The notes under the pieces were generated by a model that worked only from the letters and a program-made list of their open reading frames with translations, had not been told where the DNA came from and made no database searches. A program made the translations under genes and the position numbers. From Magnetococcales bacterium DCbin4 (lineage in GTDB: Bacteria; Pseudomonadota; Magnetococcia; Magnetococcales; UBA8363), in contig PEAN01000034.1 of NCBI GenBank assembly GCA_002753735.1, positions 1 to 39,734 on the forward strand: 39,734 bases of DNA. Direction: 5' to 3'. Below are positions 1 through 39,734 of the stretch, piece after piece; positions within the stretch are counted from its first letter, which is position 1, and every line of letters begins with the position of its first letter.

Positions 1-24
1 AAGGCCGTCAGGAAGGCCGTCAGG
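1..24 (+). repeat. 12-bp tandem repeat encoding GRQE units
   Basis: The 12-base unit AAGGCCGTCAGG occurs twice in perfect tandem (1-12 and 13-24), followed by a partial unit. In the reading frame of the fragment it encodes repeated Gly-Arg-Gln-Glu. The array may continue left of the window. Such arrays vary in copy number between homologues. Confidence 0.8.
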
Positions 25-188
25 AAGGCGAAGCAAACCTTTTGATGCGTCTGTTGCAACGCCGTTTTGGTCATGTACCTGAATGGGCCAGTGAAAAGAT
101 TGCCAAAGCCGACATGACTTCTTTGGAGGAATGGAGCCTGAGAATCTTTGAAGCCCGATCATTGGGTGACGTGTTTGAAAATCAATAA
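1..188 (+). CDS. DUF4351-domain protein (Rpn/PD-(D/E)XK-type family), C-terminal fragment
   Basis: Only the last 61 codons are in the window (frame 3, stop TAA at 186-188); the 5' part lies to the left. The translated tail reads GRQEGRQEGEANLLMRLLQ, then RRFGHVPEW, then SLEEWSLRIFEARSLGDVFE. This is the typical C-terminal DUF4351 module seen in Rpn-like proteins (predicted PD-(D/E)XK nucleases related to recombination-promoting transposase-like proteins). The catalytic domain is not visible, so activity cannot be judged. The Gly-Arg-Gln-Glu repeats before the domain come from a 12-bp tandem DNA repeat and are common in this family. Family recognition is by motif pattern only. Confidence 0.75.
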   Translation, partial: GRQEGRQEGEANLLMRLLQRRFGHVPEWASEKIAKADMTSLEEWSLRIFEARSLGDVFENQ

Positions 189-287
189 CCAAGACTGATC
201 ACGATTCCATCGACCACCGTCTTGTTTCCCATCCTGCGAAGGTGCTGGATTTGCGGGCATGAGTGATTGCGGCGCTTCTTCTTTCTG

Positions 288-407
288 GTGGACACAACTG
301 AACACCAATCTTTCTTCAAGCGATTGTTGGGCGATTGGTTGTCGGGGCGCTGGCAGGTGCAGCACGTCATCAACCCCGAATCGATGTTCAACGTCTTGAA
401 AAGTTGA
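288..407 (+). CDS. Possible 39-aa small protein just upstream of crcB
   Basis: An open frame runs from the stop at 264-266 to TGA at 405-407. The most plausible start is GTG at 288 (or TTG at 267). The peptide (start [18 protein letters not shown], end [11 protein letters not shown]) has a natural-looking amphipathic, Trp-containing composition. Its stop codon lies inside the GAGG ribosome-binding sequence of crcB (406-409), as in translationally coupled pairs. Against it: no clear Shine-Dalgarno precedes the start, and no family is recognised. It could also be the remnant of a larger gene or non-coding leader. Treat as tentative. Confidence 0.25.
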
Positions 408-415
408 GGCTCCAT

Positions 416-796
416 GTGAATTCCATTCTTGCCATATCCTTTGGATCAGCCCTCGGTGCCTTGCTGCGTTGGTTTTTGGGCACGCAACTCAACAGTTTCT
501 TTCCCACCATTCCGTTGGGTACCCTGACTGCCAATCTGATTGGTGGTTACATCATCGGCCTGGCCATCGCCTTTTTCGCCAATACTCCTGATATCGATCC
601 CGAATGGAGATTATTGATCATCACCGGCTTCTGCGGCGGATTGACCACCTTTTCCACATTTTCCGCCGAGGTGGTGACGCTGCTGCAAGAGGGACGGATC
701 ACCTGGGCCTTGACGGCGATTGCTGCGCACGTCAGTGGTTCGCTGTTGATGACCCTGGCGGGCGTGGTCTCCTGGCAATGGCTGAACGTTCGGTGA
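416..796 (+). CDS. crcB: Fluoride ion transporter CrcB (Fluc channel)
   Basis: A 126-aa, four-helix inner-membrane protein that exports fluoride as a dual-topology dimer. Family hallmarks are visible: the N-terminal [13 protein letters not shown] segment, [14 protein letters not shown] with the conserved Asn, and [15 protein letters not shown] carrying the Thr-Thr-Phe-Ser-Thr-Phe stretch that lines the fluoride path. I start it at GTG 416, six bases after GAGG (406-409), which gives the usual family length of about 125 aa. The open frame extends to 335, but that part is unlike CrcB. It ends 52 bp before the convergent cyclase-family gene. No recognisable fluoride riboswitch is seen upstream. 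Family call is firm. Confidence 0.93.
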
Positions 797-848
797 AGCG
801 CATACCTCATCGCCATCCAGGGGAAGGCGGAAACTTCAACGACCAAAG

Positions 849-1532
849 CTATGACTCGGTCGCCAATCGTCCAAAGATGGTACACGGGGCGCTGTCGATC
901 TCCTGCATGAGCAGTGGGGCGACGATGACCTGGGACAGGGTGGACAGGGGGTGATCAAGGTTCATGTCTTCGATGAGGAGGATGGGTCGTCCCGGGGCTT
1001 CAGGGTCGAGAAAGGCCCGGTGACTTTCCCGGCCCGCCGGCCGGTTCCGTCGTGCCGTCAGGGAGACGAAATCCATTCCCAGGGCGCGAACACGCGGTCG
1101 ATGTCGGCGCAGCCACAACCCGACTTCGGCATGTACGCCCGGATTGTCATGGCTGTACACTTCCTCACCGCGGAACCGTTGAAAACCGGTGCGCAACAAT
1201 ACCAGATCGCACGATTCATCGACGTTCCGCATCGCGTCAATGCCGATCAACATTCCAGGGGTGGCGGGGATCTCCACCAGGCAGGGCGATGTGAATATCC
1301 ATTCGTCGGCGGCAAAATCGGTAACCTTCTGCCCATGATCAAAAAAATGGGCCGGGGCATCGACGTGGGTGCCCCAATGGTTTTCCAGGGTGATGCGAAA
1401 CACGTTGGACGTATCTCCATTCCGCAGGGATTTGATGACCCTCCGCTCAGGACGGGCACAGGCATCACCGTAAACGGGAACGAGTTGTCCAAAAGGGTGG
1501 GAAAGCAGGATCCAGGGGGCAGGGGGGGGCAT
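849..1532 (-). CDS. Cyclase-family metal-dependent hydrolase (kynurenine formamidase-like)
   Basis: A 227-aa protein of the cyclase / kynurenine formamidase superfamily (PF04199). The diagnostic metal-binding motif HxGTHxDxPxH is intact at residues 52-62 (HWGTHVDAPAH: His52, His56, Asp58, His62), and the later GMDFVSLTA and LIEDMNLDHPLS stretches match the conserved core. Members hydrolyse amide or ester bonds in small molecules (N-formylkynurenine, isatin) or act in polyketide cyclisation; the substrate here cannot be read from sequence. It is the last gene of the signalling operon, 23 bp after the REC-GGDEF stop, and converges with crcB. Start ATG at 1532 has only a weak ribosome-binding site. 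Family call is strong; substrate unknown. Confidence 0.85.
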   Translation of the reverse strand: MPPPAPWILLSHPFGQLVPVYGDACARPERRVIKSLRNGDTSNVFRITLENHWGTHVDAPAHFFDHGQKVTDFAADEWIFTSPCLVEIPATPGMLIGIDAMRNVDESCDLVLLRTGFQRFRGEEVYSHDNPGVHAEVGLWLRRHRPRVRALGMDFVSLTARRNRPAGRESHRAFLDPEAPGRPILLIEDMNLDHPLSTLSQVIVAPLLMQEIDSAPCTIFGRLATES

Positions 1533-1555
1533 GTCGTGATTTCTTCAAGTGTGGG

Positions 1556-2491
1556 TCAGGTCGGGAGTGTCACCTGTCGAAAACTGTTGCGTCCCCCTTT
1601 CTTGGCGGCATACAACTGTTCGTCCGCCGCCTTCAGCAGATCTTGTACGGCTGCATTACGATGTGGCTGTGTGGTGGCAGCGCCAATGCTGAGGGTGACA
1701 TGATCGGCGACGGTCGATTGGGCGTGGGGGATGGCGAGTGATCGGACCTGCGTGAGCAAACGTTCTGCAGTATTGGTCACCTTGGATGCGTCAAGCCCTG
1801 GAAAAATGGCTGCAAATTCTTCACCACCATAACGGGCGACACAGTCGGTCACCCGGTGCAGGGCTCCACGCAACGTCGCAGCAACCGCCCTCAGACAATC
1901 GTCTCCCGCCTGGTGCCCATAATGGTCATTGAACCGTTTGAAAAAATCAACATCCATCAACATCAAGGTCAAAGGGGTCCCACTGCGAGTCCCACGGCGC
2001 CACTCCTGATCCAACATGGCATCAAAATAACGTCGGTTGGCAATTTCGGTCAACCCATCCTGGGTGGAGAGTCGTTCCAGGGTGTCACGGTAGTGTTTGA
2101 GTTCAAGGTGATTGCGCACCCGGGCGCGAATGATCGCCGGTGAACCCGGTTTCGTGATGTAATCGATGGCCCCAAGGTCAAGACCTCGTGCCTCGTCTTC
2201 CAGTGAATCGCGTGCCGTGACAAAAATGACCGGAATCTTTTGTGTTCGAATATCCCCCTTGAGTCTTTCGAGGGTCTGATAGCCATCCATCTGTGGCATC
2301 GTGATGTCCAATAATAACAGATCGGGATTCTCCCGTTGGGCGATACGAATCGCTTCTTCGCCGCCAGTGGCGACAAGAATACGATATTCGTCCCGCAGGA
2401 TACCGGCGAGAAAACGAATATTGACCGGGGTGTCGTCAACGATGAGAACGGTTGACTGTCCCATGGGTGTTGTCAACACGGAGTCTCCCAT
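1556..2491 (-). CDS. Response regulator REC-GGDEF, predicted diguanylate cyclase
   Basis: A 311-aa PleD/WspR-like protein. The receiver domain spans residues 13-130 with acidic pair Asp19-Asp20, phospho-acceptor Asp62 in LLLLDITMPQMDG, the signalling Thr in FVTA and the Lys in YITKPG. A GGDEF domain follows (about 140-305). Its active site is GGEEF at 222-226, catalytically competent in known cyclases, preceded by RVTD at 213-216, which fits the RxxD inhibitory I-site for c-di-GMP feedback. The expected role is phosphorylation-controlled synthesis of c-di-GMP from two GTP in the cytoplasm. It lies 14 bp after DUF1015 in the operon headed by the hybrid kinase and Hpt gene, suggesting it is their output. 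A second Met at residue 10 is an alternative start. Confidence 0.92.
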   Translation of the reverse strand: MGDSVLTTPMGQSTVLIVDDTPVNIRFLAGILRDEYRILVATGGEEAIRIAQRENPDLLLLDITMPQMDGYQTLERLKGDIRTQKIPVIFVTARDSLEDEARGLDLGAIDYITKPGSPAIIRARVRNHLELKHYRDTLERLSTQDGLTEIANRRYFDAMLDQEWRRGTRSGTPLTLMLMDVDFFKRFNDHYGHQAGDDCLRAVAATLRGALHRVTDCVARYGGEEFAAIFPGLDASKVTNTAERLLTQVRSLAIPHAQSTVADHVTLSIGAATTQPHRNAAVQDLLKAADEQLYAAKKGGRNSFRQVTLPT

Positions 2492-2505
2492 TCACAAACC
2501 ATCCC

Positions 2506-3756
2506 TTATACGGTTTGGATGATCAGTCCGTCACGGAGTTTGGGTTCAAACCAAGTCGATTTCGGAGGCATGACCTGATCGGCATCCGCAACCTGCATCA
2601 GGTCCGACAGGTCGGGGGGATACAGCGAAAAACCCACGGCCATGGCATGGGTCTCAACATGTGCCGCCAACCCTTCCATACCGCGAATCCCACCGACAAA
2701 ATCGATCCGCGCATCCCGGCGTGGATCACGAATCCCCAACAGGGGTTCCAACAGGTGGTGGCTGAGTAACGACACATCCAGCCGTTCTTGCGGTGGGGCA
2801 TCGCGGGAGGGCCAGATTTGGGGATTGAGTTCCAGTTCATACCAACCCCGCTGGCGCAGATACATTCCAAAGGAATGCCGGGAGGTCGGTTTGACCGGTG
2901 CAGCGGCGGGGGTGACGCGAAACAGAGTTCCCACCGCAGCGAGAAAGGTTTCCGGGGTGTGGCCGTTGAGATCACGGACCACCCGGTTGTAATCCAAGAT
3001 CCGCACCTGATCGGAAGGAAACATCACGCTCAGGAACCGGTTGACCGGGGCGTCGGCCGGGGGAGGATTGGCGCTGGCATGACGACGTTCACAAACCCGT
3101 GCCGCTGCGGCTGAACGATGGTGACCGTCGGCGATATAAACCGCATTCAAGGTTTCGACGGCATCGACCAGACGAGCAATCATTCCGGGATCGGAAATAC
3201 GCCAGAACGCATGTCCGATGCCATCGGCGCTGGTGAAAGAGTACAGCGGTTCCGACATGGCCAGTGCCTCCCGGGTGGCCGAGGCAATCGTCGGATCAGG
3301 ACGATGGATCAAAAAAACCGGTCCGGTGTGCGCCTGCAAGGCTTCCGCAAGACGGGTCCGGTCCTCTTCCTTGTCGGGCCGGGTGAACTCGTGTTTCTTG
3401 ATGCGGCCTGATTGATAGGCGGCAATCGAGGCGGCCACGACCAATCCCATTTGTTGCCGCCCGTTCATTTCCAACCGGTACAGATAAAGGCAGGGTTGTG
3501 ATTCCTCCAGTAACACCCCGGTATGTACCATGTGTTGCAAACGTTGACGTGCCGCCTCATACACCCGCAGATCACCCGTCTCAACTTCCTCGGGCAGATT
3601 GATTTCCGCTTTGGTCACATGAAGAATGGAATGAGGATTGCCCGCCGCCAGCGCCTTGGCTTCCTTGCGGTTGAGCACATCGTAGGGTGGCGCCGAAACC
3701 TCCCGGGCCAGGGTGGGTGGGGGACGCAGACCGCGAAAAGGTTGAATCAATTTCAC
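2506..3756 (-). CDS. DUF1015 family protein (SerK/SbnI-related)
   Basis: A 416-aa member of the DUF1015 family. Landmarks are the N-terminal IQPFRGLRP and SAPPYDVLN, the KKHEFTRPDKEEDR block near residue 120, YIADGHHRSAAAARV around 206-220, and the C-terminal PPKSTWFEPKLRDGLI. Some relatives of this ParB-like superfamily (SbnI, archaeal SerK) are free-serine kinases. Most DUF1015 proteins are uncharacterised and sit near serine metabolism genes, which are absent here. The start is GTG at 3756, overlapping the Hpt stop in the sequence GTGA, with GGAGGG just upstream, so translation is probably coupled. Its position between Hpt and REC-GGDEF is unusual. Family firm; function open. Confidence 0.88.
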   Translation of the reverse strand: MKLIQPFRGLRPPPTLAREVSAPPYDVLNRKEAKALAAGNPHSILHVTKAEINLPEEVETGDLRVYEAARQRLQHMVHTGVLLEESQPCLYLYRLEMNGRQQMGLVVAASIAAYQSGRIKKHEFTRPDKEEDRTRLAEALQAHTGPVFLIHRPDPTIASATREALAMSEPLYSFTSADGIGHAFWRISDPGMIARLVDAVETLNAVYIADGHHRSAAAARVCERRHASANPPPADAPVNRFLSVMFPSDQVRILDYNRVVRDLNGHTPETFLAAVGTLFRVTPAAAPVKPTSRHSFGMYLRQRGWYELELNPQIWPSRDAPPQERLDVSLLSHHLLEPLLGIRDPRRDARIDFVGGIRGMEGLAAHVETHAMAVGFSLYPPDLSDLMQVADADQVMPPKSTWFEPKLRDGLIIQTV

Positions 3757-4106
3757 CGTTTGCCCTCCATATGTTTGGCGATGGTGTGCCGCAATGATTG
3801 TTCCATCTGTTTCAGGGCGGTTTCAAGTTGTTGATACCGCTCCATCGCTTGGTCAAGTTGTCCCGACTGTCCGGTCTGTTCCAAGGTGAACGCCAGTTGA
3901 AAAACCTCATTGTCCTTGCCAAAGGCACCGGTCGCCCCCTTGAGACTGTGGGCCGCTTCACGGACTTCCAGCGGATCATTACGCTCGATGGCATGGCGGA
4001 TGCGCTGCAATTGTTGTGGCGCATCGGTGAAATAAAGCTCCATGACCTCTTCAAGGAGTTGCCAGTCACCTTCGACCGTCGCCAGCAAGTGTTGCAAGAT
4101 TGTCAT
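3753..4106 (-). CDS. Stand-alone histidine phosphotransfer (Hpt) protein
   Basis: A small, almost wholly helical protein of about 117 aa with a complete Hpt motif, AAHSLKGATGAFG; the phospho-accepting histidine is encoded at 3948-3950 (His53 from the chosen start). Hpt proteins shuttle phosphate between receiver domains. The open frame could begin at TTG 4166, but the Hpt fold starts near TILQHLLATVEGD. ATG 4106 has AAAGGA nine bases upstream, better placed than for ATG 4112. It follows the hybrid kinase, whose own Hpt lacks the histidine, and precedes DUF1015 and REC-GGDEF. The natural reading is that it relays phosphate from the kinase's receiver (Asp995) to REC-GGDEF (Asp62). Partner assignment is inference from context. 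Confidence 0.88.
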   Translation of the reverse strand: MTILQHLLATVEGDWQLLEEVMELYFTDAPQQLQRIRHAIERNDPLEVREAAHSLKGATGAFGKDNEVFQLAFTLEQTGQSGQLDQAMERYQQLETALKQMEQSLRHTIAKHMEGKR

Positions 4107-4179
4107 GGTCATCCATCCTTTTTCGGAAGCGGTCACGGTAGGGTGCGGGCCTTGAGCGGCGGTCAATGGGTGCTCTTCA

Positions 4180-7100
4180 TCAAAACCCTTTGATGAAGGA
4201 TTCTACCTTGCGAAAAGAACGTTCCAGCCGGTTCGTGGTCTCCATCACCTTGGCCCAATCGGGCACCTGCGCTGCATTTTCCGCCATTCGCGAAAGTTGT
4301 GCCAGGGTATTGGCCCCCATGTTGGAACTGGCTTCACGCAATTCCTCTGCCGCCTCGGTCAGGGCAGCAACACTCTTCGAACGCGAGGCTTCACGCAAAC
4401 GGGCGATCAGGGCGGTCGCCGAGGGGAGAAACTCCTGCAATAACTCCCGGATGGCAGCATCATTGGGTCCCATGAGTTGTCGCAATTGGTTGATGTCAAC
4501 CGCAGGGGCTACCTGGGGTCCCTTGGGAATCCAAAATTTCAACTTCTCCCTCAGCGTACTGGGAGAGACCGGCTTGCTCATGTAATCGTCCATGCCCGAG
4601 TTCAGACACCGTTCCCGATCCCCTTTCATGGCATTGGCGGTCATGGCAATGATGGGAATATGTCCTGAATTGGATCGGTCCAGCCGACGAATCGCATGGG
4701 TCGCCTCAAATCCATCCATGACCGGCATCTGACAATCCATCAGAATCAAGGCATAGGGGGCACGCATGACCGCTTCTACCGCATCCTTGCCGTTGGTGAC
4801 GGCATGGGCGGCGTATCCCAGTTTCTTCAACTGCAACAGCGTCACCTTTTGATTGACGATGTTGTCCTCGGCCAGCAAAATCAGTTTGCCCGATTCGATT
4901 TCTTCCTGGGTATCCGGCTCGTCTGTGTGTTTCTCGGCCGGTTCGTTGTCGGCAACGGCGAGAATGCGTGGTTTGGCGGCGGAAGGATTGCGCAATTCCA
5001 CCAGCTCGTCGACCCAGTCCGATTTGCGTACCGGTTTGCTCATGACCGACTCGAAACCAGCATCCAACAGCGAAACCTTGAATTCCCGATCATCCCCATG
5101 CAGCAGGCCAATGAGGTGGGGCGTCGTCGCAAACTGTTCCGCCGCCAGTTGATGGGGAATCGAACGGGGGTCGATATCGGTCAGACGGGATGAAACAATG
5201 ATGAAATCAAGGGGTGTCTCTTGCGACATCTCCTGCCGTATCGCCTGTAACCCTTCGTCCCATGTGCCGCGCAAGGTGACTCGGATCCCCCAGGAAGAAA
5301 AATATTCCTTCAGAAATTCCTGATCGGTGGCAATGTCGGAGATCACCACCGCCCGTGCCCCCCGCAGGGGTGCCAGGTTCAATTGTCCTGTCTTGCCCAT
5401 CGCTTCGGGATCGGACAGCTTGAAGGGAATGCGGATCCAGAAGGTCGATCCCTTTCCCTCCTCACTTTCGACCCCAATGGTCCCCGACATCAGTTCAGTC
5501 AATCGCTTGCTGATGGCCAACCCCAGACCGGTACCGCCATACTTGCGCGTCGTGTCGCCATCCGCTTGAATGAAAGGTTCGAACAAACGGTCGCGTCCCT
5601 GTTTGGAAAGACCGATTCCGGTATCCTCCACCATGAAACGGACGACGGCCCGGTCGGGTGAATCGGTTTCCATGCGGGCTTTGACGGTGATGTTTCCCTT
5701 TTCGGTGAATTTGACCGCATTGGAGATCAGATTGAGCAACATTTGTCGCAATCGGCCAGGATCACCACGCAACGTTTGGGGAATCTTCGGGGAAATGAAG
5801 GTTTCCAGAACCAATCCCTTCTGTCCCGTTTGACCCGCCATCAATTCCGCCGATCCCTCAACCACCGTCACCGGCGAAAAATCGATCTCCTCAATATCGA
5901 TCTTGCCGGCCTCGATCTTGGAGAAATCAAGAATGTCATTGATCAAAGCCAACAATGATTTGGACGATTCCCGCACAATGGAGGCGAATTCATACTGTTC
6001 ACCGTTGAGCGGAGTATCCATCAACAGATCGTTCATCCCGACGATGGCATTCATCGGCGTGCGGATTTCATGGCTCATGTTGGCCAGGAACACGGACTTC
6101 ATCCGTGAACTTTCCATCGCTTCCTTGCGATGCTGTTCCAGAGAGAACTGGGCTTGTCGTGTCAGGGTGTGATCGCGAAATACGCAGATGGCACCGATGA
6201 CCTCATCCATCTTCTTGAGGGGTGAGGTGACATGGGACACGGGTAGGAACGTATTGTCCCTCTTGATGAAATGGTCATCGTCTCGGCGAAAGGGACGTCC
6301 CAGGAGTCCCTGATGGACGGGGCAATCCTCACTGCGCAGTTGGGTCCCGTCCGGCTTGCGGGAATGGATGATCTCATGAACAAACCGGTTGACCAGTTCC
6401 TCTTCCTTCCATCCCAACAGCTTTTCCGCTTCCCGATTCATGAGGATCAGACGGGCCTCCTTGTCCATGGCGTAGACCCCTTCCCCCATGCACTGAAAGA
6501 CCTGTTGCAAAAAGTCACGGCTGGCAAGCGCCCGTTCATGTTCAAGGATGCGATGGGTTATGTCGGTGCCAAACATGATGTACTGGAATGGCCGACCCGA
6601 TTCGGTGAGATAAGGGATGATCGTGCAATCCAACCAGAAGATGCCACCGTTCTTGTTGCGGTTGCGCATTTCTCCGTGCCAGATTTTTCCCTGACTGATG
6701 GTGCGCCACAATTCCTGAAAGAATGATTTTGGTTGGAACCCGGAATCAAGAATCTTCGGGGTTTTGCCGATGAGTTCTTCAGCCGTATACAGGGATAGTT
6801 CACAGGCTTTTGGATTGACCCGGGTGATGATGCCATCCGGTTGCGTCACCAGGACCACATTATGGGCATTCAGGCCCGTCTGCAACTGTTCCAGCCGGGA
6901 GAGGGATTCCTGGAAGGTGCGGGTTTTTTCCGCCATCAGGCTATCCATGCGTTCCCGCTCGGTGATATCGCGCAGGATTCCCTCAACGGCAATCTTCCGC
7001 CCCTTTTTGTTGCGTACGACCTTGGCGGTCATGGAAACCGGCACCTGCCGTCCCTTGTTGCAGGTCAATACCAGGCCAAAATCGCTGACGCTATCGGTTT

Positions 7101-7719
7101 TGTCCAGAATCTCAAGCAATTCCTGGAAATAATCACTCGAAGCGCAAATATTTTCCAAACCTCGCGACTTGATGTCGGCAGGACTCATCCCCAACAGTTT
7201 GACGCAGGAAGGGCTGATGAATTCAAGATGTCCCCGGGTATCCATGCGATAATAGACATCTTCGATGAAATTGCAGATCGATTCGTATTGTTGAATGTCG
7301 CGTTGAATCGATTCGGTATGGAGGCGTTCCAGGGTGATGTCCCGGACCAGGATCAGGGTATCTCGGGTTTCTTCCTTGAACAGGTGGGGATGTCCTGAAA
7401 ACTCAATGGCGAACACCCGGCGTTTGGTGTCGGGATCACCTTTGGGTATGGCAAGGGAGACTTCGATGGATCCCAATTGTTGCCCAAGTCCGCAGGTGGG
7501 ACAGAGGGTGACCGGAAACGGCGGAATCCGGTTGCTGATCTTACCCCACCAGGATTGCAATCCGCCCCAGGCTTCAGTCAGTTCAGGCATGGCGCCGCCG
7601 GCAAAGGCGAGGGAATCGTCTTCGCTCAAAAGGGCAAAACCACTGCGCGACTGGTAGCCAATCTGAACAGACAAGGGTTTATCCATCAGCGGTATCAAAT
7701 CCGGCTGGAGTGGAAACAA
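4180..7719 (-). CDS. Multi-PAS hybrid sensor histidine kinase with pseudo-receiver and degenerate Hpt
   Basis: A 1179-aa sensor without obvious membrane segments. Order: an N-terminal region with a CPTCG cysteine pair (about 1-135), three PAS domains (about 140-260, 285-395, 400-520), a HisKA helix pair with His550 in NMSHEIRTPMNA, and an HATPase with N, G1 and G2 boxes (VEDTGIGL, GGTGLGL). Next come a first receiver whose phospho-Asp position is Ser843/Ser844 (FIIVSSRLTD), a canonical receiver with Asp995 in LILMDCQMPVMDG, and a C-terminal Hpt-like bundle reading AEELREASSNMGA where AHSLKGASSNMGA is expected. His is replaced by Glu1125. The start is uncertain: TTG 7719, or ATG 7686 (residue 12). 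It heads the relay operon that continues with the intact Hpt. The signal sensed is unknown. Confidence 0.93.
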   Translation of the reverse strand: MFPLQPDLIPLMDKPLSVQIGYQSRSGFALLSEDDSLAFAGGAMPELTEAWGGLQSWWGKISNRIPPFPVTLCPTCGLGQQLGSIEVSLAIPKGDPDTKRRVFAIEFSGHPHLFKEETRDTLILVRDITLERLHTESIQRDIQQYESICNFIEDVYYRMDTRGHLEFISPSCVKLLGMSPADIKSRGLENICASSDYFQELLEILDKTDSVSDFGLVLTCNKGRQVPVSMTAKVVRNKKGRKIAVEGILRDITERERMDSLMAEKTRTFQESLSRLEQLQTGLNAHNVVLVTQPDGIITRVNPKACELSLYTAEELIGKTPKILDSGFQPKSFFQELWRTISQGKIWHGEMRNRNKNGGIFWLDCTIIPYLTESGRPFQYIMFGTDITHRILEHERALASRDFLQQVFQCMGEGVYAMDKEARLILMNREAEKLLGWKEEELVNRFVHEIIHSRKPDGTQLRSEDCPVHQGLLGRPFRRDDDHFIKRDNTFLPVSHVTSPLKKMDEVIGAICVFRDHTLTRQAQFSLEQHRKEAMESSRMKSVFLANMSHEIRTPMNAIVGMNDLLMDTPLNGEQYEFASIVRESSKSLLALINDILDFSKIEAGKIDIEEIDFSPVTVVEGSAELMAGQTGQKGLVLETFISPKIPQTLRGDPGRLRQMLLNLISNAVKFTEKGNITVKARMETDSPDRAVVRFMVEDTGIGLSKQGRDRLFEPFIQADGDTTRKYGGTGLGLAISKRLTELMSGTIGVESEEGKGSTFWIRIPFKLSDPEAMGKTGQLNLAPLRGARAVVISDIATDQEFLKEYFSSWGIRVTLRGTWDEGLQAIRQEMSQETPLDFIIVSSRLTDIDPRSIPHQLAAEQFATTPHLIGLLHGDDREFKVSLLDAGFESVMSKPVRKSDWVDELVELRNPSAAKPRILAVADNEPAEKHTDEPDTQEEIESGKLILLAEDNIVNQKVTLLQLKKLGYAAHAVTNGKDAVEAVMRAPYALILMDCQMPVMDGFEATHAIRRLDRSNSGHIPIIAMTANAMKGDRERCLNSGMDDYMSKPVSPSTLREKLKFWIPKGPQVAPAVDINQLRQLMGPNDAAIRELLQEFLPSATALIARLREASRSKSVAALTEAAEELREASSNMGANTLAQLSRMAENAAQVPDWAKVMETTNRLERSFRKVESFIKGF

Positions 7720-7756
7720 TTGAATACGATGAACCGATCACTTGAAGACCGATGAC

Positions 7757-7818
7757 GGGAGCCAGGCTCGCCAATCAATCCCTCCCCTTCGTGAATTGCT
7801 TCACGACTGATGGCTCCC
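7757..7818. repeat. Nested inverted repeat in the galU-kinase intergenic region
   Basis: Two dyads are nested. The outer pair is GGGAGCCA (7757-7764) with TGGCTCCC (7811-7818), eight perfect base pairs. Inside is a perfect hairpin CGTGAA-TTGC-TTCACG (7790-7805). No U-run follows on the minus strand, so it is not a classic terminator for galU. It may be an RNA fold in the leader of the hybrid-kinase mRNA (kinase start 7719 or 7686) or a protein-binding site. Confidence 0.5.
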
Positions 7819-7910
7819 TGTTCCTGGTACCGCCAAAATAAAGCACACGAACCCCGGAAGTACAGACCTGTTCCACTCATTTTTCCGGGTTCGCCCGGGC
7901 TGGCCATGAT

Positions 7911-8750
7911 TTATCGATTGATCGGGGGATCGGGCTTCATCTGAGTGAAAAAATAGTTGGTCGCAGCAACAAACCCTTCCAGACTGCCACAGTCGAACCG
8001 TCTCCCCTTGAACTGATAGCCAATGACCATCTTCTTCTTTGCCTGGACGTTCAAGGCGTCGGTAATCTGAATTTCACCGTTGCGGCCGGGAGGAAGGTTG
8101 CGCAAATTGTCAAAAATGTCCGGGGTCAGGATATAACGACCGATGATGGCGTGATTGGAAGGGCTTTCATGGGCGGGTGGCTTTTCGATCATCGATTCCA
8201 CAATGAACAGACCTTCTTCCAACTGTTTGCCCGAAATGATCCCGTATTTTTCGGTTTCTTCCCGGGGCACTTCCTCGACGGCGACAATGGAACATTGGTA
8301 TTTTGCAAATATCTCAACCATCTGTGACAAAACTGGCTTGCCTTCGCCAATACACAGGTCGTCGGCCAGGATGACCCCGAACGGTTGATCGCCGATCAGT
8401 GTTTCACCCGTGCGGATGGCATCGCCCAATCCTTTCATCTGGACCTGGCGGGTATAGGAAAATGTGCAGGATTGCATCAGCTGGCGGATTTCCAGGAGGT
8501 TTTCTTCCGCCTTGGTACCACTGATTTGTTCTTCCAGTTCATAAGTGCGATCAAAATGATCTTCGATGGCGCGTTTGCTGCGGCCGGTCACAAAGGCAAT
8601 CTGCCGCATGCCCGCATCCATGGCTTCCTGAACTCCATATTGGATCAAGGGTTTGTTGACAATGGGCATCATTTCCTTGGGCATCGCCTTGGTGGCGGGC
8701 AGAAATCGTGTACCATAGCCGGCGACGGGAAACAGACACTTGCTGATCAT
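7911..8750 (-). CDS. galU: UTP--glucose-1-phosphate uridylyltransferase
   Basis: A 279-aa enzyme making UDP-glucose from UTP and glucose-1-phosphate for LPS and exopolysaccharide synthesis. The nucleotide-binding signature PVAGYGTRFLPATKAMPKEM is at residues 8-27, and IQYGVQEAMDAGM, ILADDLCIG and FKGRRFDCGSLEGFV match the GalU family; the length is normal. It lies 53 bp downstream of ntrX in the same direction, so it may be co-transcribed with ntrYX. The intergenic stretch to the next gene contains an inverted repeat but no obvious terminator. Confidence 0.95.
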   Translation of the reverse strand: MISKCLFPVAGYGTRFLPATKAMPKEMMPIVNKPLIQYGVQEAMDAGMRQIAFVTGRSKRAIEDHFDRTYELEEQISGTKAEENLLEIRQLMQSCTFSYTRQVQMKGLGDAIRTGETLIGDQPFGVILADDLCIGEGKPVLSQMVEIFAKYQCSIVAVEEVPREETEKYGIISGKQLEEGLFIVESMIEKPPAHESPSNHAIIGRYILTPDIFDNLRNLPPGRNGEIQITDALNVQAKKKMVIGYQFKGRRFDCGSLEGFVAATNYFFTQMKPDPPINR

Positions 8751-8803
8751 GGTGTACCCTTGTATTTGAAGTGAAGAATACTTGATTTCATATCATTTCC
8801 CGA

Positions 8804-10180
8804 CTATCCCAGGCCGATGTTCTTGAATTTGCGGTGCAGCGCAGAGCGTTCCATGCCAATCGCTTCGGCGGTACGGGAAATATTGTTTTCGTTGCGTTCC
8901 AGATGGGTTTTCAAATAAATACGTTCGAATCCCTGACGCGCTTCGCGCAGGGAACCGATTTCCAACAATGATTCCCAGGGCGTCGAGGCCGGAGAAACAC
9001 TGCGCTTGTGGATGAATTCCGGCAGGTCTTCCGGCTCGATGACGGACGCCGGGGCCATGATCATCAGCCGTTCAACCAGGTTTTTGAGTTCCCGAACATT
9101 TCCCGGCCAATGATATCCCATGAGACACTTCAGGGCGGCATCGGAAAAAGAACGCTCACGGGGGAGGCTTTCACGTTGTTGCTGGATGAAATGAGTGACC
9201 AGCAATGGGATATCTTCCAAACGGTCGCGCAGTGGCGGAATAAACAGGGGAATGACATTGAGACGATAATACAAATCCTGACGGAATCGCCCTTCAGCGA
9301 TTTCCATTTCCAGATTTTTGTTGGAAGCGGTAATCACCCGAACATTGACTTCGATGGGATGACGGCCATCCACACGATGGAAACGCTGTTCCTGAAGCAC
9401 ACGCAATATTTTCGATTGCATGCGCAACGTCATGTCTCCAATGGCATCCAAAAACAGGGTGCCCCCGTTGGCCTGCTCGAAACGGCCGGGACGGATGTCG
9501 GGGGATTTTTCAAAACGCCCCTCTTCCTGACCAAACAGTTCAATTTCGATCCGTTCCTCGGGAATGGCCGCTGAGTTCAAGGGGATGAACGGACCCTGAC
9601 GACGCAATGATTGAGCGTGGATCTGGCGTGCCGCCACTTCCTTGCCCACCCCATTTTCACCGGTAATCAGAACCCAGCCATCGGTAGGGGCCAGACGCTG
9701 AATCTGATTGCGTAATCCACGAGCATGCCGCGATTCCCCCAATAATGGAGAAACGGTTTTGATCCTGGCTTTCAGATCGCGGTTCTCCCGTACCAGTGCC
9801 CATTCGCGGATGGCCCGGTCCAACAACAACAGCACCCGGTCCAGAGAGAGCGGTTTCTCCAGGAAATCGTAGGCCCCTTCCTTGGTGGCACTGACAGCGG
9901 TATCGATGGTTCCATGTCCTGACATCATGATGACGGGAATGCCACCATTGATTCCGTCGAGGATCGGCTTGGAGCGGATACGGCGCAGGGTTTCGATGCC
10001 GTCAATCCCATCCATCCAAATATCCAACAGAACCGCCGAAAAAGGTTCCTGAGCGAGAATTTCCAAGGCTTTTTCACCTGATTCCGCTTCCAGAACCTGG
10101 TAATTTTCGTCCTCCAGGATTCCCGTCAGGCTGACTCGGATCGAAGGTTCATCATCGACGATGAGAATTTTATGGCTCAT
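8804..10180 (-). CDS. ntrX: NtrX-family response regulator with defective AAA+ motifs
   Basis: A 458-aa REC-AAA+-Fis regulator paired with NtrY. The receiver is intact (Asp9, Asp10, phospho-Asp53, Lys in FLEKPLSL). The AAA+ domain has Walker A GENGVGKE, but the GAFTGA sigma54-contact loop is replaced by GRFEKS (221-226) and Walker B reads FLDAIG, with Ala246 in place of the catalytic Glu. The C-terminal helix-turn-helix (RTAEAIGMERSALHRKFKNI) is typical NtrX. It therefore probably binds DNA under NtrY control but should not drive sigma54 open-complex formation by ATP hydrolysis. The start overlaps the ntrY stop in ATGA. NtrYX systems act in nitrogen, redox and envelope control; the target genes are not visible here. 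Confidence 0.9.
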   Translation of the reverse strand: MSHKILIVDDEPSIRVSLTGILEDENYQVLEAESGEKALEILAQEPFSAVLLDIWMDGIDGIETLRRIRSKPILDGINGGIPVIMMSGHGTIDTAVSATKEGAYDFLEKPLSLDRVLLLLDRAIREWALVRENRDLKARIKTVSPLLGESRHARGLRNQIQRLAPTDGWVLITGENGVGKEVAARQIHAQSLRRQGPFIPLNSAAIPEERIEIELFGQEEGRFEKSPDIRPGRFEQANGGTLFLDAIGDMTLRMQSKILRVLQEQRFHRVDGRHPIEVNVRVITASNKNLEMEIAEGRFRQDLYYRLNVIPLFIPPLRDRLEDIPLLVTHFIQQQRESLPRERSFSDAALKCLMGYHWPGNVRELKNLVERLMIMAPASVIEPEDLPEFIHKRSVSPASTPWESLLEIGSLREARQGFERIYLKTHLERNENNISRTAEAIGMERSALHRKFKNIGLG

Positions 10181-12423
10181 GTGGCTGGCCTCGTCGCAAA
10201 TGCTTCGGAGGGGGCGGTGTGTCGTGTCTCCTGAAGATCGTGGTTCAGCGGCAGTTTGATTTCCACCAGGGCACCGCGTAATTCAGAGTCCTTCAATCGT
10301 ATCGTACCACCGTGATCCTCAATGATCTTTTTGACGATGGCCAACCCCAGTCCCGTCCCTTTTTTCTTGGTGGTGAAATACGGTTCAAACACACGGTCCC
10401 GGTCCTGAGTCGGAATACCCATGCCATTGTCGGCAACTTCCAGAACCATGCGTTCACTATTTTCCAGCAACCGGGTCGAAATCGCAAGAACCGGTTGGGA
10501 AGAATGCTCACGGGTGGCCGCAATGGCGTTGGTAATCAGGTTGGTGACCACTTGTTTTATTTGCCCGGGATCATGAGGAATTTTTGGAAGTCGTTCATCA
10601 AAATCGGTGCGAACCTCGACGCTTGCCAACGCCTCCGCATGCAAGATAAGGGCCTCTCTGATGGACGTGTGAATGTCATGGTCATGCAACCGGGGACGCG
10701 GCAGTCGTGAAAAAGTAGAAAATTCGTTGACCAACACCCGCAATTCTTCCACCTGTTGAATGATGGTGGTGGTTCCCTCATCCAGGACCCGCAGATCAAT
10801 CTCCGGATGTTCCGCGGTCTTCATATATTTGCGCCGGATCCGCTGCGCCCATAATTGAATGGGGGTCAGGGGATTTTTGATTTCATGGGCAATACGTCGT
10901 GCCACTTCGCTCCAGGCAGAGGTCCGTTGGGCGACCAGGACTTCGGTGATGTCATCAAAGGTGGTAATGAACCCCCGGCTTCCACCGAGGTTGTCTTCGA
11001 GCAGGGTGATGCGGGTCAACAGGGTCATCGGTTTGTTTTCCCCCTGGATGGCAATCTGAATCCCGGGATGACTGGGTTCTCCAGGAACAGGGGGGGGTGG
11101 GGGAGAAGAACGGTCCTTCTGCTCCTTCAAGAAAGTTTGCAAGGGACCCAGGAAAGCTTCGGGCATGACCGCTTCCAAAGGGCGACCGATGGCGGCAACA
11201 GGATCGACAGAGAGTAGTTTGGCAGCGGTCGGGTTCATCAGGGTCACCTTATGGTATTGATCGACGCTGATGACGCCTGACGAAATATTATGGACAATGG
11301 CCGCCATGAACCGGCGGCGCTCTTCCAAAAGGGCATTGGTATTTTGCAACTCCTCGTGGTTTTCGCTGAGTTTGCGGGTCATGGCATTGAAGGCGGTCAT
11401 CAAGGTTGCCAGCTCGTCATCACCGCTGATGGCCAGATTGACCGACAGATCTCCCTGGGCCACTTTCCGGGTTCCGATCACCAGGTCGGTAATGGGATCG
11501 GTCAAACTATTGGCGATGCCGAAACCCGACCAGATGGCGGCCAGCAACAACAACATGGTGATCAAGACCAATGTGACCGTATGATTGGCCTTGAGCAGTT
11601 CATGGGTCTCCCGCAACTTTTTATAATGGGTATAGGTCGATTCCATGGTCTCCATCTGTCCCAGTACCTGCCGGTCGATCCAGTGACCTGTGGAAATGAA
11701 CAATCCTTCCCCCAGGGGAACAAAGGCCCGGACCCGGTCACCGGCATCGTTGGTGATCATGAGTGCCTTGCTCGATCCTTCGTTGAGGGAGGAAAGATCA
11801 GGAATGGGATCAAAAGGGAGCTCGCCTGCCCAGGCCAGGCGGGTACCGTCCGCGCGCAAAATGGAAATTTCATCCAAGCCTCGTGCCTGACGTTCAATTT
11901 CCAGTTGTGCCACCGCCGCTTCGGTTCCTCCCAGCGACAGGGATGAGGTGATCCGGCGATTTCGGACAATGGCTTCGGCATCATGACGCACGGTGCGTTG
12001 ATTTTCGTGATAGTAGGCCCGTGCGACGTCCAGGGAACTTTCCAGTGCCAGGGAAATCCGGTCGGAAAACCAGGAATCGACACCTCGGTTGAGAAAATTA
12101 AGCGATAAAATGGCGATCACCAGGGTGGGCAGCAGCGATAACAGCACAAACATCGATACCATCCGCAACCTGAGCTTGGATCCGGCACGATGTTGATAAC
12201 GGTCTTGCCACAACCTGAACACCTTGCGAAATACCAGCACCCCCAGAACCAGGGCCAAAAACAGATTCAGATATAACAACAACAAGAAAAACAGACTGTA
12301 CTCACCCGCAACCGTGGCCGAACCACGCAATCCCTGGGCCGTGACCATGGTGATGGCGATCACCGCCAGCAGTAACAGACTCCAGATCCAGCGCTTCTTC
12401 CCCTTTTCCGAAAATGCGTTCAT
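10177..12423 (-). CDS. ntrY: NtrY-family sensor histidine kinase
   Basis: A 748-aa membrane kinase. Hydrophobic segments near the N-terminus (SLLLLAVIAITMV, FFLLLLYLNLFLALVLG, VLLSLLPTLVIAIL) are followed by a periplasmic sensor region and another membrane helix (TLVLITMLLLLAAIW). Then come HAMP (SLTDPITDLVIGTRKVA), a PAS domain (ISVDQYHKVTLMNPTA), HisKA with His513 in RRIAHEIKNPLTPIQ, and HATPase with EVADNGMGIP and GTGLGLAI. This is the standard NtrY architecture. I prefer ATG 12423, overlapping the DUF4390 stop in ATGA as at the ntrY-ntrX junction. ATG 12438, five codons earlier, is also possible. Phosphorylation of the adjacent NtrX is expected from the family. Confidence 0.92.
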   Translation of the reverse strand: MNAFSEKGKKRWIWSLLLLAVIAITMVTAQGLRGSATVAGEYSLFFLLLLYLNLFLALVLGVLVFRKVFRLWQDRYQHRAGSKLRLRMVSMFVLLSLLPTLVIAILSLNFLNRGVDSWFSDRISLALESSLDVARAYYHENQRTVRHDAEAIVRNRRITSSLSLGGTEAAVAQLEIERQARGLDEISILRADGTRLAWAGELPFDPIPDLSSLNEGSSKALMITNDAGDRVRAFVPLGEGLFISTGHWIDRQVLGQMETMESTYTHYKKLRETHELLKANHTVTLVLITMLLLLAAIWSGFGIANSLTDPITDLVIGTRKVAQGDLSVNLAISGDDELATLMTAFNAMTRKLSENHEELQNTNALLEERRRFMAAIVHNISSGVISVDQYHKVTLMNPTAAKLLSVDPVAAIGRPLEAVMPEAFLGPLQTFLKEQKDRSSPPPPPVPGEPSHPGIQIAIQGENKPMTLLTRITLLEDNLGGSRGFITTFDDITEVLVAQRTSAWSEVARRIAHEIKNPLTPIQLWAQRIRRKYMKTAEHPEIDLRVLDEGTTTIIQQVEELRVLVNEFSTFSRLPRPRLHDHDIHTSIREALILHAEALASVEVRTDFDERLPKIPHDPGQIKQVVTNLITNAIAATREHSSQPVLAISTRLLENSERMVLEVADNGMGIPTQDRDRVFEPYFTTKKKGTGLGLAIVKKIIEDHGGTIRLKDSELRGALVEIKLPLNHDLQETRHTAPSEAFATRPAT

Positions 12424-13007
12424 GGGTTTTGCAACCATACGATTTTTTCATGAATGACCGGGGGTGTCATGGTCAATAGCCGGTTCAGGACACCCAATAC
12501 CCAGGACATCCCCTGGTGCTCCACGGTGAATCCAACCTTGAGATAGTAACGGTTGTTTTTGGGCAACTGTACCTCCGATCCAATGTGGATGTAGCGGGGC
12601 GCCCCGAAAAAATTCATCGCCTCATCTTCATCGGCGGTATATTGCAGCCGTCTTTGCGGCAGGTCCATCATTTCAAACCGCTGGGTGATGAGACGCAACC
12701 GTACCCGCCGTTGGATGATCTGATGGCTCAGGCGTAGATCAAAGAAATTGTCTTGTTGACGGTAGAATTCAAAGCGATAGGAGGCCAGTACCGGTTCGCC
12801 GTGGCCCATTTCCTTGAGGCGTTCGTCCAGATACTTGGAATCCAGACGGACATTGGCGAACAAATCCTCGCCCTGTTGGAATATGGAAACCTCCACGATG
12901 GGGTTCGCCGGGTCGTCGGGAGGGGTGGTGCCGCAGCTGCAAAGGAGAAACAATGCAATCACGGCAATGACGCTTGAGGGGATGGATCGGGAAAGGGTTG
13001 GGTTCAT
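12420..13007 (-). CDS. DUF4390 family putative lipoprotein
   Basis: A 195-aa protein. From ATG 13007 it begins with a short basic segment, a hydrophobic stretch VIAVIALFLL and a lipobox-like LCSC (acylated Cys at residue 25), suggesting an envelope lipoprotein. The remainder (EVSIFQQGEDLFANVRLDS, YRFEFYRQQ, the C-terminal YYLKVGFTVEH) resembles DUF4390 proteins, which in many proteobacteria are encoded directly upstream of ntrY, as here. The function is unknown; the linkage suggests involvement in NtrY signalling. The frame is open upstream to TTG 13064, overlapping the lpxC stop, but ATG 13007 places the signal peptide correctly. Confidence 0.78.
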   Translation of the reverse strand: MNPTLSRSIPSSVIAVIALFLLCSCGTTPPDDPANPIVEVSIFQQGEDLFANVRLDSKYLDERLKEMGHGEPVLASYRFEFYRQQDNFFDLRLSHQIIQRRVRLRLITQRFEMMDLPQRRLQYTADEDEAMNFFGAPRYIHIGSEVQLPKNNRYYLKVGFTVEHQGMSWVLGVLNRLLTMTPPVIHEKIVWLQNP

Positions 13008-13060
13008 GTCCCATGGAGGGGTCCGGGTAGGGTAATTCCCTTCCCAGACCCCATCAAATT

Positions 13061-13999
13061 TCAAGCCGTCAGGGCAAAGGCGGGCTGATCAGCGGCAGGA
13101 GCGATGGCATAAGGACGTTGTTCCGCCACGTCCACTTTCGGTTGATATTCGACAAACTCCCAGGCATCCCGTTGTTTCAACAGTTTCTTCAACAGATGAT
13201 TGTTCATGGCGTGTCCTGAACGCACCCCTTTGAAGTGCCCAAGAATGGGATGCCCCAGGAGATACAGGTCGCCGATGGCGTCGATGATCTTGTGCCGGAC
13301 AAATTCCTTTTCATAACGCAATCCACCTTCATTGAGGATGCGGAAATCACCGATGACGATGGCATTGTCCAACGACCCACCCTTGGCCAGGCCATTGGCC
13401 CGCAAGGTTTCCAAATCCTTCAGGAAGCCAAAGGTGCGCGCACGGCTGACATCCTTGATGAAGGTCGTTTCGGTAATGTCCAGTCCGACCCCCTGCTTCG
13501 ACAGCAGTGGATGTTCAAAATCAATCATGAAGCTGACGCGGAAATGGTCGCAAGGCTCGAAGGATACCTTCTTGTTCTGGGATGAGACCGAAATGGAGCG
13601 CTTGATGCGGATCCATTTCTTGGGCAGCGACTGCTCCACGACCCCCGCACACTGAATCAAAAATACAAACGGTGCCGCACTGCCATCCATGATGGGAACC
13701 TCGGGTCCATCCAGATCGACATAGGCGTTGTCGACCCCCAATCCCACAAAAGCAGCCAACAGGTGTTCGACCGTGGATACCTGGACACCATCGGCGTTGG
13801 CAATGGTGGAACACAATCGTGTATCTGTGACGTTTTTGACCCGGGCGGGGATCAATGCCCCACCTTTCAGATCGGTGCGATGAAAGACAATGCCCGTGTT
13901 TTCTGGAGCGGGACGCAAGGAAAGATACACCTTCTTGCCCCCATGGAGACCGATCCCCGTGCATCGAATGGAGTTTTTGAGCGTTTTTTGAAAGTACAT
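13061..13999 (-). CDS. lpxC: UDP-3-O-acyl-N-acetylglucosamine deacetylase LpxC
   Basis: A 312-aa zinc enzyme for the committed step of lipid A synthesis. Seen in the sequence: [18 protein letters not shown] near the N-terminus, zinc/catalytic [40 protein letters not shown], and the second metal and catalytic region [15 protein letters not shown] with [13 protein letters not shown]. Length is normal. It follows ftsZ after a 432-bp leader containing a candidate promoter and a dyad, so it probably has its own promoter although the ftsA-ftsZ-lpxC order is the classical one. The lipid A pathway marks the host as an LPS-bearing Gram-negative. Confidence 0.96.
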
Positions 14000-14064
14000 G
14001 CGGTGATTTCCTTAAAAAACGATTCCAGGAACGTGGAACCGGTTTCCCTGTGAGGCCGTCAACT

Positions 14065-14098
14065 TCTTGATTGCCCATTCATGCGATGACAATCAAGA
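14065..14098. promoter_or_regulatory. 9-bp perfect dyad in the lpxC leader
   Basis: TCTTGATTG (14065-14073) and CAATCAAGA (14090-14098) form a perfect inverted repeat with a 16-base spacer, about 65-100 bases upstream of the lpxC start. It could be an operator or an RNA hairpin in the 5' UTR of lpxC. Confidence 0.4.
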
Positions 14099-14192
14099 GG
14101 TTACAGATTCAAGCCTCGGCTTTTGGCCCCGTATGTCCCTTCTGTTGCACTCATTATGCCAAGTCAGAAAGATCTTTGTTTTTCCGTGACAA

Positions 14193-14221
14193 AGTATAAA
14201 AAGTTCAACAAAATCAGTGAA
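14193..14221 (-). promoter_or_regulatory. Candidate sigma70 promoter of lpxC
   Basis: On the minus strand a -35-like TTCACT (14221-14216) and a -10-like TATACT (14198-14193) are separated by 17 bp. This would give a leader of about 190 nt before lpxC at 13999. The match is moderate (4/6 and 5/6) and was found by eye. Confidence 0.35.
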
Positions 14222-14431
14222 GTTACAGCAATCGATCAGTTACACCACCAATTTTCAAGCCAAGAACAGCGACAGAGAATTGACGGGTGCATTCAAAATG
14301 GGCAACTGGACGTGGTTTGGTTCGCCAAAAAACCGGCATGTGTCTGAAACTTGACATCCGTTACCCTGACAAGCCAAGACCGCTCCCCCCTTAAATGACA
14401 TTAGCGGACAAAACAAGTCAAGGAATCATCT

Positions 14432-15655
14432 TCAATCCATCTGCCGCCGAATGAAGGTCGGAACATCGAATGAATCTTCGTTGTTGACCTGATCCAGGCT
14501 CCGGTTGAACTCTTCGCGGTCCACGACCGCACGCCGTTTGATGGCACCCATACGCGGGGCTGGAGGACGTTCCGGAAGATCATGGGACAGGTCGTTGGAT
14601 GCCTGGGCGTTGAGTCCGGATTGTTTGACGGGTTGCATTTTTTTGACGACGGACGGTTCTTTGGCATGTTGGGGCTTGGTGAATTCCACACTTTCCGCAC
14701 CACCGATCCCCGTGGCCACCACCGTCACCCGAACGGTATCTTCCATGGAATCATCCAATACCGCACCAAAAACAATGTTGGCATCTTCGTGGGCCATGTC
14801 GCGAACCACGGTGGCCGCCTCGTCCACTTCCTGCAAGGCCAGGTTGTATCCGCCGGTAATGTTGATCAACACACCGCGGGCCCCGTGAATGGAAACATCA
14901 TCCAGCAACGGACTGGAAATGGCATTGGTGGCGGCATCGAGCGCCCGAGTGTCCCCCGATCCCTGTGCAGATCCCATCATCGCCTGTCCCATCTCATCCA
15001 TGATGGTGCGGACATCGGCGAAATCGACATTGATCAATCCTGGAACCGTGATCAGATCGGTAATGCCTCGAACCGCTTGCTGCAAAACATCATCCGCTTT
15101 ACGGAAGGCATCCAGAATGGTGGTGTTTTTCCCAACGACCGCCAACAGTTTCTGGTTGGGGATGGTGATGACCGTATCCACATGGCGCCGCAATTCCGCC
15201 AATCCTTCCTCGGCGAACATCAGGCGTCGCTTGCCTTCGAAACCAAACGGTTTCGTGACCACCGCAACCGTCAGGATGCCCATTTCCTTGGCGATGGAAG
15301 CGATAATGGGGGCTGCCCCGGTGCCGGTTCCACCCCCCATGCCGGCGGTGATGAAGACCATGTCCGCACCTTCGAGGGCGGCATGAATCTGGTCACGGCT
15401 TTCCTCGGCGGCCCGCATCCCGACTTCGGGTTTGGCGCCCGCACCCAGCCCACGGGTGACACTTTCACCGATCTGAATACGGGTTGCCGCCAGATTGCGC
15501 GCCAGAGCCTGGGCGTCGGTATTGGCGACGATGAATTCCACTCCTTCCAACCCGGAGTGAATCATGTTGTTGATGGCGTTTCCCCCTCCGCCACCCACAC
15601 CGACCACCTTGATGTGGGCATCCATGATTTCTTTGGTTTCAAACTCGATAGCCAT
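14432..15655 (-). CDS. ftsZ: Cell division protein FtsZ
   Basis: A 407-aa tubulin homologue that forms the Z-ring. GTP-binding elements are [16 protein letters not shown] near the N-terminus and the tubulin signature [15 protein letters not shown]; the T7-loop region [11 protein letters not shown] is present. A variable linker ends in the conserved C-terminal peptide [12 protein letters not shown], which binds FtsA. I start at ATG 15655, nine bases after GGGGAG; the frame also opens upstream to TTG 15694, which adds an unconserved extension. It lies 47 bp after ftsA in the dcw operon. Confidence 0.97.
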
Positions 15656-15702
15656 CTGATTCAACTCCCCTGTCCCAGTGAAAATCTGGGCCAACCGCTG
15701 GT

Positions 15703-16941
15703 TTAAAAAGCATTTCTAATCCCGTCAACGAGGCGTTGGAACACGCCTCGGCTGGCCCTGGTTTCGGTGGGCGTGAAATGATGGGACATCTCTCTTTCGT
15801 TAAGGCTGGCGAATTGTACCAGTCCAACGGCAGTGGAGTAAATGGGACTTGATACGACGTCGGTCAAGCCCCCGATTCCCTGGGGTAATCCACGGCGTAC
15901 CGGTTTGTTGAACACTTCCTCGGCCAGTTCCACCATTCCTTCCGTGATGGCGGAACCGCCGGTGAGGACGACGCCGGCGGTAATCTGTTCTTCGAATCCG
16001 GAACGGGTTACTTCACGGCTGACGAGGGTGAACAGTTCTTCAACCCGGGGTTCGATGATTTCGGCCAGGAGATGACGGGCAATGGTGCGTGGTTTGCGTT
16101 CGCCGATGCTGGGGACATCGATGGTTTCTTCGGGGTCCACGAGGGAGGAGAGGGCGCAGCCATACTTGCGTTTGAGGGCTTCGGCCTCGCGCGTGGGTGT
16201 GCGCAGACCGACGGCGATATCGTTGGTGATGTGGTCGCCACCGATGGCCAGAACGGCCGTATGTTTGATGTGCCCTTCGGAAAAAATGGCGATGTCCGTC
16301 GTGCCACCACCGATGTCCAGAAGACAGACCCCCAATTCTTTTTCATCGGAGGTCAAAACGGTTTCGGCGGAGGCGAGTTGTTCAAGGATGATATCACCCA
16401 CATCCAGACCGCAACGGTTGATGCATTTAATGATGTTCTGGGCTGAGGCGACGGCACCGGTGACGATATGGACACGCGCTTCCAGGCGTACGCCCGACAT
16501 TCCCAGGGGTTCCTTGATCCCATCCTGACCATCCAGAATGAATTCCTGCGGGATGACATGGATGATTTCCCGGTCGAGGGGGACGTTTTGGGCGCGGGCG
16601 GCGTCGAGGACCCGTTGAATGTCGGCGGCGGTGACTTCGTTGTTCTTGGTGGCGACGACACCGTTGGAATTGCCGCTTTTGATATGTCCACCGGCGATGC
16701 CGGCATAGACCATGTTGATTTCCACCCCCGCCATCATTTCCGCCTCTTCGACAGCCATGCGCATGCTTTCGACGGTGGAATCGATGTCGATGACCACCCC
16801 TTTGCGGAGCCCCCTGGAAGAATGGGTGCCTATTCCGATGATGTCCAGACGACCATCCGGCTGTAGGTCGGCAACGACACAGCATATTTTCGTCGTGCCG
16901 ATGTCAAGGCCGACAATCAGGTTTTGATCCTGTTTGGGCAT
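15703..16941 (-). CDS. ftsA: Cell division protein FtsA
   Basis: A 412-aa actin-like ATPase that anchors FtsZ to the membrane. ATP-binding motifs are [17 protein letters not shown] (phosphate 1), [14 protein letters not shown] (phosphate 2) and [14 protein letters not shown] (adenosine). The C-terminal amphipathic membrane helix [14 protein letters not shown] is preserved. A 161-bp gap separates it from ftsQ, longer than the other junctions of this cluster, so a promoter may lie there; no strong match was seen. It is followed closely by ftsZ. Confidence 0.96.
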
Positions 16942-17102
16942 AGTGTATTCCGATAGTGACGATGATGTACTTTGACCGAAGGTTTTCCAACATGACCCTG
17001 AAACTTCGGCACCCCCGAGAACAACTGATCATTCTGTCGTAATTTGCAAAAAATATCCACTGGAAACCAATACTGATGTTGATCCGGCGCCCAAAAAAGG
17101 CG

Positions 17103-17792
17103 TCACGGCAATCGTCGAACCGCCACTTTTCCGGGAATGCGCAATTCCACTTGTTGAATTTTTCGGTCCAGTATTTTGTATTTTTCCTGTAATCGCATCA
17201 ACAGCCCAAGTTCCTGTTCCGCATTTTCCGAGATCAAAAGCTTGATCCCCCTGGTCGTATAAAGAGCCCAACGTTTCCCTGAAAATCCGACCGCTTCCGA
17301 AATCATCCCCTTGAGGCCGGGGAAGCGGTCGAGGAGGTTGATCATCCAAACCACCTCCCGTGCCGATTCCTTGTTGGCCGCCGGGCGAACGATCGGCAGG
17401 ATCATGGTATCCCCGGTCGCGAACGGTTTGATCGGCTGCCCATATTCATCCATGATGTGCAGCTTTTCCTCGATCACCCCCATGCAGACCGGAATTTTTT
17501 CCGTAATCTGCACTGCCAGGGTATCGGGGAAAATACGTCGCACCCATGCCGACCGAATCCATGGCATGGCTTCGAGCCGCTCTTTGATGGTTCTCGGGTC
17601 GACCCAGAGCAGATTGGCATCCTTGTCGATTCTCATCTGCTCGGTGGCCATCTGCAACGGGGTTCGGATGACTCCCTCCATCTGCACCGTTTTCAGAACG
17701 AACCGTCCCGGCTGGTTGGCGATCCACCACCCCAGGTAGAAGCTTGAAGCGACGAGGAGGAGCCCTCCCAGGATCAACAACCGGCGCAGCAT
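17103..17792 (-). CDS. ftsQ: Cell division protein FtsQ
   Basis: A 229-aa bitopic divisome protein. A short cytoplasmic tail is followed by one membrane helix (LLILGGLLLVASSFYLGWW), a POTRA domain starting at FVLKTVQMEGV with the typical MPWIRSAWVRRIFPDTLAV stretch, and a beta domain ending in the conserved VELRIPGKVAVR. Length is slightly below average but both ends are present. Its start overlaps the end of ddl by 19 bp, as often in dcw clusters. Confidence 0.93.
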   Translation of the reverse strand: MLRRLLILGGLLLVASSFYLGWWIANQPGRFVLKTVQMEGVIRTPLQMATEQMRIDKDANLLWVDPRTIKERLEAMPWIRSAWVRRIFPDTLAVQITEKIPVCMGVIEEKLHIMDEYGQPIKPFATGDTMILPIVRPAANKESAREVVWMINLLDRFPGLKGMISEAVGFSGKRWALYTTRGIKLLISENAEQELGLLMRLQEKYKILDRKIQQVELRIPGKVAVRRLP

Positions 17793-18766
17793 TGATCCAG
17801 CCGGGCACCCGCAAGAATCCGTGCCGCCAGTGCGTCAAAGTCAATCCCCGCAGCGCGGGCCGACTTGGGAGCCAGACTGGTTTCCGTCAGACCCGGGGTC
17901 GTATTGATTTCAAGAATCCAGGGACGTTTATCCATATCCACCGAGAAATCGACCCGATACAATCCACGGCATCCCATGATTCGGCCCGCCTCGAGTCCCA
18001 AACGAGCCACCTTGTCCAATATTTCAGGTTCTACATGGTCCGGGGGCATTATATAACGGGTGCGACCGACTGTATATTTGTTCTCGTAATTATAAAAACC
18101 TTTTTCGGGCTGAATTTCGATGATCGGCAGGGGTTGATCATCCAGAATCGAGAGTGCCAATTCATAACCGGTCACGGCCCGTTCGACCAGCAAGGTTGGA
18201 TGTTTTTGACCGACTTCCGACATTTCGGCGGATTTAATCAGAATTTCCCTCAAACTTTCAAGTGTTTTAAGAAAAAAAACGCCAAAAGAGGATCCGGAAC
18301 CGGCGGGTTTGACGAAAACAGGGGCTTCGACCCATGATTTTCGATTGTCAATTTTTTCAATCTGGCCATCGACGACCCGTGCCAGGGACCAGTCGGGGGT
18401 GGGGAGTCCGCCGTCGCGCAGGAGCCGTTTGCACATCACCTTGTCCATGCAGATTGCCGATGCGGCGATACCGGAACCGGTGTAGGGGATGCTCAGGCTT
18501 TCCAAAAGTCCCTGGATGGCCCCATCTTCACCGCAAGGTCCATGCAGCGCCAGGACCACGGTTTGAATTTCATGTTTCATGAGGGTGGGGACCAGGGTTT
18601 TCCAGGAATGGACATCAATGGGGATGACCGGGATTCCAAGGCGTTGATAGGCGCCCACCAATGCCTGGCCACTGCGCAGGCTGACTTCACGTTCCCGGGA
18701 GACGCCTCCCATCAATACGGCGATGTTGCCATGGTGGGAGGTGGAAGATGGTTGCATGTGATCCAT
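17774..18766 (-). CDS. ddl: D-alanine--D-alanine ligase
   Basis: A 330-aa ATP-grasp ligase making D-Ala-D-Ala for peptidoglycan. Seen: IAVLMGGVSREREVSLRSG at the N-terminus, LHGPCGEDGAIQGLLES, YTGSGIAASAICMDK, FVKPAGSGSSFGV, and the C-terminal metal/product site ILEINTTPGLTETSLAP. The open frame extends 90 codons further upstream, but that part overlaps murB in another frame and is not homologous. The chosen start ATG 18766 has AGGA ten bases upstream; ATG 18757 is an alternative. Confidence 0.95.
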   Translation of the reverse strand: MDHMQPSSTSHHGNIAVLMGGVSREREVSLRSGQALVGAYQRLGIPVIPIDVHSWKTLVPTLMKHEIQTVVLALHGPCGEDGAIQGLLESLSIPYTGSGIAASAICMDKVMCKRLLRDGGLPTPDWSLARVVDGQIEKIDNRKSWVEAPVFVKPAGSGSSFGVFFLKTLESLREILIKSAEMSEVGQKHPTLLVERAVTGYELALSILDDQPLPIIEIQPEKGFYNYENKYTVGRTRYIMPPDHVEPEILDKVARLGLEAGRIMGCRGLYRVDFSVDMDKRPWILEINTTPGLTETSLAPKSARAAGIDFDALAARILAGARLDQCCAGC

Positions 18767-18816
18767 GGTGTCTTGGTCCTGTATATTTTGTGATGGAGGT
18801 TGCTTTCGGTTGGGTG

Positions 18817-19758
18817 TCAAAAGGGTTCCAATCCGGTGGGACCGAGCAGTCCGACTTCGGTATGAAGTTTGATCCCCGAGTGGGCCAGGACGGCATTTTG
18901 GACTTTGCGGATCAGAGCGGTCATGTCCGTAGCGCTGGCTTGTCCCATGTTGACAAGAAAATTGCAATGTTTGTCGGAGACCCGGGCCTGACCGATGGCA
19001 GCGCCACGCATGCGGGCGTCTTCGATGAGTTTCCAAGCGGCGGGGCCGTGCGGGGGATTTTTGAAGGTACTGCCTGCCGAAGGTAGGTGCAAAGGTTGGG
19101 ACAGGCGTCGATGATGGTTATGGCGCTGCATGGTCTGACGAATTCGTTCCCGATCCTTTGGGACCAGGCGGAACCGGGCCGAAACGAAGATCCAACCGGT
19201 GGGCAGAGCGGAATGGCGGTAGCTCATTTTGAGGTCGGTGGGGGTCAGGATGTGACGTTCACCAGAGGGATCGAGCACCAAGGCGTCGATCAGGATGTCT
19301 TTGAGTTCGCCGCCATGAGCACCGGCGTTCATGACCAGGGCACCGCCCACCGAACCGGGGATACCCGCCAGGAATTCGGCACCACCCAGCCCCAGTTGGC
19401 GCGCCTTATGGGCCAGGGCACGGGTTGAGGCACCCGCCTGGGCGAACAGGACCGCTTCTCCGTTGGGGTTGTCGCTGATCGGTTGTTGCAGATGGATCTG
19501 GTTGAGGCCATGGGTCATATCCAGGACGACGCCATGAAAACCGGAATCGGAAATCAGGATGTTGCTGCCCCCCCCCAGGATGAAACGGGGGGTCTCAGGC
19601 GACAGGCGGCTCCAGAACGAAGCCAGTTCATCGACATTCTGGAAGGTGGCCAGCCAGCGCGCCAGACCGCCGATACGCCATGTCGTCCGCCCGGCAAGGG
19701 GGACGTGTTCGCTCAGCATTCCAGCATTTGGGGGCGGAGGTGGAACGTCCGGGATCAT
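18817..19758 (-). CDS. murB: UDP-N-acetylenolpyruvoylglucosamine reductase MurB
   Basis: A 313-aa FAD enzyme reducing UDP-GlcNAc-enolpyruvate to UDP-MurNAc with NADPH. FAD-binding motifs ILGGGSNILISD and GIPGSVGGALVMNAGAHGGE are intact, with YRHS (conserved Arg), the catalytic Ser in SAGSTFKNP and the terminal Glu in HTEVGLLG. It begins 3 bp after murC ends, so translation is probably coupled. Confidence 0.96.
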   Translation of the reverse strand: MIPDVPPPPPNAGMLSEHVPLAGRTTWRIGGLARWLATFQNVDELASFWSRLSPETPRFILGGGSNILISDSGFHGVVLDMTHGLNQIHLQQPISDNPNGEAVLFAQAGASTRALAHKARQLGLGGAEFLAGIPGSVGGALVMNAGAHGGELKDILIDALVLDPSGERHILTPTDLKMSYRHSALPTGWIFVSARFRLVPKDRERIRQTMQRHNHHRRLSQPLHLPSAGSTFKNPPHGPAAWKLIEDARMRGAAIGQARVSDKHCNFLVNMGQASATDMTALIRKVQNAVLAHSGIKLHTEVGLLGPTGLEPF

Positions 19759-19761
19759 CGG

Positions 19762-21177
19762 TCAGCATTCCTTGGTCCATGACCCGGCGTAGTCTCGGGC
19801 GCGGTGGGTGATGGAACCGGCCCCGAGAAAAACCAGTACATCACCGGGGAGGAGGAGTCCTTCCATGGCTTCACGCCAGTTTTCTCCCGCCGGCAGCGCC
19901 AGAGCGGGAATACCGCTGTGTTGGTGGATTCCTTCCATGAGTGGCGTGCGTTCCCCTTCGGGGAAGAAGTGTTCCGGTGGGCGTTCTCCGGCGGCGTAGA
20001 CCCGGTCCACCAGTACCAGGTTGGCATGGCCGAAGGCGCGGAGGAATTCATCGAACAATCCCATCAGCCGACTGTAGCGGTGGGGTTGGAATATGGCGAC
20101 GATCCGGCGTTCGGGGGGATAGACCTCTCGTGCTGCCTTGAGGGTCGCCATGATTTCGGTGGGATGATGGGCATAATCGTCGATGACCGACCGTTCGGGG
20201 CGTTCCAACAGGATGTCGAAGCGTCGTTGCACACCCTTGAAATGGTTCAGGGCAGCGACGATCACCGGCCAAGCGATGTCCAGTTCCAGGGCCACGGCGA
20301 TGGCGGCCAGGGCATTGAGGACATTATGGTTGCCTGGTTGCGCCAGTTGGATTTCTCCCAGAGGGACCATGGTTCCGGTCATGGGGGTTTTGCGCAGGAC
20401 GGTGAAACAGTTGCGCAGGTTGCGGCGTTCCAGGGAGACGGCCTGGATATCGGCCCCCTCGTCCAATCCGTAACCGATGGTTCTTTTGTCGCCCAGAAGC
20501 GGCAGCAATGCCCTGGTCTCCGGATGATCGCGGCAGAGGACGCCAAGGCCGTAGAACGGAATTTTTTCGAGGAATCCATGGAACGCACCCCGCAAGGCAT
20601 CGAGGGTGCCATAATGTTCCATGTGTTCCGGTTCGATGTTGGTGACGACGGCGATGGTGGGGAACAGTTTGAGAAAGGAGCCATCGCTTTCATCCGCCTC
20701 GGCGACCAGGAAATCGCCGCTTCCCAGGCGGGCATTGCTGTTGAGTGCCTTGACGATGCCGCCGTTGACGATGGTGGGATCCATTCCCGCTTCTCCCAGC
20801 ACCGAGGCGATCATGGAGGTCGTTGTGGTTTTGCCATGGGTTCCAGCGATGGCGATGCCATATTTGATGCGCATCAGCTCTGCCAACATTTCCGCCCGTT
20901 TGGCAATCGGTATATCATGATTCCGCGCTGCCTGGAGTTCGGGATTGTCCCGACCGACCGCAGAAGAATGGATCACGACATCGGCACCCAGGACATTCCC
21001 GGCATCGTGCCGGGTGTGGATCATCGCTCCCAGTTCGGCCAATCGTTGCGTACGGGCATTGCCCACCGGGTCGGAGCCTGAGACCTGGTAGCCAAGATTG
21101 ATCATGAGTTCGGCAATGCCACTCATGCCGATGCCGCCGATACCGATAAAATGGAGTTTACGAATTTTTTCGTACAT
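19762..21177 (-). CDS. murC: UDP-N-acetylmuramate--L-alanine ligase MurC
   Basis: A 471-aa Mur ligase adding L-Ala to UDP-MurNAc. The N-terminal Rossmann motif HFIGIGGIGMSGIAEL, the ATP P-loop AGTHGKTTTTSMIA, the metal/carbamate region and IDDYAHHPTEI are all present. ATG 21177 fits the family N-terminus (MYEKIRKLHFIGIGG); ATG 21195 adds six residues. This is the first dcw gene in the window. The usual upstream neighbour murG is replaced by a divergent AT-rich O-antigen-ligase-like gene, so the 256-bp region upstream must carry the promoter of the murC-ftsZ operon. Confidence 0.96.
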   Translation of the reverse strand: MYEKIRKLHFIGIGGIGMSGIAELMINLGYQVSGSDPVGNARTQRLAELGAMIHTRHDAGNVLGADVVIHSSAVGRDNPELQAARNHDIPIAKRAEMLAELMRIKYGIAIAGTHGKTTTTSMIASVLGEAGMDPTIVNGGIVKALNSNARLGSGDFLVAEADESDGSFLKLFPTIAVVTNIEPEHMEHYGTLDALRGAFHGFLEKIPFYGLGVLCRDHPETRALLPLLGDKRTIGYGLDEGADIQAVSLERRNLRNCFTVLRKTPMTGTMVPLGEIQLAQPGNHNVLNALAAIAVALELDIAWPVIVAALNHFKGVQRRFDILLERPERSVIDDYAHHPTEIMATLKAAREVYPPERRIVAIFQPHRYSRLMGLFDEFLRAFGHANLVLVDRVYAAGERPPEHFFPEGERTPLMEGIHQHSGIPALALPAGENWREAMEGLLLPGDVLVFLGAGSITHRARDYAGSWTKEC

Positions 21178-21433
21178 GATCCTGTTCCATTGCATGACAC
21201 CGAGAAAACCATATCCTGACTTTTTTTAATCCCGGCGTCCAGAGCAGTTGCATACTTATTTTGTGCTGCCCGTTTGATGATGATTGAATTTAAAGGTTTT
21301 TTTCTTTTGAGTCAGGGTTTGGTGCTTCGACCTTCGTGAAAGATGAAATCGACCTTGATCTCCTGTATCCTGACCAACAACGTCGCCGATGAGGGATCTG
21401 AATTGGGCCTTCGGTGATCCGACATAACCCTTG

Positions 21434-22810
21434 ATGGTCTCACCTGCAAACATGATGAATGCCACTCACGTTAATAAACAATATCCAATATTTGAAATAG
21501 CGATTGTTTTATTTATTATTATCCATGCAAATTTTGGTGAAATTGGACGTAATGCTGCCTGGGGCGTTTTGGGGCTTGCCATCGTATTTCTGTATTTGTT
21601 CCTATCTTCTGGTCGGTATCTCCGCTATAAAACGCATCACGCACCCTTTATTTTCTTTGCTATTTATTATGTATTTATTTTGCCATTTATTTCAATTGCC
21701 ATTGGATCACAATCTTCTGACTTTGATTTCATCTATTCTTTAAGGCATCTGACATGGTTTTTCTTTGGGGCTTTTTTCATCTTTTCCTTCAATAGGGCCT
21801 ATCAAATATTATATATTCTTGGAAGATTGATGCCTGTTCCCGTGATTTGGTCGCTGATCAATCCCCACGAACACACTGTTGGGATCGCTTTGATTGCTTT
21901 TTCTGTCAATGCCAGGTTCAGGAAATATTTCATTCCATTTTTACTTATTGAACTGTTCTTTCTATTGTTTCCAAACCTTATATTGTTGGATTTTGCACCC
22001 ATTGATTCCAGTTCGGCCAAGCTTGTAACAATAGCATTTATTTTTCTAATGATTTTGCCATTAATTCAGAAATATCGTTCGCTCTATTCAAAAAACAAGG
22101 TAAAGAATATCAGAAGATTCATGATATTTATTGTTGTGACCTTGGTCATTTTCTATTCGACACTTGGGTATATTGCCGACCGATTTAATTTAATGTACCC
22201 TGGCACATTTGTGTCGATCAGTCTTAATCTTTCTTCGTATTCAGAAGATACCAATATCCTGTGGCGAGCTGCTTATTGGGGGTCCATGCTGAGCCGCATT
22301 CCAGACAATCCTTTTGGGCTGGGTATTGGCCGACCTTTTCTTCCACTTGATGCCGGTAGTGGTGTTTATTTCTTTGACTTTGACCCTGTGAACAGGGGAA
22401 TGAGGTATGAACATTATTTTACTGGACCTCATAACAGTTTTGTCACACTGTTGGTATTTTGCGGACCATTCTTTTTGATTCCCTTCTTGTGGATGTTATG
22501 GTATACACCTTTGCTTGTATATCGCTCTTTGGCTGCTTATACTTATGATCGGAAAACGGGTACAATTTTGTTGGCTTTATTCCTGAATGCGATTCATTTG
22601 TTGATTACGAGCAGTGTGCATGTTGCCCTGGAAAGTCCAACCAACGCGGTCATGGTGTGGTTTGGTCTGGGGTTGTGGATGCGCGTTGCTGCCGATTGGG
22701 GCAACGCGGGGTTTATGTTTGTCGATGGCGGGGGGTGGCACAAGGAAACTCCGCTGATGTGGGGGGATGGCCTGTCGGCAAAACGATTGGACTCTGTCAA
22801 ACAGGGGTGA
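21434..22810 (+). CDS. O-antigen ligase/polymerase-like polytopic membrane protein
   Basis: A protein of about 458 aa with some ten or more hydrophobic segments (for example YPIFEIAIVLFIIIHANF, FIPFLLIELFFLLFPNLIL, IFIVVTLVIFYSTLGYI). The C-terminal half has the O-antigen ligase (Wzy_C/WaaL-like) pattern: ILWRAAYWGSML, NPFGLGIGRPF, and FTGPHNSFVTLLVFCG with the typical Pro-His-Asn-Ser. Such inner-membrane enzymes polymerise or transfer lipid-linked glycans in the periplasm; the acceptor is unknown. Base composition is clearly more AT-rich than neighbouring genes, suggesting transfer. The start is uncertain: TTG 21431, ATG 21434, 21452 or 21455, none with a strong ribosome-binding site. The following gene is in the same frame just after its stop. 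Confidence 0.75.
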   Translation: MVSPANMMNATHVNKQYPIFEIAIVLFIIIHANFGEIGRNAAWGVLGLAIVFLYLFLSSGRYLRYKTHHAPFIFFAIYYVFILPFISIAIGSQSSDFDFIYSLRHLTWFFFGAFFIFSFNRAYQILYILGRLMPVPVIWSLINPHEHTVGIALIAFSVNARFRKYFIPFLLIELFFLLFPNLILLDFAPIDSSSAKLVTIAFIFLMILPLIQKYRSLYSKNKVKNIRRFMIFIVVTLVIFYSTLGYIADRFNLMYPGTFVSISLNLSSYSEDTNILWRAAYWGSMLSRIPDNPFGLGIGRPFLPLDAGSGVYFFDFDPVNRGMRYEHYFTGPHNSFVTLLVFCGPFFLIPFLWMLWYTPLLVYRSLAAYTYDRKTGTILLALFLNAIHLLITSSVHVALESPTNAVMVWFGLGLWMRVAADWGNAGFMFVDGGGWHKETPLMWGDGLSAKRLDSVKQG

Positions 22811-22819
22811 TCCATTCTG
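22803..22819 (+). promoter_or_regulatory. Ribosome-binding site and candidate non-AUG start of the PaaK-like gene
   Basis: AGGGGTGAT spans the stop codon of the O-antigen-ligase-like gene (core AGGGG at 22803-22807). It is followed in frame by ATT (22814-22816, spacing 6) and CTG (22817-22819, spacing 9). The 26 codons from CTG to ATG 22895 are open and read like family sequence (LNPDLPSLVPGS, SFWPPIPRSEGA). ATG 22895 itself has only AAGGGG too close to it. A rare ATT or CTG start is therefore plausible. Confidence 0.45.
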
Positions 22820-22894
22820 AATCCTGATCTTCCTTCCCTGGTTCCGGGGAGCATCCATTCATTCTGGCCACCGATTCCCCGTTCCGAAGGGGCC

Positions 22895-24205
22895 ATGCTG
22901 TTGGCGCTGCAATGGCAGTTCGAACGGGGGGAATGGTTTGCTCCCGAGGTGCTGCGGCAACGGCAATGGCGGCAGTTACAGGTATTGGCCCGGTTTTCCT
23001 TCAAGGAAGTCCCTTTTTATCACGAATTTTATTCCCGTGAGGGGGTGACCTGGGGACGCCTTCCGGGTCGGCTTGAAGAATGGACACGCCTGCCCATTGT
23101 GTCGCGCGCCCGCTTGTTGGCAGCGGGAGAGACCATGGTCGCCCGCAAGCGACCCTTGGGGCACGAACTGGGTCAACCGATCAAATCTTCCGGTTCCACC
23201 GGTCAGCCGGTCGTGGTTTGGCGCAACAATGTCAAGGATTTGCTCTGGCAGGCGATCACCTTGCGGGAACATCTGTGGCATCGGCGTGATTTTTCCGGGA
23301 AACTGGCGGCGATCCGTAAAATGGAGCATCCCGGTCTGGGACATCCGCCCCATGGCAACCTGTTTTCCAATTGGGGGGCACCGGTGATGCATGTATTCCA
23401 GAGCGGTCCCATGGTTCTCCTGGATATCGCCACCGCTTCCATTGCGCAACAGGCACAATGGCTTCTGCGGGAGGATCCCGATTATCTGTTGACCTATCCA
23501 ACCAATGCCGCGGCGTTGGCCGACCGGTTCATCGAGCAGGGTTGGCGTTTGTCCCGACTCAAACAGGTACGTACCTTGAGTGAAACCTTGACCCCACGGA
23601 TCCGCGAACGCTGTCGCCAGGCCTGGGGCGTTCCCGTCGTCGATGTCTACAGTGCCAATGAAGTGGGCTACATTGCATTGCAGTGTCCCGAATATGAACA
23701 TTATCATGTGCAGGGGGAAAATGTCTGGCTGGAACTGGTCGATCCTCTGGGAAACCCGTGTCAACCGGGCGAAGTGGGGCGGGTGATCGTCACCGACCTC
23801 AATAATTTTTCCTCCCCACTCCTTCGTTATGATACGGGTGACTGGGCCATCGCTTCGCTTCCCTGCCCCTGTGGCCGGGGGCTGCCCACCCTGGCGGGCA
23901 TCATGGGGCGCACCCGCAACATGCTGGTACTCCCTTCGGGGGAAAAACGTTGGCCGATGATGCGTCCAAGTCTGTATCGTGACATCATCCCTTTGCGGCA
24001 GATCCAAATGGTGCAGCATACACTGGATCAACTCGAAGTCCGGCTGGTGGTGGATGAACGGCCTTCCCATGAGGCTGAAGAACGGTTGCGGCAAGCCATC
24101 GTTGCAACCCTTGGCCATGATTTTGTGATCAATTTTCAATATAACGACCAATTGTTGCGTGCGGCGGGCGGCAAGTTTGAAGAGTTTATCTCCGAGGTTG
24201 GCTGA
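22895..24205 (+). CDS. PaaK/CapK-like adenylate-forming enzyme
   Basis: A protein of at least 436 aa of the phenylacetate-CoA ligase-like family. Seen: LARFSFKEVPFYHEFY, the AMP-binding loop SSGSTGQPVVVW, a serine/threonine-containing motif VDVYSANEVGYIA, LLRYDTGDWA, a Cys pair CPCGRG, and GRTRNMLVLPSG. Relatives often sit in capsule or LPS gene clusters (CapK type), where they activate acyl groups for polysaccharide decoration, or act as aryl-CoA ligases. Its position next to an O-antigen-ligase-like gene favours an envelope-glycan role, but the substrate is unknown. Coordinates use the first ATG; translation probably begins upstream at 22814-22817. Composition returns to the normal higher GC. 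Confidence 0.8.
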   Translation: MLLALQWQFERGEWFAPEVLRQRQWRQLQVLARFSFKEVPFYHEFYSREGVTWGRLPGRLEEWTRLPIVSRARLLAAGETMVARKRPLGHELGQPIKSSGSTGQPVVVWRNNVKDLLWQAITLREHLWHRRDFSGKLAAIRKMEHPGLGHPPHGNLFSNWGAPVMHVFQSGPMVLLDIATASIAQQAQWLLREDPDYLLTYPTNAAALADRFIEQGWRLSRLKQVRTLSETLTPRIRERCRQAWGVPVVDVYSANEVGYIALQCPEYEHYHVQGENVWLELVDPLGNPCQPGEVGRVIVTDLNNFSSPLLRYDTGDWAIASLPCPCGRGLPTLAGIMGRTRNMLVLPSGEKRWPMMRPSLYRDIIPLRQIQMVQHTLDQLEVRLVVDERPSHEAEERLRQAIVATLGHDFVINFQYNDQLLRAAGGKFEEFISEVG

Positions 24206-26914
24206 TTGCTGTTTTTCTGGTTGAAACCGATCAATATCGATTTCATTCTTTGGGATTTTCTTTTATGGTATTGTTCCTTGAAAAAAATTGACCATTTTTT
24301 TGAGCAACAGAAAAAGAAAATCGTGAAAATTCTACAGCAAAACATTCGTCTCGGTGTATTTCTGCCGTGGCTTTTCTTTGGTGCGGTGGTTGGGGTGTCG
24401 ATGTTTGTGGCATTGCTCAACCATCTGGCGCTGTCTCCCTCCTTTGAAAAGATGGCGGCCTCCATCATGACCCGGGTGGGGCGGGAAACGGCGATCAATA
24501 CGAAAAATTTTCTGGACACTGCGGCACGGGCGGTATGGTTGACACGGGATCTGCTGGCTTCGGACCATGAGGAAGGTCTGACCCGGGAACGGTTCAACCG
24601 AACCACACGGGGCTATTTGTTGCAGCACCCCCATTTCAGCCTGATCTACCTTGGAGACAGCGGGGGAAACAACTGGTTGAACAAGCGGGAGCGGGATGGG
24701 ACGTTGCGAACCCGTATTTTGCGGCGGCTTGATGATTCGGCAACGGCAAAAGCTACCGTGGCTGAAGCGATGAAAATGCCGGTGACGACCCCGGAGGAAA
24801 AAAACGCCGTCGCGGCCCGGATCGCGCCATTCCTTGAAACCACTTGGTATCGGCAGGATGAGGTGGGCGATCTGACGGAACGCGAAGCGGCCCCCTATTT
24901 TGCGTTTGATCCACGTTTACGTCCCTGGTATCAGGGGGCGGAAAAAAACAATGGGTTGTTCTGGACCGATGTCTATACCTGGGCCGAACATTATCAGGGG
25001 GTCACTTCGACGCAGATCGGCATTACCGCCTCGGTTCCGATGGTGGTGAAAGGGCAGACCCGGGGGGTGGTCGGGGTCGACATCGTGTTGAAGGACATGT
25101 CTGATTTCTTTGCCCATCTGGAGATCACCGACCATGGCCGGGCCTTCATCGTCGATGGTGAGGGGCGGATGGTGGCGGTGGCGGATTATGACCAGGCGGT
25201 CCACGATGGGGGGGAGGGGCGGATCCAGCGGGTCAAGATTTCGGATCTGACCGACAAGGCGATGGCCACGGCGTTTGAAACCTTTGCCGCGCGTGTTCAG
25301 GAAGAAGGAAAAATGTTGTCCGATTATCAGGGTGAGACCTTGTTTTCGGTTTCGGTGGCGGGAGAGGATCATTTTGCTTTTATCCGTTCCTTGGATTCGG
25401 GTTATGAGCTGCCGTGGTTTATCGGCGTCGTGGTTCCTCAGAATGATTTCCTCGGTCAGGCCAAGGAACAATTGCAGGTCAGTTTGCTGGTTTCCCTGAT
25501 TCTGTCGCTGGTCATGGGATGGGGGTCGATGGTTTTGGGTCGAATGATCATCCGTCCGTTGGAAAAGCTGGTCGATGCCAGCCGCAAGGTGGGTGCCCTG
25601 GATTTGGATGCCTTTGAAACCATGGGAACCCGGTTTCTGGAATTGGACATCATCAATCGGCAATTCCGGGAGATGCGGGACAACCTGTTTGTGGTGTTGC
25701 GGCAGATTGTCGATACCATTCAATCTTTGCGGGGTGCATCGCTCAATCTTTCGGAGCTTTCTCCTGAGATGGTGATGCGTATGGATCGGGTCACCGAACT
25801 GGCGATGGCCAGTACCGATGCGGCACGGCGTTCCAGTGAGGCCATGGTGGCGATTTCGACTTCGGTCACTGCCATGAATGCCGAGATGGCCTGTTCTGAT
25901 CAAAGCATGGTGGCGGCGCGGGGGAGTGTCGATTTTCTCCAGGAACGGATGGAAGGATTGATTGGGGGGGTACAGACGGTCACGGGGGTTTTGGAGTTGG
26001 GCAATACTGAACTGTTGTCGATTCAACAGGAGGCGGCGGCGAGTGCGGATGAGTTGCGTTCGTTGGTGACGGGTTTTGCCGAGCTGGAGAAAAATTCCCA
26101 GACCATTCACACTTTGGGGCAGGGGGCCACTCAGAAGGCCAGGGAGGCGCGGACCAAGGCGGAGTTGCGGATGGATGCCCTTCGTCGTCTGGCGGAGGTC
26201 ATTCATGGGATTGGGCAGGTGATGGTTTCCATCCGTGACATTGCGGAGCAGACCAACATGTTGGCCTTGAATGCCGCCATCGAGGCGGCGGGGGCGGGGG
26301 ATTCGGGCAAGGGATTTGCCGTGGTGGCCAACGAGGTCAAGGATTTGTCCCGCAAGACCCGTGAGGCGACGGTCGAGATTGACCAGCATGTCGATGGTAT
26401 TGCCGATGTCTTCCGCGACATGGAAACCTTCGTTGGGGAGTTGATGACGGGGTTGGGGGATATTGATCGCGCCAATGTCAGTATTTTCAAGGCCCTTGAA
26501 GCGTTTAACATGCAGATGGCCACGATGTCGGGGTCGGTGACGAACATTTCCCGGGTTTTTGATCGTTTTTCGGAAAAACTGACGGCCCATGCCGTGTCGG
26601 TGCAGCATGAAAACCAACGCTTTCAGGAGCTTGCGGGTTATTTGGATGAAATCAAGGAACACATTGCCAATGTATCCAGTCAGACGACCGAGATTTCGGC
26701 CAATCTGGGCCGGGTCGTGGCGGCCAGCGACATCATTGCGGGGAAGGTGGTGACGGTGACCGAGGACATGGAGCGGACCGCCGCCGACATGCAGCAGCTC
26801 AATCAAACCACGCAGGAGATGCGTGCCGGCAGTGGCCGTTTGAGTTATGAGACCGAAAAGATTGCCGACACCACCATGGACCTGGAAAACACCGCCTCTC
26901 GCTTCATTGTATAA
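24206..26914 (+). CDS. Methyl-accepting chemotaxis protein with dCache sensor
   Basis: A receptor of about 900 aa. One membrane helix ([20 protein letters not shown]) is followed by a periplasmic double-Cache domain with the typical [11 protein letters not shown] and [12 protein letters not shown]. Then come a second helix ([20 protein letters not shown], near residue 430), a HAMP linker ([15 protein letters not shown]) and a coiled-coil signalling domain whose tip is [20 protein letters not shown] (Glu681) then [15 protein letters not shown]. It would couple a periplasmic small-molecule signal to CheA/CheW. The start is unsure: TTG 24206 immediately follows the upstream stop, but the first 39 codons are AT-rich and atypical; GTG 24323 would place the first helix near the N-terminus. 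Confidence 0.92.
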
Positions 26915-27024
26915 AATTTATGGCTCTTCCAGCGTTCGATGTGGTTGAATTGTGGAACCATTGCAAAACAGTAACTTTTTCTACTTTATCACCTTCATTG
27001 ATCAGGGATTATTGACACTCAAAA

Positions 27025-27184
27025 AATTATTGAAAGAAAAAAGGGGGCTTAAGGGATTGCCCCCAGGACTTTGACTTTGATTTTGACTTTAAACAAAAAG
27101 GTTTCCATGCTCCGCTTTTGACTTTGCTTCTAAAACCAACACCCTGGGGGCAATCCCCCGGACCCCATTTTTTTCTTGATCATT
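27025..27184. repeat. 160-bp repeat element with imperfect terminal inverted repeats (copy 1)
   Basis: The left arm (27025-27067) begins AATTATTGAAAGAAAAAA and ends GGGATTGCCCCCAGG. The right arm (27142-27184), read on the minus strand, begins AATGATCAAGAAAAAAATGG and contains GGGGGATTGCCCCCAGGG. The arms thus form about 43-bp imperfect inverted repeats, each with its own G/C hairpin. The centre carries TTTGACT-type repeats and the core AAGGTTTCCATGC plus CCGCTTTTGACT, shared with the copies at 39509-39734. It has no ORF and lies between the convergent chemoreceptor and prpE genes, where it may also terminate transcription in both directions. MITE-like or minisatellite origin is inferred. Confidence 0.8.
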
Positions 27185-27196
27185 CTTTTTTTGTCC

Positions 27197-29077
27197 TTAT
27201 CGGCTGTTGACCGCCGTTTTGATCTGCTCCAGGACCGAGGCGTCATCGATGGTCGGCAGGTCGCCCGGATCCCTCCCTTCCGCCATGGCCTGGATCGACC
27301 GGCGTAATACTTTCCCTGAACGGGTTTTGGGCAGACCCGATACCGGATAAATATCCCTGGGACGGGCAATGGCGCCAATCTGATGGGACACCAGGTCTTT
27401 CAATTCCTGCTCCGTGGGAGTTTTTCCCTCTTTGGACATCACGACGAAGGCCACCACCTCCTGACCTTTCAATTCATCCTTGATCCCCACCGCCGCCGCC
27501 TCGGCGACCGACGGATGGGTACACAGAATTTCCTCGATCTCGCGTGTCCCCAGGCGATGACCGGCAACGTTGATCACATCATCATCGCGTCCCATGATGA
27601 AATAATAACCATCCTCGTCACGCATGGCATAATCGAAGGTGGCATACATCAAGTTTTTGAAGCGGGAAAAATAGGTCTCGACAAACCGTTGATCGTTGCC
27701 CCAAACCGTGGTCATGCACCCCGGCGGCAGCGGTGGCTTGATCATCAAGGATCCCTTTTCATTGGCCTTGACCGGTTCACCGGTCAACTCGTCGACCAGA
27801 TGACAGTCGAATCCATAGGCGGGAACGGTCGGCGAGCCGAATTTGATCTCCATCAATCCCAATCCCGCATGATTGGCCAGGATGGGCCAGCCGGTTTCGG
27901 TCTGCCAATAATTGTCGATCACCCGGCCCTTCAGATTGCCGGCGATCCAACGATGGGTCTCCCGATCCAAAGGTTCACCCGCCAAAAACAAATACCTGAG
28001 GGTGGAAAGATCATATTTTTGGATCCATTCGGGACCCGTTTTCTTCAACAACCGGATCGCCGTCGGCGAGGTGAACATGATGTTGACCTTGAACCGTTCC
28101 ACGATGGACCACCAGATGCCGGGATCAGGGCGGATGGGCAGCCCTTCATAAAGAATCGTGGTGGCCCCGGTCAGCAGGGGGGCATAAACGATATACGAAT
28201 GGCCCACCACCCAACCGATGTCGGAACCGGTGAACATCACTTCGCCAGGATGCAGATCGTAGATGTGTTTCATCGAGGCCCGCATGGAAACGGCGTGCCC
28301 CCCGGTATCCCGTTGCACCCCCTTCGGGGTTCCGGTGGTGCCTGAAGTGTACAGAATGTAGGAAGGATGCGTCGAAGGGACCGCCACCGGCGCAACACGA
28401 GCGTTGACATGACGCTGCATCTCCCGGTCCCAATCCTGACAGGGCGCATTGACAGAAGCATTCGGCACCAAACCCCGCTGTACAATCAATACCTTCGGTT
28501 TGGCAATGGTGATTTGTTCAAGTGCTGCGTTGAGCAGCGGCGTGTAGTCGATGACCTTGCCGCCGCGCATGCCGGCATCGGCGGTGACGATCAGCCCGGG
28601 GGCGGCATCGTTGATCCGCGAAGCCAGGGCGTGCGCGGCAAATCCGCCAAACACCACCGAATGAATGGCTCCGATCCGGACGCAGGCGAGCATCGCCACC
28701 ACCGCCTGGGGGATCATCGGCATGTAGATCAGGATCCGATCCCCCCGGGTCACCCCCATCTCCATGAACACGGCGGCAGCCTGATTGACCCATTCATGCA
28801 ACGTGCGGTAGGTGATTTCGACCGATTTTTCCATCTCGGTGGAAACCCAGATCAGCGCATTTTGTTCACTCCGTTCCTTCAGATGCCGATCAACGGTGTT
28901 GTAACACAGATTGAGGGTGGCATCGGGATACCAATAGGCGAAGGGAGGGTTGGTGTCATCCAGAATCCGGGTGCTCGGGGTGACCCAGTCGATCAACGCC
29001 GCCTGTTCTTTCCAGAAGGCTTCCTTCTGTTCGATGGATGCACGGTAGAATGCCTCGTATTTTTTTCTGTTGTCCAT
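27197..29077 (-). CDS. prpE: Propionyl-CoA synthetase PrpE-like acyl-CoA ligase
   Basis: A 626-aa AMP-forming acyl-CoA synthetase. The pattern is PrpE-like rather than Acs-like: LNLCYNTVDRHL, HSVVFGGFAAHALASRINDA, ATP loop YTSGTTGTPKGVQRDTGGH, LYEGLPIRPDPGIWWSIVE, NYWQTETGWPI, GRDDDVINVAGHRLGTREIE, and the acylatable catalytic Lys in TRSGKVLRR. It activates propionate, and possibly acetate, to the CoA thioester. It follows the pilus locus in the same direction with a 113-bp gap; no other propionate genes (prpB, prpC, prpD) are present. The repeat element lies 13 bp beyond its stop. Acetate versus propionate preference is inferred from motifs only. Confidence 0.87.
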   Translation of the reverse strand: MDNRKKYEAFYRASIEQKEAFWKEQAALIDWVTPSTRILDDTNPPFAYWYPDATLNLCYNTVDRHLKERSEQNALIWVSTEMEKSVEITYRTLHEWVNQAAAVFMEMGVTRGDRILIYMPMIPQAVVAMLACVRIGAIHSVVFGGFAAHALASRINDAAPGLIVTADAGMRGGKVIDYTPLLNAALEQITIAKPKVLIVQRGLVPNASVNAPCQDWDREMQRHVNARVAPVAVPSTHPSYILYTSGTTGTPKGVQRDTGGHAVSMRASMKHIYDLHPGEVMFTGSDIGWVVGHSYIVYAPLLTGATTILYEGLPIRPDPGIWWSIVERFKVNIMFTSPTAIRLLKKTGPEWIQKYDLSTLRYLFLAGEPLDRETHRWIAGNLKGRVIDNYWQTETGWPILANHAGLGLMEIKFGSPTVPAYGFDCHLVDELTGEPVKANEKGSLMIKPPLPPGCMTTVWGNDQRFVETYFSRFKNLMYATFDYAMRDEDGYYFIMGRDDDVINVAGHRLGTREIEEILCTHPSVAEAAAVGIKDELKGQEVVAFVVMSKEGKTPTEQELKDLVSHQIGAIARPRDIYPVSGLPKTRSGKVLRRSIQAMAEGRDPGDLPTIDDASVLEQIKTAVNSR

Positions 29078-29190
29078 CGTCTCCGAACCCCCTGACCCAT
29101 GTTGTCGATATGGTGGCCAAACCCCTTTCGTCCCAGCGGGTATCGTAAAGCTTTTGCCCGGTCGGGTCCAGATGTTCCTCTCACATGATC

Positions 29191-29637
29191 CTACAGGGGA
29201 ACGACAAAAACCTTCAACTTTGACAGATCTTCCTCTTTGATCATCGAGGTTTGGGATACCGATACGGGTTGTCCCTCATGGTCGGTCCAGGAAACGGTCA
29301 CTCTGGCGGTTTTGTACGCCGGTGAACCCGATGCCATCACCGTCCAGCTTCGGGTGAACACCGTGTATTCTCCCGGAGGGGCGACGGGAAGATCAGAACC
29401 ACTGATGACATTGGAATAATCATTGCGTCCTTGAAAGCGCAACCGGTCGATCATCTCCCGGGACAGATTGAGGGCATGGGTGCGGGAGCGGGCCAGGGTG
29501 TTGCTGGTGTGCAAATCGCCTTGAAACTTGCCCAAGGCCAAAAGTCCCGCCCCAAGAACCACCATGGCGATCATGAGTTCGATCAATAACATTCCTCCCT
29601 GGGGTGAATGGCATGCCTGATTCAAGTTCATGTTCAT
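29191..29637 (-). CDS. PilV-like minor pilin (short paralogue)
   Basis: A 148-aa type IV prepilin-like protein. A short leader ends in Gly-Gly before MLLIELMIAMVVLGAGLLAL, matching the prepilin peptidase site with Glu at +5 and a hydrophobic alpha1 helix. The following QGDLHTSNTLARSRTHALNL and VTVSWTDHEGQPVSVSQ resemble PilV/PilI minor pilins, and nearly the whole chain is similar to the N-terminal part of the pilin gene at 35323-36327, so the two are duplicates. ATG 29637 follows GGGAG by seven bases; the frame opens at TTG 29655. It is the last pilin gene of the locus, 22 bp after the PilX-like gene. Confidence 0.85.
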   Translation of the reverse strand: MNMNLNQACHSPQGGMLLIELMIAMVVLGAGLLALGKFQGDLHTSNTLARSRTHALNLSREMIDRLRFQGRNDYSNVISGSDLPVAPPGEYTVFTRSWTVMASGSPAYKTARVTVSWTDHEGQPVSVSQTSMIKEEDLSKLKVFVVPL

Positions 29638-29659
29638 GGTGATGCTCCCATTCAAAACA

Positions 29660-30763
29660 TCAATAATCCCTCCATGACCCTGGCAAGAGGATCGACTTGT
29701 CGATGGGCATGGTGACCGTATCCTCCAGACCGCTCAAGTCAATGCCAAAAAAATTGGCATTGGCGTTGAGGTTGTGCAGATTTCCCTCCCACACTGCGGA
29801 ACCGTAGACGTTGACACTCCCGAATCCATTGGAATCACAGGTCCCGGGTCCGGATGTGTGAAACGTGGTGGTTTCAAAATAAATGATCCCATAGATGGTG
29901 GCGTTGCTGCCGTTGACCGTGTCACATCCCCCCTCGCCATCAAAAATGAAGATGCCAGGATTGTCGATGGAAGTTCCCGGGGTTCCTGGATCCGGCCCAT
30001 GCCAGACCTGATCCGTCGTGATCCAGGTGATCATCGGATTGGCCGCCGCACTGGCGAGCATGTTGGCCTTGGTAATATTGAACAGATACTTCCACGCACC
30101 ACCATCGACGAAATCGGTCGATTCGGGTGAAAAACCTTCATAGGTGGTTGTTCCACCATTGTTGACGTTCAAGTGGCCGGTATCGATGCAGCTGCCGGAG
30201 TTGCTCTGTGAAGTCACGATGGTGACCTCACCCGCAGATGTCGGGGTGACATCTGGGTTGCCGGTCACAGTGGACATGCAGCCATTGACGATGATGGGGG
30301 CGGGGGTATTCAGGAACAGATTTTGTTCAGTGGCCAGGGTGTATTGGCGCACGGTGGCGGTGACGGTGGTTTCCCCATCCTTGGTGGCGGTCGAGACCAC
30401 TTCCACATAACTGCGGTCGGTGGTCGGATTGCGGCGGAACAGGATGCTTGCGGTATAACCTCCGGTCACCGCCAATGAAATCGAAGGGGCGGTTTCATAG
30501 GGGGCATTGCCCGCTTCATCGGACCAGACCAGGGTTTGCCCCACCAACCATGCCGCGCCATACTGTAGACCTGCCTCCGCCGCGGCAAAGACCCCCTGGG
30601 CGCGGATTTCGTTGCCTGATATCTTTTGTTCGGTGATGCTGACACGGGCCGCTTGAAACGCCATGGCGGTCATGGTGAACAACATCACCATGGCCACCAC
30701 CATGGTCCAGGCACCCGCTTCGCCCGGGCGCTGACAACGCAGTACAGAGGTTGTCCCGTTCAT
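29660..30763 (-). CDS. PilX-like pilus assembly protein
   Basis: A 367-aa protein with a short N-terminus (GEAGAWTMVVAMVMLFTMTA) like the PilX_N region, then QAARVSITEQKISGNEIRAQ and FAAAEAGLQYGAAWL, features of the PilX/GspK-like minor pilins whose first helix is followed by an Ala-rich amphipathic part. The Glu+5 of classical prepilins is not evident, as usual for this class. The rest is a large, Thr/Gly/Asn-rich extracellular domain with cysteines. ATG 30763 overlaps the PilW stop (ATGA) and has GGGAG seven bases upstream. It probably belongs to the pilus tip/priming complex with PilV, PilW, FimT and PilE. Confidence 0.8.
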   Translation of the reverse strand: MNGTTSVLRCQRPGEAGAWTMVVAMVMLFTMTAMAFQAARVSITEQKISGNEIRAQGVFAAAEAGLQYGAAWLVGQTLVWSDEAGNAPYETAPSISLAVTGGYTASILFRRNPTTDRSYVEVVSTATKDGETTVTATVRQYTLATEQNLFLNTPAPIIVNGCMSTVTGNPDVTPTSAGEVTIVTSQSNSGSCIDTGHLNVNNGGTTTYEGFSPESTDFVDGGAWKYLFNITKANMLASAAANPMITWITTDQVWHGPDPGTPGTSIDNPGIFIFDGEGGCDTVNGSNATIYGIIYFETTTFHTSGPGTCDSNGFGSVNVYGSAVWEGNLHNLNANANFFGIDLSGLEDTVTMPIDKSILLPGSWRDY

Positions 30764-31524
30764 GGCTCGACTCCCAGTTTGTCGTTGCGCAACCAAACCT
30801 CGGTCGTGGAACTCATGGAAATGGTGCTGTCGCTGACCAGTTGGCCGGTCAGAGTGATTGTCACCTGGCGTTTGGTCAGGTAGGGGTCGCCGCTATTGAT
30901 GGTGTTGGTATCGGGGCAGGTGGTGCTGACGGAAGCGGCGGTCAGTTTGAGTTTGCATTCGGACAGACTGAAGGAAACCTGGGTATAATGGGTGTTGCGG
31001 GGATCGGTGAGGTCCACCCAATCGGTATCACCATAGGCGGTTCCGCAACTGAAAGTCCCCCCCGCACTGTCACGGCGCATTTGTACCACCCCGATGCCAC
31101 TGCCATCGGTGGCCAGGCGGAAACCATAGCGTTCATCATTGCCGGAACTGGTATCCAGGCTGCCATCCTGATCCAGATCATAGCTGAACAGAATACATGA
31201 ATTGGCCGTTCCACCGGTGATATTGGAGATCGTCAGGTCGTACCCCGACACCCAGAAAGGATTGTTCTTGATGGTGAAACCGGAGGTATCGGGCGTTGTG
31301 CCCCAAAACCCGGCCCGACGCAGTTCCCGTGACATCATTTCCTCCAGGGTTCGCAATTCCTGATTGAGACGGATGACATGATGGGAATAGGCCTGGGATG
31401 CCGCCTGGTTGGAGAATAGTTGCACCACGCCACTGAGAACAATGGCTCCGGCGGCCAGGGCGACCATGAGTTCGACCAGGCTGATGCCGTCCTGGTCTCC
31501 GAAGGAACGACGGGGGATCAACAT
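30760..31524 (-). CDS. PilW-like minor pilin
   Basis: A 254-aa prepilin-like protein. The N-terminus MLIPRRSFGDQDGISLVELM gives a prepilin peptidase site (Gly before ISLVELMVALAAGAIVLSG, Glu at +5). Downstream, RELRRAGFWGTTPDTSG and the later SCILFSYDLDQDG with GNDERYGFRL are typical of PilW family proteins. ATG 31524 has AGGAG upstream and overlaps the FimT stop by seven bases. The open frame continues upstream to 31821, but that part lies within the FimT gene in another frame. Cysteines in the globular domain could form disulfides. Confidence 0.85.
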   Translation of the reverse strand: MLIPRRSFGDQDGISLVELMVALAAGAIVLSGVVQLFSNQAASQAYSHHVIRLNQELRTLEEMMSRELRRAGFWGTTPDTSGFTIKNNPFWVSGYDLTISNITGGTANSCILFSYDLDQDGSLDTSSGNDERYGFRLATDGSGIGVVQMRRDSAGGTFSCGTAYGDTDWVDLTDPRNTHYTQVSFSLSECKLKLTAASVSTTCPDTNTINSGDPYLTKRQVTITLTGQLVSDSTISMSSTTEVWLRNDKLGVEP

Positions 31525-32093
31525 TGTGGCGCTCCTGAGACATAACTGCTGCCCGAGGGCGAACACATGAGGGGACGCCCCAGAATGTTCACTTGAACCT
31601 GGATGCTGCCACCGCTGCGCGTCGATGAAAAGGTGACGGTTCCGTTGCGCAAGGTTCCGTCCGATTCGCTGGCGGTGGCCCGTTGCGGATTGAAGGCAAC
31701 ATGGCTTTGGCCATTGAACGAGGCGGAGTCCATTTGTACCCGGGCAAAGGGGGTGGCAGTCATCGCCTTTTGGACCCCTCCCAGGGTGCAATAGGTAATG
31801 TTGGCGGTGCTGCAATTGCACAGATTGGCGGTGACGGTATCATCGAATCCGTAGCACCAGGTGGTTCCGGTGGAAAAATAGATGCGTACCTCCTTATTGT
31901 TCTGAATCGCTTCGGAACGGGCCAGTTGCAGATCGGCCACCAGGGTGTTACCCGCCCCCTTGAGATGTTTAAAATCCATGAAACGGGTCAACTGGGGGGT
32001 CGCGATGGCCACAGTGATGCCAACAATCGCCACGACGATCATCAGTTCCACCATGGTGAATCCCTGAACGGGAATGTGATTTCGGGTGTCCAT
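31518..32093 (-). CDS. FimT/GspH-like minor pilin
   Basis: A 191-aa prepilin. The leader MDTRNHIPVQG precedes FTMVELMIVVAIVGITVAIA, the GFTxxEL prepilin signature; QLARSEAIQNNKEVRIYF is the hallmark of the GspH/FimT family. The globular part is Cys-rich and ends GAPQC. ATG 32093 overlaps the PilE-like stop in TAATG, arguing for translational coupling; ATG 32108 is five codons earlier. Minor pilins of this class help initiate pilus assembly, and some FimT proteins bind DNA during natural transformation; the DNA role is not demonstrated here. Confidence 0.88.
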   Translation of the reverse strand: MDTRNHIPVQGFTMVELMIVVAIVGITVAIATPQLTRFMDFKHLKGAGNTLVADLQLARSEAIQNNKEVRIYFSTGTTWCYGFDDTVTANLCNCSTANITYCTLGGVQKAMTATPFARVQMDSASFNGQSHVAFNPQRATASESDGTLRNGTVTFSSTRSGGSIQVQVNILGRPLMCSPSGSSYVSGAPQC

Positions 32094-32509
32094 TATCGAT
32101 TCCAACATTTTTTTGCATCTTCACTGGTTTGTACGGGACCATTCTGATTGAGCTGAATCGAAGCACAGGAATCACTCGCCTGGACACCGGTCGGTGTTGC
32201 GGTGACGGTGAAGGCGGTCGAGCTGTTGCCGGAAATGGCCAGGGTATAATAGCCATCATTGGAGGTGGAACTGGCTCCGATGGTCGCCAGGCTGTTCAGG
32301 GTGGCATAGGAGGTGTGGACCGAGCGCCATTTTTCCTGAAGCAGTTGCATCCCCATCAGGGCGGCATGGGCGTCTGCACGGCGACTGCGATAGACCGACT
32401 CCTGATACGAGGGAATCGCGACCATGGCCAGCAGGGAAATGATGACGACGACGAGCATCAGTTCGACCAGGGAAAAACCGGGGCTGCGGGTTGAAGTTTT
32501 TGTGTTCAT
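32093..32509 (-). CDS. PilE-like type IV pilin
   Basis: A 138-aa prepilin with MNTKTSTRSPG followed by FSLVELMLVVVIISLLAMVA (Glu at +5), then IPSYQESVYRSRRADAHAAL, typical of PilE-type minor pilins and of small major pilins. Two C-terminal cysteines (SDSCASIQL, KKCWNR) could close a D-region disulfide loop. It is the first pilin after the ATPase gene, 38 bp downstream, and the only one here small enough to be a major subunit, though a PilE-like minor role is as likely. Confidence 0.87.
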   Translation of the reverse strand: MNTKTSTRSPGFSLVELMLVVVIISLLAMVAIPSYQESVYRSRRADAHAALMGMQLLQEKWRSVHTSYATLNSLATIGASSTSNDGYYTLAISGNSSTAFTVTATPTGVQASDSCASIQLNQNGPVQTSEDAKKCWNR

Positions 32510-32547
32510 TGGAGAAATGTTGCCTCTCGTCTAAGGTTGGGAACGGT

Positions 32548-34428
32548 TCAACCCCGTTCCATGAACGGTTCCAGATAGGGGGCGACTTCCCCCAACGCGG
32601 TGATCCCTTGAACCACTTTCACCCGACCGCTGGCAACCAAGGGTTCGAACCCCCGGTTCAGGGCCGCCCGGCGTAGAATGGAGGTCGCTTCATTGCGGGC
32701 GATCCGCTGTTTCATCTCTTCGTCCACGGTCAGCATTTCGTAGATGACCGTCCGTCCGACATGGCCGGTGTGGTTGCAGGCGGGGCAACCGGAACTCTCA
32801 TAAATGAGTTCAACACGATGGGTGACCGCCGAAGCGGTCGCCATGGCGTCCAGTAAACGTTCTTCCTGCGGGGTCGGCGGACGGCCACTCCGGCAGGCGG
32901 GACATAAACGGCGCACCAAACGTTGGGCAATCACCATGCTCACCGCCGATGAAACCAGAAACGGTTCCACCCCCATGTCCACCAGACGGGTTACCGCCCC
33001 GGGGGCATCGTTGGTGTGGAGGGTGGAAAACACCCGGTGGCCGGTCAAGGCGGCCTGGACGGAAATCTTGGCAGTTTCGGCATCACGGATTTCCCCTACC
33101 ATGATCACATCGGGGTCATGGCGCAAAAATTGGCGCAGGGCACGGGGAAAGGTAAAGCCGATACGGTTGTTGACCTGAACCTGGGTCACCCCATCCATCC
33201 GGACTTCGACCGGGTCCTCCACCGTGAGCAGATGACAGAACTGATGGCGTACGATGTAGTCGAGGGCGGCACGCAAGGTCGTCGATTTGCCGCTGCCGGT
33301 GGGGCCGGTGACCAGGATCAATCCGTGGGGGAGGGCGACGTTCCGCCGGAACCGTTCCAAATCATCGTGGGCAAAGCCTAGTTGCTCCATCGGGACCAAG
33401 CCCACCTGAAGGTCCAACAGACGCATAACGATGGTTTCACCCCGTACCGATGGTACGTCGGAAACCCGGATATCCAGCAATCGATCCGCCAGTCGTGCCT
33501 GGATATGCCCATCCTGGGGGAGCCGCTTTTCGGCAATATCCATCCCCGCTACCACCTTGATGCGCGAAACCAGCGGATTTTTTAAATGTAACGGCAGCCG
33601 AATCTCCTCAAACAACCGGCCATCGATACGGAAATGGACGTGGAGAAACCGTTGTTCGGGTACAATGTGGATGTCGCTGGCCCGTTTGGTCACGGCATTG
33701 ATGATGAGTTGATCCAGTAGTACCGTGACCGGTTGGTTGGGGTTGATCGCCTGACCCGACATGGCAACCAAACCGCGCAAATCAAGCTTTCCCACCGGTT
33801 GGCCCGTCGCGATTCGCGTTTCGCCGCCATACCAATGATCAATGGCCAACAGCAGCGGCGGACGGGGGGTCATACACAATCGCACCGGAAGTCCCGCCAA
33901 TTGTTCCGCCCGTTCCAGATCCACCTTTTTGGGATCGGCACAGGCCATGTAAAGGATTTCCCCTTCGATGCGTACCGGCAAGGCTTCCCAATGCGTCGCG
34001 TTGACACCGTCCATCCGTTGCACGGCAGCGGGTTCCATCTGTCCCGGATCCATCTCGGTATACGGCAGATTCAGGGTGATGGCCAATCCCATCGCCATCG
34101 TCCGTTGACCGATGATCCCCTTGTCGAACAACAGTTTCCACAGAGGAACACCCGTGCCGCTCTTCTTGCCCTCCTTGGCCTGTTGCACCGCCTCCGTGCT
34201 GACCAGCCCGGATGCAAGAAAAACATGAAGCAGACTGGTCGCATCTTCCAGATGGCGACACCCCAACAGTTGGGTCAGACGCTCCGGAGATAGGATCCCT
34301 TCCTGTTGTAAGGCGTGATTGAGTTGGATGAAACGGGAATGTCCTGCCAATATGCGATCACTCGGGGCCAGCGGTGGGTCCTGGGTGGGGTCGTCGGTGC
34401 GTTCCTTGGGGGCGGGCTCGGTGTCCAT
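32548..34428 (-). CDS. Type IV pilus/type II secretion assembly ATPase (PilB/GspE family)
   Basis: A 626-aa cytoplasmic hexameric ATPase. The N-terminal half resembles the GspE N/MshEN domains (ERLTQLLGCRHL, KLLFDKGIIGQRT, LPYTEMDPGQ). The ATPase core has Walker A GPTGSGKSTT (Lys381), Asp box TVEDPVE, Walker B DPDVIMVGEIRD, His box TGHRVFSTLHTNDA, and the PilB/GspE tetracysteine zinc motif (LCPACRSG then GCPACNHTG). ATG 34428 is chosen; upstream in-frame codons to 34533 are AT-rich and not family-like. It powers extension of a pilus or pseudopilus made from the downstream pilins. No pilC, pilT, pilD or secretin is in the window, so these must be elsewhere. Confidence 0.92.
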   Translation of the reverse strand: MDTEPAPKERTDDPTQDPPLAPSDRILAGHSRFIQLNHALQQEGILSPERLTQLLGCRHLEDATSLLHVFLASGLVSTEAVQQAKEGKKSGTGVPLWKLLFDKGIIGQRTMAMGLAITLNLPYTEMDPGQMEPAAVQRMDGVNATHWEALPVRIEGEILYMACADPKKVDLERAEQLAGLPVRLCMTPRPPLLLAIDHWYGGETRIATGQPVGKLDLRGLVAMSGQAINPNQPVTVLLDQLIINAVTKRASDIHIVPEQRFLHVHFRIDGRLFEEIRLPLHLKNPLVSRIKVVAGMDIAEKRLPQDGHIQARLADRLLDIRVSDVPSVRGETIVMRLLDLQVGLVPMEQLGFAHDDLERFRRNVALPHGLILVTGPTGSGKSTTLRAALDYIVRHQFCHLLTVEDPVEVRMDGVTQVQVNNRIGFTFPRALRQFLRHDPDVIMVGEIRDAETAKISVQAALTGHRVFSTLHTNDAPGAVTRLVDMGVEPFLVSSAVSMVIAQRLVRRLCPACRSGRPPTPQEERLLDAMATASAVTHRVELIYESSGCPACNHTGHVGRTVIYEMLTVDEEMKQRIARNEATSILRRAALNRGFEPLVASGRVKVVQGITALGEVAPYLEPFMERG

Positions 34429-34533
34429 GGCTTCTTGAATGTGCTGGCAAAGGGTGTGTTCATTGAACCCTATGATCGAGTAGCAACACCCGGGCCAGTG
34501 GCAAAGATGAGAAGAGACGCCTGTTTGAGGCAA

Positions 34534-34564
34534 ATAATAACATGCATCAGTAAAAAAAGTTGAA
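34534..34564 (-). promoter_or_regulatory. Candidate sigma70 promoter for the pilB-pilin cluster
   Basis: On the minus strand TTCAAC (34564-34559) and TATTAT (34539-34534) are 18 bp apart, with TG one base before the -10 element (extended -10). The surrounding 60 bp is very AT-rich. It lies about 105 bp upstream of the ATPase start, in the 231-bp gap after the cyclic-nucleotide-binding gene, so the cluster can be transcribed separately. Confidence 0.45.
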
Positions 34565-34659
34565 TATTGTAAAATAATTTTTCATCGAAGCAAGCACCAT
34601 CGGCCATCTTCCAGGGGCGGGTGCGGATTTCGGAACAGAATGGATGGGTATCGCCGTTG

Positions 34660-35175
34660 TCAGGAAGACGCTTCGGCAGAACCTTCGGCGTTGGAAAGCA
34701 CCTTTTCCCGCAAGGCCAGGGTCAGGGTTTCATTGATCCGTTTTTGTTGGACGATGTCCTCGGTCAGTTGTTCCAATCGACCGACCAGGATATCGGTGAG
34801 TTGCCGTAATATCTTGACCTGCATGGGTGCCTTCAGACGATTCATGGTCCCCTGATTGACCTTGAACACCGTCACCCCTTCTTCGGTGATCACGTTGGTG
34901 GAACGGGGACGACCGGTCAGGAAGGTCATTTCTCCGAGGACCGATCCAGAACCCAATGTGGCCAAAACCTTGCCCGGAAGCCCTTCCTTGGTGATGTTGA
35001 CCTGACCGTCCATGACAATGAAAAAAGAATCGTCCTCATCGGGTCCTTCCTTGATCAGAAATTCCCCCGGTTTCAAAGTCACGAACAAATCTTCAGTCTG
35101 CACAAAGGATGATTTTTCCTCAGTGGTGAAACTTTCAAAGAATGTAATACTTTCCATCAACCCAATCAGTGACAT
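34660..35175 (-). CDS. Cyclic-nucleotide-binding domain protein without DNA-binding domain
   Basis: A 171-aa protein with a single CNB domain (about 10-125): ITFFESFTTEEKSSF, LKPGEFLIKEG, DSFFIVMDGQVNI, then the phosphate-binding cassette GSVLGEMTFLTGRPRSTNVI with Gly-Glu and Arg in ligand-contact positions. The C-terminal third (LRQLTDILVGRLEQLTEDIV and onwards) is a charged helix likely to form a coiled coil; no helix-turn-helix is present. It is thus a ligand-sensing adaptor, not a Crp-type transcription factor. ATG 35175 follows GGGAG. It sits between a PilV-like gene and the pilus ATPase; whether it binds cAMP, cGMP or c-di-GMP is not readable from sequence. Confidence 0.88.
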   Translation of the reverse strand: MSLIGLMESITFFESFTTEEKSSFVQTEDLFVTLKPGEFLIKEGPDEDDSFFIVMDGQVNITKEGLPGKVLATLGSGSVLGEMTFLTGRPRSTNVITEEGVTVFKVNQGTMNRLKAPMQVKILRQLTDILVGRLEQLTEDIVQQKRINETLTLALREKVLSNAEGSAEASS

Positions 35176-35322
35176 GAGACCGATCTCCCGGCTGAATCCG
35201 CCGTGAATTGTGACACTTTGTTCCGACACGTTCCGGCAAGCAGCATACCTTCCACCCGCCGCGAAAGACAAGTTTCAAAGTCACACCTGATTGAACGAGT
35301 TATTTCAAACGATCAATTTTGT

Positions 35323-36327
35323 TCAGCATCCGCTGTAGGCAAGGGTAAAACTGCCGCATGAATTGACAGAGTTCTTTATTTCAAAGGTACCATAGGTACA
35401 GTTTTTGTCTCCGGTCACCGAGATCGAGGGAAGGGTAAAGGAATAGGAAGTATCGCCCCCATGCGCGGTCCCGGAACAGACATATTTGGAAGCACTGGTG
35501 AGGGTCACTGAGCCGCTCCAACTGGAGGAAACACCGGTAAAGGTACATGTGGCGCTGGTACTGGCACCTGAGACGGTTGGCGATGCGCAACTGCCCGATC
35601 CGCTGCCGGTCATGGAAAGGCTGAGTGAAGAGTTGTCGCTGATGGCGATTGTGATGGCGACCGTATAGGTGGGCGTGGATGTCGTGGTCGTTGTGGAAGA
35701 GGTCGTGGTGGTAGAGGTGGTGGTTGAAGAAGAACTGGTCGTCGTGGCTCCGCCTGCATCGATGGTGGTTGTCGTGGTACTGGTACTGTCGGGTGTGGAT
35801 GACGTGGTGCTCGTCGTTGAACCATCGGTGAGTATGGATGTCGTTGTCGATGAGGTGGTCGAAGTCGTCGACGTGGCGACGGATGTGGTTGATGAGGTCG
35901 CTGTCGAATCAATGAAGACACTCAGGCTAGAAATGCTTTCCTCCTTGAACGTTGTTGCTTGCGATACCGATTGTGATTGGCCATCCTGATCGGTCCAGGA
36001 GACGGTGACCGTGGCGGTTTTGTAGGATGGCGAACCCGAAGAGGTGATGACCCAGGCGCGGGAATAGGTGGTGTTGTCCCCCTGCTGGGCGGTTGGGGTA
36101 TCGGAACCGTCAGCGAGACTGGCATAATTGTTGCGACTCTCATAGCGTAGGAGATCGATTTTTTCCCGCACCAGATTGAGGGCGGATGAACGGACTCGGG
36201 CCAGGTTGTTGCTGGTATGAAGATCTCCCTGAAACTTGCCCAATGCCAGCAATCCCACGCCAAGGATGGTCATGGAGATCATGAGCTCAATCAAGAACCC
36301 CCCCCATTGATTTCTGGCCTTTGACAT
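35323..36327 (-). CDS. PilV-like pilin with Ser/Thr-rich linker and six-cysteine C-terminal domain
   Basis: A 334-aa prepilin. The leader MSKARNQWGG precedes FLIELMISMTILGVGLLALG (Glu at +5). Residues 1-140 closely match the short PilV-like protein at 29191-29637, including GLLALGKFQGDLHTSN and VTVSWTDQDGQSQSVSQ. Residues 141-219 are almost only Thr and Ser with a few Asp/Pro (mucin-like linker). Residues 220-334 form a Ser/Thr/Gly-rich, probably beta-sandwich domain with six cysteines (247, 261, 284, 310, 324 and the terminal residue 334). It may present an adhesive tip on the pilus. ATG 36327 follows GGAGG by nine bases; the frame opens further upstream. It is first in the pilus locus and divergent from the chemoreceptor. 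Confidence 0.83.
   Translation of the reverse strand: MSKARNQWGGFLIELMISMTILGVGLLALGKFQGDLHTSNNLARVRSSALNLVREKIDLLRYESRNNYASLADGSDTPTAQQGDNTTYSRAWVITSSGSPSYKTATVTVSWTDQDGQSQSVSQATTFKEESISSLSVFIDSTATSSTTSVATSTTSTTSSTTTSILTDGSTTSTTSSTPDSTSTTTTTIDAGGATTTSSSSTTTSTTTTSSTTTTTSTPTYTVAITIAISDNSSLSLSMTGSGSGSCASPTVSGASTSATCTFTGVSSSWSGSVTLTSASKYVCSGTAHGGDTSYSFTLPSISVTGDKNCTYGTFEIKNSVNSCGSFTLAYSGC
35671..35907. repeat. Low-complexity Ser/Thr-codon repeat region within the long PilV-like gene
   Basis: This stretch consists of degenerate short repeats of Thr and Ser codons (minus strand), seen on the plus strand as runs of GTGGT/GTCGT. It encodes the 79-residue linker between the pilin helix/head and the C-terminal domain. 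Such DNA is prone to slippage, so linker length may vary between strains. Confidence 0.8.
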
Positions 36328-36610
36328 GACAATGACCCTCCTTACCTTGCGCTTGGGTTTCAGGCTGTGATTTACTGATTGATGGTCACTCATTCACGGG
36401 CTGGATTTCAATACTTTATCGTCAGGATGGGTTCCACGCCTGATTGAAAACACTGCATGGGGCGTTGAAATACCGATTTTTCTTTTCATTGCAGGATCAG
36501 CCAGGATAAGGTATTGGCCATGTTGTCTTTGTTGTATGCAACTTTTCAGGTTGGTGACTTGATCTGAACAGTTAACGGCTTTAAGGATCGATCGGGAACA
36601 CTGCCAAACC
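36328..36610. other. Divergent intergenic region between the PilV-like gene and chemoreceptor 2
   Basis: A 283-bp region upstream of two divergent genes, so it should hold promoters for both. No confident -35/-10, sigma28 or sigma54 element was found by eye. The Shine-Dalgarno GGAGG of the PilV-like gene lies at its left end. No small gene is supported here. Confidence 0.5.
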
Positions 36611-39502
36611 ATGCCCATCAAATATCGAATTGTCATCACATTCTCGCTGACGTTGCTGGTGATTCTTCTGGCCAACGGCTGGATTCTGTTTGATCTGACA
36701 CGGGAAGCGGTGACCCGCGCCGGCATTGATCACATGCGCAACAGTCTGGTTGAAACCTCACATCGCGCCATGACGCTGCATCAGAAGACCAAGGATATGT
36801 TGCTGATGGCGCTGGAGTTTCCCTCGTTCATTGAATTTTATTCACTCCCCGAAACCCGTCGGGGCAATATTTATGACGCCGATCACGTCATCCAATTCTC
36901 TCCCGAACAACGGCGGCTGAAAAACATGTTGGATGATTGGATCCAACGTTTGCAACATCGCTTTCCCATTGTCGAAACCTGCATTATCGACCAGACCGGG
37001 CAGGAACATGCCCGGTTGACCATGGGGGTGGTTGCGCCCGATTCCGATTTTTCCAGTGAGGAAAACGAAGCCCCCTTTTTCAAGCCGACCATGGAACTGG
37101 CAAAAGGTGAAGTTCATGTGGCCTATCCCTACATGTCCCCGGATGCCAAGAAATGGGTCTTCTCCTACACGTCCCCCGTGGTGTTGCAGGATGGAACCAA
37201 GCCGGCCTTTTTTCACCTGGAAATTCCCATTTCCCATTTCCAGTCCAGCATTGATGAATTCCCCCATGATGTCCATGGCAAGACGGCGCAACGCTCCAAG
37301 CGCAATTTCATCTTTGACCCCAGTGGGATCTTGATTGCCGACAGTGGTTCCCAGGCGATCAACATTGATCTGCCTGAGGGAAAGGATCCCGAGGGGGAAC
37401 ATGACATCAAAACATATTTGCCCCCGTATAATTCCATCTCCCAATCCCCGGAGTTCACCACCATCATCAATGCCATGGGGAAGGGGGAGGAGGGGGTGGG
37501 GCAGTATCACGATGGAGCGGTTCTGTACAACGTAGCCTATAAACCCTTGGGAATTTTTGGCTGGAGCATTGCGGAAATCCGTTCGGAAGAACAATTGATG
37601 GAGGCTTCCGCAACGGTCATGCAGCAGATGGCCTATACCGCAGTCATGACCGTGTTGATTTCACTGGGCATCGCCATCGTGATCATCACCCTGATTGCCA
37701 AACGGATTTCCCGTCCCATCGAAACATTGACCCGGGATGTGCGTATCATTGCCACCAAAAATTTGACCGAGCGGGTGAATCTGGACCTTTTGCCCAGTGG
37801 TGAATTGCGTTCGCTGGGTGAAGCGGTGGATGCCATGGAGACCAGTCTTTTGGAAATGGGGCGGGATATTTCGCTTTATGCCCAAACGGTGGCGGCTTGT
37901 GCCAACGGACTCAATTCGATCCGCGCAGCCGTTCAGGGTGGGGCGGAACAGACGACCGAGCGGGCCTTGGCCATGGAAGAGGCCAATCATATGTTGGCAA
38001 AGAACATCTCTCATATTCATGAGCAGATGGAAGAGGTCAACCAGCGTATGGAATCGATCACCGATGCTTCGAGCATGCTGATGGTCAATATTCAATCGAT
38101 CATCGAGGCTTCCGATGCCGGCAGCCAGAATGCGGCTTCGGTGGCTGCCGCTTCGGAAGAGATGACGGCCAATCTGTCAGAATCGAGTCACCGTCTGGAC
38201 GAGGTCAATGATTCCCTGGTCGTGGTGACGAACCGGTCCGTCGATGTCGTTTCTTCACTCGGCGCCATTCAAAAGCTGTGTCAATTGGCCGATCAAAAGT
38301 CGCGCCATGCCGAGAACGAAGCGCATCGTGCCCAGGAGGTCATGGAAAGTTTGAGTGTTTCGGCCAATGAAATCGACAAGGTGGTGGAGGTGATCCGCAA
38401 TATTGCCGAGCAAACCAACATGTTGGCCTTGAATGCCATTATCGAGGCGGCGGGTGCGGGCGATGCCGGCAAGGGGTTTGCCGTGGTGGCCAACGAGGTC
38501 AAGGAACTGGCCAGGCAGACTGCCGATGCCACCGCCATGATCACCGAGCGGGTCGAAGAGATCCAGGACAAGACGGTCAAGGTCAAACAAGCCTCTGATC
38601 AGGTTACGGCCTACGTCAATGAATTGCGTGAGGCCAATACTTCGATCACTCATGCCATTGATGATCAAAATATGGCGCTTACGGCCATCTCGCAGGGGAT
38701 TTCTTCCGTTTCTTCGGCGACGGGTGAAATCGTGAACCATTCCAAGGAACTTTCCATTGCCGCTTCTGAAGTTGCCAATGCTGCCGATGTGGCCCGCCTG
38801 GCCGCATTGAACATCATCGATGCCACCAGTCAGGCCAATGCGGTGGCACAGTTGGTCGAAGAAAAGGCGCGGGAAACCCGGGCCTTCGCCAATACGGTAC
38901 TGGCATCGGCCATGGAAAGTGGCAAGACCTCCATTGCGGTTCTGGAACAGGCGCGAAATGTGTTTCATCTGGCACGCGGCGCCATGGGGGCGACCAGTGC
39001 TTTTGGCCATGTGACCGATATCACTCTGGCAAGTGCCGATTCGTTGCAAAAATTGCGGGCTTCCTTGACTCTGCCGACCCAGGGCATGTTCGATATCAAG
39101 AGTTTGAAGGAACTTTTCCTCCACTGGATTCAATTGATTGAACAGGCCATGTTATCGCAGGGAGGAGGTCAATTGGGGATTCAGGCGACGCTTCCCTTGG
39201 AACAGCGCATGGCGGACTTCCGGTCCTGGTTGGAGGGAGAGGGTGCGCAATTATTTGGTTCTTCGCAGCACTTCAAGGAACTCCAGGAAAGCTTTCGCGA
39301 CATGTGTGAACTTGAACGGCAGATCTCTTCGATGGTTGCGGAGGGAAGTCAGCTCAAGCTGGAGGCGGAAAAACAGGATGATGTGCAGCTTTTGTCTCAG
39401 GGAGAACGTGTTCTCAAATCGGCGCAGCAGGCACTTGAATTTTTCCATGTGGAGCGGCAAAAGCTGTTTTTGATCCTGGACCGGCTTTATCGGGGGATGT
39501 AG
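36611..39502 (+). CDS. Methyl-accepting chemotaxis protein with degenerate C-terminal CZB-like domain
   Basis: A 963-aa receptor. A first membrane helix ([19 protein letters not shown]) precedes a large periplasmic Cache-type sensor (about 30-335) with [16 protein letters not shown] and [14 protein letters not shown], a second helix near 341-363 ([16 protein letters not shown]), HAMP ([17 protein letters not shown]), and a signalling domain whose tip is [20 protein letters not shown] (Glu600) then [15 protein letters not shown]. The C-terminus (about 830-930) looks like a chemoreceptor zinc-binding (CZB) domain, with [19 protein letters not shown] and [15 protein letters not shown]. Only one of the four usual zinc ligands (His838) is kept; the others are Ala868, Phe and Cys. 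No chemotaxis kinase genes are nearby. The start has a weak ribosome-binding site. Confidence 0.92.
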
Positions 39503-39508
39503 GGTCCG

Positions 39509-39659
39509 ATTCAGCACCCCCTCCGCATTGAAATGATTGAAAGAAAAAAGGGGGCAAATGGGATTGCCCCCTGGGTATTTATAAAGGTTTCCATGCCCCG
39601 CTTTTGACTATTGATTTATCATCAAGACCCTGGGGGCAATTCCTTGAGATCCCGTAACT
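39509..39659. repeat. 151-bp tandem repeat unit (copy 2 of the intergenic repeat family)
   Basis: The unit begins ATTCAGCACCCCCTCC, continues ATTGAAAGAAAAAAGGGGGC, GGGATTGCCCCCTGGG, the core AAGGTTTCCATGC with CCGCTTTTGACT, and ends CCCTGGGGGCAATTCC. It shares the A-rich start, the G/C hairpins and the core with the element at 27025-27184. It starts seven bases after the chemoreceptor stop. No ORF. Confidence 0.8.
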
Positions 39660-39734
39660 ATTCAGCACCCCCTCCATATTGGAATTATTGAAAGAAAAAA
39701 GGGGTCTGGGGGATTGCCCCCAGGGTTTTGACTT
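39660..39734. repeat. Second tandem unit of the same repeat, cut by the window end
   Basis: The start ATTCAGCACCCCCTCC recurs exactly 151 bp after the previous copy and is followed by AATTATTGAAAGAAAAAAGG, GGGGGATTGCCCCCAGGG and TTTTGACTT, where the window ends. This copy's arm is closer to the right arm of the element at 27025-27184 than to its immediate neighbour. Confidence 0.75.

Follow-up and report, generated by a model that had tools for sequence, protein, structure and literature searches.

A PilV-like minor pilin with a Ser/Thr stalk and an orphan six-cysteine distal domain in a Magnetococcales pilin gene cluster

Organization of the pilin gene cluster

The window analyzed here, a stretch of 39,734 nucleotides from Magnetococcales bacterium DCbin4 (the source genome), contains a pilin gene cluster at 29191–36327 that lies entirely on the minus strand. 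The gene under study encodes a stalked PilV-like (I-type) minor pilin of 334 amino acids and runs from an ATG at 36327, with an AGGAGG upstream, to a stop at 35323. The original prediction had placed an ORF at 35323–36327 without naming its strand; the ORF stands and its strand is minus, the plus-strand reading of the same interval containing 14 stops. A scan of 35200–36700 for sigma-70 promoters returned none (1.3 expected). The stalked pilin gene is followed by those for a cyclic-nucleotide-binding-domain (cNMP) protein (34660–35271; PF00027, 9.9e-17), a GspE/PilB-type assembly ATPase (32548–34533), a PilE/ComP-like pilin (32093–32509; PF16732, 2.5e-26), a GspH/FimT-type minor pilin (31518–32108; PF12019, 1.7e-11), a pilin in the PilW/GspJ position (30760–31515; PF07963, 7.8e-05) that is named PilW by gene order, a PilX-type minor pilin (29660–30796; PF14341, 2.5e-06) and an unstalked paralogue of the stalked pilin, PilV2 (29191–29655). 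The source genome has one match to prepilin peptidase and one to PilY1, the latter in the canonical operon described below and outside 29191–36327.

Orthologues of the ATPase are found in all seven other same-genus genomes (72–76% identity). G006 has a putative acetyl-CoA synthetase ORF, the ATPase gene and the cNMP gene in the same order as the window (L049); tblastn over a 12.5 kb stretch of this genome found none of the window pilins, and the gap between the acetyl-CoA synthetase-like ORF and the ATPase holds only a 142-residue ORF. A different pilin set adjoins the orthologous ATPase of G007, and an insensitive text pattern found no pilins over 6.5 to 12.5 kb near the ATPase in the remaining five. 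These comparisons suggest that the pilin set was either gained in the source lineage or lost in its relatives. G017 has a similar pilin set whose PilV is unstalked, and G040 and G044 carry a related PilV with PilX neighbors.

The pilin head and its unstalked paralogue

The protein begins with the leader peptide MSKARNQWG (36301–36327), delimited from the sequence and from the alignment with PilV2. Cleavage is predicted between G9 and G10 (MSKARNQWG/GFLIELMIS...), which gives Gly at −1, Glu at +5 and a hydrophobic helix, the arrangement of a class III leader, and places Gly at +1. The Gly at +1 is atypical in that the other 16 heads in our tree have Phe or Met there, 13 of these 16 having been delimited by a text pattern that required Phe, Met or Tyr at +1.

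Residues 10–139 (35911–36300) make up the pilin head, which is modeled as a long N-terminal helix and a beta-sheet resembling GspI and EpsI. In a two-sequence model the helix spans residues 5–63 and four strands extend up to residue 128, with a block-mean pLDDT of 58–85 over residues 11–130 and below 50 for most of the remainder. Pseudopilin chains lead the VIA-align list for this model at Z 10.3–9.2, with EpsI (2ret_A; Z 10.3, 82 residues aligned, 2.3 Å), XcpV/W (5bw0_B; Z 10.2) and GspI (3ci0_I; Z 10.1) as the top rows. Pilins or pseudopilins fill ranks 1–8, with Z falling to 6.8, and a different fold first appears at Z 6.4, which assigns a pilin fold to the head. A Thermus competence pilin is also among the structural likenesses. 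Foldseek with the predicted structure returned nothing at E 0.001 or better and ranked methyltransferases at the top.

The stalked pilin misses the cut-offs of PF07963 (N_methyl; 15.8 of 21.2 bits), TIGR02532 (13.2 of 16.3 bits) and TIGR02523, the PilV equivalog (17.7 of 52.2 bits), for which the unstalked paralogue scores 14.6, 13.5 and 39.5 bits, respectively. Therefore we name the stalked pilin PilV-like or I-type and not PilV. The likeness to GspI and the H-, J- and K-type neighbors, J being assigned by gene order, are those of an I-type minor pilin. A PilV-type head had been predicted for this protein, and both the 61% identity to PilV2 over residues 7–139 and the EpsI/GspI-like model (Z about 10) agree with that prediction.

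PilV2 stops at the start of the stalk, at the equivalent of residue 139, and the stalked pilin has 195 further residues. Compared with PilV2, the protein thus has the organization of a modular pilin, in which the pilin module continues into an extra C-terminal one. The stalked head and PilV2 are sisters (support 100/99) in a tree of 17 pilin rows, with branch lengths of 0.18 and 0.41, respectively; given its shorter branch, the stalked head is not decaying. The next closest heads, from G040 and G044, both share 36% identity with the stalked head in the tree alignment (43% over residues 9–119 and 41% over residues 9–118, respectively, at search level). As the nearest outside heads are only 36% identical, the duplication is confined to the source lineage within our sample. 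A search of 61 genomes with the whole protein found the stalked PilV in the source genome only, and there is thus no conservation to show its retention by selection, which counts against the explanation favored below. Taken together, the alignments and the tree indicate that a PilV/GspI-type pilin was duplicated in the source lineage and that one copy gained a stalk and a Cys-rich domain.

The Ser/Thr stalk and the distal domain

The stalk comprises residues 140–218 (35674–35910), is about 80% Ser or Thr and is modeled as disordered at low confidence (pLDDT about 30–36). Its maximum-scoring Ser/Thr segment covers residues 141–218, in which 63 of 78 residues are Ser or Thr; the densest 78-residue windows in seven other proteins of the window hold 12 to 27. 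A linker of roughly 79 Ser/Thr-rich residues had been described from the first reading, and the segment fits that description as well as that of a mucin-like stretch, which is Ser/Thr-dominated and disordered. If extended, the stalk would reach roughly 20–28 nm (79 residues × 0.25–0.36 nm). Judged from its sequence, it is a candidate target of O-glycosylation. Four Wzy_C proteins exceed the cut-off in the source genome and are candidate O-glycan ligases, none of them tied to pilins. One of the four (L029, on contig C41) is a putative exosortase A-system O-glycosylation ligase (TIGR03097, 429.5 bits), and with this match an exosortase-type sorting system may be present in the source genome. A Wzy_C-family membrane protein encoded at 21431–22810 of the window, to which NCBIfam gave no assignment, is a possible glycan polymerase or ligase.

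The stalk had also been proposed to be encoded by slippage-prone DNA allowing phase variation, which our analysis does not support. TRF found three copies of a 15-bp unit at 83% and a weak 12-bp array at 70% in the gene. Exact repeats of at least 12 nt are absent from the whole gene, and the stalk uses mixed synonymous codons. Since the arrays have periods of 12 and 15 bp, slippage there could only alter the length in frame, and we reject phase variation through the stalk DNA. The repeat-rich or homopolymeric coding DNA of contingency genes is not seen in this gene. Its sole frame-shifting homopolymer longer than six is a G8 at 36298–36305, which codes for W-G-G across the predicted cleavage site. 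The window has G or C runs of eight or more about as often as chance predicts (4 observed, 4.5 expected), and phase variation through the G8 tract is possible but unsupported. The longest G/C run of the window is a C9 at 19568–19576 within a probable essential gene, an ORF that we take to be murB, whose Gly run it encodes.

Codon scores count against a frameshift or an assembly artefact as the origin of the distal domain. This tip scores +0.098 bits/codon in the sense frame and −0.22 to −1.00 in the other five frames, and the head scores +0.27 in the sense frame and negative in all others. Within the stalk, one antisense frame (0.371) exceeds the sense frame (0.049), and an open Val-rich frame lies on the opposite strand at 35669–35989. 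Since the sense frame has the best score in both head and tip, we read the antisense score as a by-product of Thr/Ser codons.

The distal domain (residues 219–334; 35326–35673) contains six Cys, at positions 247, 261, 284, 310, 324 and 334, the last of which is the C-terminus, and there is no Cys in the head or the stalk. These are the six cysteines, with one at the very end, that had been noted at the outset, here within 116 residues. This number exceeds background, with P about 0.001 when the Cys frequency is taken from 15 window proteins and about 0.012 when it is taken from the other five pilins of the cassette. The domain is probably disulfide-bonded.

The domain had not been recognized at first reading, and it is an orphan in every collection that we searched. 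Two scans of the genome contig collection gave 162 and 592 pattern matches, none of which was confirmed. The 48 genomes of the order gave seven weak rows (E 0.0012–0.07), five of them with internal stops, which we read as chance. At E 0.001 or better, the phylum sample of 398 genomes yielded the source genome only (0 of 397 others), no relatives were found in the plasmid and phage collections, and PDB sequences and NCBIfam gave no match. Faint Ig-like signals came from phrog_33551 (Ig domain, E 0.0096) and Big_3_5 (E 0.54); two Ig-domain rows of VIA-align (Z 5.1 and 4.9) span residues 135–334, modeled below pLDDT 50, and were given no weight. We take a resemblance of the domain to beta-sandwich repeats with a W-S-G-T-V motif as a lead. 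Structure prediction, proposed earlier as a check on the domain, gave no confident fold for the tip alone (mean pLDDT 47). As no relative was found, no conserved site can be named, which again counts against the favored explanation.

Recurrence in PilX and the proposed role of the stalked pilin

The source genome also has a canonical operon, on contig C135, with fimU/GspH, pilV, pilW, pilX, pilY1 and pilE genes. Its PilX (L087:10512–11444, minus strand; PF14341, 1.2e-15; PF13681, 1.2e-13) adjoins PilY1 and ends in a Ser/Thr stalk of 52 residues followed by a tip with six Cys. Matches to this PilX were found in 13 of the 48 genomes of the order. Stalk and tip are present in six of the 13, from two families, and are missing in the other seven, including the otherwise close G031. 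The stalks of the six (G000, which is the source genome, G006, G038, G045, G027 and G033) measure 52, 67, 60, 78, 82 and 99 residues, respectively, and the tips measure 51–52 residues with six Cys each and share 21 invariant columns of 56 in alignment. With its conserved tip and variable stalk length, the PilX family suggests that the spacer is separable from the business end. This tip occurs in 6 of the 398 phylum-sample genomes, all within the source order. The PilX tip family has no match in Pfam or PDB, and homology between the PilV and PilX tips was not detected (hhalign probability 0.2%). The PilX stalk DNA of G027 and G033 (L097, L098) contains 33-bp tandem repeats (97–98% match), which makes an in-frame change of length likely in these two, in contrast to the window gene.

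G051, related to the source genome at the level of the phylum only, encodes a PilV (L092:8182–9207) whose stalk is Thr-rich (TTPTTG) and whose C-terminal domain has Cys as its last residue; the TTPTTG repeat includes unknown residues from an assembly run of N. A DNA pattern for Ser/Thr runs was applied across the order with the pattern's opposite strand as control and was discarded as too loose, giving mostly unrelated repeats in 28 of the 48 genomes.

On balance we favor, with some reserve, the explanation that the protein is a minor pilin of the modular kind, with a stalk that presents the six-Cys domain at the pilus tip, ligand binding being the likeliest role. The prepilin peptidase would process the head, which would then enter an H-I-J-K-type minor-pilin complex with the GspH-like, PilW-like and PilX pilins of the cluster. 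This complex would start and cap the filament, and the extended stalk would carry the six-Cys domain out in front of the filament tip, for binding to a surface or a ligand. A long Ser/Thr stalk would let a small Cys-rich head reach past the filament body. In the accessible part of PMC9934059, the HIJK minor pilins are the tip complex that starts assembly, and I/PilA helps to present tip effectors, which are modular pilins in Streptococcus sanguinis and PilY1 in diderms (the accessible part of PMC8833165 concerns a PilY1 partner). As the cluster has no PilY1, the stalked pilin may fill the tip-effector place held elsewhere by PilY1. By analogy with modular pilins whose lectin or vWA modules bind ligands, as the accessible parts of PMC8179133 and PMC9934059 describe, a tip-adhesin role is plausible.

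A bolder proposal, which we regard as rather doubtful, has two parts. The stalked and the plain PilV might be interchangeable tip subunits, the choice between them at filament start setting a binding head or none and giving two kinds of tip per machine. In addition, Ser/Thr-stalked Cys-rich tips, having arisen separately on PilV and PilX, might be a general tip design in the order that partly replaces PilY1. Whatever its role, the plain and stalked PilV pair in one cluster is a natural comparison for the effect of a grafted tip module.

The distal domain might instead serve as an adaptor, docking at the tip either an adhesin secreted on its own or a protein like PilY1, in the way that CofB docks CofJ in the precedent given in the accessible part of PMC8179133. 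While the stalked PilX of the source genome directly adjoins PilY1 and the tip has no recognizable binding domain, no candidate secreted partner is apparent within 29191–36327 and a docking domain would be oddly placed on a flexible 79-residue stalk. We consider such docking unlikely.

There is a small chance that what the cluster builds is a pseudopilus of the type II secretion kind or a competence pilus for DNA uptake, in which the domain contacts exported substrates or DNA and not surfaces. For the ATPase, the GspE model (499.9 bits) scores slightly above the PilB model (485.7 bits), both below their cut-offs, and the head resembles both GspI and the Thermus competence pilin. The PilE of the cluster matches the ComP family, but PF16732 is also matched by the PilE of the canonical operon and so does not single out competence. 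Against a pseudopilus, reading of the window ORF lists found no secretin or GspC/L/M-type gene, and the N-terminal family of PilX points to pili. We consider it improbable that the extension arose recently and lacks a function, being a low-complexity stretch with a fused orphan tail that a redundant PilV duplicate tolerates. In favor of this reading, the stalked PilV is restricted to one of the 61 genomes searched, its tip is likewise unique in the phylum sample and an unstalked copy persists. Against it, the tip retains in-frame coding-like codon use and its six Cys, the branch of the stalked head is the shorter of the two, and PilX conserves this design in two families.

The modular tip pilin that we favor has known counterparts. 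The accessible part of PMC8179133 counts more than 1,200 modular pilins, of 264 architectures, and describes the extra module as joined via a short linker. Like PilB and PilC of S. sanguinis, as the accessible parts of PMC8179133 and PMC9934059 present them, the window pilin is a minor pilin with an N-terminal pilin module, a C-terminal module and a probable display at the tip. In PilB and PilC the linker is short and the module is a known vWA or lectin domain, whereas the window pilin has a 79-residue Ser/Thr stalk and an orphan six-Cys domain. Here the I-type subunit itself bears the extra module, and the I-type PilA of S. sanguinis, on the same accessible text, bears none. CofB and ComZ are likewise large tip minor pilins with an added domain proposed to act at the tip; the accessible part of PMC8179133 describes them without a Ser/Thr stalk, and neither was matched in our searches. 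We found no report of a Ser/Thr-stalked PilV or PilX in the literature searched, a coverage that mostly excludes subscription literature.

The window pilin shares with GspI/PilV I-type pilins the head fold and a cluster with H-, J- and K-type partners, and it extends further than PilV2 and most relatives found, which end with the pilin domain. The PilX of the canonical operon in the same genome is also close in design: it too is a minor pilin, and its Ser/Thr stalk leads to a six-Cys domain in which one Cys is C-terminal or adjacent to the C-terminus. Unlike the window PilV, this PilX occupies the K position and has a tip of 51–52 amino acids with a different Cys spacing. The stalked design is an unusual version of known pilins with grafted extra domains.
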